Origin: Trachythela sp. YZ-2020
Taxonomy: Eukaryota > Cnidaria > Anthozoa > Malacalcyonacea > Clavulariidae
Direction of reading: 5' to 3'
Assembly (NCBI GenBank): GCA_016169945.1
Contig: JADLSH010000388.1
Location: 3,856,501 to 3,920,500 of the forward strand
DNA length: 64,000 nt
Of the stretch, positions 1 through 64,000 are shown in pieces (the stretch's first letter is position 1; every line of letters starts with the position of its first letter). The position numbers were made by a program, and so were the translations under genes. Under the pieces are notes generated by a model. It made no database searches and was not told where the DNA came from. It saw only the letters and a program-made list of their open reading frames with translations.

Positions 1-25
1 AACAATTTTTATACTTGGTTTTCAG

Positions 26-4193
<4,168 letters not shown>

Positions 4194-4230
4194 GGTACAA
4201 TTGTACTATTTGTACAGTCTTCAACAAGTT

Positions 4231-4236
4231 ATTAAA
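4231..4236 (+). terminator. Polyadenylation signal variant (ATTAAA) for EGF gene
   Basis: ATTAAA lies 38 nt after the TAA of the EGF gene. A canonical AATAAA also occurs at 4575-4580. Which one is used cannot be told from sequence. Confidence 0.4.
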
Positions 4237-4420
4237 TTAATACTTGGTCAGGTAAGCTACTCCTACTGTACATTAGTGTGTATATTTATATCAGTCGAAA
4301 AATATGGCGGTTATGTGACGGCGTAAAATATGCCATTATATAAATAGATGGTATCCGGGAACTACAAATAATTCAGACATTTTAGCGAATGAGTTGGAAT
4401 AGAAATCTGCCCCAAAAATC

Positions 4421-4426
4421 TTTATT
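4421..4426 (-). terminator. Polyadenylation signal (AATAAA) for the minus-strand Asn-rich gene
   Basis: TTTATT on the plus strand reads AATAAA on the minus strand, about 300 nt past the stop at 4729. It implies a 3' UTR facing the EGF gene. Nothing else stands out between 4194 and 4728, which is AT-rich. Confidence 0.4.
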
Positions 4427-4728
4427 TAATGTTAAAAATACTAGCATACAAAACTACATTATTAAGCAAAAATATTAGAAACTAGTTACAAATAATAAAA
4501 TATATGACTATATATGTCTACAGATATAAATACATTTAAATATTTTTCTATATGAAGCGAGTTGTATGTTTATCAATAAATATAATCTATATCAGTATAT
4601 ACAGTAACGTGAGTTTATACTGTCCGTGAGATTATATTATAAAAAAATAGTCAGATAACTCGCGAGTCATTACCACCAACAATATGTCCAATGTCTCTGT
4701 TCTAATAAAGTTAACGTTTATCATCCAT

Positions 4729-7700
4729 TCATTCTATATACACCAAATCCAACACTGCCTCGCACATTCCTTGAACTTTTCCGATTTCGAATCTCAACTT
4801 CTGAACTCCCTTACTTCGGCATTTACGCTCATCTTCCAATGTGTGATGTATTCGTGTTCGTAATTTCTCAATTCTTACGTTGATTTCGGAGAAGTTTGGG
4901 ATTCCTAGATCTTCGAGGCCTTTCAATTTTGCCTTGAAGTCGTCTTCTTCTATTTCGCGCAATTGACATGCTAAAGCAGAAATTTGATAATATTGTGTTA
5001 ATTTCTAAGGCTAAACTTACTGTGTTTATACTCGATAGCTCTATATCAGTTCTAAACTGGTCTCTCGATAGAGGTGCATTTACTGCGCAGATAAAGTAGG
5101 ACGCGGTATATTTTGGTCAAATACTATCGTTCTTCGTCGTATTCTAGAGCGAATTTAAACTGTTTGGTAGTTAATTGCATGGCTTTTTAGAGAGTTACAC
5201 ATATTATCATTCTTGAAGGGGATACCGATTAGACTTGAGAGAAATGCGTTAAAACCAGAAAATCGACGATAGTTTATGGGCTATGCATGCGAGTCTGGGC
5301 GATTTCGCGTGCCATGTTTTCTTCCATCGCTTTAAGAGGCTCGGGCGGATAATGCTATGTGCAGGTGGTGCAGGCATATATAAAGCTGAACTCCTGGGCT
5401 GGGCACTACCAGTCTCTTACATCATGCACTTAATATAGAAGCCATGCATGTCTAATTGAATTAAAAGTTAATTGTATCAGCAGGCTTGATCTGACCACAG
5501 ACATCGATATGAGAAACCACTGCGACTGGGGTCATTATAGGGTCAATTCTGGAACGTTCTGTATTTAACTATTTTAATTTTTGACTGTGGCTAATCGCAT
5601 AAATATTAATGTCGATTCAAAGAATTCCTAACATATTTAGTAACTTGATCCTACTATTATTGCAAAATTCCCCTTGCGAAATCACAAGCAAAGCATATTT
5701 GGCAGCGTTGCCACTCGTAGTGAAATTTCACTATTTGTAGTGAAATCGGTCCGAGCGTAGTGATGTAGTGAAGGAAATTTGAAATTGCCGAAATGTAGTG
5801 AAATGTTGAATTGCTGATGAAAATTTTAAAAAACCTTGCTGAAAAGTTTAAGGAAAATATTAAATTGGTTAGCCTGCGAACAGGCTCTTGAATTGAATTA
5901 TAGCCTGCCGGTTTAGTCAATAAAAATACGTCTGTGCCCATCACTATTTTTAGTGTTGTCAATCAAATGTAAAATACAATGTGACAAATTAATACAGACA
6001 CGCCTTATAGTAGCCTGCGAATATATGTAAACAAAACGCATATCTCGATTTCTACACATGATTGTTTACAACATTAAAAGCATTTGAAATTCCCTGAAGT
6101 AGCAATAGTGAGTGAATTCACATAAACATCGCAATGACTTGAGTTTGAACAACTACGGCGTACTAGAATGCTCAAGAATGCAAATTGTAAAATTGTTTAT
6201 TTTTTGTTGCTCTGTTACATTATCTGTTATTCTGTTAATAAAAAGACACTCTTACTGGCTTGTTATCATTTAGCGATCGGTATCAGGTCGATATCCAACA
6301 AAAACCTGCCATGTAGTGAAATGTGCGGCAAAATAGTGAAATTTAGTCACCGATATAGTGAAATGTGAAAAATCCGAGTGGCAACACTGATATTTGGTCG
6401 CGACATTTGCAAAATGCATTTCAACTAGTTTTACCAATGATAGGCGCAGTAAAGGATTATTTAGCTCCCAAGAGATTCGGTGCGATAGCCTACATATGTC
6501 TGATAGTCTATATCCTTTGTGGACTGACATTTATAGCTGTAACTTCGGCTTTGAGAGCGGGAGAGATCGGGAAATTTTCTTGTAATGTCGATGCAGCGAG
6601 TACAGCAGTGTACAAGAATTACGTCGAAAAAACATGTTATTCAAGATACGAACACGCGTACAACTCTCCTCTACCTTTGTACGGCTTTGTTTTACTGAGT
6701 GTTTGCTTCACAGCTCTCGTCAGTGTCATTTACTCACTAGGAGTAAAGGCTCGCGTCGACGAAATCGACAGAACCTCGAACGGAAGTGATGAGCGGTCAA
6801 GATTAATCGATCGCGAGGAAGCGAGCCATGGATTTTATGTTTTTCACTTCTATTTTATCCACCTTGTTGTCCGTTCGCTATTTGGAATTCTGTTTACTGT
6901 TCTGCAATATACAGTATTTTATCCCAGTGGATTTCATTTCAAATTCAGTTGCGATCTACCAAGTGCAGATGTAACTTCTCAGATAGGAAAAAATACAAGT
7001 ATTGGTAAGCTTAATAGTACTTCAATAGCATGCGAGAATTCGACTGCATCAGAAAAGCAGTTATGGAGCATGATTGTCTCTGTATTAAACACTGCTTTTG
7101 CATTAATAACACTTGGCGAAGTGATTTATCTCATTTGGCGACGGTTTTCAATCCTCAACTGTCGTTCTGAAAATGGCTGGAGCTGTGACAGGGAGTTTAT
7201 TACTGCCCATTTACTTCGTAAGCAATATCAACATGAACTATCAATCGTCCATGATAACACTGCGTTCTGTGTCGATTCTTACAAACAAGAAGTTTTGAAC
7301 CGTGCACCTGACATATGTTACGGTAATGGACAAAAAACAGATCTAGATTCTTTATATACCGACGTTGTTATTCACACTGAGCGAGCACACCACAACTTTT
7401 CAAAGGAAATGAAGAGACACGAAATATTTGATGTTTATACGCAGGTTCCTCCATACTCCAAACGTCTGGAAAAGATTGATGATTTATTTTATCCCAATGA
7501 AGATACGAAAGGCAATTTTCCTCGCACCATTCTGGTAGTTGGACGACCTGGAATAGGCAAAACAGTCTTGACGGAAAAAATTATCCGTGATTGGGCAAAT
7601 GGAATTGATGAATTTTATTGTGGTAAGATTGCTTTCTATATTAAATTTAGATGGTTTAATTTTGATGAGTTAAAAAACTTATCTCTTAAGACATTTCTAC

Positions 7701-10700
7701 GCTACGGTACGGGGCTCAGCGAAGAAATATTTGAAAGTATTTTTGAAGAAGTTTTAAAGGAACCACAGAAAGCAATTCTTATTTTTGATGGTTTGGATGA
7801 ATTCAATGGCGACCTGAAAAACTGCTTAGAACAGTCACGAATGTTTCCAAACGATTCCAATACTTGCATGTCTGCAATAACATTATTCATTAAACTGGCT
7901 CACGGCAACTTGTTGCAAGGCGCAACGGTTCTAGTAACCAGCAGACCGACTGCAGATAATTTTTACTCCAATCTTGATTTTGATCGAAGCGTTGAGATTC
8001 TTGGTTTCACTACAGGTAAAATTGAAGAGTATGTCAGCAAATTTTGTGACAATATTGACAGAAGTGACCTTAAACTAAAGATATGGAACCACATAGAATC
8101 CTCACAAGACTTGTCCAATTTATGTTACATTCCTGTAAATTGTCTTATTATATGCGTCGCTCTGTCTAGATCTGTCAGTGCAGATCCTAGAAATGACACC
8201 GGCGCTCTTCCAACAACACTGACTGAACTTTATCAGACGGCCATAAATCACTTCGTGGAGAAGCACGACAGAAATGCAGAAGAAACCTCTTCAAAACAAA
8301 TGGCAAAGGATCTTCAGGAATTGGCATTCCGTGGTATGGAGAACGGGCAATTGGTTTTCAACAAACAACTATTCGGTGAACGAATGAAGAAGTCTGGTTT
8401 GGTGAACAGTTTATCTAATCCAATCTTCCCAGTTCAAACACAGTATTGCTTCGTGCACTTAACCATTCAAGAATTTCTTGCTGCAAGGCACGTGATTGAA
8501 ACGCTAGCACCGGAGGAGATAGAGAAGTTCATTTCGACTCATATTGGAAGTGGTAAGTGGCATTTAGTACTTCAGTTTATTGCTGGACTTCTAGGCGAGA
8601 AAGTGAAGATGTCTGGCAGTGATTACCATGATTGTGTTTCGGCTTTTGCAAAAGGCATAACTGTACATGAAGGAGAAGTTAGGCTTACGGAGTATGTTAA
8701 CATGGTTGCAATAAAATGCCTAAGGGAAGTGGATGATGAAGACATTGTTAAAAAAGCTTGCGAAGAAGCTGATTTAAATCTTGTTACGAGAGTTGAATAT
8801 CATCCTTCCGACATAACACTTTCCACAAGTGACTGGGAATTAGCAGTGACTTTCGTACGCCATCATTTCAACAATTTAGTAGATTTACAGATCACTGACC
8901 CAATAGATAATGATAAATTTGTTGTTGCAGTCAGTAAACTGCTGCAACAAAAATGCTTAGAAAGGTTGGCATTGGACACCAATATACGCGCAGTTAGTGA
9001 CTTGGCAAAGCAACAACTAACCAGTGCATTGATGAAATCAAAATGTACATTGAACCATGAACACGCTAAGCTCAGTGACCTTCAGCTGAGTATTGGCATG
9101 ACTGATGAATGTATATCAAACATATGTGCATTTATTAGAAACGGACATGCAAGTCATCTTCAGAAGCTCGATCTGAGCAAGAATAGAACCCCTTCACGTG
9201 GGATTTCCCAACTCTGTGAAGTTTTTAATGATATACCTTACAGAGAACTTAGACATCTGGATTTAAGTGTTATGGTTATAGGTGAGGAATGTGTGGATAT
9301 GTTGTGCGATGCTTTAATTCAACTACAAAGACATGGTAAGCTTAATACGTTGATCCTTGATAACTGTTCATTAACAGCAGAATGCGTCCGTTACTTGTGC
9401 AAAGTTCTTTGTGACCAATATTGTAAACTGAGTAAACTGTCATTGAAAAAAAATTACGGCATAGGTGATGAAGGTGTACACATGTTGTGTACTAATGCTC
9501 TTAGACGAGGACAATGTGAGCTTACTCATTTGGATCTTGGATGTTGTTCGCTAACAGCAAATTGCATACTTGAGGTGTGCAAGGTTTTGGAAGATGAACA
9601 TTCTAAACTGAGTGAACTGTCATTGGCATTTAATGGCATAGGTGATGAAGGTGTACGTATCTTGTGTACTAATGCTCTTAGACGAGAACAATGCAAACTT
9701 ACAGTATTAGATCTGAGTCTCTGCGGTATAACGGATGGATGTGTAGCGCTTCTGTCCGACACTCTGCAAGATGGAAACTGTAAGCTTACTAAATTGCATC
9801 TAGGTAATAATGACTTTACCGAATATGCCGGTGAGAGCTTTCTTCCTGACGTTGCGAGAACGGAAAGCTGTAAAGCTAGAGGTTTAAAATTATACGTCTG
9901 ATTAATTAGCAGAAATAGGACCAAATTAGCAGCACAAATTCCGTTAACTTCAAGTGTTAGTTTTAATGACATTCCTCAGATTAATCTAATTTTTACTTAC
10001 ATGAAGTATCTTCTATACAAATTTCTCGACATGTAAGGCTAGTGGGCTTGAAAATATCCCTGTTCGACTATTGATTTACTAATCTCGAAGATAATTGTAC
10101 TCGACAATTCAATGTAGAGAACGGCAAAATAATATGGTCCCGAGTTATCTGTCCAGTAAATTAATTCCTACTTTGTCCACTCTCTGAAAAAGAACTTCTC
10201 ATATAGAAGTGCAATTTTGTGGAATAGTTTACCCGTCGAAATTACTAGGTCTAGGGCTCATCACTTGCTGTATTTAGATCTCTCATTCAACGTTTAGTTG
10301 CATTATAATTTTCAAGTAGATACTTAGTAGTTATATATATATTACTGTAATTTTGTCGATATTGTTTAGTTATATATATTGATTATTGTTTTTAAATTTG
10401 TTAAATGTTAAAATGGATCAAGTCTGTGGAAGGGCTGCGTCCTTCGTATTTCAGCTCAGCTCTCAGCTGCAAGTGAGGATAATTAGCACACCCCACTTAC
10501 TTACTTACTCACAATCAGTCAATCAAAAGAGGCATTAGAATTGCCTATACGTCACATGATTTTCAAACAATGCATAATTGCAAATATGTTCCTACAAGTA
10601 TCCCACAGTGCACTATACGCATTCCTGAAGTCCGTCTGTATTAGACCCCGTTTACACCAGAGCGAAAGATTCCGGGAATCATCACGAGTCTGAAACGTTT

Positions 10701-13700
10701 TATAGTAACGGTTCGTGTTTAATATATTTTTTGAAATATAATATGTTTCCATATAATCAATTAAATAATCACATTCTATCTATACTGAACTGCGGTGTTT
10801 ATTCCAATGTATGCTCATGCGGTTTATCCGATCAACACATTTTCCAATGAAGGACCTTTCGACTCATAAAATGTTCAATTTTGCGTCCATTTAGAAACAC
10901 AAGCATGTTATTTACTAGACGCGAAGCGCTGTTATAGGCGACAGCCGCGGGCGAGCGAGGGTACTAATTGTGTGGGGAGACAAAAACAATACAATGCTAA
11001 TGAAGAATCTCCAAGTACTGCAGAATAAGGCCGCCAAGATTGTTTTAGACAGACCACTACTCTCATCGGCAACCGACGCGCTAAACACTCTGAACTGGAT
11101 CACTCTAGAGCAACGAAGATTGTATCATAGGTGCTTATTGGTTTTTAAATGTATAAATAATCTAACCTCGCATGAGTTTGAATTTTTAACCAACAGTGAG
11201 GTACACAACTATAATACACGAAACAAAGACAATTTAAGGCTGCCCAGGGTGTCAAGGAATTGGGGGAAACAAAGATTGGAATATCAGGCCGTATCAGAGT
11301 GGAACAACTTGAACAGACAGATAAAACTTTCGAACAGTATTTCAACATTTAGGAGTAACTTTTTAAACTAATTTTGAACTTTTTGTATATGATATCGTTA
11401 GTATTTTCCTAGTTATGTAGTTTGCATGTATTCCTTTGTTTGTAACTTTGTAAATTGAGTTCAGGACCTTTCTGAAAATCACTTTGTGAGAAAGCTTCCT
11501 GGAAATAAATATTATTATTATTATTAATTCCGCTACGATACTTACACCCTGGTAAAGGAAAGCAATGTGAAATGAAAAGTCAAGAAGCGTGACTATGAAC
11601 AATAGGAACTAGACATGTGAGTTATCTAATACTAAACCTGGTTCACACTAGCAATTCGGCGATTATTCTCCTCCTGACGCATGCGAATGAGTGGGCCCAC
11701 AAACAAAAGTATGTGACCATTTTGGGATCGGTTTTACAAAGTCATACGTTGATATGTCATTCGCTCGATCACATCGATCAGGAAGAGAAAAATCGCTGAC
11801 GAAATCGCTAGTGTAAACCAGGCCTTAGTTTCCTTTACTTTATTCTATGCACCAGAACATTAGTAACTAAGCAATGTGAGTTATTTAATGCTTAGTTAGA
11901 ACAATAGTAATTAGGCATGTGAGTTATCAAATGCTTACCCAGAATGCTTTTCAAATTCGCGACACAGGCCACCCCTCCATTACTTCTCTCGACTTTTGCC
12001 AATCCATCACTGTGGAGGTCAAACAGATCGTGAATAAACTGAATATCTTTTTTGTGATCCTCCATTACCAATACGCGATCCTCAAGTTTCTTGATCTGAC
12101 CCTCGAGGTACTCCTTGCGCTTGAGGATAGTTTTCAGTGTGATGTAACGTGGCTGACCGTCGGTACTGTGGGCGTCTGGCTCGCTCACTCCACTGTCACT
12201 GGAAATCTCATCTAAAGAGTAGATTAAGGTTTGTTATGTTTGATGAGTACAAAATATTACGAAAGAGAGTAAAACGCAAAGGCGTAGCCAACTTAAACTA
12301 GCTCTATTTATACTGGATAGGTATATCAGTTCCAGACTGTTCTCCCATGGAAGTTGATAGTTTGTTAGAAAAAGAGGGGTGAGATTAGGAAGGGAGTGCT
12401 GCGGGCGGGAGTGCTGCGGGCGGGTGAAGCGAGGCAAACTAACAAACTTTTGCCAAGCAGACTAGGAGGTTATTTAAGGGTTGTTTAAGGGCAATCTCCA
12501 AGAGGAAACTAATTAACTAACTTTATTTGCACGGGATAGATCTATCAGTACTGTCCAGACTGTTCTCCGTTATGGTTCTCGTAAGAGCCATCCTTCGTGA
12601 TTCAGAGTTACTTCAGGAGGAAATGACCTAAACTAACTTTATTTATACCGGATAGCTTTGTTAGTTCTATCTAAACTGTTCTCCCTAGAGCTCCAGTAAG
12701 TGTGATCCTTTATTCCTCGAGTGTTACAACCGAAGGAAACGGCGTGCACTAACGCTATTGGGTAAACTATTTGGTGTTTGGTAGAGTCAAACTAGAAGTA
12801 CTACTTCACTGACCTTTAATATCCATTGTTTCACTTTTACATTCCTTCATCTCATCATTTTTGCATCCATCTCGGGACTTCTCTGGACCAACCATACGGT
12901 CTCCAGTCATCCCTGGCGACCCCAAATTATCCTGAACTGTATCGCTTTGTCCTCTGCAATCCTCAGTTGTACCTATTTTCTCAGATTTAAATTTATTGAT
13001 AACTTCTCGTAATTCTGTCACATTCACTCCAAGAATTTGTTCCAAATCTTTCACGGAAACATTAGAAGAATTGAGGTTGCCTTGCCTTCCTTTGACGCCG
13101 ATTCTACCCCCTTTCAATCCCATGGTATCCTTGCTAATACTTTGGTGCGTCTTTTTATCAACAGATGCACCTCTATTCCTTGTCATCGAGTTTTGAGCTT
13201 GTCGAATTTTAGGACCTTTTCCCGGAATACTTGTTGAAACATGGGGCTTTTCCCCGGTAGTAACCCTACACGAGGTTGTTCCCTTGATATTTGGCGTGTG
13301 TTGGTTTGCGCGGATTGAATAATGGCGGGAGATCCCGTTGGCTTTTGTATTAGGAATCGTATGATTAGTTGTTGATTGTTTTGAGAATTGTAACGTCGTT
13401 TTTGATTGGTTGTTATCAAATTTAGTTTGTCTTTTGTTTGGTTTTTGTTTGGAGTTGTTTATTTGTTTTTGGTTGTTGATTGTGTTGTTGTTGGTATTTA
13501 TTGTTGGTTTTGTGTCGCTTTTTGTGTTTCTGACGTTGTAGTTTGTTGAAGTTATGTTTTTTGTTGTTTTTGCAGTGTTGTTGCTATTTATGTTGTGTGT
13601 CGGCGTATTGTTACTTTGAATGTTTGTGTTGTTGTTAATGTTGTCGTCGTCATTATTAGTGTTGTTATTGTTGTTGCCATTATTATTGTTGTTGTTGTTG

Positions 13701-15889
13701 TTGTTGTTGTTCTTGCTGCTGCTGTTGTTGATGTCGTTGTTAATATTGTTGTTGATGTTATCGTTGCTGTTGTTGCTCGAGATGATATCGCTCTCAGTGT
13801 TGTTTGTATTGCTATTGTTGTTTTTGGTGTTGACGTGACAATCCACCTCGTCGTGGATTTCTGATATTTTGCTCTCTCGAATATCAAAGGCAAAGGGATT
13901 TTCCTTTTTCTTTTTTACTAGCTCGCCGTTTTCCCCTTGAAAAATAATAATACAACTGTATTAGGCTATTCTTAGTTTTATATGGCATCGTATGGGCTAT
14001 GACTATAGGCATATAAGTTACTTTGAACATCATGAATTGATGAACGTACTATTATCAAGAATGGAGTTAGTCAATCTTACCAAGGTGACCTTCGTTTCCC
14101 TTACTGGAACCGATCTTATCCTCTCTATCCAGTATTTTCCCTTTGCGAACCTGAGTGCCACCTGTTGTACTCTCGTGTAGGCTTGCATCCCACACCATTT
14201 CAAATCCCTTCCACTCCAGTACGTCTCCTGAACAATCTTCATAACTGTCAGTCCTGGAGGAATGATCCAGAGTCTCCGTATCGCTATCCTCTGTTTCGCT
14301 ACCATCTGTCTCCGAATCACTGAAATTTGCAAACAACCTTTCACAAATCTAAAGCTTTGGTAAAACGAGAATGAGAGTTGACGAGAGTCACTGAGAGTTG
14401 CAACTCTCGCTCTCGTTTGATCGCCAACTTTCATGCACTCTCATCAACTTTCGTCAACTTTGAACTGGTTCAAATTTTGATGAGAGTTGACGAGAGTTTT
14501 CCCTCGTTTGGCCGGTACCCATGGTAATATCCAGTCAATTCTCATGCAACTCTTGTTCTCGTTTGACCGGTGCATGAGAGTTGATGAAACTCTCGTGCAA
14601 ACTCTCGCTTGCCAACTTTTATCAACTCTCGTTTGACCGGGACTTAATGATTGTGATGTTAGACCTCGGGTAAATCAATTTTGGATTATGCTAGTTTGTG
14701 GCTCCACACCGGACAAGCTAAAAAATTGATTGGCTGCGTTGGGAAGCGAATATTTGCTAGTCCACATATATAAAATAAAAACGTAGTAGCTCAGTTGGTA
14801 GAGCATTGGACTTAGCAAACCAAAGATTGCAGGTTCATTCCCACCGCGGTCAACGGCAATTTTTCAGCTTGCCTGGTGTGGACAATCTGAGCGCATTCCA
14901 CATGCGTTAAAAGAAAATATGTTATTTCTTACGTCACTTGTACTTCGTTGCTGTCGTGTTAGTCCGTAGACGTGGTTGAGTTTCTGTTTCATACGTGTCC
15001 AGTTATACGCCATTGTTGTCGTTGTTGTGTTGTGCTGTATAGTCCTGTAATCGGTTAATATAGGCTTTTGAACAAGCTGAATAACAAGCAAGACGTATTA
15101 GTTTGCGATTCTGCACCGCAAGTTCCACCGTGTAAAGGGAGGTTCCCTATACTAGCCCTCATGTAGCCTGCGTGGCAGGCGTTCTATTGTTGGGGAGGGA
15201 GTTTTGTTTAGAGCGCGCTCTCTTTTTTTGAGAGCGCGCGCTAGGTGAGAAGTTAGGGGGGAGGAGAAAAAGCGAAAAAAGAGCGCGCTCTAAACAAAAC
15301 TCCCTCCCCCACAATAGAACGCCTGCCACGCAGGCTAGCCCTCATGTGCATGAGAGCAATTTGAAACTGATCGAGCTATACATCCATTATAGAAGCCTAG
15401 AAAGTTACTTTAGTATTCGCCTATAGTAACGTTGCACCCATGAGGTAATTTCCTTAGTGGATTTTAGAAGCGACAGCTTAGAGCTGATAGAGATATAGTA
15501 ATACAATTAAGTTTAGTTTAGTTTGTAACTCTGGTAGTAACACTGCATGGAGGAAGAACAGTAATGGCAGTAACGACTAACCTGTCGGATATATCACCTT
15601 CTGCCTTGGCGGGTTTCTCTTCCAATTTGTTTACAGTTGAGCTCTTCATGAGTCCATTGGGAATGCTATTGTTTAAAGGCACATAAGTTTTTTTCAGGGA
15701 TTATAGATACAATATAATCATGCAGCTTGCAGTTGAAATAGAGCATTGAAACATTCAAGCTGAACGATACCGTTTGTCTCCCTCGCATATCGCCTTCTTG
15801 GCATCCTTTTCGTCGCGCCGAGGTTGTCCTAAGAACAATCTTCGTAACATGCTCGCTTACTTCAGAATTAGTGAAAATTCTACTTTTGC
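4729..15889 (-). CDS. Unrecognised acidic/Asn-rich coiled-coil protein (host gene of the nested NACHT-LRR gene)
   Basis: Assembled by splice phase, in transcript order: 15861-15889 (weakest), 15582-15665, 14081-14319, 12814-13935, 11939-12211 and 4729-4970 (stop). Junction phases 2, 2, 1, 1 and 1 all match, with acceptor and donor signals at every edge. The protein has a Ser/Asp/Glu/Thr-rich acidic stretch (exon 14081-14319) and a Lys-rich start followed by about 100 residues dominated by Asn (13450-13800, AAC/AAT runs). A basic low-complexity region and then two helical charged exons with coiled-coil character follow (KRKEYLEGQIKKLEDR in exon 11939-12211). The C-terminal exon is leucine/charge-rich and ends in VLDLVYIE. 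No known domain was recognised, and the 5' end is uncertain. The intron 4971-11938 carries a complete gene on the other strand. A scaffold or nuclear regulatory role would be a guess. Confidence 0.65.
5010..5085 (+). repeat. Dispersed 'TATACTGGATAG' repeat, partial copy
   Basis: Contains TTTATACTCGATAGCTCTAT, ATCAGTTCTAAACTGGTCTC and GATAGAGGTGC, the first half of the family consensus. The stretch 5090-5690 otherwise shows no gene. Confidence 0.6.
5703..6389. mobile_element. Non-autonomous hAT element with 8-bp TSD, abutting the NACHT-LRR gene
   Basis: Ends CAGCGTTGCCACTCG (5703-5717) and CGAGTGGCAACACTG (6375-6389) are inverted repeats with one mismatch. The perfect 8-bp duplication ATATTTGG flanks the element at 5695-5702 and 6390-6397. 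The arms are rich in TAGTGAAAT motifs. It is 687 bp long with no transposase. The right end lies 47 bp upstream of the first ATG of the NACHT-LRR gene, and that reading frame stays open back into the element to 6362. Confidence 0.88.
6414..6428 (+). promoter_or_regulatory. Four-codon upstream ORF before NACHT-LRR start
   Basis: ATG CAT TTC AAC TAG lies 23 nt before the main ATG at 6437 and in a different frame. It could dampen translation, if transcription starts upstream of it. The same TAG could instead be a weak splice acceptor (CATTTCAACTAG) joining an unseen 5' exon. Confidence 0.3.
6437..9901 (+). CDS. Four-TM innexin/pannexin-like module fused to NACHT and leucine-rich repeats
   Basis: Single exon, 1154 residues from the first in-frame ATG. 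Four hydrophobic segments lie near residues 16-38, 80-102, 133-162 and 210-234. The loop between TM1 and TM2 has two cysteines 17 residues apart in a C-x-V-x-A...Y-x-x-Y-x-E-x-x-C-Y context. That is the spacing and flavour of innexin/pannexin extracellular loop 1. The TM3-TM4 loop also has two cysteines and three N-x-[ST] sites. A linker (about 235-368) leads to a NACHT NTPase: Walker A GRPGIGKT (369-376), Walker B IFDGLDE (449-455) and sensor TSRP. A winged-helix-like FVHLTIQEFLAARH follows. RNase-inhibitor-type LRRs run from about 875 to 1140. Typical NLRs are cytosolic with a death-fold N-terminus, which is absent here. Function as a membrane NLR is inferred. The start may lie in an unseen 5' exon. 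Confidence 0.88.
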   Translation: MIGAVKDYLAPKRFGAIAYICLIVYILCGLTFIAVTSALRAGEIGKFSCNVDAASTAVYKNYVEKTCYSRYEHAYNSPLPLYGFVLLSVCFTALVSVIYSLGVKARVDEIDRTSNGSDERSRLIDREEASHGFYVFHFYFIHLVVRSLFGILFTVLQYTVFYPSGFHFKFSCDLPSADVTSQIGKNTSIGKLNSTSIACENSTASEKQLWSMIVSVLNTAFALITLGEVIYLIWRRFSILNCRSENGWSCDREFITAHLLRKQYQHELSIVHDNTAFCVDSYKQEVLNRAPDICYGNGQKTDLDSLYTDVVIHTERAHHNFSKEMKRHEIFDVYTQVPPYSKRLEKIDDLFYPNEDTKGNFPRTILVVGRPGIGKTVLTEKIIRDWANGIDEFYCGKIAFYIKFRWFNFDELKNLSLKTFLRYGTGLSEEIFESIFEEVLKEPQKAILIFDGLDEFNGDLKNCLEQSRMFPNDSNTCMSAITLFIKLAHGNLLQGATVLVTSRPTADNFYSNLDFDRSVEILGFTTGKIEEYVSKFCDNIDRSDLKLKIWNHIESSQDLSNLCYIPVNCLIICVALSRSVSADPRNDTGALPTTLTELYQTAINHFVEKHDRNAEETSSKQMAKDLQELAFRGMENGQLVFNKQLFGERMKKSGLVNSLSNPIFPVQTQYCFVHLTIQEFLAARHVIETLAPEEIEKFISTHIGSGKWHLVLQFIAGLLGEKVKMSGSDYHDCVSAFAKGITVHEGEVRLTEYVNMVAIKCLREVDDEDIVKKACEEADLNLVTRVEYHPSDITLSTSDWELAVTFVRHHFNNLVDLQITDPIDNDKFVVAVSKLLQQKCLERLALDTNIRAVSDLAKQQLTSALMKSKCTLNHEHAKLSDLQLSIGMTDECISNICAFIRNGHASHLQKLDLSKNRTPSRGISQLCEVFNDIPYRELRHLDLSVMVIGEECVDMLCDALIQLQRHGKLNTLILDNCSLTAECVRYLCKVLCDQYCKLSKLSLKKNYGIGDEGVHMLCTNALRRGQCELTHLDLGCCSLTANCILEVCKVLEDEHSKLSELSLAFNGIGDEGVRILCTNALRREQCKLTVLDLSLCGITDGCVALLSDTLQDGNCKLTKLHLGNNDFTEYAGESFLPDVARTESCKARGLKLYV
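10110..10500 (+). mobile_element. Non-LTR retrotransposon (LINE) 3' fragment
   Basis: A short open stretch near 10182-10303 encodes KKNFSYRSAILWNSLPVEI, the 'F-x-x-R-x-A-x-L-W-N-S-L-P' motif at the extreme C-terminus of many LINE reverse-transcriptase polyproteins. It is followed by a stop and an AT-rich 3' tail. Only the tail end is present. 9902-10109 shows no other feature. Confidence 0.65.
10940..11527 (+). mobile_element. Non-LTR retrotransposon 3' fragment with (ATT)n tail
   Basis: An open frame to 11371 encodes LQVLQNKAAKIVLDRP and LNTLNWITLEQRRLYHRCLL, then NYNTRNKDNLRLPRV. This is the characteristic C-terminal region of CR1/L2/Jockey-like reverse-transcriptase ORFs after the RT core. 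The element ends in a 3' UTR with an ATTATTATT tail at 11508-11527. The RT catalytic domain is absent, so it is a 5'-truncated dead copy. Confidence 0.8.
11637..11822. mobile_element. MITE, CCTGGTTCACACTAGC ends
   Basis: Arms 11637-11652 and 11807-11822 are inverted repeats with one mismatch. The element sits between copies of a roughly 30-bp local repeat containing CATGTGAGTTAT (about 11600-11630, 11860-11895, 11900-11935). No clear TSD was resolved. Confidence 0.65.
12290..12740 (+). repeat. Dispersed 'TATACTGGATAG' repeat, three copies
   Basis: Copies at about 12295-12360, 12515-12620 and 12630-12735 carry TATTTATACTGGATAG, ATCAGTTCTAAACTG-like, TTCTCCCTAGAG and TCCAGTAAG blocks in order. 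They lie in the intron between exons 11939-12211 and 12814-13935. A tandem 17-bp GGGAGTGCTGCGGGCGG unit occurs at 12391-12425. Confidence 0.75.
14345..14645. repeat. GAGAGTTGACGAGAGTT repeat cluster
   Basis: Repeated, partly palindromic blocks of CAACTCTCGTCAACTCTCATGC and CTCGTTTGACCGG in both orientations. The same motif family recurs at 46385-46680. It looks like a degenerate MITE or tandem array in the intron upstream of exon 14081-14319. Confidence 0.65.
14703..14882. mobile_element. Terminal-inverted-repeat element with a tRNA-like core
   Basis: TIRs of 26 bp at 14703-14728 and 14857-14882 (3-4 mismatches) begin TCCACACC. Between them, 14790-14850 carries a Pol III-type A box (TAGCTCAGTTGGTAGAGC) and a degenerate B box (GGTTCATTCCC) at tRNA spacing. 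The acceptor and T stems do not pair, so it is not a working tRNA gene. Confidence 0.65.
15165..15336. mobile_element. MITE, AGCCTGCGTGGCAGGCG ends, 11-bp TSD
   Basis: Inverted repeats of about 55 bp start AGCCTGCGTGGCAGGCGTTC at each end. The 11-bp duplication AGCCCTCATGT flanks the element at 15154-15164 and 15337-15347. The centre is a GAGCGCGCTC-rich hairpin. TSD length points to a Mutator-like family. A partial copy lies at 27682-27757. Confidence 0.88.
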
Positions 15890-17319
15890 CTGTAAAACAA
15901 ATTGAACCAATTCCAAAGTCACATTTTCAACTCAAATGTCTTAATTGAGTCGATGTTTGTTAACGCCGCTGCATGTATAATTGCCGCTTTGTATACTTTA
16001 TGAAGTATAAACAGTTTCTTTATACTATAAAATAACTCATGGTCTAATAAGATCATATTTTCATGCATTGGCATCATGAAGAATTACTATACAATGTCTT
16101 GAAAACTAGGGCAGATAATATTATTCCATACCTGTGCAGTTAAAATTCTTTCGATACTTCACTCAATATAATGTTCCTTTGCTAAATTTCCCGAGATTCC
16201 ATTGATGCAGCTCGCATTTTAATAACGCAAAAATTAGATTTTTTAATACATTGTTAAAATATCTAAAACGGCAGCAAAATCATAAGCTTTTTGCGCGCAT
16301 AGCTTCCCATGGGCGCGGTCTAAGCTATGTCTTAGATCATTACTGGTATCTGGTGGCAACAGTAGAGCGTGCGCCAACGCCCAAAGGTAATTAGCATAAG
16401 AAGCGTTTACACATTAAAGAGTGGTTGTCACTTGATATTGTTTGCCTTTCTTGAAGTAATTTCGCCCCATTTTCGGTGTGTTGGGGTCCTAGTGGTTTAA
16501 TAGGACATGTGTCTTTCACATCTGCGACCGGTACTCGATATACAGTAACGTTGTCAGACTGCTTCCTGTTTTGAATCTATACCATTATTGCAGTGTGATG
16601 AAATTGTGTGAATTAAAATCTTGTCTTATACTATTTGCGTGTGAATTGAATTCAGTATTATATTATTTGTACTGTCCACAAACAGAACAATTGATTTTGT
16701 TCAATGAAAACCTCGTTCTAGCCTAATATTAAACATTTTGCAATATTGGACTCTTTGAATATTATGTAATGTATATGACTGTACTATAGGGACATTACAT
16801 AATATTATTCTACGCAGATTCATCAGCTTAATTTTTACGTCGAAACTTTGAAACGAAACGTTAAAACTTAAATTTTAAATTAGTCAATCCATTTCCAAGT
16901 AAAGGATTTGATTATTAGTCTTCGCCAGGCATATTATTCTTTGTTTCGAGACAGAAATCGTCTAACGATTGATTAAGTGAAGATCTGTGGTCGAGTATGT
17001 TTGTTGCGTTTGTCATGACAGTCTCACAAGGACCTCTGAAAGAATTGAAATATGGGCAGTGCATTTAATCTACCCAAATTTATTGTACCACAAGGCTTTG
17101 CCAGTATCCCCTGTGTCAGCGTCGTCAGCAACTTACTGATAAACTATTTCAACAGATTTTGAACGATAACATAGCCATATAACTTCAGTAAATCTTAGGA
17201 AGAAGAATTAGTTGTAATTCCTATAGTATTAAAACAGATAGATCCAGGAAGGTGATAAACCTTTACTTATCTAACTTAATTTACAGTATCTGTTCTGAGG
17301 TCCGGGTCAGTCATATTAC
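15890..17319. other. Gene-free stretch
   Basis: No convincing exon or delimited element, apart from the tRNA-like stretch at 16486. The sequence is AT-rich and non-repetitive at the scale visible by eye. It may hold the 5' end of the minus-strand Asn-rich gene, but no start region could be fixed. Confidence 0.5.
16486..16553 (+). other. Degenerate tRNA-Glu-like sequence
   Basis: GTCCTAGTGGTTTAATAGGA followed by TTTCACATCTGCGACC and GGTACTCGATA resembles the D-arm, the TTC anticodon region and the B box of tRNA-Glu. The stems are broken, so it is a pseudogene or tRNA-derived retroposon remnant. Confidence 0.35.
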
Positions 17320-17430
17320 TGGAGGAAATCTAAACTTACTCTATTTATACTGGATAGCTCTATCAGTTCGAAATTATAGAGATCCTATATAGAGATCCAG
17401 TAAAGGTCATCCCTTAGTGAGTAAAATTTT
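17320..17430 (+). repeat. Dispersed 'TATACTGGATAG' repeat, copy
   Basis: CTCTATTTATACTGGATAGC, TCTATCAGTTCGAAA, GATCCAGTAAAGGTCATCCC in consensus order, plus strand. Confidence 0.75.
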
Positions 17431-18583
17431 CAGTAGTTTAATTTTGCAGTTAAGAAAGCAGTGAAGCGTTAAGCCATGTAGCAGGTCACTGTTCCGCTAG
17501 AAAGCTCACGCAGCTAACCGTTGGAGCGTTAAAATTGCAACAAGGGATATTTTCGGCTTTGAAGTTATGACTTTTGAAACAATAATGCGTTTCGCTATGC
17601 TTGATGCAACCTTAAAGCCTGTAATAATGTAAAAATAAATATTATTTTATTGTGGTAACCCGTTCTCGGGCATTACGTATAAGTTATTTTTGTTTGCTCA
17701 ATATCGCGTGAATCGGAATTGAAAATAGTTGTTGTATTCTAGTTGAAATTTTATATCAGTGTGGAGGTTAGGAACATTGGTGCGGCGATTAGGCCATATT
17801 TTGCGGTAACGAAAGTATTTTGATAAAATATATACAATACAATGGAAACTGTACGTTTGATTTTACGTTTCGATTAATATATATAATATATAACCATCAT
17901 ACTTCCTGAGTTTCCATGGTATTGTATTTTATTCTACTTGCTAGCTGCAGTTACACTGCAAAAAATCCCGAGTAAATGGTACTCAAAATATTGAGTAAAT
18001 GAATGCACCCATAGTTACTCCTAATATTGAGGAAAACCTACTCATATAACATGAGTAAGAACAACTCAAGTTTTTGAGTTGATTTTACTCAAAAAATGAG
18101 TAGAACACTACTCAAATGCAAACTAATGAGTTACTCAAATTTTGAGTAATTTTACTCAAGTATGAGTACTCGCTACTCAAAAAATGAGTTGTGGTTACTC
18201 AAAAAAAATGCACCCATAGTTACTCCTATTTTTGCGCAAATTTTGAATTTACTCAAACTTTGAGTAAACTTACTCAAGAAACTGAGTATCTATAACTCAA
18301 AAAAAGAGTTCCACTTACTCAATGAAAATGCACCCATAGTTACTCCTATTTTTGCGCAAATTTTGATTTTACTCAAACTTTGAGTAAAGTTACTCATAAA
18401 CGTGAGTTGTAGTTCAGTACTGTATCTCCTTAAATCATAATAAAAAACAGTCGCTCAAGAAACGAGTCACTCAAACATTGATAGCAAAAGAAAATATTAT
18501 TATGGAATTTCCAATGATTGCCTTAAAATATTACCAATATTCAAGTTCGTAACAAAATAATTTAAAAACTACTGTACTATATA

Positions 18584-19580
18584 TAGACGGCCAGCCAGCC
18601 TCGAAAAAAGTGACTGTCGATGGCATTTTTTGTTACAAGCAGGAAACCACACTAAATGTCATCGGAGTGTGTTCACTTTGACGGTGAAAGTGGTTGCCCT
18701 CCGTAATTATTCTATTTATGTAGCGAAATTGGAAGGTTTTTATAACGACATTTCGATAGATGGGATTCCATTTAAAAGCAGTTTTCGATATCATGGATTT
18801 ATTGTAATTGGTTCACTGCCTAATTAGCATGTGCAAATTTCTCCTTTTCTTAATTGTCATAACTCAAAGTGACATGCTAATGAGAAACATGGTATTACTG
18901 GCACTTGTTAAAATACCTGTGTGGAGGCAAGTTTCATTATAAAGATGGATTTATTAGAACGAGTGGTTACCAAAGGCTTAAATTCGTAAATTATTGCGTT
19001 TTATTTCGAATATTTACCGATTTTGAAGGTCTATGTGTTATAGTGAAACTACGTGTTTGCGCCAACATGCTGTTTTTCAACCATTTACATTCCAAAACTC
19101 GACTGGCTCAACAGAAGTATATTGTGTTACACGGGTGGCAACCGGGCGTGTAGTACCGATTCGTATGTAATCTAAACATATGTGATTGTTGCCTGTCTGT
19201 AACACAACAAAAACATATTGTTGTGGCTTCTTTTTGAAAGGTCGTGTTTTGATGTATTTGCGCCATGTTTCTTATTAGCATATCATTTTGAATTATACGA
19301 AAGAAGATTATCCAAATTTTACAAATGTTAATTAGATAGTCAGCCAATTAAAATAAAACACTGATATAAAACACAGCATTCGAAAAAAATCCCATCCTTC
19401 GAAATGTTTTAGAAAAAACCTTCAAATTTTAGCACATAGATAAAAAAATACGGTTGGCAACCACTCTCACCCTCAAAGTAAACACTATCCTGAGACATTT
19501 TGCGTATTTTCATGCTTGTAACAAAAAATGCCATCGACAGTGTTTTCTAGACACTTTTTTCAAGCTTGGCCGGTCGTCTA
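18584..19580. mobile_element. Foldback-type element nested in the large transposon
   Basis: The two halves are diverged inverted copies of each other over most of the roughly 1-kb length. Ends TAGACGGCCAGCC and GGCCGGTCGTCTA pair; GATGGCATTTTTTGTTACAA (left) matches its complement near 19520. Further matches run inward to a shared ATGCTAATGAGAAACATGG-like block near 18880 and 19270. AT-rich flanks hide any TSD. Confidence 0.75.
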
Positions 19581-20023
19581 ATATATTCTAGCCATTCTAT
19601 AATCATGCATGTATATAGAACAAATTATCCAGTCAGCGGTTGCTGATAAAAAATGTGTATACTCTAGCACGTGCAGCAAGTTATTCTAAAATTGCTTCCT
19701 TCATCATATTAGTAATTTAGCTAATTTGTTGAAGTAGAGCAAAACCTGTATATGGATAAACCTTGATATATTGAATTTTGAACCAAATTTCGAGGAACAG
19801 CATAACTATACATTTGTCAATTGGATATACGACTCGTACAAACGGTACAATACGGACATATTAAATGGTGAGTTAAAGTCTACTTGTATACGACTATACG
19901 TGAGCAAACCTTGTAACTTACATAATTTGATTCATTAACACAATATATATGCCTGCCAGGTTCTTGTGCGTTAATCATATGCCTTTTTGAAGTCTAATTT
20001 AACAAGGTTTAGCCATCTACATA

Positions 20024-20299
20024 CAGCCAATTCAAAAAAGGTTGTCCTTCAAAAATCTTAAACTTTAAACATTGAGCGTGCAGGGATGATGGATAATTTC
20101 CTATTTAGAGTCTTTAACGTGCTATGTGCTTTGTAACAATGCAAGGGCATATAATAAACACTTATGATTTAGTGATATACTTGGTTTACTAAACTAATGT
20201 CAAATCTAAGGCTCCAAATAAGTAATACCTGTCATACTTTGCACTCTCAATATTTAAGGTTTAAGATATTTTGAAGGACACCCTTTTTTGAATTGGCTG
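20024..20299. mobile_element. Tc1/mariner-like MITE, TA target site
   Basis: Arms begin CAGCCAATTCAAAAAAGG and extend about 50-60 bp as inverted repeats with few mismatches (GTCCTTCAAAA, CTTAAACTTTAAA). TA borders both ends (20022-20023, 20300-20301). Nested within the large transposon. Confidence 0.75.
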
Positions 20300-20666
20300 T
20301 ATATATACATATATACATATTAGAAAGCAAAGCAATTCATTCTGGATTATATAGTTATCAAAGTGTCTACATGCCTGGCAGCCGGTCAATTGTTTTGTAC
20401 TGGTATCACTATAAAATGATTTTTACAAATGTTTTCAGTGGTTAGTGCCGCTTGCAAGACCCATGTTATGATTTGAATCTAGCCGAGACACTTGTTATTA
20501 AAAAATTTCAAACTCTATTTTTCTGACTGGTGTTCACGTTCAAGGGTTAGGGTTAGGTTTTGGGTTACTTTTGGGGGTGGTTTAATCTATAAAAACTACA
20601 AAATTCTAGACTGCCGGGCATCTAGTATTTTGAAAATACTGCCAGGCATGTAGTCACAGGGTATAG

Positions 20667-21230
20667 TTATTGAATTGCATCTAGTTTGTTAATGAAGTTT
20701 AATAATGTTATTGGCAACTTCTTGCCATCATTAATGTGCAGAATGCATTTCTGCAAAAACAAACATAAATTGGTGAATCCTACCAGATATTCAAACATAA
20801 AAACATAATTTGCTGCCATGTACGCAACAACCGCTTCGACCAGGGATCCTTGGACCTTGCAAATGACTATGTTTTCTGCAACAACAGCTTTCTCCATTTC
20901 GTCTTCTAATCTTCCTTTCACCAGTATTCTTGCATGTCCATCTGTTGCAAGATCATCAAAGCTTCCATCTTCCTGTCATGAAAAAGATATAAATGTAAAT
21001 TAACAATCTCTTTCTAAGGAAAAAATGAGGGGGTATGATATAGCAAGTATATTTTTTGAAGTTAAAGTGCTGTAAGCAAGATATGGTGTCATGTAGGCAG
21101 ATAAATCATATAAATAAATCATATAATAAAAATCTAAAATGATATAACTCACCAGGATCATCTCGATTAAGTGATTCCCAGCTTTCTGCTTCCCAGCTTT
21201 CTGCTGAAGGAGAATTGGCAGAACTATCAT
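20667..21230 (-). pseudogene. 3' exons of a conserved uncharacterised protein, inside the transposon
   Basis: Two phase-compatible minus-strand exons: 21153 upwards to at least 21230 (encodes VLPILLQQKAGKQKAG) and 20667-20972, ending in a stop. The second reads YMAANYVFMFEYLVGFTN and then LCLFLQKCILHINDGKKLP. It resembles the C-terminal part of a family of uncharacterised animal proteins often annotated as SAM-domain-containing-3-like, recalled from its 'YVF...FLQ' pattern. Acceptor TTTTCATGACAG and donor CTG-GTGAGT are good. Upstream exons were not identified, although an open, basic segment with coding flavour lies at about 23616-23870 on the same strand. It could be a gene fragment captured by the element or the element's own gene. 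Confidence 0.45.
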
Positions 21231-21258
21231 TGCAACATCATGTGTTTCTGCTATAAAA

Positions 21259-22238
21259 CTTGTTCTTAGAACCGGTTTATTTATTAATAGCCCAAAAAGT
21301 CTCTAAAGCACAGAATGTATACATCTATGTATCTCCCCTTTTGAGTGGCTTGTATTTGCATGCCACTCAAAAGAGGTGCTGGTAAAAGGTGGCAAAAACC
21401 ACCTTACACAACAACAGTAAACTGCATCAACATAAATGAATACAAGTTTTGAATAAGGACAAAGCAATTCTCACTGACAGGTGGCTCTGAAAGTGCCACC
21501 TGAGTGAGCTATTGGTCAAAGGTGCTGTGGGCGACCTTACACAAAAGCTGTAAAACAGCACTGCCAAGTACAATATTCAAGACAATCTGTACTGTTATTT
21601 TAATTAGTAGCCTTTTGCTAATCAATTTTTAGAAAATCATACATGTAAACAATTTTTGATCAAACAAATTAAGTTCATACTAATGCACTTGTTCTTAGAA
21701 CCGGTTTATTTATTAATAGCCCAAAAAGTCTCTAAAGCACAGAATGTACACGTCTATGTATCTCCCCTTTAATGAGTGGCTTGTATTTACATGCCACTCA
21801 AAAGAGGTGCTGGTAAAAGGTGGCGAAAACCACCTTACACAACAACAGTAAACTGCATCAACATAAATGAATACAAGTTTTGAATAAGGACAAAGCAATT
21901 CTCACTGACAGGTGGCTCTGAAAGTGCCACCTGAGTGAGCTATTGGTCAAAGGTGCTGTGGGCGACCTTACACAAAAGCTGTAAAACAGCACTGCCAAGT
22001 ACAATATTCAAGACAATCTGTACTGTTATTTTAATTAGTAGCCTTTTGCTAATCAATTTTTAGAAAATCATACATGTAAACAATTTTTGATCAAACAAAT
22101 TAAGTTCATACTAATGCACTTGTTCTTAGAACCGGTTTATTTATTAATAGCCCAAAAAGTCTCTAAAGCACAGAATGTATACATCTATATGTATCTCCCC
22201 TTTAATGAGTGGCTTGTATTTACATGCCACTCAAAAGG
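21259..22238. repeat. 430-bp tandem repeat, 2.3 near-identical copies
   Basis: Copies start at 21259, 21688 and 22119 (the last truncated) and differ by a few substitutions and small indels, so amplification is recent. Each unit carries several perfect hairpins: GAGTGGC...GCCACTC, AGGTGG-CAAAAA-CCACCT and CAGGTGGC-TCTGAAAGT-GCCACCTG. Confidence 0.92.
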
Positions 22239-24739
22239 GAATACTTCAAGAACATTGGGGTTGAAAGAGTTAATCCTGTTTATACAGTAGAATGCCTGCT
22301 TTAAGCACCATTCAATTGACCAAGCCTTCGCCTCCATTCCCGAGACATGGCCAAACATTTTGAATAAGACAAAAACACTTTATAAAATCCCCAGTCCCTA
22401 TGTAAGCATAGTATATTGGTTAATTCCTCCTTCTAATCACAAGATATTAATTATCACATTAGGAAAATATATAGGGAACGTTTAAATTATTTCAAATATT
22501 TACAATATTTACATTCACTACTCGCTGGGGACACTTCTCTGGACAAATGTGCTTCCATCCTCTTGCGTTAAAACACGCGACTCGATTTCAATCTATTAAA
22601 GAGCTGTACATGGGGAACATGGGCTTTTCTTTGCATTCAGTTGCAAATCATAGTTGCTTCTGTGTGGAGACAAATCTATTTTACCAATTTTGAATTTAAC
22701 ATGCGGTATCTACAGTGCGCGTTGACCTTTGTCCCTGAATTCATCATGCACTGATCAAATATCACTGACACAGAATTAATTTTGGCGATTATATATATAG
22801 TATAGTAAGAGTATAATTTTTTGAAACATCTTGTAAATGTCCACTCTAGTTGTCATTTAGATACACAGATTTTGCAACATAATTAAATTGAAATTATTAA
22901 CGGCGACTTAAAAGGTTTTAAATAAATCCAAAACAGAGTCAAAGCCTAGCACAAGGCGGGCTATTTCCTGCTTATATTAATGAGCTTTGTCTAAGTATGA
23001 ACGGATTTTTAGTAATCGATTTTTGAGATGTAAAATTGTCTCTTTTAACTAATTTAGTTGTTAATACACAATTATTCTATGGTAAACGTTAGGGACATAT
23101 TCATGCATGTAACAACGCTTACATACTGTCCAACGCGCGCGCACTCGTATTTATAGGCTATTTAATAGATTGCGCGTAAAGGGCAGGATTTATAAATAGG
23201 CATTTTACACACAAATATACCATAATTAAGCTACATATTCAGATAAAAGATTGTATATAGCTGTATAAATCTTAAACATTATGTGTTGTAGTCTAAATGT
23301 ATGCGTTTTGCGCAGTTCAATTTCGACTCTATACTATGGACCTAAAATATGCGCCAAATGTCTAGTTCGGAACATACCTTAAAAGTGTATCAGTAGTCAC
23401 CAAAGCCAAGTTTAGTCAGTCATGATTAAATGTCTTCCATTACTGACGTTGACCTCTTTATTTTAACTCCGAGAAAACCAGATAATTCGGCAGTTTTGCT
23501 CCAGACAAATCTGAAGAATCCCACCACACATGACAATTGATATGACAACACAAAATAGGATGTAATTTGAATATGCCGCGTCGCAGTTCGGGTAGATTTC
23601 GCGATCGATGATTGGTTAATGGCCATACGGCTTTTCTTCTTTGACATGGCCTATTACGCAAGCAACAGCATGAAGAACAACAACGGAAACGTTTTGATAG
23701 ACTATTCCAGTGCAAGACTTCGCAAGAAGTCTGAATGCATAAAGTAACTTCTTGTTATCCATTTTATCAAGCAATACCATTTGCAAGATTTCATGCACTT
23801 CCTTGGCACCCACCCGGGATTTGGCTGCAAGCCGGCAACAGACTGTTCGTTTTCTTGCCCTAAGTTGCGCTACAGTCGTAAATATTGCTCACATTAAACT
23901 GTAAATTTTACTTATATTTGTTACCTGTGTGTAACTTTAAATTATCTGAAATGTTTGTAAATCAAAATGTGTTTGTTGGCTGATCACAAAATAAAAGTAG
24001 CGCGCTTACGCTAAGGTTTAGACATTGAATTTAATGCAAATAAACTGTTAACTGTTTCGCGCTATTTAATAGTATAATTCTGTTTTGCGCTACAGAGTAC
24101 AGGGTAGTAGATTACGGAAAGTCGACATTTTAAGGTTTAAAATATGTCCAGCGACTATATAAGCGGCGGCAGTCACGACATTTACTAACAAAATGTGTCA
24201 GTAGAGATTGGCTGAAACATTTTACTCGAAAATTGAGTAACCTTAAATTATTCCCTTACTCAGATTTGAGTAAATTCATCATTCACTCAAAACATGAGTA
24301 AAAATATGCTTTTACTCAAAATAATGAGTTCGTATAACTTACTCAAACTTTGAGTATATATATTCTGTAATTTTACAATACTCAGGATTTGAGTAAATTC
24401 ATAATTTACTCAAATATGAGTAAAAATGTGGTTTTACTCAAAATATTGAGTACGTGAAACTTACTCCATTCTTGAGTAGACAGAAATTTGTGGTTTACTC
24501 AACATCTGAGTAAATTGTACTCTTGCATTAGAGTATAAAATACTCAAAGAATTTTACTCAAAAATCGGAGTTTTTGTTACTCAAAATCAGGAGTAAAATT
24601 ATTTTAGCGGGAAAGAAGAGTAAAATTTACTCAAAATATTGAGTAATCTGTGCAATTACTCAACAAATGAGTAACATTTACTCGTGCATTTTTTGCAGTG
24701 TAGAGCCACCCAATTTTAGTCCAGTATTTACTACACAAG

Positions 24740-25060
24740 GAAACTAAATACACAATTTTGTACTGGATACCCGATAAGTGTCATTCTTTCTAACTGTCTG
24801 GAGTGTCACTCTCTAAGAGATATCTCTTTTGGGTCCAGTGTTACTACAGGATGAAAGCTATATCAGTTTTTTCTTAAGCTTTTTCCTTAGAGGCCGCGCA
24901 GGGGCTATCTCTTGTTGCCTGTTGGCCAGTTTTGTTTAGAAAAGACCTAAACTAAATAGCTCTATTTATATTGTATTACTGGATAGCTTTATTGATCCTT
25001 AGACTGTTCTTTCTAGAGGTCCGGCATCGCCTGTTGGTCCACTATAATTTCAGGAGGAAG
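24740..25060 (+). repeat. Dispersed 'TATACTGGATAG' repeat, diverged copies
   Basis: A copy at 24765-24860 (TACTGGATACCCGATAAG, GGGTCCAGTGTTACTACAGG) and one at 24950-25055 (CTCTATTTATATTG, TGGATAGC, CTGTTCTTTCTAGAGGTCC). Confidence 0.6.
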
Positions 25061-25359
25061 CCAAGGTACTTGGATAAAACCTACGGTGTTTGGTATAGTC
25101 AAATACCCCCCAATGTGTCGCGGTGACCTGTTTACTTCGATAACATCTGTATATCAAGTATATACACAACATATTGCGATTTTCAGTTACATTTGGCGAT
25201 ACGCGAGATATGCATATAATGTCAAGACGTTGTTGAGGGCTAGGTATTGGCAAGCCGTTTTACCTAAACAGCTTGAACGCGCCTGTTCCTCTGATTGGTC
25301 AGTTTAGTTGGAAGCCAGTATTTGTACTTGCGACATTCTTGACAACATCTGTCTGGGCA

Positions 25360-25875
25360 ACGCCCTGACAACACAAAACGTCGAACAATATGCCAGTTCG
25401 ATATTGAACTGCATTGGGACAATATTGGATAACTTTTACCCCAAAGGATACAGTTTAAAACTCATATAGCTATCCAGTATTGATCAGTTATTTTAGTTTA
25501 AGTACTCTCCTGTAGTCACACCGTATAAATTAGGAATGTCTCTTGCTGGACTGCAGGGGGAAACAGTTAAGAACTGATAGAACTAACCATTATAGAAATG
25601 TTAGGTTAGTTTACGTTTTCTCCTGTAATAACACTGGCGCAATAAGGGATGGCCTTTACTGGTAGAACAGTTTAAAACCGATAGAGCCGTCCAGTTTAGA
25701 ATTCCTCCTGCAGTAACACGGGACCAATGAAGTGTCTAAATGTTTGTGTCGACAACGCCCATTGGGTGGAACACCTGTAATTGGCTCCTAATTAATTCAC
25801 ATCCAATACGTACGCCCTGACAACTGTCACACGAAACGTCAAAACAGTATAGGCGTTTCATATTCAACTGCATGG
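25360..25875 (+). promoter_or_regulatory. Duplicated upstream block before the 161-aa gene
   Basis: 25360-25414 and 25812-25875 share ACGCCCTGACAAC, then a CACACGAAACGTCAAAACA-like block, then TTCATATTCAACTGCAT, in the same order. Both are preceded by ATTGG (CCAAT-type) motifs. The second copy runs directly into the start region of the gene at 25891. Between them lie reverse-oriented copies of the dispersed repeat (25440-25705). Promoter function is inferred from position only. Confidence 0.4.
25440..25705 (-). repeat. Dispersed 'TATACTGGATAG' repeat, reverse copies
   Basis: CTATCCAGTA, CTCCTGTAGTAACAC and GGGATGGCC-like blocks appear in reverse-complement order at least twice. Confidence 0.6.
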
Positions 25876-25890
25876 CGTCGCGGTATCGAG

Positions 25891-26376
25891 ATGAATATCA
25901 GCTCAAAGGCTAGAAATCGGGAGTTAGAATTGGACTCAAACGAGGTCTTCAATCAACCGGAATTCGAAACTGAAAATGGGCGGATTAGACCTGCCTCTAA
26001 TGAGACTAAAATCCGCCATAATCTTCAATTCCTACTAAAAGCTATAACAAAACTCGATTTGATATTCGAAAACGTGGAATGTTATGGTCAAGAGATACCG
26101 TGCATTCGTTCTGTGCGCGAACTATCTCGTCGCCTGAAAATTCAGCTCGGAAACGATTATGGCACGTTTAATAGGGTTTTGGGCGAGCTCTGTCAAGTGC
26201 AAGTGTGCGGGATCTCGCGTGTGGTGACGCGCGTGGAACGATTGCGAGGAAACGTGGCGAAGATGGTGCAAGATGATGCGTGTTACTTGAAGTATCTAGA
26301 GGATGTGAGGCAATGTTTGGGTGAGATGAGCGGACTGATTGAGACCATATTGAATGTTGAGTATGGAAAGCGATAA
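25891..26376 (+). CDS. Intronless 161-aa protein, unrecognised
   Basis: A single open frame from ATG 25891 to TAA 26376. A polyadenylation signal at 26470-26475 and a plausible promoter region upstream support a real gene. The N-terminal 50 residues are polar. The remainder is predicted mainly helical, with leucine and charged residues, several Cys and no membrane segment. The C-terminal 60 residues (from VCGISRVV to ETILNVEYGKR) faintly resemble the last exon of the minus-strand Asn-rich gene: G-I, R-x-E-x-L-R and E-x-x-L-x-x-x-Y at similar spacing. They might be distant relatives, with this one a retrocopy, but the similarity is too weak to rely on. A 13-codon upstream ORF starting at 25872 overlaps the main start in another frame. 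Confidence 0.6.
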   Translation: MNISSKARNRELELDSNEVFNQPEFETENGRIRPASNETKIRHNLQFLLKAITKLDLIFENVECYGQEIPCIRSVRELSRRLKIQLGNDYGTFNRVLGELCQVQVCGISRVVTRVERLRGNVAKMVQDDACYLKYLEDVRQCLGEMSGLIETILNVEYGKR

Positions 26377-26469
26377 CTTCGGTGAAAAGCGGTTGAAGAA
26401 AACTGTTATCTTTATAGAACATTAGAATTGACCTTTTTATCATTTTCACATAAAATATAATAATATGAA

Positions 26470-26475
26470 AATAAA
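26470..26475 (+). terminator. Polyadenylation signal (AATAAA)
   Basis: AATAAA 94 nt after the stop of the 161-aa gene, in an AT-rich 3' flank. Confidence 0.6.
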
Positions 26476-26499
26476 TAGAAAAAGAAAATGGCTGTTATA

Positions 26500-27680
26500 G
26501 TCAGTTCTCTACATTTCGCTACGTGAACAACAATTTTGCCTGACGAAGAGAATTACACTTCACAAACTTCGGTCGAAATATATGGGAAAACAAATGGTAT
26601 GGCTTGCTATTCCTGAGATCGTGTCCATATTTGTTTTCCAATATATTTCTCCCTCCGTTGGCTGGTATAATCATAATTACACTATCAGGCCTTTGTATAA
26701 TTTGAATTTTCTGCGTCAAAATGCAGTGTCGCGTGTTTGCCACGCGTGACGCGTGACAGTCCTGCACTTGGCGAAACAGCGCGAGATTTAAAAGGAACAA
26801 AGTCGACCACCAATGAGCACATGTATTAAATGATTTTATATACTTTATAATCTTTTATAATATGTTCTTTCAAGAAGTTTAAACGAGTCAAAACTACTCC
26901 GATTTCAATGTTTTAGGTAAGTAAAGTATATATTTTGTATAAAGAGTTGTTAAATGTTTGTTATTGCACGTGTTGACATAAAGTTCAATGTAATTTGTTG
27001 TATTTGAAGGGGTTATAAATCATTGATCAATATAACTTCTTATTGTACTTCCAAGTTTATATTAATACCGAATGGGATTGTTTGTTTACCTAGTGTTCTT
27101 TTGGCATTTTACAAGGGAATTTTCGGTATAAATATTAGATTTCGAACCGAAACAAAATGTTTAATGTCAGCATATTGCAAATTCCCAGGAATGCTTTGCG
27201 GGGTTTGAAATAAACTTCGGTGTCGCCTGTCGGTGATGATCGAGTGAACCCATTGGCATATTTGCCAATAGCCGAATTCATATTAGGGAAACTCGTCTTA
27301 GACGGGAAACTCGTCTAATATGAATCCGGGGCAGACGAATATGAATTCGGTTAATCTTGTCCGCATTATTACAACTTATGATAACATTGGTACAAGAACT
27401 ATAAACCTTCAAACTCTTACCCAAACTCTAAGGCAAAGCGTAATCTATACTCTATAGAAGGCTCACCTATCTAAACCCTGCAAGTTTTCTATGTCGGACT
27501 ATGTCTATGACATGTTCTCATATCGCAACTCCTCTTTGCTCGTCTGTATAGTTGGCATGCTAGCTTTTGAACAAGTGTACTTGTCATAGTCCTAGAAAAA
27601 CTTGGAAATGTACAAATTTTGCTTGAGTCAACAAAGAAAATTTGAGCACTTGGATGAATACTGTCACGCTGCCCAGATCC
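26500..27680. other. Gene-free stretch
   Basis: No supported gene. Near 26540-26590, CTGACGAAG...CTTCGGTCGAAA resembles the dispersed CTGACGA/GAAAC motif described in the findings. At 27270-27345, ATTCATATTAG and CTAATATGAAT form a small inverted repeat around AACTCGTCTTAGACGGG. Confidence 0.5.
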
Positions 27681-27681
27681 T

Positions 27682-27757
27682 AGCCTGCGTGGCAGGCGTT
27701 CTGTTTTGGGGGAGCGAGTTTTGGTTAGGGAGTGAGTTTTGGTTAGAGGCCCCAGAA
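27682..27757. mobile_element. Partial copy of the AGCCTGCGTGGCAGGCG MITE
   Basis: The single arm AGCCTGCGTGGCAGGCGTTC is followed by GTTTTGGGGGAGCGAGTTTT and GGTTAGAGGCC. It matches the left arm of the element at 15165-15336; the partner arm is missing. Confidence 0.75.
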
Positions 27758-27929
27758 ACCTGTCATAGAAATTTTGTTGTACAGTGCAATTATCAAATAA
27801 AACTTGCCATATTAATTCTTGCCGTAGAAAACCTGCTCGTCTGTAAACTCGATGTTATCATAAATTGTAATATCGCTCATAAGTACGTATATGTGCTCGT
27901 CTTTGATTATCGTGTATGTTACGTAATAT

Positions 27930-28022
27930 TTAAAACACGAGCAGGAGTGTTTTATCAAGATATAAAACGCGAGGCGAAGCCGAGTGTTTTATATCTGATA
28001 AAATACGTTGTGCGAGTGTTTT
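27930..28022. mobile_element. Short palindromic MITE-like element
   Basis: AAACACGAGCAGGAGTGTTTTATCAAGATATAAAAC is mirrored by GTTTTATATCTGATAAAATACG...GTGCGAGTGTTTT around a GCGAGGCGAAGCCGAG centre. The design resembles the palindrome at 53037-53171. Confidence 0.6.
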
Positions 28023-28119
28023 GAATAGCTTAAAAAAACGATCACCATTTGGTAAGTTCGTTGGCGTAGTAATCTTGAAAAATAACGTCTAAACCGAGAA
28101 AATCGAAGCTAAGCCTAAA

Positions 28120-28510
28120 GTTTATGCAGCAAGCTTGTTAACAAGCTCACAAGTACTACAAGATGTACAATGTTTTTATAGTTTATCAAATTGGTACAAC
28201 TACAAGTTACAGAAGTTAGTAACAATTTGTTGAATTGCAGGACGAGAATTTGTTGAATTGAAAAATTGTTGAATTCAATTTTGAGAATTTGTTGAATTGT
28301 TGTACGTTGTTGGGACAACATAGACCAAGTCTGTTTATTCATCAATCCTTGTAACAAGTCTGCATGCAGCAGACCTCTAACAACTTGTGAACAAGCTGCA
28401 AACAAGCATCGCTAATATAACACAACTTGACATCATCCTGTTGGAACAATCTTGTAACAAGTCTGCACAACTTGTCAACAAGTTCCAACAAGCAGCGGTG
28501 TGAACACAAA
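28120..28510. repeat. CAACTTGT/ACAAGTTG-rich repeat region
   Basis: Repeated AACAAGTCTGCA, CAACTTGTGAACAAGCTGCA and TTGTTGAATTG words in both orientations, probably a decayed MITE cluster. 28511-29900 holds no gene and is AT-rich; it may include the 3' UTR of the SPSB gene. Confidence 0.55.
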
Positions 28511-29902
28511 CTGCATGTCTTTACTTGTGTACACATTTACTCGTCAGCACGATGGCGAAATTTATGTCTGTTGCCACCCAATTCACTTGCATATATTTAT
28601 ATTTAAATGCTTGGTTACCTTTGTTTAATTCTATGCTGAATATTGGATGGCAACGTATATAAACGTATGTTAGCTGTTTAGATCTATTTTCAATAGCTAT
28701 TGTCAACAGCTACCGACATTAGGAACGACAGATCACAACAAGAATATATCGAAAAAAATTTAATATTATACTGATTCAATAATTAAACATTAAATAATGT
28801 ACAATGCATCTTAAATATACATTTGACTCTCAAAAGATTAACGAGAACAAAATATTGATTAAATGCTGCAAATGTAATTAGTCCCAGCAAAATTGTCCTG
28901 TCTTTTCCATACAAAAATCTATCCAATAACTTACTATTTTCAAATCTTTTCCTATCTTATATTAAACATATAGTTCTCTGTCTGGCATGGCCGAAAAGGC
29001 CACAATGTCTTTATAATAAATAGAAGAACTATAATAATATTAGTTTATAAATCTATCTTACGAATAAGTATGCTTTGATAAGTAATATTAAAATCTTTAT
29101 CTGAGCGTTATTTTAATGATTATGTCGATATAAATGTGATTTTACCCAGTGCATCAAAATAATGTCAATATACCAGTAACCTCCAAATATAAGCATTTAC
29201 CAGTGACTTATCTGTATAACTATAAGTGTCAGTATAGAACAACTGAAGAGCTGCTTTTGTCTTATGACTAACACAGATCGTACTGTATACATACAGATTA
29301 CAGTATGGTGTTTATATCTTTATACTATAATTTGTATAAGCATTTTGAACCAACTTCTAAGCTGCTGTCATCTGAATAAACAAATGTTTTAATATTTCAT
29401 TCATCAACTGAAAATTTATAGCTAAATGGTTGGATAAAGAGTGTAATTGTGTAATGATAACAGTATGGGATATTATACCAATGTACCACAGTCATTCTGG
29501 GTTAGCCATTTTTGTCAAATGGAAACTTAGATTTTGAGACTTAGATTTTTTTAAGTCAATAAAATTAACAAGAACTTGGGCATATATACAAAAGTGAGCT
29601 AGCAGCATATGTACAGGAATTTGGGGGTAATGGGCTTATATTCAGAGATTTATGGTGACTGTTAAAGACCTTAACACCTTGTAATCAGTATTTGCATGTG
29701 TGTCTTAATAGAACCTCAGCTCTAGTCACACGATTGTTTACTTGTTTACATGGGGTTCAATGTATTTGACTTTATACAGTATGCTGGAACATGTTTCAAT
29801 TCCAGGTCATCATCTCTGCGGCTCTGATGTGTATGTTCATTTCTCAATAAATACTTCATTTCAGTGGCATGAAGTCCAAAGAAGGCAAATATTTTGTCCA
29901 AT

Positions 29903-32900
29903 TTACCATTGATATTGGATATATCTCTTTAAACAGGCAGGTAATGGCAATTTCTCCACATTGTCTTGGACTTTGAGTAATCTTTGCTTTCCCATCGACT
30001 TTCGTATACTTCTTCGACACAATTCCATTAATAGTTGTGGTTCAGCTAGAATTAAGAGGGAAAATAACATGAGTATACTGTAGATTATGCATAGATTTAC
30101 AATTATATTATATATATATATATAGTTACCCACCACATGCCAGGGCAGGGGAAACCCCTCAAAGAAACTCGTTAGCCAATGAAAACAAAGCAATTATATA
30201 CACAGCTGGATTTGATGTTTGGCTAGCTCTAATTTCTTTTGAAGAGTGATAAAATAGGCATACGAAAACACAGCTGTTTTAAGTAAGCGAGTGGTTGTTG
30301 CTGAGTGAGTTGTATGACTGAATGCACGATCCCTTCCGTAATATAGGAACAAAGGATGAGTCTATTGTTAAACGGTCCAAACGCATGTTTGGGGGCGGAA
30401 AAATATATTTTCAAACAAAACCATTTTTTCAACTTTTAATAAAACTAGAATTATATCTCAAACGTGGGATATCCAATTTAGGCAGTATTCTTCAACAAGT
30501 GGTTTGTGTCTGGACTGCTTGAAAAGGATTTGACACTTCGACCCTTTCGTCAGCAGGTTATAGTGGTTACTAACTTCCTGAATTCTGGTTACGAAAGTGA
30601 AAGTAACATTAAAGTGTCTCCAAACTTTTCAGGTAGTTTATATCGGTACAACCAAGGCGACTTATTTCAAACTCTATTGATATCTCTGTTTTTAATATCA
30701 TAAATATACTATAGTCAAAGGCAAAGCTGTATGCTTGAACTCAAAAGTTGAAATAGAGAAATTAGAATAAAATAATTGAAATTTTACACTTGATGCTGCT
30801 GGTAGGAACTTTTGGTAATAGAAGCCTAAGTTTCCTTATTGACATTACGTATTTTCTATTTTATTGGACGGTTGGACCACGCACTGTTAAGGCCTTTTAA
30901 ACTTCCTATATCAGTTGCCATAATTAAGCACGACTTACATCGTCATAGCTCTTAGACATTACGTCATAAACGTTAGACAAACTGGCTGTTATATGATAAA
31001 GATTCAAGTTAAGAGAATGACCTTTGGCTTTGATATTGAGCTGTTATATATGTCCTAATTTACGTATTTCTAAGGCAGATATGAGATAAACTCTGTAATA
31101 TTATACGCCTTGTATTGACTTAAACATTATAAGCAATATCTCTTAGGTTTCGATGTTTAATGCTGTAGCCTTTAACATTTTATATTCGCTATGACTATGT
31201 CAATGTTCTATAAGAGTTTAAACACCTATCATGTCGGATTAGCCTTTAGGCTTCACAACTTTTACGTAATTTCAAAACTTACACACGTATAGAATTTGTG
31301 TATTAGGCTTTGGTTAATGCATCAGCATGGTATATAGGTTTAAGTCATACTTCATAGTCAAAATATATTATGTTAATGATTTTATCAGGATTTAAATACG
31401 AAAATTCGATAATGCATATAAGTAGCTTAAAAATTTACGTTATTTCGAATCCAGAAACGTATACATGTTTGTTGTTAATAGTTGGATCCAGTGGGGATTA
31501 TATTACAGTTTAATTTGAAATATAAGGAAATGTTAGACAGTTGTAGTTGAAAAGATTTTAGTACAATGTCAATGATGAGTATAGGCATATATTATTAACA
31601 TAGCCGAACCGAAACTTTCTTAAGTATATAATATACGAAAGCTGTTAAAGACAGACAAAATGGAACAATTATATACTTGTTGTCAATATACCTTGTCCTT
31701 GCCCTTGGCTTTGAATGCTATATTCCCTTAATCCTTAGGCTAAGTACTGTGTAAGCATACACTAATCAGTAAGGCCAAGTTTGACGATAGCCTTATAATA
31801 GTATATTTAATATATATGTATTTTATACCAAAGTCAAAGACAAGTTCATATCAGAGTTTGGCTATAGCCTATAGTTTAAAAATATGAGTTTCATACGAAA
31901 AAGATTATATGTTAAGATTTATCAGTGCTAAGTCTAAAACGCTACGTAATTCAGAGTCGACACAAAGGCGCTTTCATATTCAACATCTCAAAATAAAGAA
32001 CCTTACAACAAAGAAACAGTCTTGTCTTTCAAAAGTGTTGTTGCTACGCGCTTTGAAATGATCGTTTCATAATTAATTAGGCGTTTCAATACGTGTTTTT
32101 GAAAGGGGACAAAGAAACGTTCCCACAAGTAAAGCTGTCGTTCGTAACCACTAGGCCACGAGAAACTTGTATTCATAACACCTCTTTCACTATTGTTTCA
32201 AGACGATAAACAAAGTCGCCAAAATTAGCGCGGTTGCTATAAGGTTTTAGCTGTATTTTCACAATGGCAAACAATGCTTTTACAAATGATTTTTTATCGG
32301 TTTTAAAACGACAATGCGGAGTTTTTTTTAATCGTTTGAATATTGAAAGAAAGAAAATGGGATTGTTTGAACATAACGTGCTATACATTTGTATTTCGAC
32401 TTCTTTTTTAGATTTTTAAAAATTACAAAAAAGAAATTGATTACTTTTCCGCCTAAAAAAGGAAGTTACATTTCTTAACTTTTTACGTAAGAAGAAAAGA
32501 TCAGTAAACCATTCACTTTTTAGTTAGCAAACCCAAAATACAACTTTTGAAAAAACAATGGCAAAAATCTCTTCTACGTTTGTAATATTGCCAAAACCAA
32601 ATTAAAACTGAATGATTTTTTATGAATATTTCCTTTTAGTTTCATTTCCTTTCAATTTGCGAAAGTAATTTTCATTCATCGATATGATTTCTTTTAATCT
32701 TTGTAACAATTTACATGTTTTAACCAGTAATTAATAGTCTTTAAAATAGGATGGGCAAAATTTCAAGACACATTTTTATGTTTTAATTCGTTTTGTGTTA
32801 TGCTTGGAAGTTTGTTGAAGAGTAAAGCCGTTTTAATATTCATAGACATAAATCTTATACGGAAGAATTAATATTTCTAAGCCATCCGACAATATTGTAA

Positions 32901-34837
32901 ATCTGTCTGCTTGTATAACACTGTGTTACAAAGGCCAAAATATTTACGCAGGGTCCGAGACAATATATATTAAATAGTACTTTTCAGGTTAAACTTTGTA
33001 ATTTGTATACTTCAAATTTTATATTATATATATTTAGTAATTTCTCCTTTGTAACTGCATAGGCATAGAATACTTCGAAAGGTTATAAGAATGCTTGAAT
33101 ATAATATAAAATACAAGTGAAAACGAATAATGGCCGGAAACGAAGGCTTAAACGCCCCTACATATTAAAATACTTGGCAATAATTTTGGTTGTTCCCCAT
33201 GTAAGGCTATGAAATATCATAATCCGATGGCAATGGCCCCCTAAAGTATGTTTTCATAACAAAATTTGACCTTTCGTCGCTGCTGACAACATTTGTGGCC
33301 GCCAATTTACGTCCGTGCTACTCGATACAGGCGTTTACCGATGGTTTCCGTTTTCCGCGGTTAGCTAGAATCGCCATGCATGAGTCAATCTTTAGTCAGC
33401 CTATTTTGACCCCATGACTTAATCTGTTAAACTTTTCAAGCGTGTTTATAGGATAAAGCACGAGTCTTAAAAACTTATTGGTCTTTGATAGTTAATTTAG
33501 CAATATACGGCTACAGCATTCAGTTTTAATCACAATACGTCAATAGATTCACAAATTTTAGTGGCTAGACTAATAGACAAAAGATGGAATTTGAAAATCC
33601 ATCGTGCTACACAAAGGGTTAGCTGGTACTAGATTTCACGCTAATAAATGATCTAATTTGTTAAAATTTAAACATTCTATATAACATTAGTTACTTTTGG
33701 GTAAAATTCTACAGTTTTAGCGCTAAAATATAGAAATATAAACCATCATACGCATGTGTAACATTTAGAACACACTAACCGGAAACGCTTGGAAATGTGT
33801 TTACAAATGAAGCCTTAGGGTAAAACCATGTGTAAATTTGGGAAAAGATCACTATTTCTACTAAAATTTCAAGGGAATATACTAAAGTATGGTCGTATAA
33901 TATTCTATGACGCTTAAAACGAAAAAAAGGAAGGAAATTGCACTTATAAGAAGCGATTTAAGAGCACTTGAACTTCTTACAATACTTTGCCTTCGAGCGA
34001 ATTTACATCAGAACCGGAAACCGGATATGACGTCATGGTACCCAACCTAGAACTAGCCTCATGAGAGAACAATGTGAAACAACAACAATAACACGAAATC
34101 GAATAAAAATTGTTTAAAAACTTACGATCTAAGCCTCCTATATATCTCATATCGACTTCACAATGGCCCCAGACTGCCGAGACGATAGGGTACACAGTTT
34201 TTCCTTTGAGACCCCGAAAAGCGACGCCGTAAAACTGTTCGTTTGCTTCAAAAGACAATGTCCCTTCTTCCATGTCTAAAACCACTCTCACGCATTCGGG
34301 AGTTGTAAAGTTATCGTTCGTATCGGGGTAGTTAATTTTTGAAATGTCCTTTTCGTCATGGTATAGTTTATTTCGTCCGATATCCCAACCCCAACTCTCG
34401 GTGTTGTTCCCCACTAACGTTTGATACCCGGTACACTGTAATGGGGCTTTTGACGTAGCGATTCCTACAACTGCGTGTGTACCGCGTTGTCTTGTCGGCC
34501 ATCGCACTTCCCAAACGTGGAAACCTCTCTTATAGCCAATTTTTCCTCTGACACAATCAGTACTTTGCGCAACTGGATGTCGATGTAAGACGTATGGATT
34601 GTCTTCCTTTATGAATACATTTGACGATTTGTCCTCTGGGTTCCATGCGTGTGTTCGCGTTATTTCATCTGTTAACTTAGGTCGATCTAAGATTATGTCT
34701 AACTTCTCCGGTCTAGCCTGCGTGATGGGGCTAGGCTTCGAAGGTACAGTGACGACGCTTATGTTCTTGTATCTTTGTAATCGGCTCTCGCTCGTTTCCA
34801 TGTTTGATCGTTTGGTTGATGAAATTCTCGCGCCCAT
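29903..34837 (-). CDS. SPSB1: SPRY domain-containing SOCS box protein (SPSB1/SPSB4 type)
   Basis: Two exons: 34126-34837 (start) and 29903-30045 (stop), phase-1 junction, 284 residues. SPSB proteins use the SPRY domain to bind short motifs in targets such as iNOS and Par-4. The C-terminal SOCS box recruits Elongin B/C and Cullin-5 for ubiquitination. The first exon holds the SPRY domain with SPSB1/4-family signatures: [59 protein letters not shown]. The second encodes the SOCS box ([17 protein letters not shown], then [13 protein letters not shown]). The splice falls at GLD/PEP, and the spliced protein reads [16 protein letters not shown], the family motif. The start at 34837 (MGAR) matches the MG start of vertebrate SPSB1; the frame stays open upstream to a GTG at 34894. 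Length matches the family (about 270-280). SPSB1 versus SPSB4 cannot be resolved. Confidence 0.93.
30046..34125 (-). other. 4.1-kb intron of the SPSB gene
   Basis: No other gene was recognised. It contains a (TA)n tract at 30106-30122. A segment at 30480-30580 (AATTTAGGCAGTATTCTTCA ... ACCCTTTCGTCAGCAGG) is shared with 60180-60760. A long non-repetitive AT-rich block (30700-33950) lacks the MITEs common elsewhere in the window. Confidence 0.6.
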
Positions 34838-35237
34838 TCTATATGGCAAATAACGTGCCGCCCGTCTTTCGTTTAAGCAAGCCAACTTGTTCACGAATAG
34901 CGAAACTAAATGTCGCCCAAAGACCGTTGTATTCTTTTTAATACGAAACGAAAAGCGTTCGCGTTTATACTTTCATTCGAGACGAGCTTAAACACAATAT
35001 ACAATGAGCCCGCGGAGATTTTTGTCGATACGACAACACGCGATGTAATTTCTTTGAGATTTATTACGATTTCGTTCGTATTTAGCGTTCTACTAAACAC
35101 ACATTTATTCTGAAAGGCTTTATAGATATATACGAGTCCTTATTCAGTTATTCTTTGTCAATCTTTTGTGAATTTGCCAGAATTCAACACGGCTCGCCGA
35201 CTTGTTTGAATGACTGAATTTTCCGCTTATGCTTCTC

Positions 35238-35245
35238 TATTTATA
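35238..35245 (-). promoter_or_regulatory. Candidate TATA box for the SPSB gene
   Basis: TATAAATA on the minus strand, about 400 nt upstream of the start codon, between GC-richer flanks. It would give a 5' UTR of roughly 370 nt. Position-based inference only. Confidence 0.35.
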
Positions 35246-35399
35246 CACAGCAAGGAAAACCCCGCAATCTCTCGGCTGAACAAAGAAGCATGTCATGCAA
35301 CTTCCGGCACGTGTTGTCGTTCGCTTCGCTTTGTCGCCACGACATTGGAAGCAATCGTGCGTGAAACGGTGATGAAAGGCCCCACAAGATTATGTTTTC

Positions 35400-37343
35400 A
35401 CACGCCATCTTTTGTGTAGTTATAACAGATTTGCCTTTAATGGCCTCTTAAATATATTTCGTGCTCATCTCGCCTGTTAGAATATGGGAAAACCGAACGG
35501 TGTATTGTGAGCATAAAGTTTATTATAGAATAAAGAATAGCGCGTAGTTCATAGTAAAAACTCGATATCATATTCGATATTCTCCTAATGATTTATACTC
35601 ATGCTGGCTCTGAAATGTATACTGGATAGCTCTATAGTTCTAATATACTTGGTCGTAATGCCCCTTAAATATATTTCGTGTTTTTATCGATCGCCTGGGA
35701 AAAACCCAACTCTTTATTTTCTAGTGATCGTATAGATTACTGAATTTCGAAACCGCATAGTGTTTGTTCATAGGTTTTTTCACACTATGACTACATCGTA
35801 TCATCGAGTATCGTGTTCTCCTGATATGAATGGCCCAAAAATAGGGAGTCGAAACACTTGGCCAACGCGTGAAATTAATAAGTCGCGAGAATATCTCGTG
35901 CGCTACGGTCAGCCTGGTTCCCTGAGTATGAAACTCTATGAAGGTTCATCCGGCTTCAAATACAGTGTTAGCCAGGCTTTCTGTGACCACTGTGACAGTA
36001 CCGCAAACGTTTTCTGTTAATATTCTGGCATGTAGCTAACTGGACATGGATGGAAAACGAAGCGGCGTAATTGCCATATATGCTGCGGTTTTGTAGGATC
36101 AAACGACCTGAAAAATATAACAAGAACTTCGACGTTTTGAGCGAACGCCCTTCGTCTGGACGGCCATTGCGGCCTAGTATCCAGCGCGTCAGTCTAAATG
36201 GCCGAATTTATTCACTATACATATGGTCAGAGATGCAAAAAGTCTTCGGGTATGCGGGTACCACCTGCGAGGAAGGTTTACTGACATTGAGGAAGGTTGA
36301 AAGTGAAACACTTAATAAAACATTGCAAAGCCGCAGTAAGTACTAGACTAGTCAGTCTAGTGCAGTATTTATAGTGGCAACAGTCGGCACTCAGTCAGAC
36401 TAGCAGTACTGCAATGACCAACTGGCAAACTTATACCCAGACAAAAGCCTGCACGTCGGAAAATTTCCAGCTATTTTGAGGAAGGTTGGGAAAACCCAAA
36501 TCCTTCCCGGATATGCAGCAACTCTGTATATGGTTAAACTTTACAACCCTTACCCTCCAAGCTCTTGTCAAGCTAACATTTGCATTGTCAACCAACTGCT
36601 ATTTAGTTCATTTGTTTCTCCCTATCTTCACTTAGCTGTTTTGTTTGTTTGTTTCATTCTTTGTTTCTATTTCATTCATTCAGTTTGTCCTTCTTTCTTT
36701 CTTTCTCAAGATATGGTCGTGTGGTAAAATACTTTTCCAGTCCTGGTGTTAGCTAGGTTTTTACTATGAATATGTTACCATATTCCGCTGTTGATAGCTC
36801 CGAAATAGATTTGAAGCAATGTCAGTCAGAAATTTCGTTGTAAGTCGTAGCAAAAAATGCCCTGGTAGCATGACCTTCGGTAGTGCATGGTGACAAGTAA
36901 CGAAGTAAATGTACTTCGTTACTGTACTTGAGTATTTTTTTGACAAGTGGGCATGCAACGAAGCACGTTTTTGGCAGAGTACTTTTAGTCGTTTTATGAA
37001 GTAACGTTTTACTTCGTTATTTTCATTTTGTGGCGAAGTATTTTGTCACTTTCGTTAGTTTTGTCTGATTTATTCCTGAAAGTAAACTAAAAATAGACAG
37101 AGAAACCAAATCAATTTCGAATGACCATTAGCAGAGCGATCTTGACAATTAGTTGATGCATGTGTAGTCGCTGATCACCAGTGGATCCCACTATTCGAGC
37201 CTTTCTCCTTTTCGCTAGATCGATCGAGTACGTTCTAGAGAGTCACGCACATTCAACCGTAACTTTGGAATAGCCTGTTAGATAAGCATTTGTCATGTCC
37301 ATTTTGATCAGATTTATGTGACTATTGTTGACTGAGTATTATT
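35400..37343. other. Gene-free stretch with repeat remnants
   Basis: 35610-35655 is a fragment of the dispersed TATACTGGATAG repeat. 36124-36160 carries the CTTCGACGTTTTGAGCGAA motif (see findings). 36885-37050 is an AACGAAGTAAATGTACTTCG-type inverted region, probably an old hAT-like MITE. Open frames here (for example 35760-36020 and 36071-36346) match nothing recognised. Confidence 0.5.
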
Positions 37344-37677
37344 AGATTGGTTTCATATCAATCGAGACGATCGTAATAGTGTCAATATATCTCTACAATC
37401 TGTGAAGACCACTGGTGAAGACTGATTTGTATACAACACATCAAAGACAAGCTCGACTCCAGACTATTTCACATCGACGACCATGAGCTGTATTGCATTA
37501 TGATCCGATTTGAACCCTCTTATCCCGGGTGTAGATTGGTTTCATTTCAGTCGAGACGATCGCGATCATGTCCAGGTAACCGATGTAATACAGTGTCAAT
37601 ATATCTATGCAATCTGTATACAGCACCAAAGACAAGCTTACACTCCAGACTATTTCACTTCGATGACCATGAGCTTG
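37344..37677 (+). repeat. Tandem duplication, about 147-bp unit
   Basis: 37344-37490 and 37533-37677 share AGATTGGTTTCAT, TCGAGACGATCG, GTGTCAATATATCT, CAAAGACAAGCT and CCAGACTATTTCAC...GACCATGAGC in the same order, with small indels. Confidence 0.85.
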
Positions 37678-37679
37678 GT

Positions 37680-40600
37680 CACAACATCCACGACCAAAAA
37701 TAAGTCAGGGTTATCTGTGCAGGTGATCATTAGACCAGGACTTGAAAGCCGCACTGACAAGTACACTTTCCAAACATGCTTGAGTAAAACTTTTCTGAAT
37801 CGGTTGAGTCCTGTCTTAACCATCTGATAGTGTGTTAAATTCATATGTTGGTTGATACAACACTATTACCGATATATTTCAATGAATAGTGTTTGACCGT
37901 TGTCCTTGGGTTACTGTCTACCATTTCGTCCACCATGTTTAAACTCTCGGCCCTAATTCTGACATTCACGTGACCATGTTAGGAGATCATGCAATTTTGA
38001 ATTGAAATTAAGTATTACTGACGTAATCCACAACCAGGTGCTATTGTTTGACTTTTATACAAAAATTTTAATTTGTGATGCCGAAAATATTTGTGTAGGA
38101 GGATAACGAACCCTCTTAAAACTATAGTTTCACGTATATATATATATATTGGCTTTTGAAAACATGGCTGAACAGCTTTACTTGAGCTTTTCAGTTGAGC
38201 AAAACCCGCTTTAAGTTTGCACGGTACGTATACCCGCCACCGTGGGAACGTCGAAATATACGCGCAATGTAGAATACCATTTACTTAATGACGTTATTTT
38301 CTGCATTTCTTCATTCTACTTTTTCTCGTTACACAATGGACTTTGTCTACCATTTTGTATTCGTGAGAAACTGGTTTAATCAATTCTCGGTTTGCACATA
38401 ACCCACTTCATGTTACCTGGGTGCCAAAATGGCTGATTCTTTATAATGATAAAGACAAAACAAAAACCGAAAAATAAAACCCAAGTATGGACGTACTAAA
38501 CCAGTTGAATATATTTTGAATAATATGCAGGCGTCACAAACCGCCAATAGATTCTTTACTCGCATGATGTTGATGCTATCTCACCAGTATAGTTGTGTTG
38601 TGACGTCAGTATATTAATTAGGTCCAGTATTGTGACACATTTAAATGCTGCTTGTATCAAAATGTTTCGAAAACTCACACAGCTATACATTGTAAAAGGT
38701 TTACTTTCACTATAAATGGATGAGTTCTTATACATGCCAGACGAGCTTCAATACCCTATATTAAATATTTCCGAAATATTCTGCGAACAGACCCATATGG
38801 CTGCGACTGCCTTGCGTGCGTACATGAGAGTCAGCACATAGCAGCAGCATACGTCTTAAAAACATCCTGGTCTACGTAATAAACCTATAATCAGCTAACG
38901 CATGTTCGTGCCCGTTGGCATGCACCCAGCTTGAATTTTTCATATAACCCACATGCCTATAGTTACCACAGTTCGATTCTGGAAAGTATACAAGTAATCA
39001 AGTATTAAGTTAAATTAAATATGTAAGTTAATTGGATGGCAACAGCTATAAACACACGTTATCTCATTATTATATCTATCGAAGGGTTGCTCTAACAATA
39101 GATCTGTATCACCTGTGATGTCACCTAGCAAGAACTTTGTTGGGATCACACTTCTTCATGTCCCCATGGTAATTTTTCTGTTTTGAATGGATTCTATTTG
39201 CATCGGTGTCATGCTGCCCACGCTGTGAACTCCTGCCACTTGAACCAACCTACGTATATATATACTTGGTTTAAGCGGATTATAAGCAGATGTTCTGGTT
39301 TGTGAAACGTGCATGAACGCCTCAATTCTCAGTGGAAATATTTAATGAGTGGGTTGCTCATATAAGAATGGCTTTGCCGGGTTAGCCTTATTCAGCGAAA
39401 CAGTATTAAGTGGGCAACAATTTAATAAAATATATATAAATAGAAAATTAGCAGTAAAAAAGAGAAATAAACCCGACAAATAAATTAAAGCATCTTGAAA
39501 TTAAAACCCAAGACCAAGATATATACTAATATTAAACGTAAGAGATGTAAATTGTCAAGGGGTTTACAAATAGGTATAAGAGCTCGTTGTGTTTCAAACG
39601 CAAACGTGGGGTCCTGTGTATAGTATCTCATATCATTATTTCCAATGGAAACAATTTTTGAAATCCATACTACTGTATGGCAATAATATGGATACTGATG
39701 CCATTTTCATACTATTTCCAACAACAGGGACAGAAGTATTTCCAAAGTAAGGATTTTGCCTAATTCGGCAGACGACAGGCAATATTAATGATGTTAAATA
39801 TTTACTTACCTAGGGATGTCTTCATCGCAAAACTTCATCTTTCACCTATGGATATCAACAGCAAAATTTCAATAAATAGTTAGTAAAATTAACTTTCAAG
39901 AAAAAAAAGTCAGGAATTTAACCATGGCTCCCGCCTTTTTCGTTTTCCGAACCTACAGTATATACAGCTAATAGTAGAAGGTGAGTTTTCTACTATCACT
40001 ATTACTACTAGTTCTATCGAACGAGATGCCAAAAATCTTGAGTATACAGCTAATTCAATTAAGGTTGTGTGCTCTTGAAGTCAAAACTCAAAATTGCCAA
40101 ACCCAATTACGAAAAGAACCAAAAAGGGAAATGCCCTGGGAACAAGCACATTGGACTTGCATATGTAATCGCATATGAATGTGGGTGGGGGGGGGGCATG
40201 GAAGTTGTGTTTTGCAAAATGCTACGAATAAACAGAAGCATAAAGGAAGAGCCATAAACACGTCCATTGCGCTTTTCATTTAGTTTGACATTTCAGTTGA
40301 TATTAATTTGCGCAATATATATATAAATAAATCTTTAATAAATCATTTTCGCACTTAAAGGTTGACGTTTTGCGGTTGTGACACTGCGCATGAAACCTGC
40401 ACGCATTCAAGATATGATTTAGTCTGAAATAAAGTTAATAAGCTTCGGGTATTTAGGATCAAACTACATTCAACATGAACTTCAACGTTTCCAGCGAAGC
40501 GCCGAAGGCTCTCTCGTGGCCTATCGTGTCTAAACCTATCTTGGCGTGTTTGTAGTAATTGAAAAACAGGATCATTAGCTGTCGATAACGATGTTAACCA

Positions 40601-41799
40601 CCCGCCCACCTCCAGCAATGAAAAGCGATGGGATTAACAACTACTCCAAAGTATTGATTGCGATATGAACCCAGCCCAGTGGAACGCCGGCCGAAACGAA
40701 AAATTCACGCAATTTTATATCGGCCAAAAGCGAAGGGATAATTTTTCATTTATTGTTGACTTAAGTTTGGCCCGATTTATACTATTAACTCATTATCCGT
40801 CTGTGCATATCGTTCATCTGACCAGTCGTCCGACTTAGTGTAAACACAACTGCATGCACAAGCGTGGGATGAAAGCGTTATCAATACTGCGGTTGACTGT
40901 TGTGTAAAACTACCTGAAAAATACAATGAGAACTTCGACGTTTCGAGCGAAGGCCTTCGTCTGGAAGTTGTCTACCCACACTGGCACCGCACGTTATCAA
41001 TACTGATTATATGCTAGCTTTGCCGGTTTGGGAACACTCATGCATGTTTGATATTTTCATGATATAAGTGTTTTTATACTTATAGTCTTTATAGCGATTT
41101 GTTCGACATTTAAGCAACATGAATTCGTTTTTCGTACGGAGGTTGTAGCAAGATTGTTCATCTGACACTATCGAGTTGAATAGTTCAGCCACTTCTTAGT
41201 TTCTCGGCGGTCTTTCAAGAAGATTATAGAAAGTATAAACTATATTTTTGGCAAAGAAAGAAGTATTTCAAGTATGATGCAACCATTCGGTTTGCTCAAT
41301 ACAAATTAAACAATCTAATTTGACCTTGTTTACTGCGGACAGCGAAGTCGGTCATTTGCTTTGCGGATGCGGTTTCCTTCCGTGAGCAGTTATTATCACA
41401 GTCCTGCGTGGTTGCGTGCGCGGTACGTTCTGGTGTTGATTGCAATATAGTGTATGTGCCTTGCACCTCTGGGTATCGATTTCTGCGACATGCAATTGTC
41501 TGGTTATAACCGAACAGAGAACTTCACTTTATCTTTACATTATCTTTCAAAGATGGTTTTATCAACTGTTACTGAATAGAAGACTCAGAACTAACGTGCG
41601 CCTCTAAGATGAATGAACTTCATTTCAAAACCTCAAAAGAGTAAATTTCTACATTATTAATGGTAACAGTATTCGTTCTTCCCAATGGCCTTTTATAAGT
41701 AGGTTATTAATATATTTACAATAAAACAAGATGAGATACTAAGTATTTAATAGAGAGGCCGTAGTCATGTTATGGAGTTACCCATTTCACTATACAAGT
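37680..41799. other. Gene-free stretch
   Basis: No supported gene. A (TA)n run lies at 38136-38150. Motifs of the CTTCGACGTTTCGAGCGAAG family lie at 40477-40515 and 40921-40964. A minus-strand exon-like segment at 39125-39249 is listed separately. Confidence 0.5.
39125..39249 (-). other. Possible exon, unidentified
   Basis: Bounded by an acceptor (TATATATACGTAG) and a weak donor (CTAG-GTGACA), open over 41 codons, hydrophilic (NYHGDMKKCDPNKVLA near the end). A second short candidate ends at 39811 with donor CCTAG-GTAAGT. No family was recognised and it may be chance. Confidence 0.2.
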
Positions 41800-42215
41800 C
41801 AAATAATAATAAAGACTTTATTTCAACTGTTAAAAATCCCATCAACAAAGCTGCTGGTATAAACGGGAGAACAACGTTACACTTATTTTATATACATATA
41901 AAGTTATAAACATGCATATTCTTATACACTACAAATATGAGACCTATTGTCAAGTTCTAAAAGATGCGTATAAACAGTACGTTTAAATTTTGAGAAGGAT
42001 ATCATTCTCTAATGTTAGTTAAAGGTAAAGAGTTCCAGTCTTTTGCACCAGCATACTTGAATGTTGATAATCCTCAAAGCACGATTCTGCAGTTTCTCGA
42101 CCCGCCTCGTTTGAATTGTTTCGCACTCATGCCAAACCGTTGAACCATAGTCCAAAATGGGTAGTATAGTTTGTTTGTAGATACGGAGTAAAATTACGCA
42201 AGGTGTTGGTAGCAC
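41800..42215 (-). mobile_element. Non-LTR retrotransposon 3' fragment
   Basis: The minus strand encodes YKQTILPILDYGSTVWHE, then VEKLQNRALRII, the post-RT signature of CR1/Jockey-like LINE ORF2 proteins. The 3' end is an ATTATTATT-like tail at about 41803. 5'-truncated and inactive. Confidence 0.8.
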
Positions 42216-42464
42216 GCCACAGTGCCAGTTGTGTGCCTAATTCAACCTCTGCGACTGGGCTTCGATTTCTGCAGTATGTATTTGTCTGGTTATAATTTAT
42301 CCTCAGCGACAGTCGCATGCGAGAAGAGTGCGATTGCATTTCTTCGTTTACTCCGTTTTCCTCTTGCATATGTGTATATAGCAGCACTGGAAAGTTATGT
42401 TCTCACACTTACATAGACTTAGTTAAATTAATAAACTGTTGTTTTAGTTCATTTCTTCCTGTTG

Positions 42465-42680
42465 TAATGGACAAATTAGGGATGACCCCTTACACTGGAT
42501 CTCGTAGGGAGAACAATTTGGAGCTGATATGACTTATCCAGTATAACAAAGTTAGTTTAGTGAGGTTGTACCTCATATATATACTGTAATATAACTGGAT
42601 GAATTTACTGGACCTCTTTATACAGTAGAGGGAATTAAGTTTAGTCAATCCAGTATAAATAAAGTCATTTTAGTTAAGGT
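42465..42680 (-). repeat. Dispersed 'TATACTGGATAG' repeat, reverse copies
   Basis: GGGATGACCCCTTACACTGG, GTAGGGAGAACA, ATCCAGTATAACAAAGTTAG, and a second set ending AATCCAGTATAAATAAAG. Confidence 0.75.
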
Positions 42681-43066
42681 TTCCATTGTAATAAACCGAA
42701 CAACTATAGGAGATAGGTAGCTCAATAGGTGCGATCCTGTCAATTGGAATGTGATTTCCCCGTATATAAACACCTACTTAACCAGGCTGGCGAAGGCTGG
42801 CTGCTTAAGAATTAAGATGCCGCCGTCAGCTATTGTTAGAAATTGGCAAATCGTCCCATTATTAAAGAGGGATGATATTTGCTCAAGCGGCAAGTCGATA
42901 TCATCACGTTTACCAGGCTCTTTCGCTTCGCGGGTGAGACCAGTTGCTTCCAAACCGCTCTTGAAGCCAATATTGATTGTATTGTATTGACACATGCATC
43001 GTCCATCTGGTTGACCATCCCTTTTAGTATAAACAGAAGTCGAACTATCCCGATGAAGTAGACGAA

Positions 43067-43351
43067 TATAAGAAAAAACTTTCTCCGAATATTAACATCT
43101 TGTAAACCCAAGATATGAGTGATTCAAAACGAGACACAAATGGCAGAAGGTGATATTTCAACTCTATTTCAAAGTCTTTGTCAAACCTACTATTTACAAA
43201 CGTGCTCAGATTTTTGTAGCTTTCTCAACTGATTACGTCATCTTCCTGTGTCCGTTTGGCCGCAATGACTTTGAAATAGAGTCGAAATATCACCTTGAAT
43301 TTTGTGTCTTGTTTTCAAATATTCGGAGTATGTTTTTTCTTATATTTCGTG
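43067..43351. mobile_element. Foldback/MITE-like inverted repeat
   Basis: The left arm (ATAAGAAAAAACTTTCTCCG ... AAACGAGACACAAATGGC ... AAGGTGATATTTC) is mirrored by GAAATATCACCTTGAATTTT, GTGTCTTGTTTTCAAATATT and CGGAGTATGTTTTTTCTTAT. Arms are about 110 bp, imperfect. Confidence 0.75.
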
Positions 43352-43381
43352 AAATCGTCTGCTGGTAAAGGATTTTGAACT

Positions 43382-43655
43382 AGCAATACTGGCAATAGTT
43401 GTGGCCTCGGTGGGAACATATTGTGTCTGATATTTTCGTATCTATATGCATAGAAGGAACATATATCCATCCTAGTATTTGTCTGAGTAGACGAATTACT
43501 ACTTCCAGTTGAAGCATAACTATGGTTGAAGTAGCAATACTGCCAAATGGATCGGGGAACAGTTATGCCTGATTTTTTCTGTATTTATATTATAATATAC
43601 ATAGTCATAGAAGAATCATTCGTACATTCGGCTGAGTGGACGAATTACCCATTCA
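43382..43655 (+). repeat. Tandem duplication, about 155-bp unit
   Basis: AGCAATACTGGCAATAG and AGCAATACTGCCAAATG start the two copies. Both continue through CATAGAAG and end GAGTAGACGAATTAC / GAGTGGACGAATTAC. Next to them, 43660-43745 looks like the A-rich 3' tail of a minus-strand LINE. Confidence 0.65.
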
Positions 43656-44319
43656 ATATGCATTGAATTGAATTGAAACCTTTATTTATACAGGGTAATA
43701 TAATCAGTAGTAAAAACTACTGCTATCAACTGGAGGTCTGGAGCCCTGCAGATAGTTAATCTTGATGGATATGATCCGTCTGTTTGCCACACGTTATACA
43801 CAGACGAGTTATCAGACTAGCTATCTTTTAATTTCTTTGTCCAAGTTCGTCCAGACGCCGGAACATCGCATTTGCATCCTCGTTGTAATCGGAGTTGCGC
43901 AGTTTGTAAGCGTGTCATGGCTAAAAATAAACCATAACGTATGGCTACTAAAGCACATGTTAAGATACGCTTGATCGCTTGGAGTCCTGTGTTTGTTGTG
44001 ATTTTGCAGCTCAGTGATCACAGACTGGTACCATGAGAGCGGATTATTAATTTTTAGTTTCGGAACAAAGCATTCATTTGGTGCTAAATTATCAGTTTAA
44101 TGTAAATATTTGGAAGAGATGTAATTACTTTTCACTGCTACCGAAAACGATATACGAATTGCTTGCACTTTTTGGATCATTAATTCAAACACCAGAAATA
44201 GAGTATTACTGTAGCCCATCAGTTCATTAAACGGCTTATCAGATCAATGACAGGTCACTTTCTACCTCAAAAGATTGCCGGTATAACATCATCTTTCCTT
44301 TGCTAAACTAAACAGTAAC

Positions 44320-44720
44320 TTTACTTACACTGGAATTCTGGATAACTCTATCAGTTGTAACAAAGCTGTTTCCCCTAGAGATAGTTGAGATACAGTAAGA
44401 ACCTTCTTTTATTAACGTTAGTCCAGTGTTACTTCCCTCGATTACTTCAATGTTACCGCAGTGGGAAACTGAACCGCTATCTTACTCAATTATACTGGAT
44501 AGTTCTAGTTTAGTTCTAACTAAACTGTTCTTTAATACTTAGAGGTTCAGTAAGGGTCATTCCCTATTAGTTACAGGAGTAAACTAAGCTAGCAGTTATT
44601 CTCTTTTTAATAGTATTCTACTGAAGTCGGTTCTTCCTAAAGATCCAGTAAGGATCACACCTTGTTGATTTTCAGTGTTGCTACAGGAGGAAAGGCTTCT
44701 TAGTTCTTACTGTATATGAC
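44320..44720 (+). repeat. Dispersed 'TATACTGGATAG' repeat, tandem-like copies
   Basis: Three to four consecutive copies, with AATTATACTGGATAGTTC, CTAAACTGTTCTTTAATAC, AGAGGTTCAGTAAGGGTCAT and GTGTTGCTACAGGAGGAAA. A further short copy lies at about 45865-45930. 44720-46380 shows no gene. Confidence 0.75.
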
Positions 44721-46384
44721 TGAGGTGAAATCAGTTATCTCCTTGAAATTAGGAATACTGGCTAGACAATATTTTCATGCTAAATTTTAATTTCAATTGT
44801 ATAAGCTTTCTCAATCTTTAACATTAGTACATTGTACAACGAATAACTGACTAACAATAAGTCAATTATATATAACGTTTACAAAATTGTGACTGGGTAA
44901 TCGCAACAGTTTTTCGCCAATTACTGTGATCCCAAATGTGAAATATACATACGACCTTTACAGTTTACAAAGTTACAATTACTGTTGTACTGACATACAG
45001 ACATATACAATCTAAAAACGGCATGCAAGTGGTTTAGACAAGTCGCGAGCCTGATTATATTTTAACAAATGGTTTTCCAATTTCGAGCCCCCTTTTACAT
45101 TGAAATAAATTTATAGAGCGGAATGGCAGACTATATATAGACCATCATATTAAGATTTGAAGTAAAAAACCTCGAGCAACATGGCGGACACAACAAAACA
45201 CTATACAGGGCCAAATCACACTAATCAATTTCCAGCTGTGCTGATTGTAAAGCTGTAAACCGTGGCAATTATATTTTTAGTTACTGAATAGGATATATTG
45301 CCAAGTGACGCGGAAGTTTCATGCATAAAGCTCAAAAGCACACTCTATCGTGCCAGCTGTGTAGCGTGTCTTTCTTTGGCGAGAGTCTAGGACAAAGAGA
45401 CGCGTTATATTTGAGCGTTTATATGCGAGGGCTATAGATAAGAGACAAAGAACGCGAATATCGTCACATGTGTTATACACTTGAGCGTGGTTATAGAAGC
45501 CGCTGAACTTATGAAACACACTGACTGGATGGAGATATCCTCTAAATATAACTGAAGAGACAAAATGACTTGACAGTCAGTCAGGTTTCATGCTCTCGAG
45601 CTGAGACTCTAGATGACGCTGGTCTCAAAAATAGCACTGGATAGAGTCACCACCTTGTTATAACATGAACAAAACACATAATGATCTAAGACCAAGGCAA
45701 TTTGAAAAATGTAGAAACAGATAAATTACGAAGAAATATGCCCTCTCATATGACACACGAACAAGACGAGTCCGAAAAGCTCGTCTTGTTAAATTTATAT
45801 GTTGAATTCCTAGAGGTCCACTTAACTGACAGACTTGGCAACAGTCTATATAGGCAACAGCATGCATCAGTTCTAGACTCTTCTCCCTAGAGGTCCAGTC
45901 ATGAACAACCAGGCCCAGTGTATAGTCAACTGAGCAAAGCAAAAGTCGAAGATTCTAGTCCCTGACCGAGTAGCGTTATCTAAATATATAATATAATTTA
46001 CCCGAGTTCTAATTCAACAATCTTTAGACCCCTGTGTATGTCAACCCTATTTATGAAGAATTAATGGCCCCCAACATTAGCCCAAAGCCAAAGGAGAGAA
46101 ACAAAATTTGACTTTTAATGCATACTTCAATAAGGAAATGGGGAAGTTCGCCAACTTGAGTTTCAGGAATTTTATCGTAATTGCTACAATTACATAATTT
46201 ACATTGTCGAATGTCTTATCTAGTATAAATTTCCTGACACACCTTAACTGATATTGAGAGGTTTCCGAAAAATCTTAAGTAGTCACGGTTAATCCTATAA
46301 TCACATGGTATAATTGCAGACACCGTCTACATGTACAAATTAGCCCAAGTATAGTATAGCTTATGCGGTGGATTAGTCCTTGAG

Positions 46385-46680
46385 AATTGGCATGCGAGCA
46401 AGAGTTTCCTCATCTCTCAATGCTTTGTGAAACAACAAATGAGTTACATAAGAGTTGGCAAGTGAGAGTTTCCTCAACTCTCATGGCTCGGTCGAACTAG
46501 AAAAAGAGTTGCATATATATCTGTTGGCAAGTGAGGGTTTACACGAGAGTTTCCTCAACTCTCATAGCTCGGTCGAACTAGAAAAAGAGTTTCATATATA
46601 TCTGTTGGCAAGTGAGGGTTTACACGAGAGTGTCCTCAACTCTCATGGCTCGGTCAAAGTGGAACATGAGTGGTGAATAA
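46385..46680 (+). repeat. Tandem repeat of GAGAGTTTCCTCAACTCTCA units
   Basis: Three to four copies of a unit of about 75-90 bp: GTTGGCAAGTGAGGGTTTAC, GAGAGTTTCCTCAACTCTCA, GCTCGGTCGAACTAGAAAAA. Related to the cluster at 14345-14645. Confidence 0.85.
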
Positions 46681-46694
46681 CTAATCAACAATTA

Positions 46695-46850
46695 TCACTA
46701 TCATCACCACTATACCATCATCGCCACCAGCATCATCATCACCACCATTATCATCACCATCAGTCATCATCACTGTTATCACAATCATTATTACCACAAT
46801 CCTCATCATTACCATCATCATCACCCACCACCATCGTCATCATAATCGGC
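46695..46850. repeat. (ATC)n microsatellite
   Basis: Imperfect CATCATCACCACCATC tract. A larger one fills 47578-47945 inside the NMRAL1-like gene intron. Confidence 0.9.
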
Positions 46851-46880
46851 GAGACAAAGCCACAAAGTATAGTAATGTAT

Positions 46881-46886
46881 TTTATT
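46881..46886 (-). terminator. Polyadenylation signal (AATAAA) for NMRAL1-like gene
   Basis: TTTATT on the plus strand reads AATAAA on the minus strand, 71 nt after the stop codon. Confidence 0.6.
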
Positions 46887-46956
46887 ACAACTGGTTCATA
46901 CTCCTAAATAATACATCCACATTTGTCTGAACTAACCAGGCTAATGAGAGCTAAGT

Positions 46957-49900
46957 TTACAAGAAACTTTCAAAGTCTGCTTTGTGACAAACAACGAACT
47001 CTTCCCAAGATTTTGCCTTCGGATTCAATTTCTTTGTGAGTTCAATATCACGTTCGATTCCTTTTTGGTAGAGCCTGAACATGGACGCCATCTCTTCTGC
47101 ACCAGGGAAGCCAAATTTTGCATATTGATCTGCTGTTACTTTGGCATCCTGTAAAATGAGAAAATATACATTAATTAATAGTGAAATTCAGGAGTCATGA
47201 AAGTGTTGTTCAGGGTTCAATTCCTGCAACATCAATTATCTAAATTTAATTTCACATCACTCGCAAGTGAGGAGAGTGCTTCCAGCTTCCAGACACTGCA
47301 GGTTTTCTCCTTGTACTTTGAGTTTCGTCTCAATGGATGGTCATTACTGGACCTCTGTGAGAACAGTTTAGATGAAACAGAAAAGTCTGTTTAGTTTATT
47401 ATATAGATACTGTTCTGAAGTTCAGTTCACCTTGAAAACTCGTGGTGCCAGAACTTTGCTCAAGACTTCACAGAACTGTTCTATTGTCAAATATTCAGTA
47501 GCTACTCCAATAATTTTCCCACCATAACTGTCTGGCTCATTGAATATACCTGAAAAGGAAGGTATTTTGATGTATTTCAACCATCATCATTACTATTACA
47601 TTAATTACATAATCGTCATCACAACTATCATCATCACAACAATCATCATTATCACAACAATCATCAACCTCCATCATCACCACTACCACCATCATCACCA
47701 TCTTAACCACCACCACCATCACAATAATAATCATCACTGCCACCATTACAACCACAATAAAAATTACTATTCATATCTTACTTGCAACACGTCACCACCA
47801 TCACCAAAACCATCACCACCACCATCATCACCACAATCCTCATCACCACAATCCTCATCATCATCATCATCACAAACATCACCACTGCTACCAGCACCAT
47901 TATCATCACTGACATCATCACTGCCACTATCACCACCAACATCATCACCAAATGATTACCACCCTCCTCTTACTTGCAACACATTCTCCAAGATCACCAA
48001 CGTCCATCATATACATCGGCTTTCCTTCCATGGGATAATCCAGGACATATGACCCATCATCCAGTTTCCGTGGTCTCGCAACGGTCAGGATGTTATTAAA
48101 ATATCCTGGCATTCTTACACTGTTCCATGTCATTGACCCTGCTTTCTCCTTCACATAGTCTTCAACTTTGGTTTTTGAGTCAAAATGATCTAAATTGAAA
48201 TATATTTGTTAAACTTAACTGCACTAATCCTATTTATACTGGATAGTTCTATCAGTTCTAAAAGTTTCTTCCATGCAGGAGTTCTAGTAAAGGTCATCCC
48301 TTATTTGTCCACTGCTGCTACAGGAGGAAACCTAAACTAAAATACAGTACTTTTATTTCGTGCTAGATACATGCAGCTCAGTCAGTTCTAAACTGGAGCA
48401 CCCCGGGTAAGCTTGTGGTGTTTGGTAGAGTCCAACTGCTAACGCTCACCTCACATGCGACTGAGGGCAATGTACATAGCAAATGATTAAATGCCTTTTG
48501 AATTTAGTATTATTTGATGTTCTGTAATAATAGATGCCCTGGTCAAACCAGATGCCCCTAACAAACACCCACCCTACACTAGTACACTCTACAGGGGCAT
48601 TTATTAGATTTACTCAAACATTTATATAAATGTAAATGCTTACAAGTTAAATTCTTAGTAATGTAATGTAGTGTACAGTAAAAACCTGCATATAAGAACC
48701 TAAGTTTTTCCAAGTTAGCCTAAACATGTTCTTATTTAAATGGTACTTAACTGGGAAGTTAGGCTATTTAGGTTCTTAAACAGGTTCTTATTTTTCAAAG
48801 AAAAAAATGTTTGCTACTGATGGGCATGGCCTTTTTATTTGCATGGTTAATACATAATACTTTCTATAAAATGTCTTCAGTCTAAACATATTCACACCCT
48901 GTATCATAGGCAGATTTTCTGGGGGGGGTGCGCACGTTTTCCCACCCCACCTAGAGAAATTTGCACCCCCCCCAAAATTTAAGTGCTCATTGGGATAAAT
49001 GACAGTAGTGTGATTGAAATAAAGATTTTGAACTAAGTAAGACTAAAAACAAGGATTTTGAACTAAATAAGACCAAAAATCTCAACCCCATTGGCAACTA
49101 TATATGCCCCCAGACCCCTGCTGCAGCTTGCTCGGCGGCGCTACGCACCCTGTTGCTCACCTCTCTCCCTAAATTTTTGGCACCCCCCCTAAATTTTCAG
49201 CACCCCCCCAGAGCAAAATCTGAAAATCCGCCTATGCCCTGTATGCACTTGTATATCAAGTTTTATCCATTGCATGGTTTGGCTTAATTATATTTTAAAC
49301 TGGTAGAGCTTATTTTATTAATTTGTGAATTCAGTGTTTCGCTGAGTTTCTCAAAATAAGAACCTGTTTCAAATTCTAGGCTAAAATAGGTTCTTATGTG
49401 AAGGGGGTCTAAATGGACAATCTTGGCCTAACAGGTTGTAAGGAACTATGTAATTTGGTGTAAGGAACTATGAAAGTTGAAGAGTTTTGACTTTTGTTCA
49501 TTCTGCAAACTGTAGGAAAGTGTTGTTTAAGAAGCGTGTAACTGCCATATTATTTGATGTTCTGTAATAATAGATGCCCCGGTCAAACCAGATGCCCCTA
49601 ACAAACACCCACCCTACACTAGTACACTCTACAGGGGCATTTATTAGATTTAATCAAACATTTATATAAATGTAAATGCTTACAAGTTAAATTCTTAGTA
49701 ATGTAATGTAGTGTGTACACAGTAAAAACCTGCATATAAGAACCTAAGTTTTTCTAAGTTTGCCTAAACATGTTCTTATTTAAATTGTACTTAACTGGGA
49801 AGTTAGGCTATTTAGGTGCTTAAACAGGTTCTTATTTTTCAAAGAAAAGAATGTTTGCTACTGATGGGCATGGCCTTTTTATTTGCATGGTTAATACATA

Positions 49901-50799
49901 ATACTTTCTATAAAATGTCTTCAGTCTAAACATATGAAAGAATAAACGCTCTTCTCTAATAGTTCCTTATCTAATAAACCTCCCTCCCCCTGAAAGTACG
50001 AAAATAGATCATTAGTAGTCTAGTAGATCATTTACAGTATGTAAATTATAACACAGCAGAAACGATTAACTACAAACGATATCCGGGAGACCGATTTAGA
50101 AAGTTGATTATCGCTAAATTAGAAACAGCCATCGCCCAATAATCAATATAGTTCTAATTGTCCAATTTTATAGACTAGAGATTGTCACCTCTCAAGATGC
50201 ATCATCTGTCTGACAGATAATCGGTCTGAGTGTAAAGAACGGCAAACTATGTCGATGAACTACCGCCCTCTAGCTCCAGCATATTCAAATCAGGCCAATA
50301 TGTTCTCGCAAAGGCAGAAGTATTAAAAAAATAAAGAAAGTAAAAGGTTCTTCTGAAAAATGTCAAAGTAGTAAACTCCAATATAAACACACAATATAAC
50401 AAATATAAATGCAGCTAGAAATAGCTTACCGACAACAAATCCGTACATCTTCTCCGCACTTTCCAAGCCGCTGTAGATCAAATGTTTGACCCCTTCTTGC
50501 AAGCATGCATCGACGGCGCCTTTGCCTTGCCTTTCTTCACGTGCTCCATCCATGCCATCCCAGAAATTGGTGAGCAAGAACACCGCATGCGAACCTGCTA
50601 TCGCTTTATTTAGCGATTCCGGCTTGTCTAGGCTAGCTTCGACCATTTCAACGCCTTGGGAGGCGAGCTCCTTCGCTTTTTTGCTTTCCACAGAGCGAGT
50701 GATGCCTCGCACTTTGAATTTGCCTCCTGCAAGAAGAGCTCTGACAACTCCGCCACCTTGTGCTCCCGTTGCACCAAAAACTGTTACCAAACGAGACAT
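46957..50799 (-). CDS. NMRAL1: NmrA-like family domain-containing protein 1 (HSCARG-like NADPH sensor)
   Basis: Four exons: 50430-50799, 47974-48189, 47431-47549 and 46957-47148 (stop); phases 1, 1, 0; 298 residues, against 299 in the human protein. The family is an atypical short-chain dehydrogenase fold that binds NADP(H) and acts as a redox sensor rather than an enzyme. The N-terminus has the Rossmann motif VTVFGATGAQGGGVVRAL, followed by GITRSVES and SGLES. Later exons carry the typical MTWNSVRMPGYFNN, the DLGECV stretch and KFGFPGAEEMASMFRLYQ, ending in HKADFESFL. The start MSRLVTVFGA at 50799 fits the family; the frame is open a little upstream without an ATG. Intron 1 (2.2 kb) holds a 383-bp direct repeat pair and a MITE; intron 2 holds an (ATC)n tract. 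Assignment is by signature motifs and full-length co-linearity. Confidence 0.93.
48225..48400 (+). repeat. Dispersed 'TATACTGGATAG' repeat, well-preserved copy
   Basis: CTATTTATACTGGATAGTTC, TATCAGTTCTAAAAG, GTTCTAGTAAAGGTCATCCC, GCTGCTACAGGAGGAAACCT. One of the best copies for deriving a consensus. Confidence 0.8.
48509..49932. repeat. 383-bp direct repeat pair flanking a 650-bp interior
   Basis: 48509-48891 and 49549-49932 are more than 95% identical by eye, from TATTTGATGTTCTGTAATAA through to CAGTCTAAACATAT. The layout resembles short LTR-like direct repeats or a segmental duplication. A MITE occupies much of the interior. Confidence 0.85.
48905..49236. mobile_element. MITE with CATAGGCRGATTTTC ends
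   Basis: CATAGGCAGATTTTC at the left and GAAAATCCGCCTATG at the right are inverted repeats with one mismatch. The sub-ends contain GGGGGGGTGC / GCACCCCCCC runs. It lies between the two 383-bp repeats. Confidence 0.75.
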
Positions 50800-50956
50800 T
50801 TTCGATCTTCGGTTTCCAAGTTTCAAAGCCGATTGTGGAGTGCTTCGTCTATGTGCGATTACTGATTAGTATTGGTTGACGTTACATAACTTTATAATTA
50901 TAATTGTTTTTGTGCAGCCCTGTAATTATATATTTCCGGCGTTCCTTAATTAGTGC

Positions 50957-51065
50957 TTTATAATAATAATAATAATCTTTATTCATCAAATACCAATACA
51001 GGCACATATGAAATTACATGAAAAAGATACAAAACGTATCGTTATAATAACTATTATTAAAGAGA
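50957..51065 (-). mobile_element. LINE 3' tail remnant
   Basis: TTATAATAATAATAATAATC followed by TTTATTCATCAAATACCAAT resembles the 3' end (ATT repeat plus terminal UTR) of minus-strand CR1-like elements, as at 41800. No coding part remains. Confidence 0.45.
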
Positions 51066-51174
51066 AATTCAACGCGAATGTTGAGTTAATTTATGAGTGT
51101 TTATTACCGTGGTGTCAAGACAACGATACGGTGGTGATTTCCTTTGTGTTTTGCTCATGAATTATTAATGAGTT

Positions 51175-52330
51175 TGAGAAACATATTTACAAGGTTTGAA
51201 AAAGTTTCAGAAAGGAGACAAAGAAACAAGCTATTAAATTGGGTGTTTCCTTCCCATGACTCAGACACTCAGTAACTTCAGTCACTTGACTCGAGTCTAA
51301 CTCAATGTATTTGTTAAAAATATTGAGTTCACTGCTCTGTCACTGTGACTCTGTACTCCCTAATTGTCATTGAATTGTGCTTTTTATCATTAAACATATT
51401 TGCAAAGTTTGACTAAGGTTCATAAAGGACACAAAAAGAAACAAGCGATTACAAAGATCATGATCCTGAAATACAACAAAATGGTTTTCTACTTTGTCAC
51501 TAATTTATCTAGTTAGCTCTACAATGTCAATGACTACATAACAAGAGTATTCGACTAGAGAATAGAGTAATATATATCTTTATTATTGAATTACGTAAAT
51601 TGACTAGATGAAGTCGCTGACTCGATCAGTAGTCAAGTAGACAGTAACTTGACTCTTGAGTCATTTGACTGACCTTGACTGGATACTGTACTATGTAGTT
51701 GTAGTCAAATATAGACTAACATGTCACAATATCTCCTGAAACATACTTTAATATTTTATTTTATTTTTGCTGTCAAATTTGTCATCGATTTGTGCTTTTT
51801 TAAACATATTTACAAAGTTTCAAAAAGGTTCATTTAATAATTATTAAAAGGAGACAGAAAGAAACAAGCGCTAGTTTATCTTCTTAGCTCTACAATGACT
51901 ACATATAACAAGAGTACTAGACGGTAACAATGAATATAGAGACATAGAGTAATAGCTTTAGTAAAGTGACTGAGTGAGAAATATGTCGCTGACTCAGAAT
52001 GAGTAGGCTCGATTACAGCCGTTGGGTCAACCTACAGAATGAGCCGCTTCCCATGACTCAGAATGACTCAGACTTTTGACTTGTGTCTGATTGAGTCACT
52101 TGAGATAGTGTGGTTGTCAAATCTGATGAAAACATTACTCAATATTTTGTGAAATATACTTATTTATTTTTGTTCTTAAATCTCAGCAGACAAAAAGAAA
52201 CCAACAATTATACCTGAAATATACAACAAAGACAGTCAAAGTGGATTTTTACTTTGTTTTTGTTTTCCTAGTTTATCTTGTTACGTACTTGTAATGTAAG
52301 ACATATACACTATATTGTTTGACTACATAA
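51175..52330. repeat. Degenerate tandem repeat, about 200-400-bp units
   Basis: Recurring AAGTTTCAGAAAGGAGACAA, AGAAACAAGC, CTAGTTTATCTTCTTAGCTC and TGACTCAGAATGAGT / GACTTGAGTCA-like words through the intergenic region between the divergent NMRAL1-like and PPIH genes. Confidence 0.6.
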
Positions 52331-52361
52331 AGTATTCATTTTGTGGAAAGCATTATTCAAA

Positions 52362-55300
52362 ATGGCGGCCAATCCAGTGGTGTTTTTCGATATTTCTATC
52401 GGTGGTCAGGTATGAATGGGCAAAACTATAGCCTATTTTTTCTTGATTTGTTGAAATTTAATTATTCTACGTACTGATCATGATGGATGATGTGTAATTT
52501 TATTGTGTAATAGAGGAGAAATATGTGAAAAGAATAAGTAAAGCAGAGGCTGTCGCCTGTCACAGTGTTGACTGTTGAGCTGGCACGTGTTGAAAATCAG
52601 TGGTTGTAATGTTTGGTAGTATTTAAGTGTGATGTGTTTGTTTGGTGTTGTAGGATGTTGGTAGAATGAAAATGGAGTTATTTGCAAATGTTGTGCCAAA
52701 AACTGCGGAAAATTTTAGGTAAATGAAATCAGCCTATTTCTAAACGCCTAAACTATAAAGACAGTTTTAAACGATTACTAATCACCATATAAAAGTTACA
52801 CAGTTTTGGATTTTTTATAAATATTAAATTTAATGATAATAAATAAATATATTTATTATATAAAGTATAGTGCTTTATAGAGATTTCGAGCACTGATAAA
52901 ACTGATAATCTCACACGTGAGATTATTTATGATAATCTCACGTGTGAAAATTATCGCTTTTGAAGTTTATGAAAATGGATATATTATTTTATTTTATTTT
53001 GTTTGAAAAGACTGTCCTTTATATAATATACAGAAAAATACATGGATGCTTGGAAATACCAGATTTATTTCTCGTGTTGAACATGATATCTCACTCGTTC
53101 GCTGCGCTCACTCGTGAGATATCATGTTCCACACTCGAAATAAATCTGGTATTTCCGCGCACCCATGTATTATTCTCTATATATATATCATCACTATCAT
53201 CATAATCATTATTATCACCATCATTGCATTGCCACAACCAGTGGAATCAAACTATCCAGATAATCTATACTAGTAATTTTCCTGGGTAAATCATTGATCA
53301 AGATGAACTGCACACACAAGTTTATCTGTGTACAGTAGACAAAACTCTTCCGTGGTTTGTATGTGTATAATTGGAGGAAACAGACGGATCATCCATCTAA
53401 ACAATCTGCACCGATAGTTTGGCCTGATGAATAATCAAACTGTTTGATACATTTATATGCAGGCAAATTATCAAACAAACTGATCCGTTGAGATGGACCA
53501 TCTGTCTGTCGTAGAAATTGGACCAATGTTACTTGCAATAACCCTGTCTTTCTTCTTGCAGACAGTTTTGTACTGGAGAATATAAGTGAGTATAATTACA
53601 GTCAAACCGGATGTTCTCTTGCGGTAACATTGCACTATTGTTACACAATATTGCAATTTTGATTTGGAGATTGCTCTGAGCAATTTGCAACTGGTGCGAA
53701 AAAATTGCAAATTGAAATTCTCAACCAGGTGTGTAAAGAAAGCCTCTGATTGGCTCTAGCAAAAGAAGAAACTATTGCTCCGAGCAATTGGATTGGAGCA
53801 ATTGGATAGCGCAATGTTGCTCCGAGCAATTGGATAGTGCAACGTTGCTTGCAAGAGAACATCCGGTTTGACTGTAAAATGATCTTATAGAATTTTGTTG
53901 TCCATCTTATTTAATAATTGTACAGCTTTTAGAGAAAGAAAAGGTTTCACATTTTTGTTTACTTGTCTTGTAGAAAGGATGGTGTTGCCATTGGTTTTAA
54001 GAGTGCAGCATTTCACAGGTAATAATTGTGAAAAAGTTCAATTTGCTATTTACTATACTGGCTTTTCTTCTATTATGCATATTAATTTAATAGGCTAAAG
54101 AAGCTGCATGTTGGACTGTTGGAGTAGGGTTTTGTAATTTAGTAGTTGTTGCTTGAGGTTTAAAGGTTCTTTTGTATTTATTATGTAGAGTTATTAAAGA
54201 TTTTATGGTGCAAGGAGGTGATTTTATGAAGGTATAAATGATTCCTTTAGATAATGTGCAAATGCAATGTTATATTCTAGTTGGCTAATGGCTGGAGATT
54301 TCTCAAGGGAGAGTTTCGGGCATTAATGGGTTACCCAGACTGATCTCCCCTTCTCTCTTGTTAACCAATTTAAGTGCAATGTACCTAAATTCACCTTGGA
54401 TTTTCTTCCAATATTTTCTTCCTCTGGATTAATTTAGGACTCTATTTGTCCTGTTGTCTGAGCCTTCAATCTTGTATTGTAAAATTAATAAAAAAAAATA
54501 AAAAATAATGCCAGTTAATTTTACTCATCAAGGAGGTTATTGAAGCATCAATGGGTTATTGAAGATTATTTGTCAGTATAATGATATACACTCTTCTGGG
54601 GCCGGTTGTTCAAAAGTCGGTTAGCCTAACCTAGGTTTATAAAATCTTCAATCAAAAACCAAAACTCACAACAGCTTGTTTATTGAATATGTTTTTTTCA
54701 GAAATGCTGGATCAATCAATATTTTTTTTTTTTCTTAGTTTTTTTGAGCGACCCACATGAAAATACATAACATATAAACAGTACACAAAATTTTAACATT
54801 AAACCTAATCTTACTTTGAACAACCGGCCCCTGATGTTTTTAATTGAATGCAATCAGTCTTAATTTTGAGCCTATAAGCTAAATATGCATATAAATTTGT
54901 GGTATTATATTTGCAGGGTGATGGTACAGGATTGTGCAGCATCTATGGTGGCATTGCTTTTTCAGATGAAAACTTCAAGTTAAAACATGACAAGACTGGT
55001 TTATTGTCTATGGTAAGTATTTTAATAGTAGAAGGTGTTTGTAGATGGAATACTCGAATGAAAATTTATATAAATATTTTAGACCTAGCCAGGAGCAGTT
55101 GCGAAAAATGCAACTCAGGCCCTCAGGCAGGAATTGAACCTGTGGCCGTGCAATTCTGGTGCAGTGCTCTCTAACCAACTGAGCTACAGAGTCCAGTTGC
55201 TGAGCATTAACCGCAAGTTCTGTATATATGATGAGAGTGATGCCAGTATTAGGTATGGGTAAATATCAAGATTTTTTTCTCGTGAACTCGTTCAAAATGC

Positions 55301-56554
55301 CTAATAGTAGAAGGTGTTTGTAGATGGAATACTTGAATGAAAATTTATATACATTTTTAGGCCTAGCCAGGAGCAGTTGCGAAAAATGCAACTTAGGCCC
55401 TCTGGCAGTAATAATAAATTTAATTAATGCAACTTAGGCCATCTGGCAGTAATAATAATGAATTTAATATAATTGAATTCATGATAAATGTAATATACGT
55501 GTACTATGGAATATACTAATAATTTATCATTATTCATTTATCATTGTTCTTTTAGGCAAACAGTGGCCCACATACTAATGGCTGTCAGGTAATTGTATAT
55601 CACAATTAATATTCATTAAAAGTATGATAAAATAATTTCATGTTATAGTAATTGGTGCTGAGTTTTACTTTTTCATGAAATATAATATAAAATTTTTCAA
55701 CTCTTTTTTTTCTTTGTAGTTCTTTGTAACCTGTGCTAAATGTGATTTCTTAGATGGAAAACATGTTGTTTTTGGTAAGTAAAGTTGGTGCTTGAAATTA
55801 ATAGTCCATGCAGGTATTAATTTGACTATGATGTTGTGATCAAAATCAAATATCTTTATTGTTGTAGGCAAAGTCATAGATGGACTGCTTGTTATGAGAA
55901 AAATTGAGGTATTAGTCTTGATTATGCCAGTTTGAAGCAGTTTTAATAACTGTTTTCAAATTTCAGATAAAAGAGCAGATATATAATCATGATAATTTGA
56001 AACAGATTGAACAAAAATTGCAATAAATTACTACCATGCCAATGATGTCATCCTATTTACATTATGAAAAACGAAATATCTCAAAAGTGGAGACAGAAAG
56101 CAGACTAAGTGCAGTTTTACAAGCTATTTTAAATACATAAACTTGAGTTCCATTACCAATGTCCTTTCAAGCAAATATGAAATTGTTTTCGTTTTAGCCA
56201 TTATAAAGTTAACAACATAATGCTAATACAATGAAATTTATTCAGAAAGTGTTTGTAGATAGAATACTCGAACAAAAATTTATATACATTTTTAGACCTA
56301 GCCAGGAGCAGTTGCAAAAAATGCAACTTAGGTCCTCTGGCAGGAATTGAATCTGCGGTCTGCAGGTCTATGAAATATATATAAATTTTCGTTCGAGTAT
56401 TCCATCTACAAACACCTTCTACTATTAGTCCTATCGAACAAGATGCCGAGAAAAATCTTGAAATTTATTCACTTTCATATTGCAGAATGTTCCAGTCGGT
56501 CCTAACAATCGTCCTAAACTACCTGTGGTGATATCTCAATGCGGTGAAATGTGA
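52362..56554 (+). CDS. PPIH: Peptidyl-prolyl cis-trans isomerase H (spliceosomal cyclophilin)
   Basis: Ten exons: 52362-52409, 52654-52718, 53562-53585, 53974-54018, 54189-54231, 54917-55012, 55556-55588, 55720-55774, 55868-55908, 56486-56554. All junction phases agree; 172 residues versus 177 in human. PPIH (USA-CyP, CypH) isomerises prolyl bonds and is part of the U4/U6.U5 tri-snRNP through PRPF4 binding. The start [16 protein letters not shown] is typical. [15 protein letters not shown] carries the catalytic Arg and the FMxQGGDF signature; [12 protein letters not shown] and [14 protein letters not shown] follow, and the end [13 protein letters not shown] matches PPIH specifically. Introns are crowded with transposons: a palindromic MITE at 53037, a Tc1-like MITE at 53599, another at 54598 and tRNA-derived SINEs after 55023. 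The gene converges on the M13 peptidase gene. Confidence 0.96.
53037..53171. mobile_element. Near-perfect palindromic MITE in PPIH intron 2
   Basis: AATACATGG at 53037 and CCATGTATT ending at 53171 bound arms of about 55-60 bp: AATACCAGATTTATTTCTCG and GAACATGATATCTCAC are mirrored exactly. The loop is TCGTTCGCTGCGCTCA. A smaller GATAATCTCACACGTGAGA palindrome lies at 52896-52952. Confidence 0.85.
53599..53874. mobile_element. Tc1/mariner-like MITE in PPIH intron 3
   Basis: Perfect inverted repeats of at least 24 bp begin CAGTCAAACCGGATGTTCTC. TA target-site duplications lie at 53597-53598 and 53875-53876. The interior repeats TTGCTCCGAGCAATTGGAT units. 276 bp, non-coding. Confidence 0.85.
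54598..54831. mobile_element. MITE with GGGGCCGGTTGTTCAAA ends in PPIH intron 5
   Basis: GGGGCCGGTTGTTCAAA (54598-54614) is mirrored by TTTGAACAACCGGCCCC (54815-54831). 234 bp with no coding potential. The TSD is unclear. Confidence 0.8.
55023..55440 (-). mobile_element. tRNA-derived SINE copies in PPIH intron 6
   Basis: On the minus strand, GTAGCTCAGTTGGTTAGAGA (A box) and GGTTCAATTCC (B box) occur at tRNA spacing near 55190-55125. They are followed by GAGTTGCATTTTTCGCAACT and CTCCTGGCTAGG. AATAGTAGAAGGTGTTTGTA marks the other end. A second, truncated copy starts near 55303. Confidence 0.75.
56240..56440. mobile_element. SINE-related copy in PPIH intron 9
   Basis: Shares GTGTTTGTAGATAGAATACT, CCTAGCCAGGAGCAGTTGC and GGCAGGAATTGAATC with the element at 55023. 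It is followed by an inverted end (CATCTACAAACACCTTCTAC), so its two ends face each other. Confidence 0.7.
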
Positions 56555-56624
56555 ACAGTCTGCAGGATAATGTTCAATGGATCAAGAAAAGAAGATTTAC
56601 TGTAATGTATGTGGGTATTAACAG

Positions 56625-56742
56625 GATCTTGGAACGGTTATTAGTAAAAAGATGGTTGGTCAAATTTTAAAATGGTCACAAAGAGATGTTTTGGATGTAT
56701 TACTGACCCCGGAAAACATTCTGGAGCGTAGAGCAATGACAG
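56625..56742 (+). other. Possible unidentified exon downstream of PPIH
   Basis: Open between acceptor ATTAACAG and donor GACAG-GTCAGT over 39 codons, encoding a polar sequence (VGQILKWSQRDVLDVLLTPE). It starts 70 nt after the PPIH stop. No partner exons were recognised. It may be a fragment, or chance openness within the PPIH 3' UTR. Confidence 0.25.
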
Positions 56743-57414
56743 GTCAGTGGATTTACTACACATACTGTAGACATAATACTTCATAGAACATTGTACATTA
56801 CTTAAAGAAATATGGTATTATGATAATGAAACAAAATCATAACATTCCTATAGCTGTATCAATTTTTTTAAATTTACACTGGAGCTTTTAAAATTAAGAA
56901 AGGCCATACAGAAAATGTTTTGGCTGTGTTGGTCATCGTTTTTTTATTGCACATTGCAACTATGTTGGCATCCTTAAATTTGCGCAGCTCACAAAAGCAA
57001 GCGTGGAAATGCAAATGTATGGCGACTTTTATATAAAGGTATTGTACACATATTTCATTGTCAATATTACAACATTAGGTTAGGGTTAGAGCCAGACCAG
57101 GAATAAGGTAAAGTTACAGTAGGGTTAGAGTTCTGTAAATCCCCAACAACACAAACAAATTATTAATTATATTAAACTAAAATTACTGTACATCATGCTA
57201 TATTTATATTTTGGTTACAATTCAAATCTACATTTCACTATTGAACACATCATTTTGTTTAGAAAATCATATTTCACATTTATGAAATTTGCTAAATAGC
57301 AAAAATCATTATTAAACTGTGATTTTACTGTCATTATAAATTGGGATTGAACAAAACTTTGGATTGATTTTTTGACAAATAAGAAAACATTCTAGGTGTT
57401 TGCATACAGTAATG

Positions 57415-57700
57415 GAGTAAGCTGGTTTACACTATCAAAGTTTCTTTGAACTAAGTATAGAGTTTGATCAAAGTGTGTGAAGTGTGTAAACTTGTTTTAA
57501 GGCTGGTTTGCATTATCTAAGTTTCTTTGAAAAAAGTACAGTTTGACCAAATTGTGTAAAGTCTTACCAATGGTCTTACCCTACTTTAGCGTTGGTTTAC
57601 GTTATCAAAGTTGGATGACAATGTAAACCTCCTTCCAAGACTTTGATGAAAGCACAAGTTTACTTTAAAGGTTGGTTAACTCTAACAAAAGTACAACTCC
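57415..57700. repeat. Degenerate tandem repeat, GGTTTACACTATCAAAGTTTC
   Basis: Three or four copies of a unit of about 80 bp containing GCTGGTTTACACTATCAAAG, TTCTTTGAACTAAG and GTTTGATCAAAGTGTGT, some inverted. It lies between the PPIH and M13 gene 3' ends. 56743-57414 shows nothing else. Confidence 0.65.
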
Positions 57701-57815
57701 TCGGAACTCTTATAAACATGCTTAAATTATTTACGATTTAACAAGTCACTACTACAAGATACTACAAGTCGCTGTCTATTCTTAAACAAATCTTTACAAA
57801 GTTTTGGCTGTGAGT

Positions 57816-60800
57816 TTACCAGACGCCACATTTATTTTTCGGATTCATTCTGCTTCCTGCAGGACATTTGAACGCCTTCGCAAAATATTCAGAGTTTGAT
57901 AACGTACCGATAACTCTAAAGAAGAAATATCGAAAGATAAAAATAGTTGTTAAATAAAAATAATATTTTTAACAAAGAAGAAAAGATGGTGGCTTGTTAA
58001 TACTACAGTATGTTCCCTGTACCCCATTGAAAACGAACCGAATATGGTTTGGAATGGGGCTTTTGGCTTTTGCTATAAAAGTAACACACAATGTCACAAC
58101 TCACAAGTACTTGGTTATTCATGAATTTGAATTTATTGATTTACCTAAAAGGAACTTATGTGCTGTACAATAGGACACAGGGTCCCTTAAAGGTACACTT
58201 CAAGGTACCAGAAATTGATTTATATGTGAGAATTAGTCCCATTGCCCTTTTGTTTTACCAGATCAACTGGCTATTTAGTTTACCTGTATTTTCCAGGGGT
58301 GTGAACACCATTCTCGACCTGGTGTAAAGCCGCTTGTCTGCGGAACTTGCCACACCAAACCTACCAAATACAGTAAAACAATTATTGACTAAAGTTTCAA
58401 CTTGAAGGATCCATTTATCGATTGATTGATCTAATACGTTTGTTAATGAGACGATTAATTTCTAGAATATAGGGAAACAATACCAGCCGACAGTTTTAAA
58501 GAATATAAGACGAAAGAAACAAAGTTCGAAAAACAACATCTTGAGAAATCCAAGATACTGCATAGAGCATCCTTTTGATTCAATGAGAAAATTTAGAAGC
58601 CAGAATATGTATAATAATATGAAGAGGTTTTAAATCTGTCAAATTATTTTCAAGTCGAATCGTTAGGTGCTTAAACAACACCTCTTTTAATGAGCTTTAG
58701 AACGTTTTAAACACTAGATTTTGAGACGGCCATATTGGTGTGACCTCATTAGTTATTCACTGGCATATTTAAGTAGAAAGTAAGTAGGCCACTGACGACC
58801 AATTTCTATATCTAGACAATACTTGTCATTCCCCACAAACTGTAAGAACTTCTTCTAACATGTCAGCAAAAGTGCAAGACTGCTTTAGATTTGTGATGGT
58901 CACACCAATATGGCCGCCATTGGGTTCATTTATGCATAGCAGATATACTGTCCAGTTCTACTTTTGAGATCAGTGAGACAAACTCAAGTAATATTTCATA
59001 CCCAAAAATGAGCACTGGATCGAACTTTAAAGCCGATTGGTTGGTTGATTAAATAATAAATTAAATATATGACTGACTGGTAAATGAATTTTCTTTACCT
59101 GGGAAAATCCAAGGAAAAATAATTGATCATTTGTAGCGTTAAGTCCTGGAAGTAATCGTTCATCACCATATTTCTTCTTATACGTCTGATAAGCCTGAAT
59201 TAAACATAACATGATATACTAGATTGTAAGCAATCCTATCGATTTTTTAATTCTTGGGAAACAAGTTTTGAGTTTTGATTGTAAACATACAAACCTGATA
59301 AGCCTGTTTAACTCCACCGTTATCAGCAATATTCTCACCAACCGTTTGCTTTCCTTTTATCTATGTATAAAATAGAAAAAATTATCTTTAATCGACAAAA
59401 ATTATCTGTCTTGTCACTACAATAGTACCCTGGTTCCAGAGGCTCTTAAAGAACGGCGAGGCAAAATAACGGCAAGGCGAAATAAATACGAGGCGAAAGA
59501 GCCTCTGGTCAAATCGATTGCGAATCTCACTTCCATACTTAATTAGGTTCAGAATCTGAACCTCGTATGTGATTGGCTGTTTGTAAAAACATCTCAAACC
59601 GGTTTGGAAATGTTTTTCTCAAACCGGTAGTTCAATGTTTGTTTATTTTCCAAACCGGTTTGATATGTTTTTGCAAACAGCCAATCACATTTATTTCGCC
59701 TCGCCGTTATTTTGCCTCGCCGTTCTTTAAGAGCCTCTGGAACCAGGGTACTACAATAGATGATTTGCGAAATTTAAATGTTTTGCCTGCCAGCCTAGTA
59801 TTTGTTAACATCAACTGGATTTTTTTTTAATCCGTACGATGGAAATCAAATTTCCATATTATAAATATCCACAGTATTTCCATTGTGCGAAAATGACAAT
59901 TAATATGGAATGAATATAATTTGAATCAATAAAAATCATTGACAATAAAAATCATTACTGTAGTAAGCACCATCATGCGCACATCCACTTACATTCTCAC
60001 CAAAAAATGTATATTTTGAATATTGGTCTATAAGACATTCTGTTTTGTTCTTGAATGCTTCTATGGAATGATTGCTCCACCATTTGATAAGGTTGCCTTT
60101 TTTATTGAAACGTCGTCCTGTTGACAGAAAAAATAGCACATATTAGGTTAAATAATGGTTGTATCTCAAACATGGTTGTTCAGTTTAGGTAGTATTCTGC
60201 AATATGCTGTAAGTTGTGCGTTGCGTTTAAACTATCCAAAAGTATTCTATTTGAAAATATTTCGGCGTTTCGAGCAAAGGCCCTTCGCCAGGAGATTAAT
60301 GAAAAGATAGACATTTGCTTAAGAATGAAATTAAAATAAGCTCTACAGTTTCTTTTTGGACTTCCTCGCCACATTTACCTCCTATTACGACATTTCTTTA
60401 TTTTTTGACAACATTATTGAAGGCAAAAATATATTCGTTCGTTCGTTCGCATGAGATACAGTAGTGGAACCAAGTCGAAGATGACAATAAAAACTACTAC
60501 AACTTAAATTGGATCACAACCTCGAATTCAAGTTATTGTCTCATTTGCACTCAGGCAATTTCTAAAGTGTCCATTTTAGAAACTCTTCAACGTTTCGAGC
60601 GAAGGTCTTTTGTCAAGAGGTTAGTAGCCAAACCTACTGACGAAGGGCCCTCTCTCGATACATCAAAATGTTCCTAATTTTTCAGATAATTCAGACACAA
60701 ACCACAGGCGCTTTAAGTAATGGTTAGTTAAAAAACAAAGCTTGACAGCAACGGTAGTCTCAGACCTCTGAAATAGAACGCTATTGTTCGTCGCTTACCG

Positions 60801-63346
60801 TTGTCGTCAAAGCCATGTGTAATTTCGTGACCAACAACAGCTCCGATCCCTCCATAGTTTAATGCTCTTGGAAAGAAATTGAAAGGCATAAGCAATAAGA
60901 AAAATATATACACGAAAATTTTGGCATTTTCCTCGATTGTAAACAGTATAATATATTTATAATTGTACCTTGGTCGATCCTTGTTGTAAAATGGAGATTG
61001 TAAAATACCAGCAGGGAATACTAGCAGCAAAAATAAGTATAGGAAATTACATCAAGTGGAAAAAATATTCAGTTTCGCATGCTAACATTAGCAGTAACAT
61101 GTGGGGTATCTCAAGGGAACATGTTGGGCCCTTTACTGTCCACTTTGTTTTAAAGCCAGTAATGCGAGCATGCATAGTCATATCCAAGTGTATTTTTTTC
61201 TGTAGTGCTATAAGAGTCGGTCATGCCCCGTAGAGTGACAAGTATTTGCTCCTGTGTACAAAAAATGACATGCTTTCCTTGACAAATCTCCTTGTATATT
61301 AAAGCTAGAAATGCCAGGTTTTGAACAAGGTATTAACCTCGTAGTCTATATTGGACTTTTCAAGCTTGTAATTTTTGTTGTACGCGCAAAACTAAGAAAA
61401 CGTACTAGTATATAGGGACTCCCATACGTAAATATGTACAATTAGCCTTTCTCACGCCATTTTTGCCCGCCATTTTTGTATGGCAAACCGCATGGGGACA
61501 GTGGGCAGAAACAAGCGAAAGAGTGAATTTAGTAAAGTAAAAACATAATACTATTGTTTATAAGTACTATTTACTTCACTTAATCACTCTTTCGCTTGTT
61601 GTCATCCTCTGTTGCTGCGCTATTTATCACCAAAAAATGGCGTACAAGGCCTGGTCGCATGGGTTGAGAAGGTGTGCCAATTCTATGTCCTTCATGTTTG
61701 CAATCTCTATGTCACAACAATCATCTTACCTATCTTATTCTTCGTGGATGAGTAATAGGCGTTCACCACTTGCGGGTCCATACCCCACCTGAAAACGAAG
61801 AAAATTACATATTACAAGAGACATGCAAACAAGAATGCATGCTTGAACGCCCGAGCAGGCGAGTTGTTTACCTAAGCCAAATTAGAAATTAATGTAGGGC
61901 TTTCATGAAAACGACAAATAGTTGAGGAACGTCTGAAATAGTGTTAATTACAGTGAAGTGGTGTTCGTATAATACTGTATATTTAATAATAAATAACCAT
62001 CAATATCTTACTCTTTGTTATTCACAGGTTTATTGATTCTTTCGTAATACTTTTTCATATAGAACGCGGACTTCTTTAAAATGTTATCGAAGTGATCTTC
62101 TGTTGGCTCGAGCTGGAAAATATATAAACCGATAGACTTTAACATTAACCATATTCAAATCATATGAAGTTACGAATAAACCCATGGTTGAAAGGTCAGC
62201 CTTACCCCATCGTATTTTTTCTCCAAAGCAGTTATATTTTTGAGATACCCAGGATAGCCAATATTTTCCAAAATTGCACGAGCCTTCAATAAATAAGAGA
62301 AATATTTCAGTCGTTATGATTAATCAACATTATGGTCCAAGTAATTCAAATGTTAAGCGTCGGTCTAGTATTCCAGAGGTTGCATCCAGGTTCAATCCCC
62401 TTCCAGGACTTAGGAATTTTATTACGTATCCAGAGCTTGTACTATTAAGAGGCAATCCTTTTTTCATTTTTTTTATTAGCTTAATCATATCACATGAATA
62501 AAAAACACCAAAAAAGCAACAAAAAACATAAAAAGATGATTGAAGGATTGGACTACAGTCCATCCATTTAACACCAATATGATCAATAACAACACAAAAC
62601 ACACAACATATTACTCTACTTATACACAACAGACAAAACATGTAAGAAGAAAAACTACACAAGACAAACTACGAACAGCAATTGATATTGTTCGAGCGGC
62701 ATTTCACTGCGTATTGTTTCACTGTTTCATTGCGTATTTGCGATGAAAAGTGTTCAAAATCTAAAATCTTTTTGGCGTACCTCCCAAAATTATTTTGTTT
62801 TAGCTGTATTTTCTAGTTTATACAGTTAACTATCTTAATTATTCTCATCTGTGGGTTGCAAAACATAAAAAATAGTGAAAAATTGTAAATTAAAATACAA
62901 CTGTTTTTGATGCTATATAAACAATTGATGCCATATTTTTACGGCAATGTAAGCAAAACCTATACTGAACTCCAAACATCGTTTCTTCTTTGGCGTACCA
63001 TCTAAAATTTCTCTATTCTGGCATTGTATTTATATATGATTAATTGATTATGAACTAAACATAATTTTTAAATTTGTTTGCCGATTGCAAAACGTATCAA
63101 ATATTAAAATTTTGAAATGCAGTCATAGCCAAGTGGCGTCATATGCTCATTAGTTTTGAGCGCGTGTTACGTGACATACAAAAAATATCCTCCTAAAAAC
63201 AACTTACGAGCATGGCGTCTGCAACTATTTATGCTCTAGATTCATACCTTATCTTTTGCCTTTTTCTTTGTCTTTTCATCCATCCACTCAACACTGTCCA
63301 AATTTGAGATGAAGATGTTCCGAATTTCACTGATTAATTGATCTAT
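57816..63346 (-). CDS. M13 (neprilysin/endothelin-converting-enzyme-like) zinc metallopeptidase, C-terminal half
   Basis: Eleven exons in transcript order: 63248-63346, 62206-62283, 62012-62112, 61730-61788, 60969-61020, 60799-60866, 59993-60117, 59295-59360, 59099-59194, 58284-58360, 57816-57915. All junction phases match, giving 306 residues. M13 enzymes are type II membrane ectopeptidases cleaving peptides N-terminal to hydrophobic residues. Hallmarks: [26 protein letters not shown], the zinc motif [11 protein letters not shown] (exon 60799), the third zinc ligand in GENIADNGG (exon 59295), [10 protein letters not shown], and the C-terminal [16 protein letters not shown] ending in the invariant tryptophan. 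All catalytic residues expected in this half are present. The N-terminal half and membrane anchor lie beyond the window; no further exon was found in 63347-64000. NEP versus ECE versus PHEX type cannot be decided. Confidence 0.94.
59426..59750. mobile_element. MITE with TACCCTGGTTCCAGAGGCTC ends, 9-bp TSD
   Basis: TIRs of about 50 bp are nearly perfect. The duplicated target CTACAATAG flanks the element at 59417-59425 and 59751-59759. The interior contains a second inverted layer with AAACCGGTTTG and AACAGCCAATCAC blocks. TSD length suggests a Mutator-like origin. It lies in an intron of the M13 gene. Confidence 0.9.
60180..60760 (-). repeat. Repeats carrying CTGACGA...CGAAAC motifs
   Basis: Two minus-strand motif copies, 60261-60294 and 60581-60620, and one plus-strand copy near 60636-60660. 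Flanking sequence (TTTAGGTAGTATTCTGCAA, CAGACACAAACCACAGG) is shared with the SPSB intron at 30478-30580. See findings for a possible ribozyme interpretation. Confidence 0.55.
61511..61599. mobile_element. MITE-like inverted repeat in M13 intron
   Basis: ACAAGCGAAAGAGTGA...TTAGTAAAGTAAA is mirrored by TTTACTTCACTTAATCACTC...TTCGCTTGT. Outer flanks also contain CGCCATTTTT / AAAAATGGCG, so the full element may span about 61450-61650. Confidence 0.65.
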
Positions 63347-64000
63347 CTGTGTCCATAAAACCAAAGTGATAGCGTAAGCAAAGCTAGAATTTATAGTCAT
63401 CGTGCAAAATTTCATAGCAATCGTTCATTTTGTGGTGGTAACACCAAATCTACATGTACAGTGATTGCTTATGGCATACCAAAATATATTTGATGTGGAG
63501 CCCATTGAAATCTATCCCATAAACCCAGAAAAATTCTTTTTCACACTGAATTACTGTATTAGTGTATCTTTTACTGAGAAGCACTTCGTCGTTAGAAGTT
63601 CACAAAGAAGTAAACCTTGTAGTAAAGTTTGACTTGATAAAACATTACTAACACCATTCTAGGACTTACAGTAAGGTTTCTCTGAATGTTAATGACGAAT
63701 ATTTTCAGTTGGTGACGTCAGATGACGTTTGCCACGTATTTTTCAAATATCATTAACGTGCATCTGAAATCGGGCCGACAAATCGCAGCGTTTAAACGTG
63801 CCTTTAACCAAAACTTCGCACAGTCATTAACCAAAGCTACTTTATGGCCAGCAATTTCTATTTTTGACTGCCAAAATGGTCCCATTTGGCTATGAAAAAA
63901 GTGAACATGCCTTTCAATCATGTCATGTATTTGCACTGACTCTGACTCTGGTAAGCAAATGAAATGAAATCGAACTGTGCAGTAGAATGCCCGCCATTCT
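63347..64000. other. Intron of M13 gene, nothing recognised
   Basis: No exon with M13 similarity, and no inverted or tandem repeat visible. The next upstream exon of the peptidase must lie beyond the window or be too divergent to see. Confidence 0.5.

Follow-up and report, generated by a model that had tools for sequence, protein, structure and literature searches.

Gene Structure and Domain Order

The window, i.e., the whole stretch of DNA analyzed, is 64,000 nt long (G000:C253:3856501-3920500) and is part of an assembly of 578 Mb. An open frame runs without interruption from 6365 to 9901 (+), for which the ATG at 6437 was adopted as the start codon; 101 of the 116 relatives that cover the membrane domain have their own first methionine at the same position. 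The resulting single-frame gene (6437..9901, +) encodes 1154 aa, made up of a connexin-like four-transmembrane (4-TM) domain, a linker, a NACHT domain, an HD2-like region and leucine-rich repeats (LRRs). Other frames seen in the window are one with a SPRY domain (33977-34894 (-), 6.3e-22), a partial NmrA-like NAD-binding frame that is probably one exon (50323-50826 (-), 1.4e-30), and an asparagine-rich frame of 346 residues without a Pfam family, which is probably repeat DNA (12806-13846 (-)).

All features of the gene given below are on the forward strand, and the TM segments were placed from the alignment and an AlphaFold2 model. A short helix is predicted with low confidence (pLDDT ~50) at residues 2-9 (6440..6463), preceding TM1 (residues 16-39, 6482..6553). 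Outer loop 1 (6554..6676) has C49 at 6581-6583 and C67 at 6635-6637, with E43, F47 and C49 spaced as in connexin, and is followed by TM2 (residues 81-102, 6677..6742), an acidic and variable cytosolic loop (residues 103-134, 6743..6838) and TM3 with R146 and Q157 (residues 135-162, 6839..6922). Outer loop 2 (6923..7057) has C172 at 6950-6952, C199 at 7031-7033 and N-x-S/T at N186, N193 and N201, and leads into TM4 with E228 (residues 208-235, 7058..7141). The linker (residues 236-362, 7142..7522) contains a motif conserved in the family consensus, D-x-x-Y-x-D-V-x-I-x-T-x-R-A.

The first-pass annotation had described a NACHT-LRR protein, and this was confirmed by Pfam matches to NACHT (residues 363-537, 7523..8047, 6.6e-23) and, downstream of the membrane part, to LRR_6 (7.4e-11). 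The P-loop, GRPGIGKT, is at 7541-7564; its core, G369-G374, together with D451, D454 and E455 is invariant in 44 of 44 aligned rows, where K375 and T376 are conserved at >=90%. Between NACHT and the repeats is a weakly matching NLRC4_HD2-like helical region (8456..8752; Pfam E 4e-4, under the curated cut-off), and the LRRs (8777..9898) are recognized by both Pfam and the whole-protein model. Tested as an NLR, the protein has a NACHT domain with an intact P-loop and C-terminal LRRs, and its whole-protein model (mean pLDDT 78.5) matches NLRP3, NLRP14 and NOD2 in the PDB. It is the product of a gene of the NACHT-LRR immune-receptor type, likely from an octocoral.

Cysteine Pattern and Predicted Topology of the Membrane Domain

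Four hydrophobic segments lie within residues 1-234 (6437-7138), and the domain was taken as residues ~1-240. The AlphaFold2 model of residues 1-253 has helices at 16-46, 81-114, 118-161 and 203-240, and pLDDT values in its membrane part are mostly 90-96. Segments and helices agree with the four membrane segments proposed earlier, and the fold and topology of the domain are model-based predictions. Each outer loop has two cysteines, C49-x17-C67 in loop 1 and C172-x26-C199 in loop 2. In a set of 117 sequences (the query and 116 of 120 listed relatives, four without domain coverage being omitted), C49 is present in 116, and C67, C172 and C199 are each present in all 117, which bears out the annotated pattern of two cysteines per loop with the first pair 17 apart. 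Judged from the alignment, this four-cysteine pattern exceeds chance, and two conserved cysteines per loop are found across 129 rows. The x17 spacing occurs in 113 of the 116 rows having both loop-1 cysteines; in a hexacoral-type clade (12 rows) it is 8 to 15, so that on these alignments x17 is a feature of octocoral-type sequences, and it was rejected as a signature of innexins or pannexins. Loop 2 varies in length, with 21 to 33 residues between its cysteines.

N-x-S/T motifs occur in loop 2 of all 117 sequences (mean 3.1), and elsewhere in loop 1 of two sequences and the cytosolic loop of 45. Basic residues flank the membrane block, both ahead of TM1 (K6, K12, R13) and past TM4, and in the N-terminal stretch K6, K12 and F14 are >=97% conserved (129 rows). 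Since loop 2 carries N-x-S/T motifs, the flanks are basic and NACHT needs the cytosol, both cysteine loops probably lie outside the cell. Since only the middle cysteine of each connexin triad has been lost, two of the three inter-loop disulfides are predicted to persist, with C49 presumably bonded to C199 and C67 to C172, a pairing modelled on that of connexins.

Relationship of the Membrane Domain to Connexins

The best Pfam family for the isolated domain is PF00029 (Connexin, 2.7e-5); the query protein does not reach the curated cut-off of this family (24.5 bits vs 31.3). Among the 27 sequences of set A2 (the query protein and 26 relatives), PF00029 was matched by all 27 at E up to 10 and, with E limited to 0.05, by 25 (the best at 2.9e-8); under the same limit, six other Pfam families had one to six matching members each. 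The innexin (PF00876), pannexin and LRRC8 families gave no match with the A2 sequences at E up to 0.05, and none of five reversed-sequence controls matched PF00029. Five more distant members match it weakly (0.0026-0.039), and among an additional nine hexacoral-type proteins and one octocoral-type fragment, it was present in five and absent in five. Precomputed annotation with PF00029 was found for 14/120 and 21/83 of the relatives listed in two protein searches.

As a stronger test than the Pfam matches, profiles of the family were compared with a connexin profile of four sequences only (Cx26, Cx32, Cx43, Cx36), which were checked against PDB chains. The score was 46.3 for the octocoral set (P 87%, residues 39-236), 51.7 for the wider set A3, 42.9 for the 12 rows of the hexacoral-type clade, 47.8 when octocoral and hexacoral-type sequences were combined, and 47.5 over 197 columns for a second clade of the same genome (eight frames); each of the three clades thus matches connexins, with scores of 43-48 over 164-197 columns. 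When the connexin columns were permuted within blocks of 25, which retains the hydrophobic outline, the maxima were 23.5 (60 shuffles), 23.6 (120), 23.9 (60) and 19.4 (60), and reversed connexin profiles scored 16-26. Other families gave 14-21 (innexins, pannexin 1 or both), 12-18 (LRRC8A, with a sequence entered by hand), 14-19 (CD81) and 12-16 (claudin-4). As a yardstick, two innexins scored 35.3 against pannexin 1 by the same comparison. The family profile scored only 25.3 against Cx26 alone.

Several residues keep the connexin spacing. E43 and F47 are 6 and 2 residues ahead of C49, and the steps from C199 to K207 (8 residues) and from K207 to E228 (21 residues) are likewise those of all four connexins, while R146 to C172 is 26 residues in 127 of 129 rows, the same as in Cx26 and Cx32 and one more than in Cx43 and Cx36 (25). 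This spacing is gap-free in nearly all 129 rows; K207 is not conserved in 5 of the 12 hexacoral-type rows. Equivalents of C60 and C174 are missing, and neither loop has three cysteines. Since these are the middle cysteines of each triad, the window protein is, by its sequence, not a canonical connexin.

The annotation had expected structural similarity to 4-TM channel families, and a Foldseek search with the predicted membrane-domain model returned connexins in 49 of the 50 rows listed, along with one Panx1 row. The model also has an LRRC8-like fold, LRRC8A being nearly as close structurally. No innexin, pannexin or CALHM is among the 50 VIA-align rows listed, a result that excludes none of these families. 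The closeness of LRRC8A would fit a likeness of fold only, in which a connexin-like four-helix form evolved out of a different 4-TM family and the similarity in sequence is convergent, and the same can be said of PDB sequence searches with the domain sequence and with its profile, which found no connexin. Such convergence is improbable: matches well above the shuffles were obtained from three separate clades, innexins, pannexin 1, LRRC8A, CD81 and claudin-4 give no profile match, and the spacing of key residues is maintained without gaps. The comparisons demonstrate, at the level of sequence, homology of the membrane domain to connexins above chance, and a connexin-type fold is predicted. An innexin or pannexin identity was rejected on the missing Pfam matches and on profile scores at chance. 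Of the earlier interpretation, a 4-TM domain of channel-family type on a NACHT-LRR protein stands, and the innexin/pannexin label gives way to a connexin-related one.

Family Distribution and Evolution

In the first protein search, the relatives that carry a species name belong to two octocorals, Paramuricea clavata and Dendronephthya gigantea, and on this basis the source of the window was taken to be an octocoral as well. A search from four divergent members gave 47 proteins, of which the only named match is a 179-residue fragment from Desmophyllum pertusum, a stony coral and thus a hexacoral, 68% identical to the query. Among the unnamed relatives in that search, P0208, P0209, P0210, P0219 and P0220 run on into NACHT, and P0238 has both NACHT and LRR families. 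Because of the hexacoral fragment and these NACHT-bearing relatives, the family would date back to the octocoral-hexacoral split or earlier, provided that the unnamed sources are as they seem.

In the genome of the window, where the counts of both domains are lower bounds, the membrane domain has at least 62 matches, fragments included, and no stand-alone connexin was found among them. Of 94 NACHT matches listed, all but one of the 48 strongest (47) are preceded by the domain at a distance of <=2.5 kb and in the same orientation, and among nine compared of the 46 weaker loci it is upstream in five. The lone strong locus without it (L012, G000:C258:253381-253899 (-)) has a frame that starts in the linker. 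Five domain matches have no NACHT <=5.5 kb downstream (57 of the 94 NACHT places compared): two of them are parts of a putative kinase-RNase gene (C334), and the others are a stretch interrupted by stops (C206), an N-terminal part (C135) and a short fragment (C385). A second, very divergent 4-TM-NACHT clade (L001-L008 and L028; G000 C55, C189, C283) has ~23-29% identity and frames of 759-785 residues, in which no LRR was seen by eye; repeats may sit in further exons.

Across 29 non-independent pairs from 11 genes, the TM part has a median dN/dS of 0.33 (range 0.10-1.16), compared with 0.40 in the linker and 0.35 in NACHT. The LRR is the fastest-evolving part of the paralogue pairs (median 0.52, 22 pairs). 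Judging from the coding sequences, genes with the same architecture are under purifying selection. Two close relatives located 51-57 kb from the window gene (L060, G000:C253:3805998-3811577) are split into several frames and match it at 75-78% in the TM domain. Broken neighbors of this kind could suggest that the window gene is itself a gene-model artefact or a decayed copy, a reading that is hardly credible given its single open frame of 1154 aa, the recurrence of the architecture in many assemblies and the purifying selection. The rates also bear on which part of the protein is the sensor. Loop 2 is long, varies between its cysteines and carries glycosylation motifs, and it could be that glycosylated outer loops, or a pore, sense a change that is external or ionic, which NACHT-LRR then relays. 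This is quite doubtful, since the fastest evolution is that of the LRR (0.52 vs 0.33 for the TM part), as expected if the LRR is the sensor.

A Possible Kinase-RNase Sister Gene

At L059 (G000:C334:1939500-1943500, 1316-3440 (+)), a frame with a protein kinase (1.9e-35) and a Ribonuc_2-5A domain (1.4e-18), an IRE1/RNase L-like combination, is preceded on its 5' side by the same 4-TM domain. A putative intron of 175 bases between domain and kinase frame preserves the reading phase. The C334 domain alone gave no match to PF00029 at E up to 1 and scored 25.7 against the connexin profile; it was assigned to the family because of its match to the A2 profile (99.9%, score 217.8). The locus may encode a membrane kinase-RNase receptor, and if its parts belong to a single gene, two different cytosolic machines make use of the membrane module.

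NACHT and kinase-RNase machines both act by clustering, the former by oligomerizing, and in IRE1 and RNase L the kinase and Ribonuc_2-5A module is activated by bringing copies together. For this reason a scaffold role must be taken seriously: the connexin-related domain could be a non-conducting, ring-forming membrane scaffold, with output from NACHT-LRR or, in the sister gene that appears to fuse the same domain to kinase and RNase, from the latter. It is nevertheless the less probable role, as the residues shared with connexins include the outer-loop cysteines, and the conservation of K6, K12 and F14 is more than an anchor would need.

Proposed Function and Connexin Origin

The preferred reading, for which the case is evenly balanced, is an immune receptor with its own connexin-type pore. 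The LRRs would sense a cytosolic danger cue, NACHT would exchange nucleotide and assemble, and this assembly would form, or pull open, a glycosylated connexin-type large-pore hemichannel. Ions would enter and ATP leave through the open pore, leading to cell alarm or death. Oligomer, pore, gating, ligand and outcome are all parts of a conjectured scheme. Large-pore channels are tied to inflammation and ATP release in the passages cited from PMC9868820.

Homology to connexins also raises the idea of cell-to-cell gap junctions that are opened or closed by the NLR part. This is very improbable: the middle cysteines of both loops are missing, loop 2 has about three glycosylation motifs, and in chordate innexin homologues glycosylation is reported to block gap junctions (PMC8769644, in the part cited). 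By analogy with that published pannexin case, the motifs in loop 2 make docking between cells unlikely.

Connexins and innexins are described as unrelated, and connexins as limited to tunicates and vertebrates, in the relevant parts of PMC8769644 and PMC6391747. The former includes a BLAST of non-chordate taxa in which no connexin-like proteins were found except for a single, unconfirmed sea-urchin transcript, and the latter a PF00029 and BLAST survey with connexins in craniates and tunicates only. A survey of cnidarian NLRs that included D. gigantea makes no mention of connexin in the sections drawn on here (PMC8260672). No description of the 4-TM-NACHT-LRR architecture was found among the best matches in the open-access papers searched. 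A tentative view, which we lean slightly against, is that connexins did not originate in chordates; the connexin membrane domain would be an old animal stress- or immune-sensor module, found in corals in NLR-gated glycosylated hemichannels and a kinase-RNase receptor, and freed in chordates as gap junctions. With a connexin-related domain present in immune-type receptors of anthozoans, connexins would have an outgroup, and their origin would become testable. The protein would also be an example among animals of a receptor that may have its own channel, equivalent in one chain to an inflammasome plus pore.

Comparison with Known Systems

The window protein shares with connexins (PF00029; Cx26, Cx32, Cx43, Cx36) the order of four TM segments, the spacing of E and F to the first loop-1 cysteine, the outer triad cysteines, the basic residue of TM3, C-x7-K and K-x20-E into TM4, and the predicted fold. 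It differs in lacking the middle loop cysteines, in the glycosylation motifs of loop 2, in its 900-residue NACHT-LRR tail and in its occurrence in anthozoans. With innexins and pannexins it has in common two cysteines per outer loop, a glycosylated outer loop (pannexins) and a similar fold (one Panx1 row in 50), but neither family is matched in Pfam with E limited to 0.05, and the profile score is at chance. Profile scores are also at chance for the LRRC8 volume-regulated anion channels, which are not known to have a NACHT. NLRP3, NLRP14, NOD2 and NLRC4 resemble the protein in the order NACHT, HD2-like region and LRR, and in the match of the whole-protein model, whereas its N-terminus is a polytopic membrane domain rather than a death-fold or other cytosolic domain. 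In plant NLR resistosome channels, of which ZAR1 is an example, a cytosolic coiled-coil N-terminus inserts on activation and becomes the membrane channel. The N-terminus of the window protein is proposed to act likewise as the membrane channel of a receptor, and differs from that of the plant receptors in that it is predicted to be already membrane-embedded and is related to connexins.
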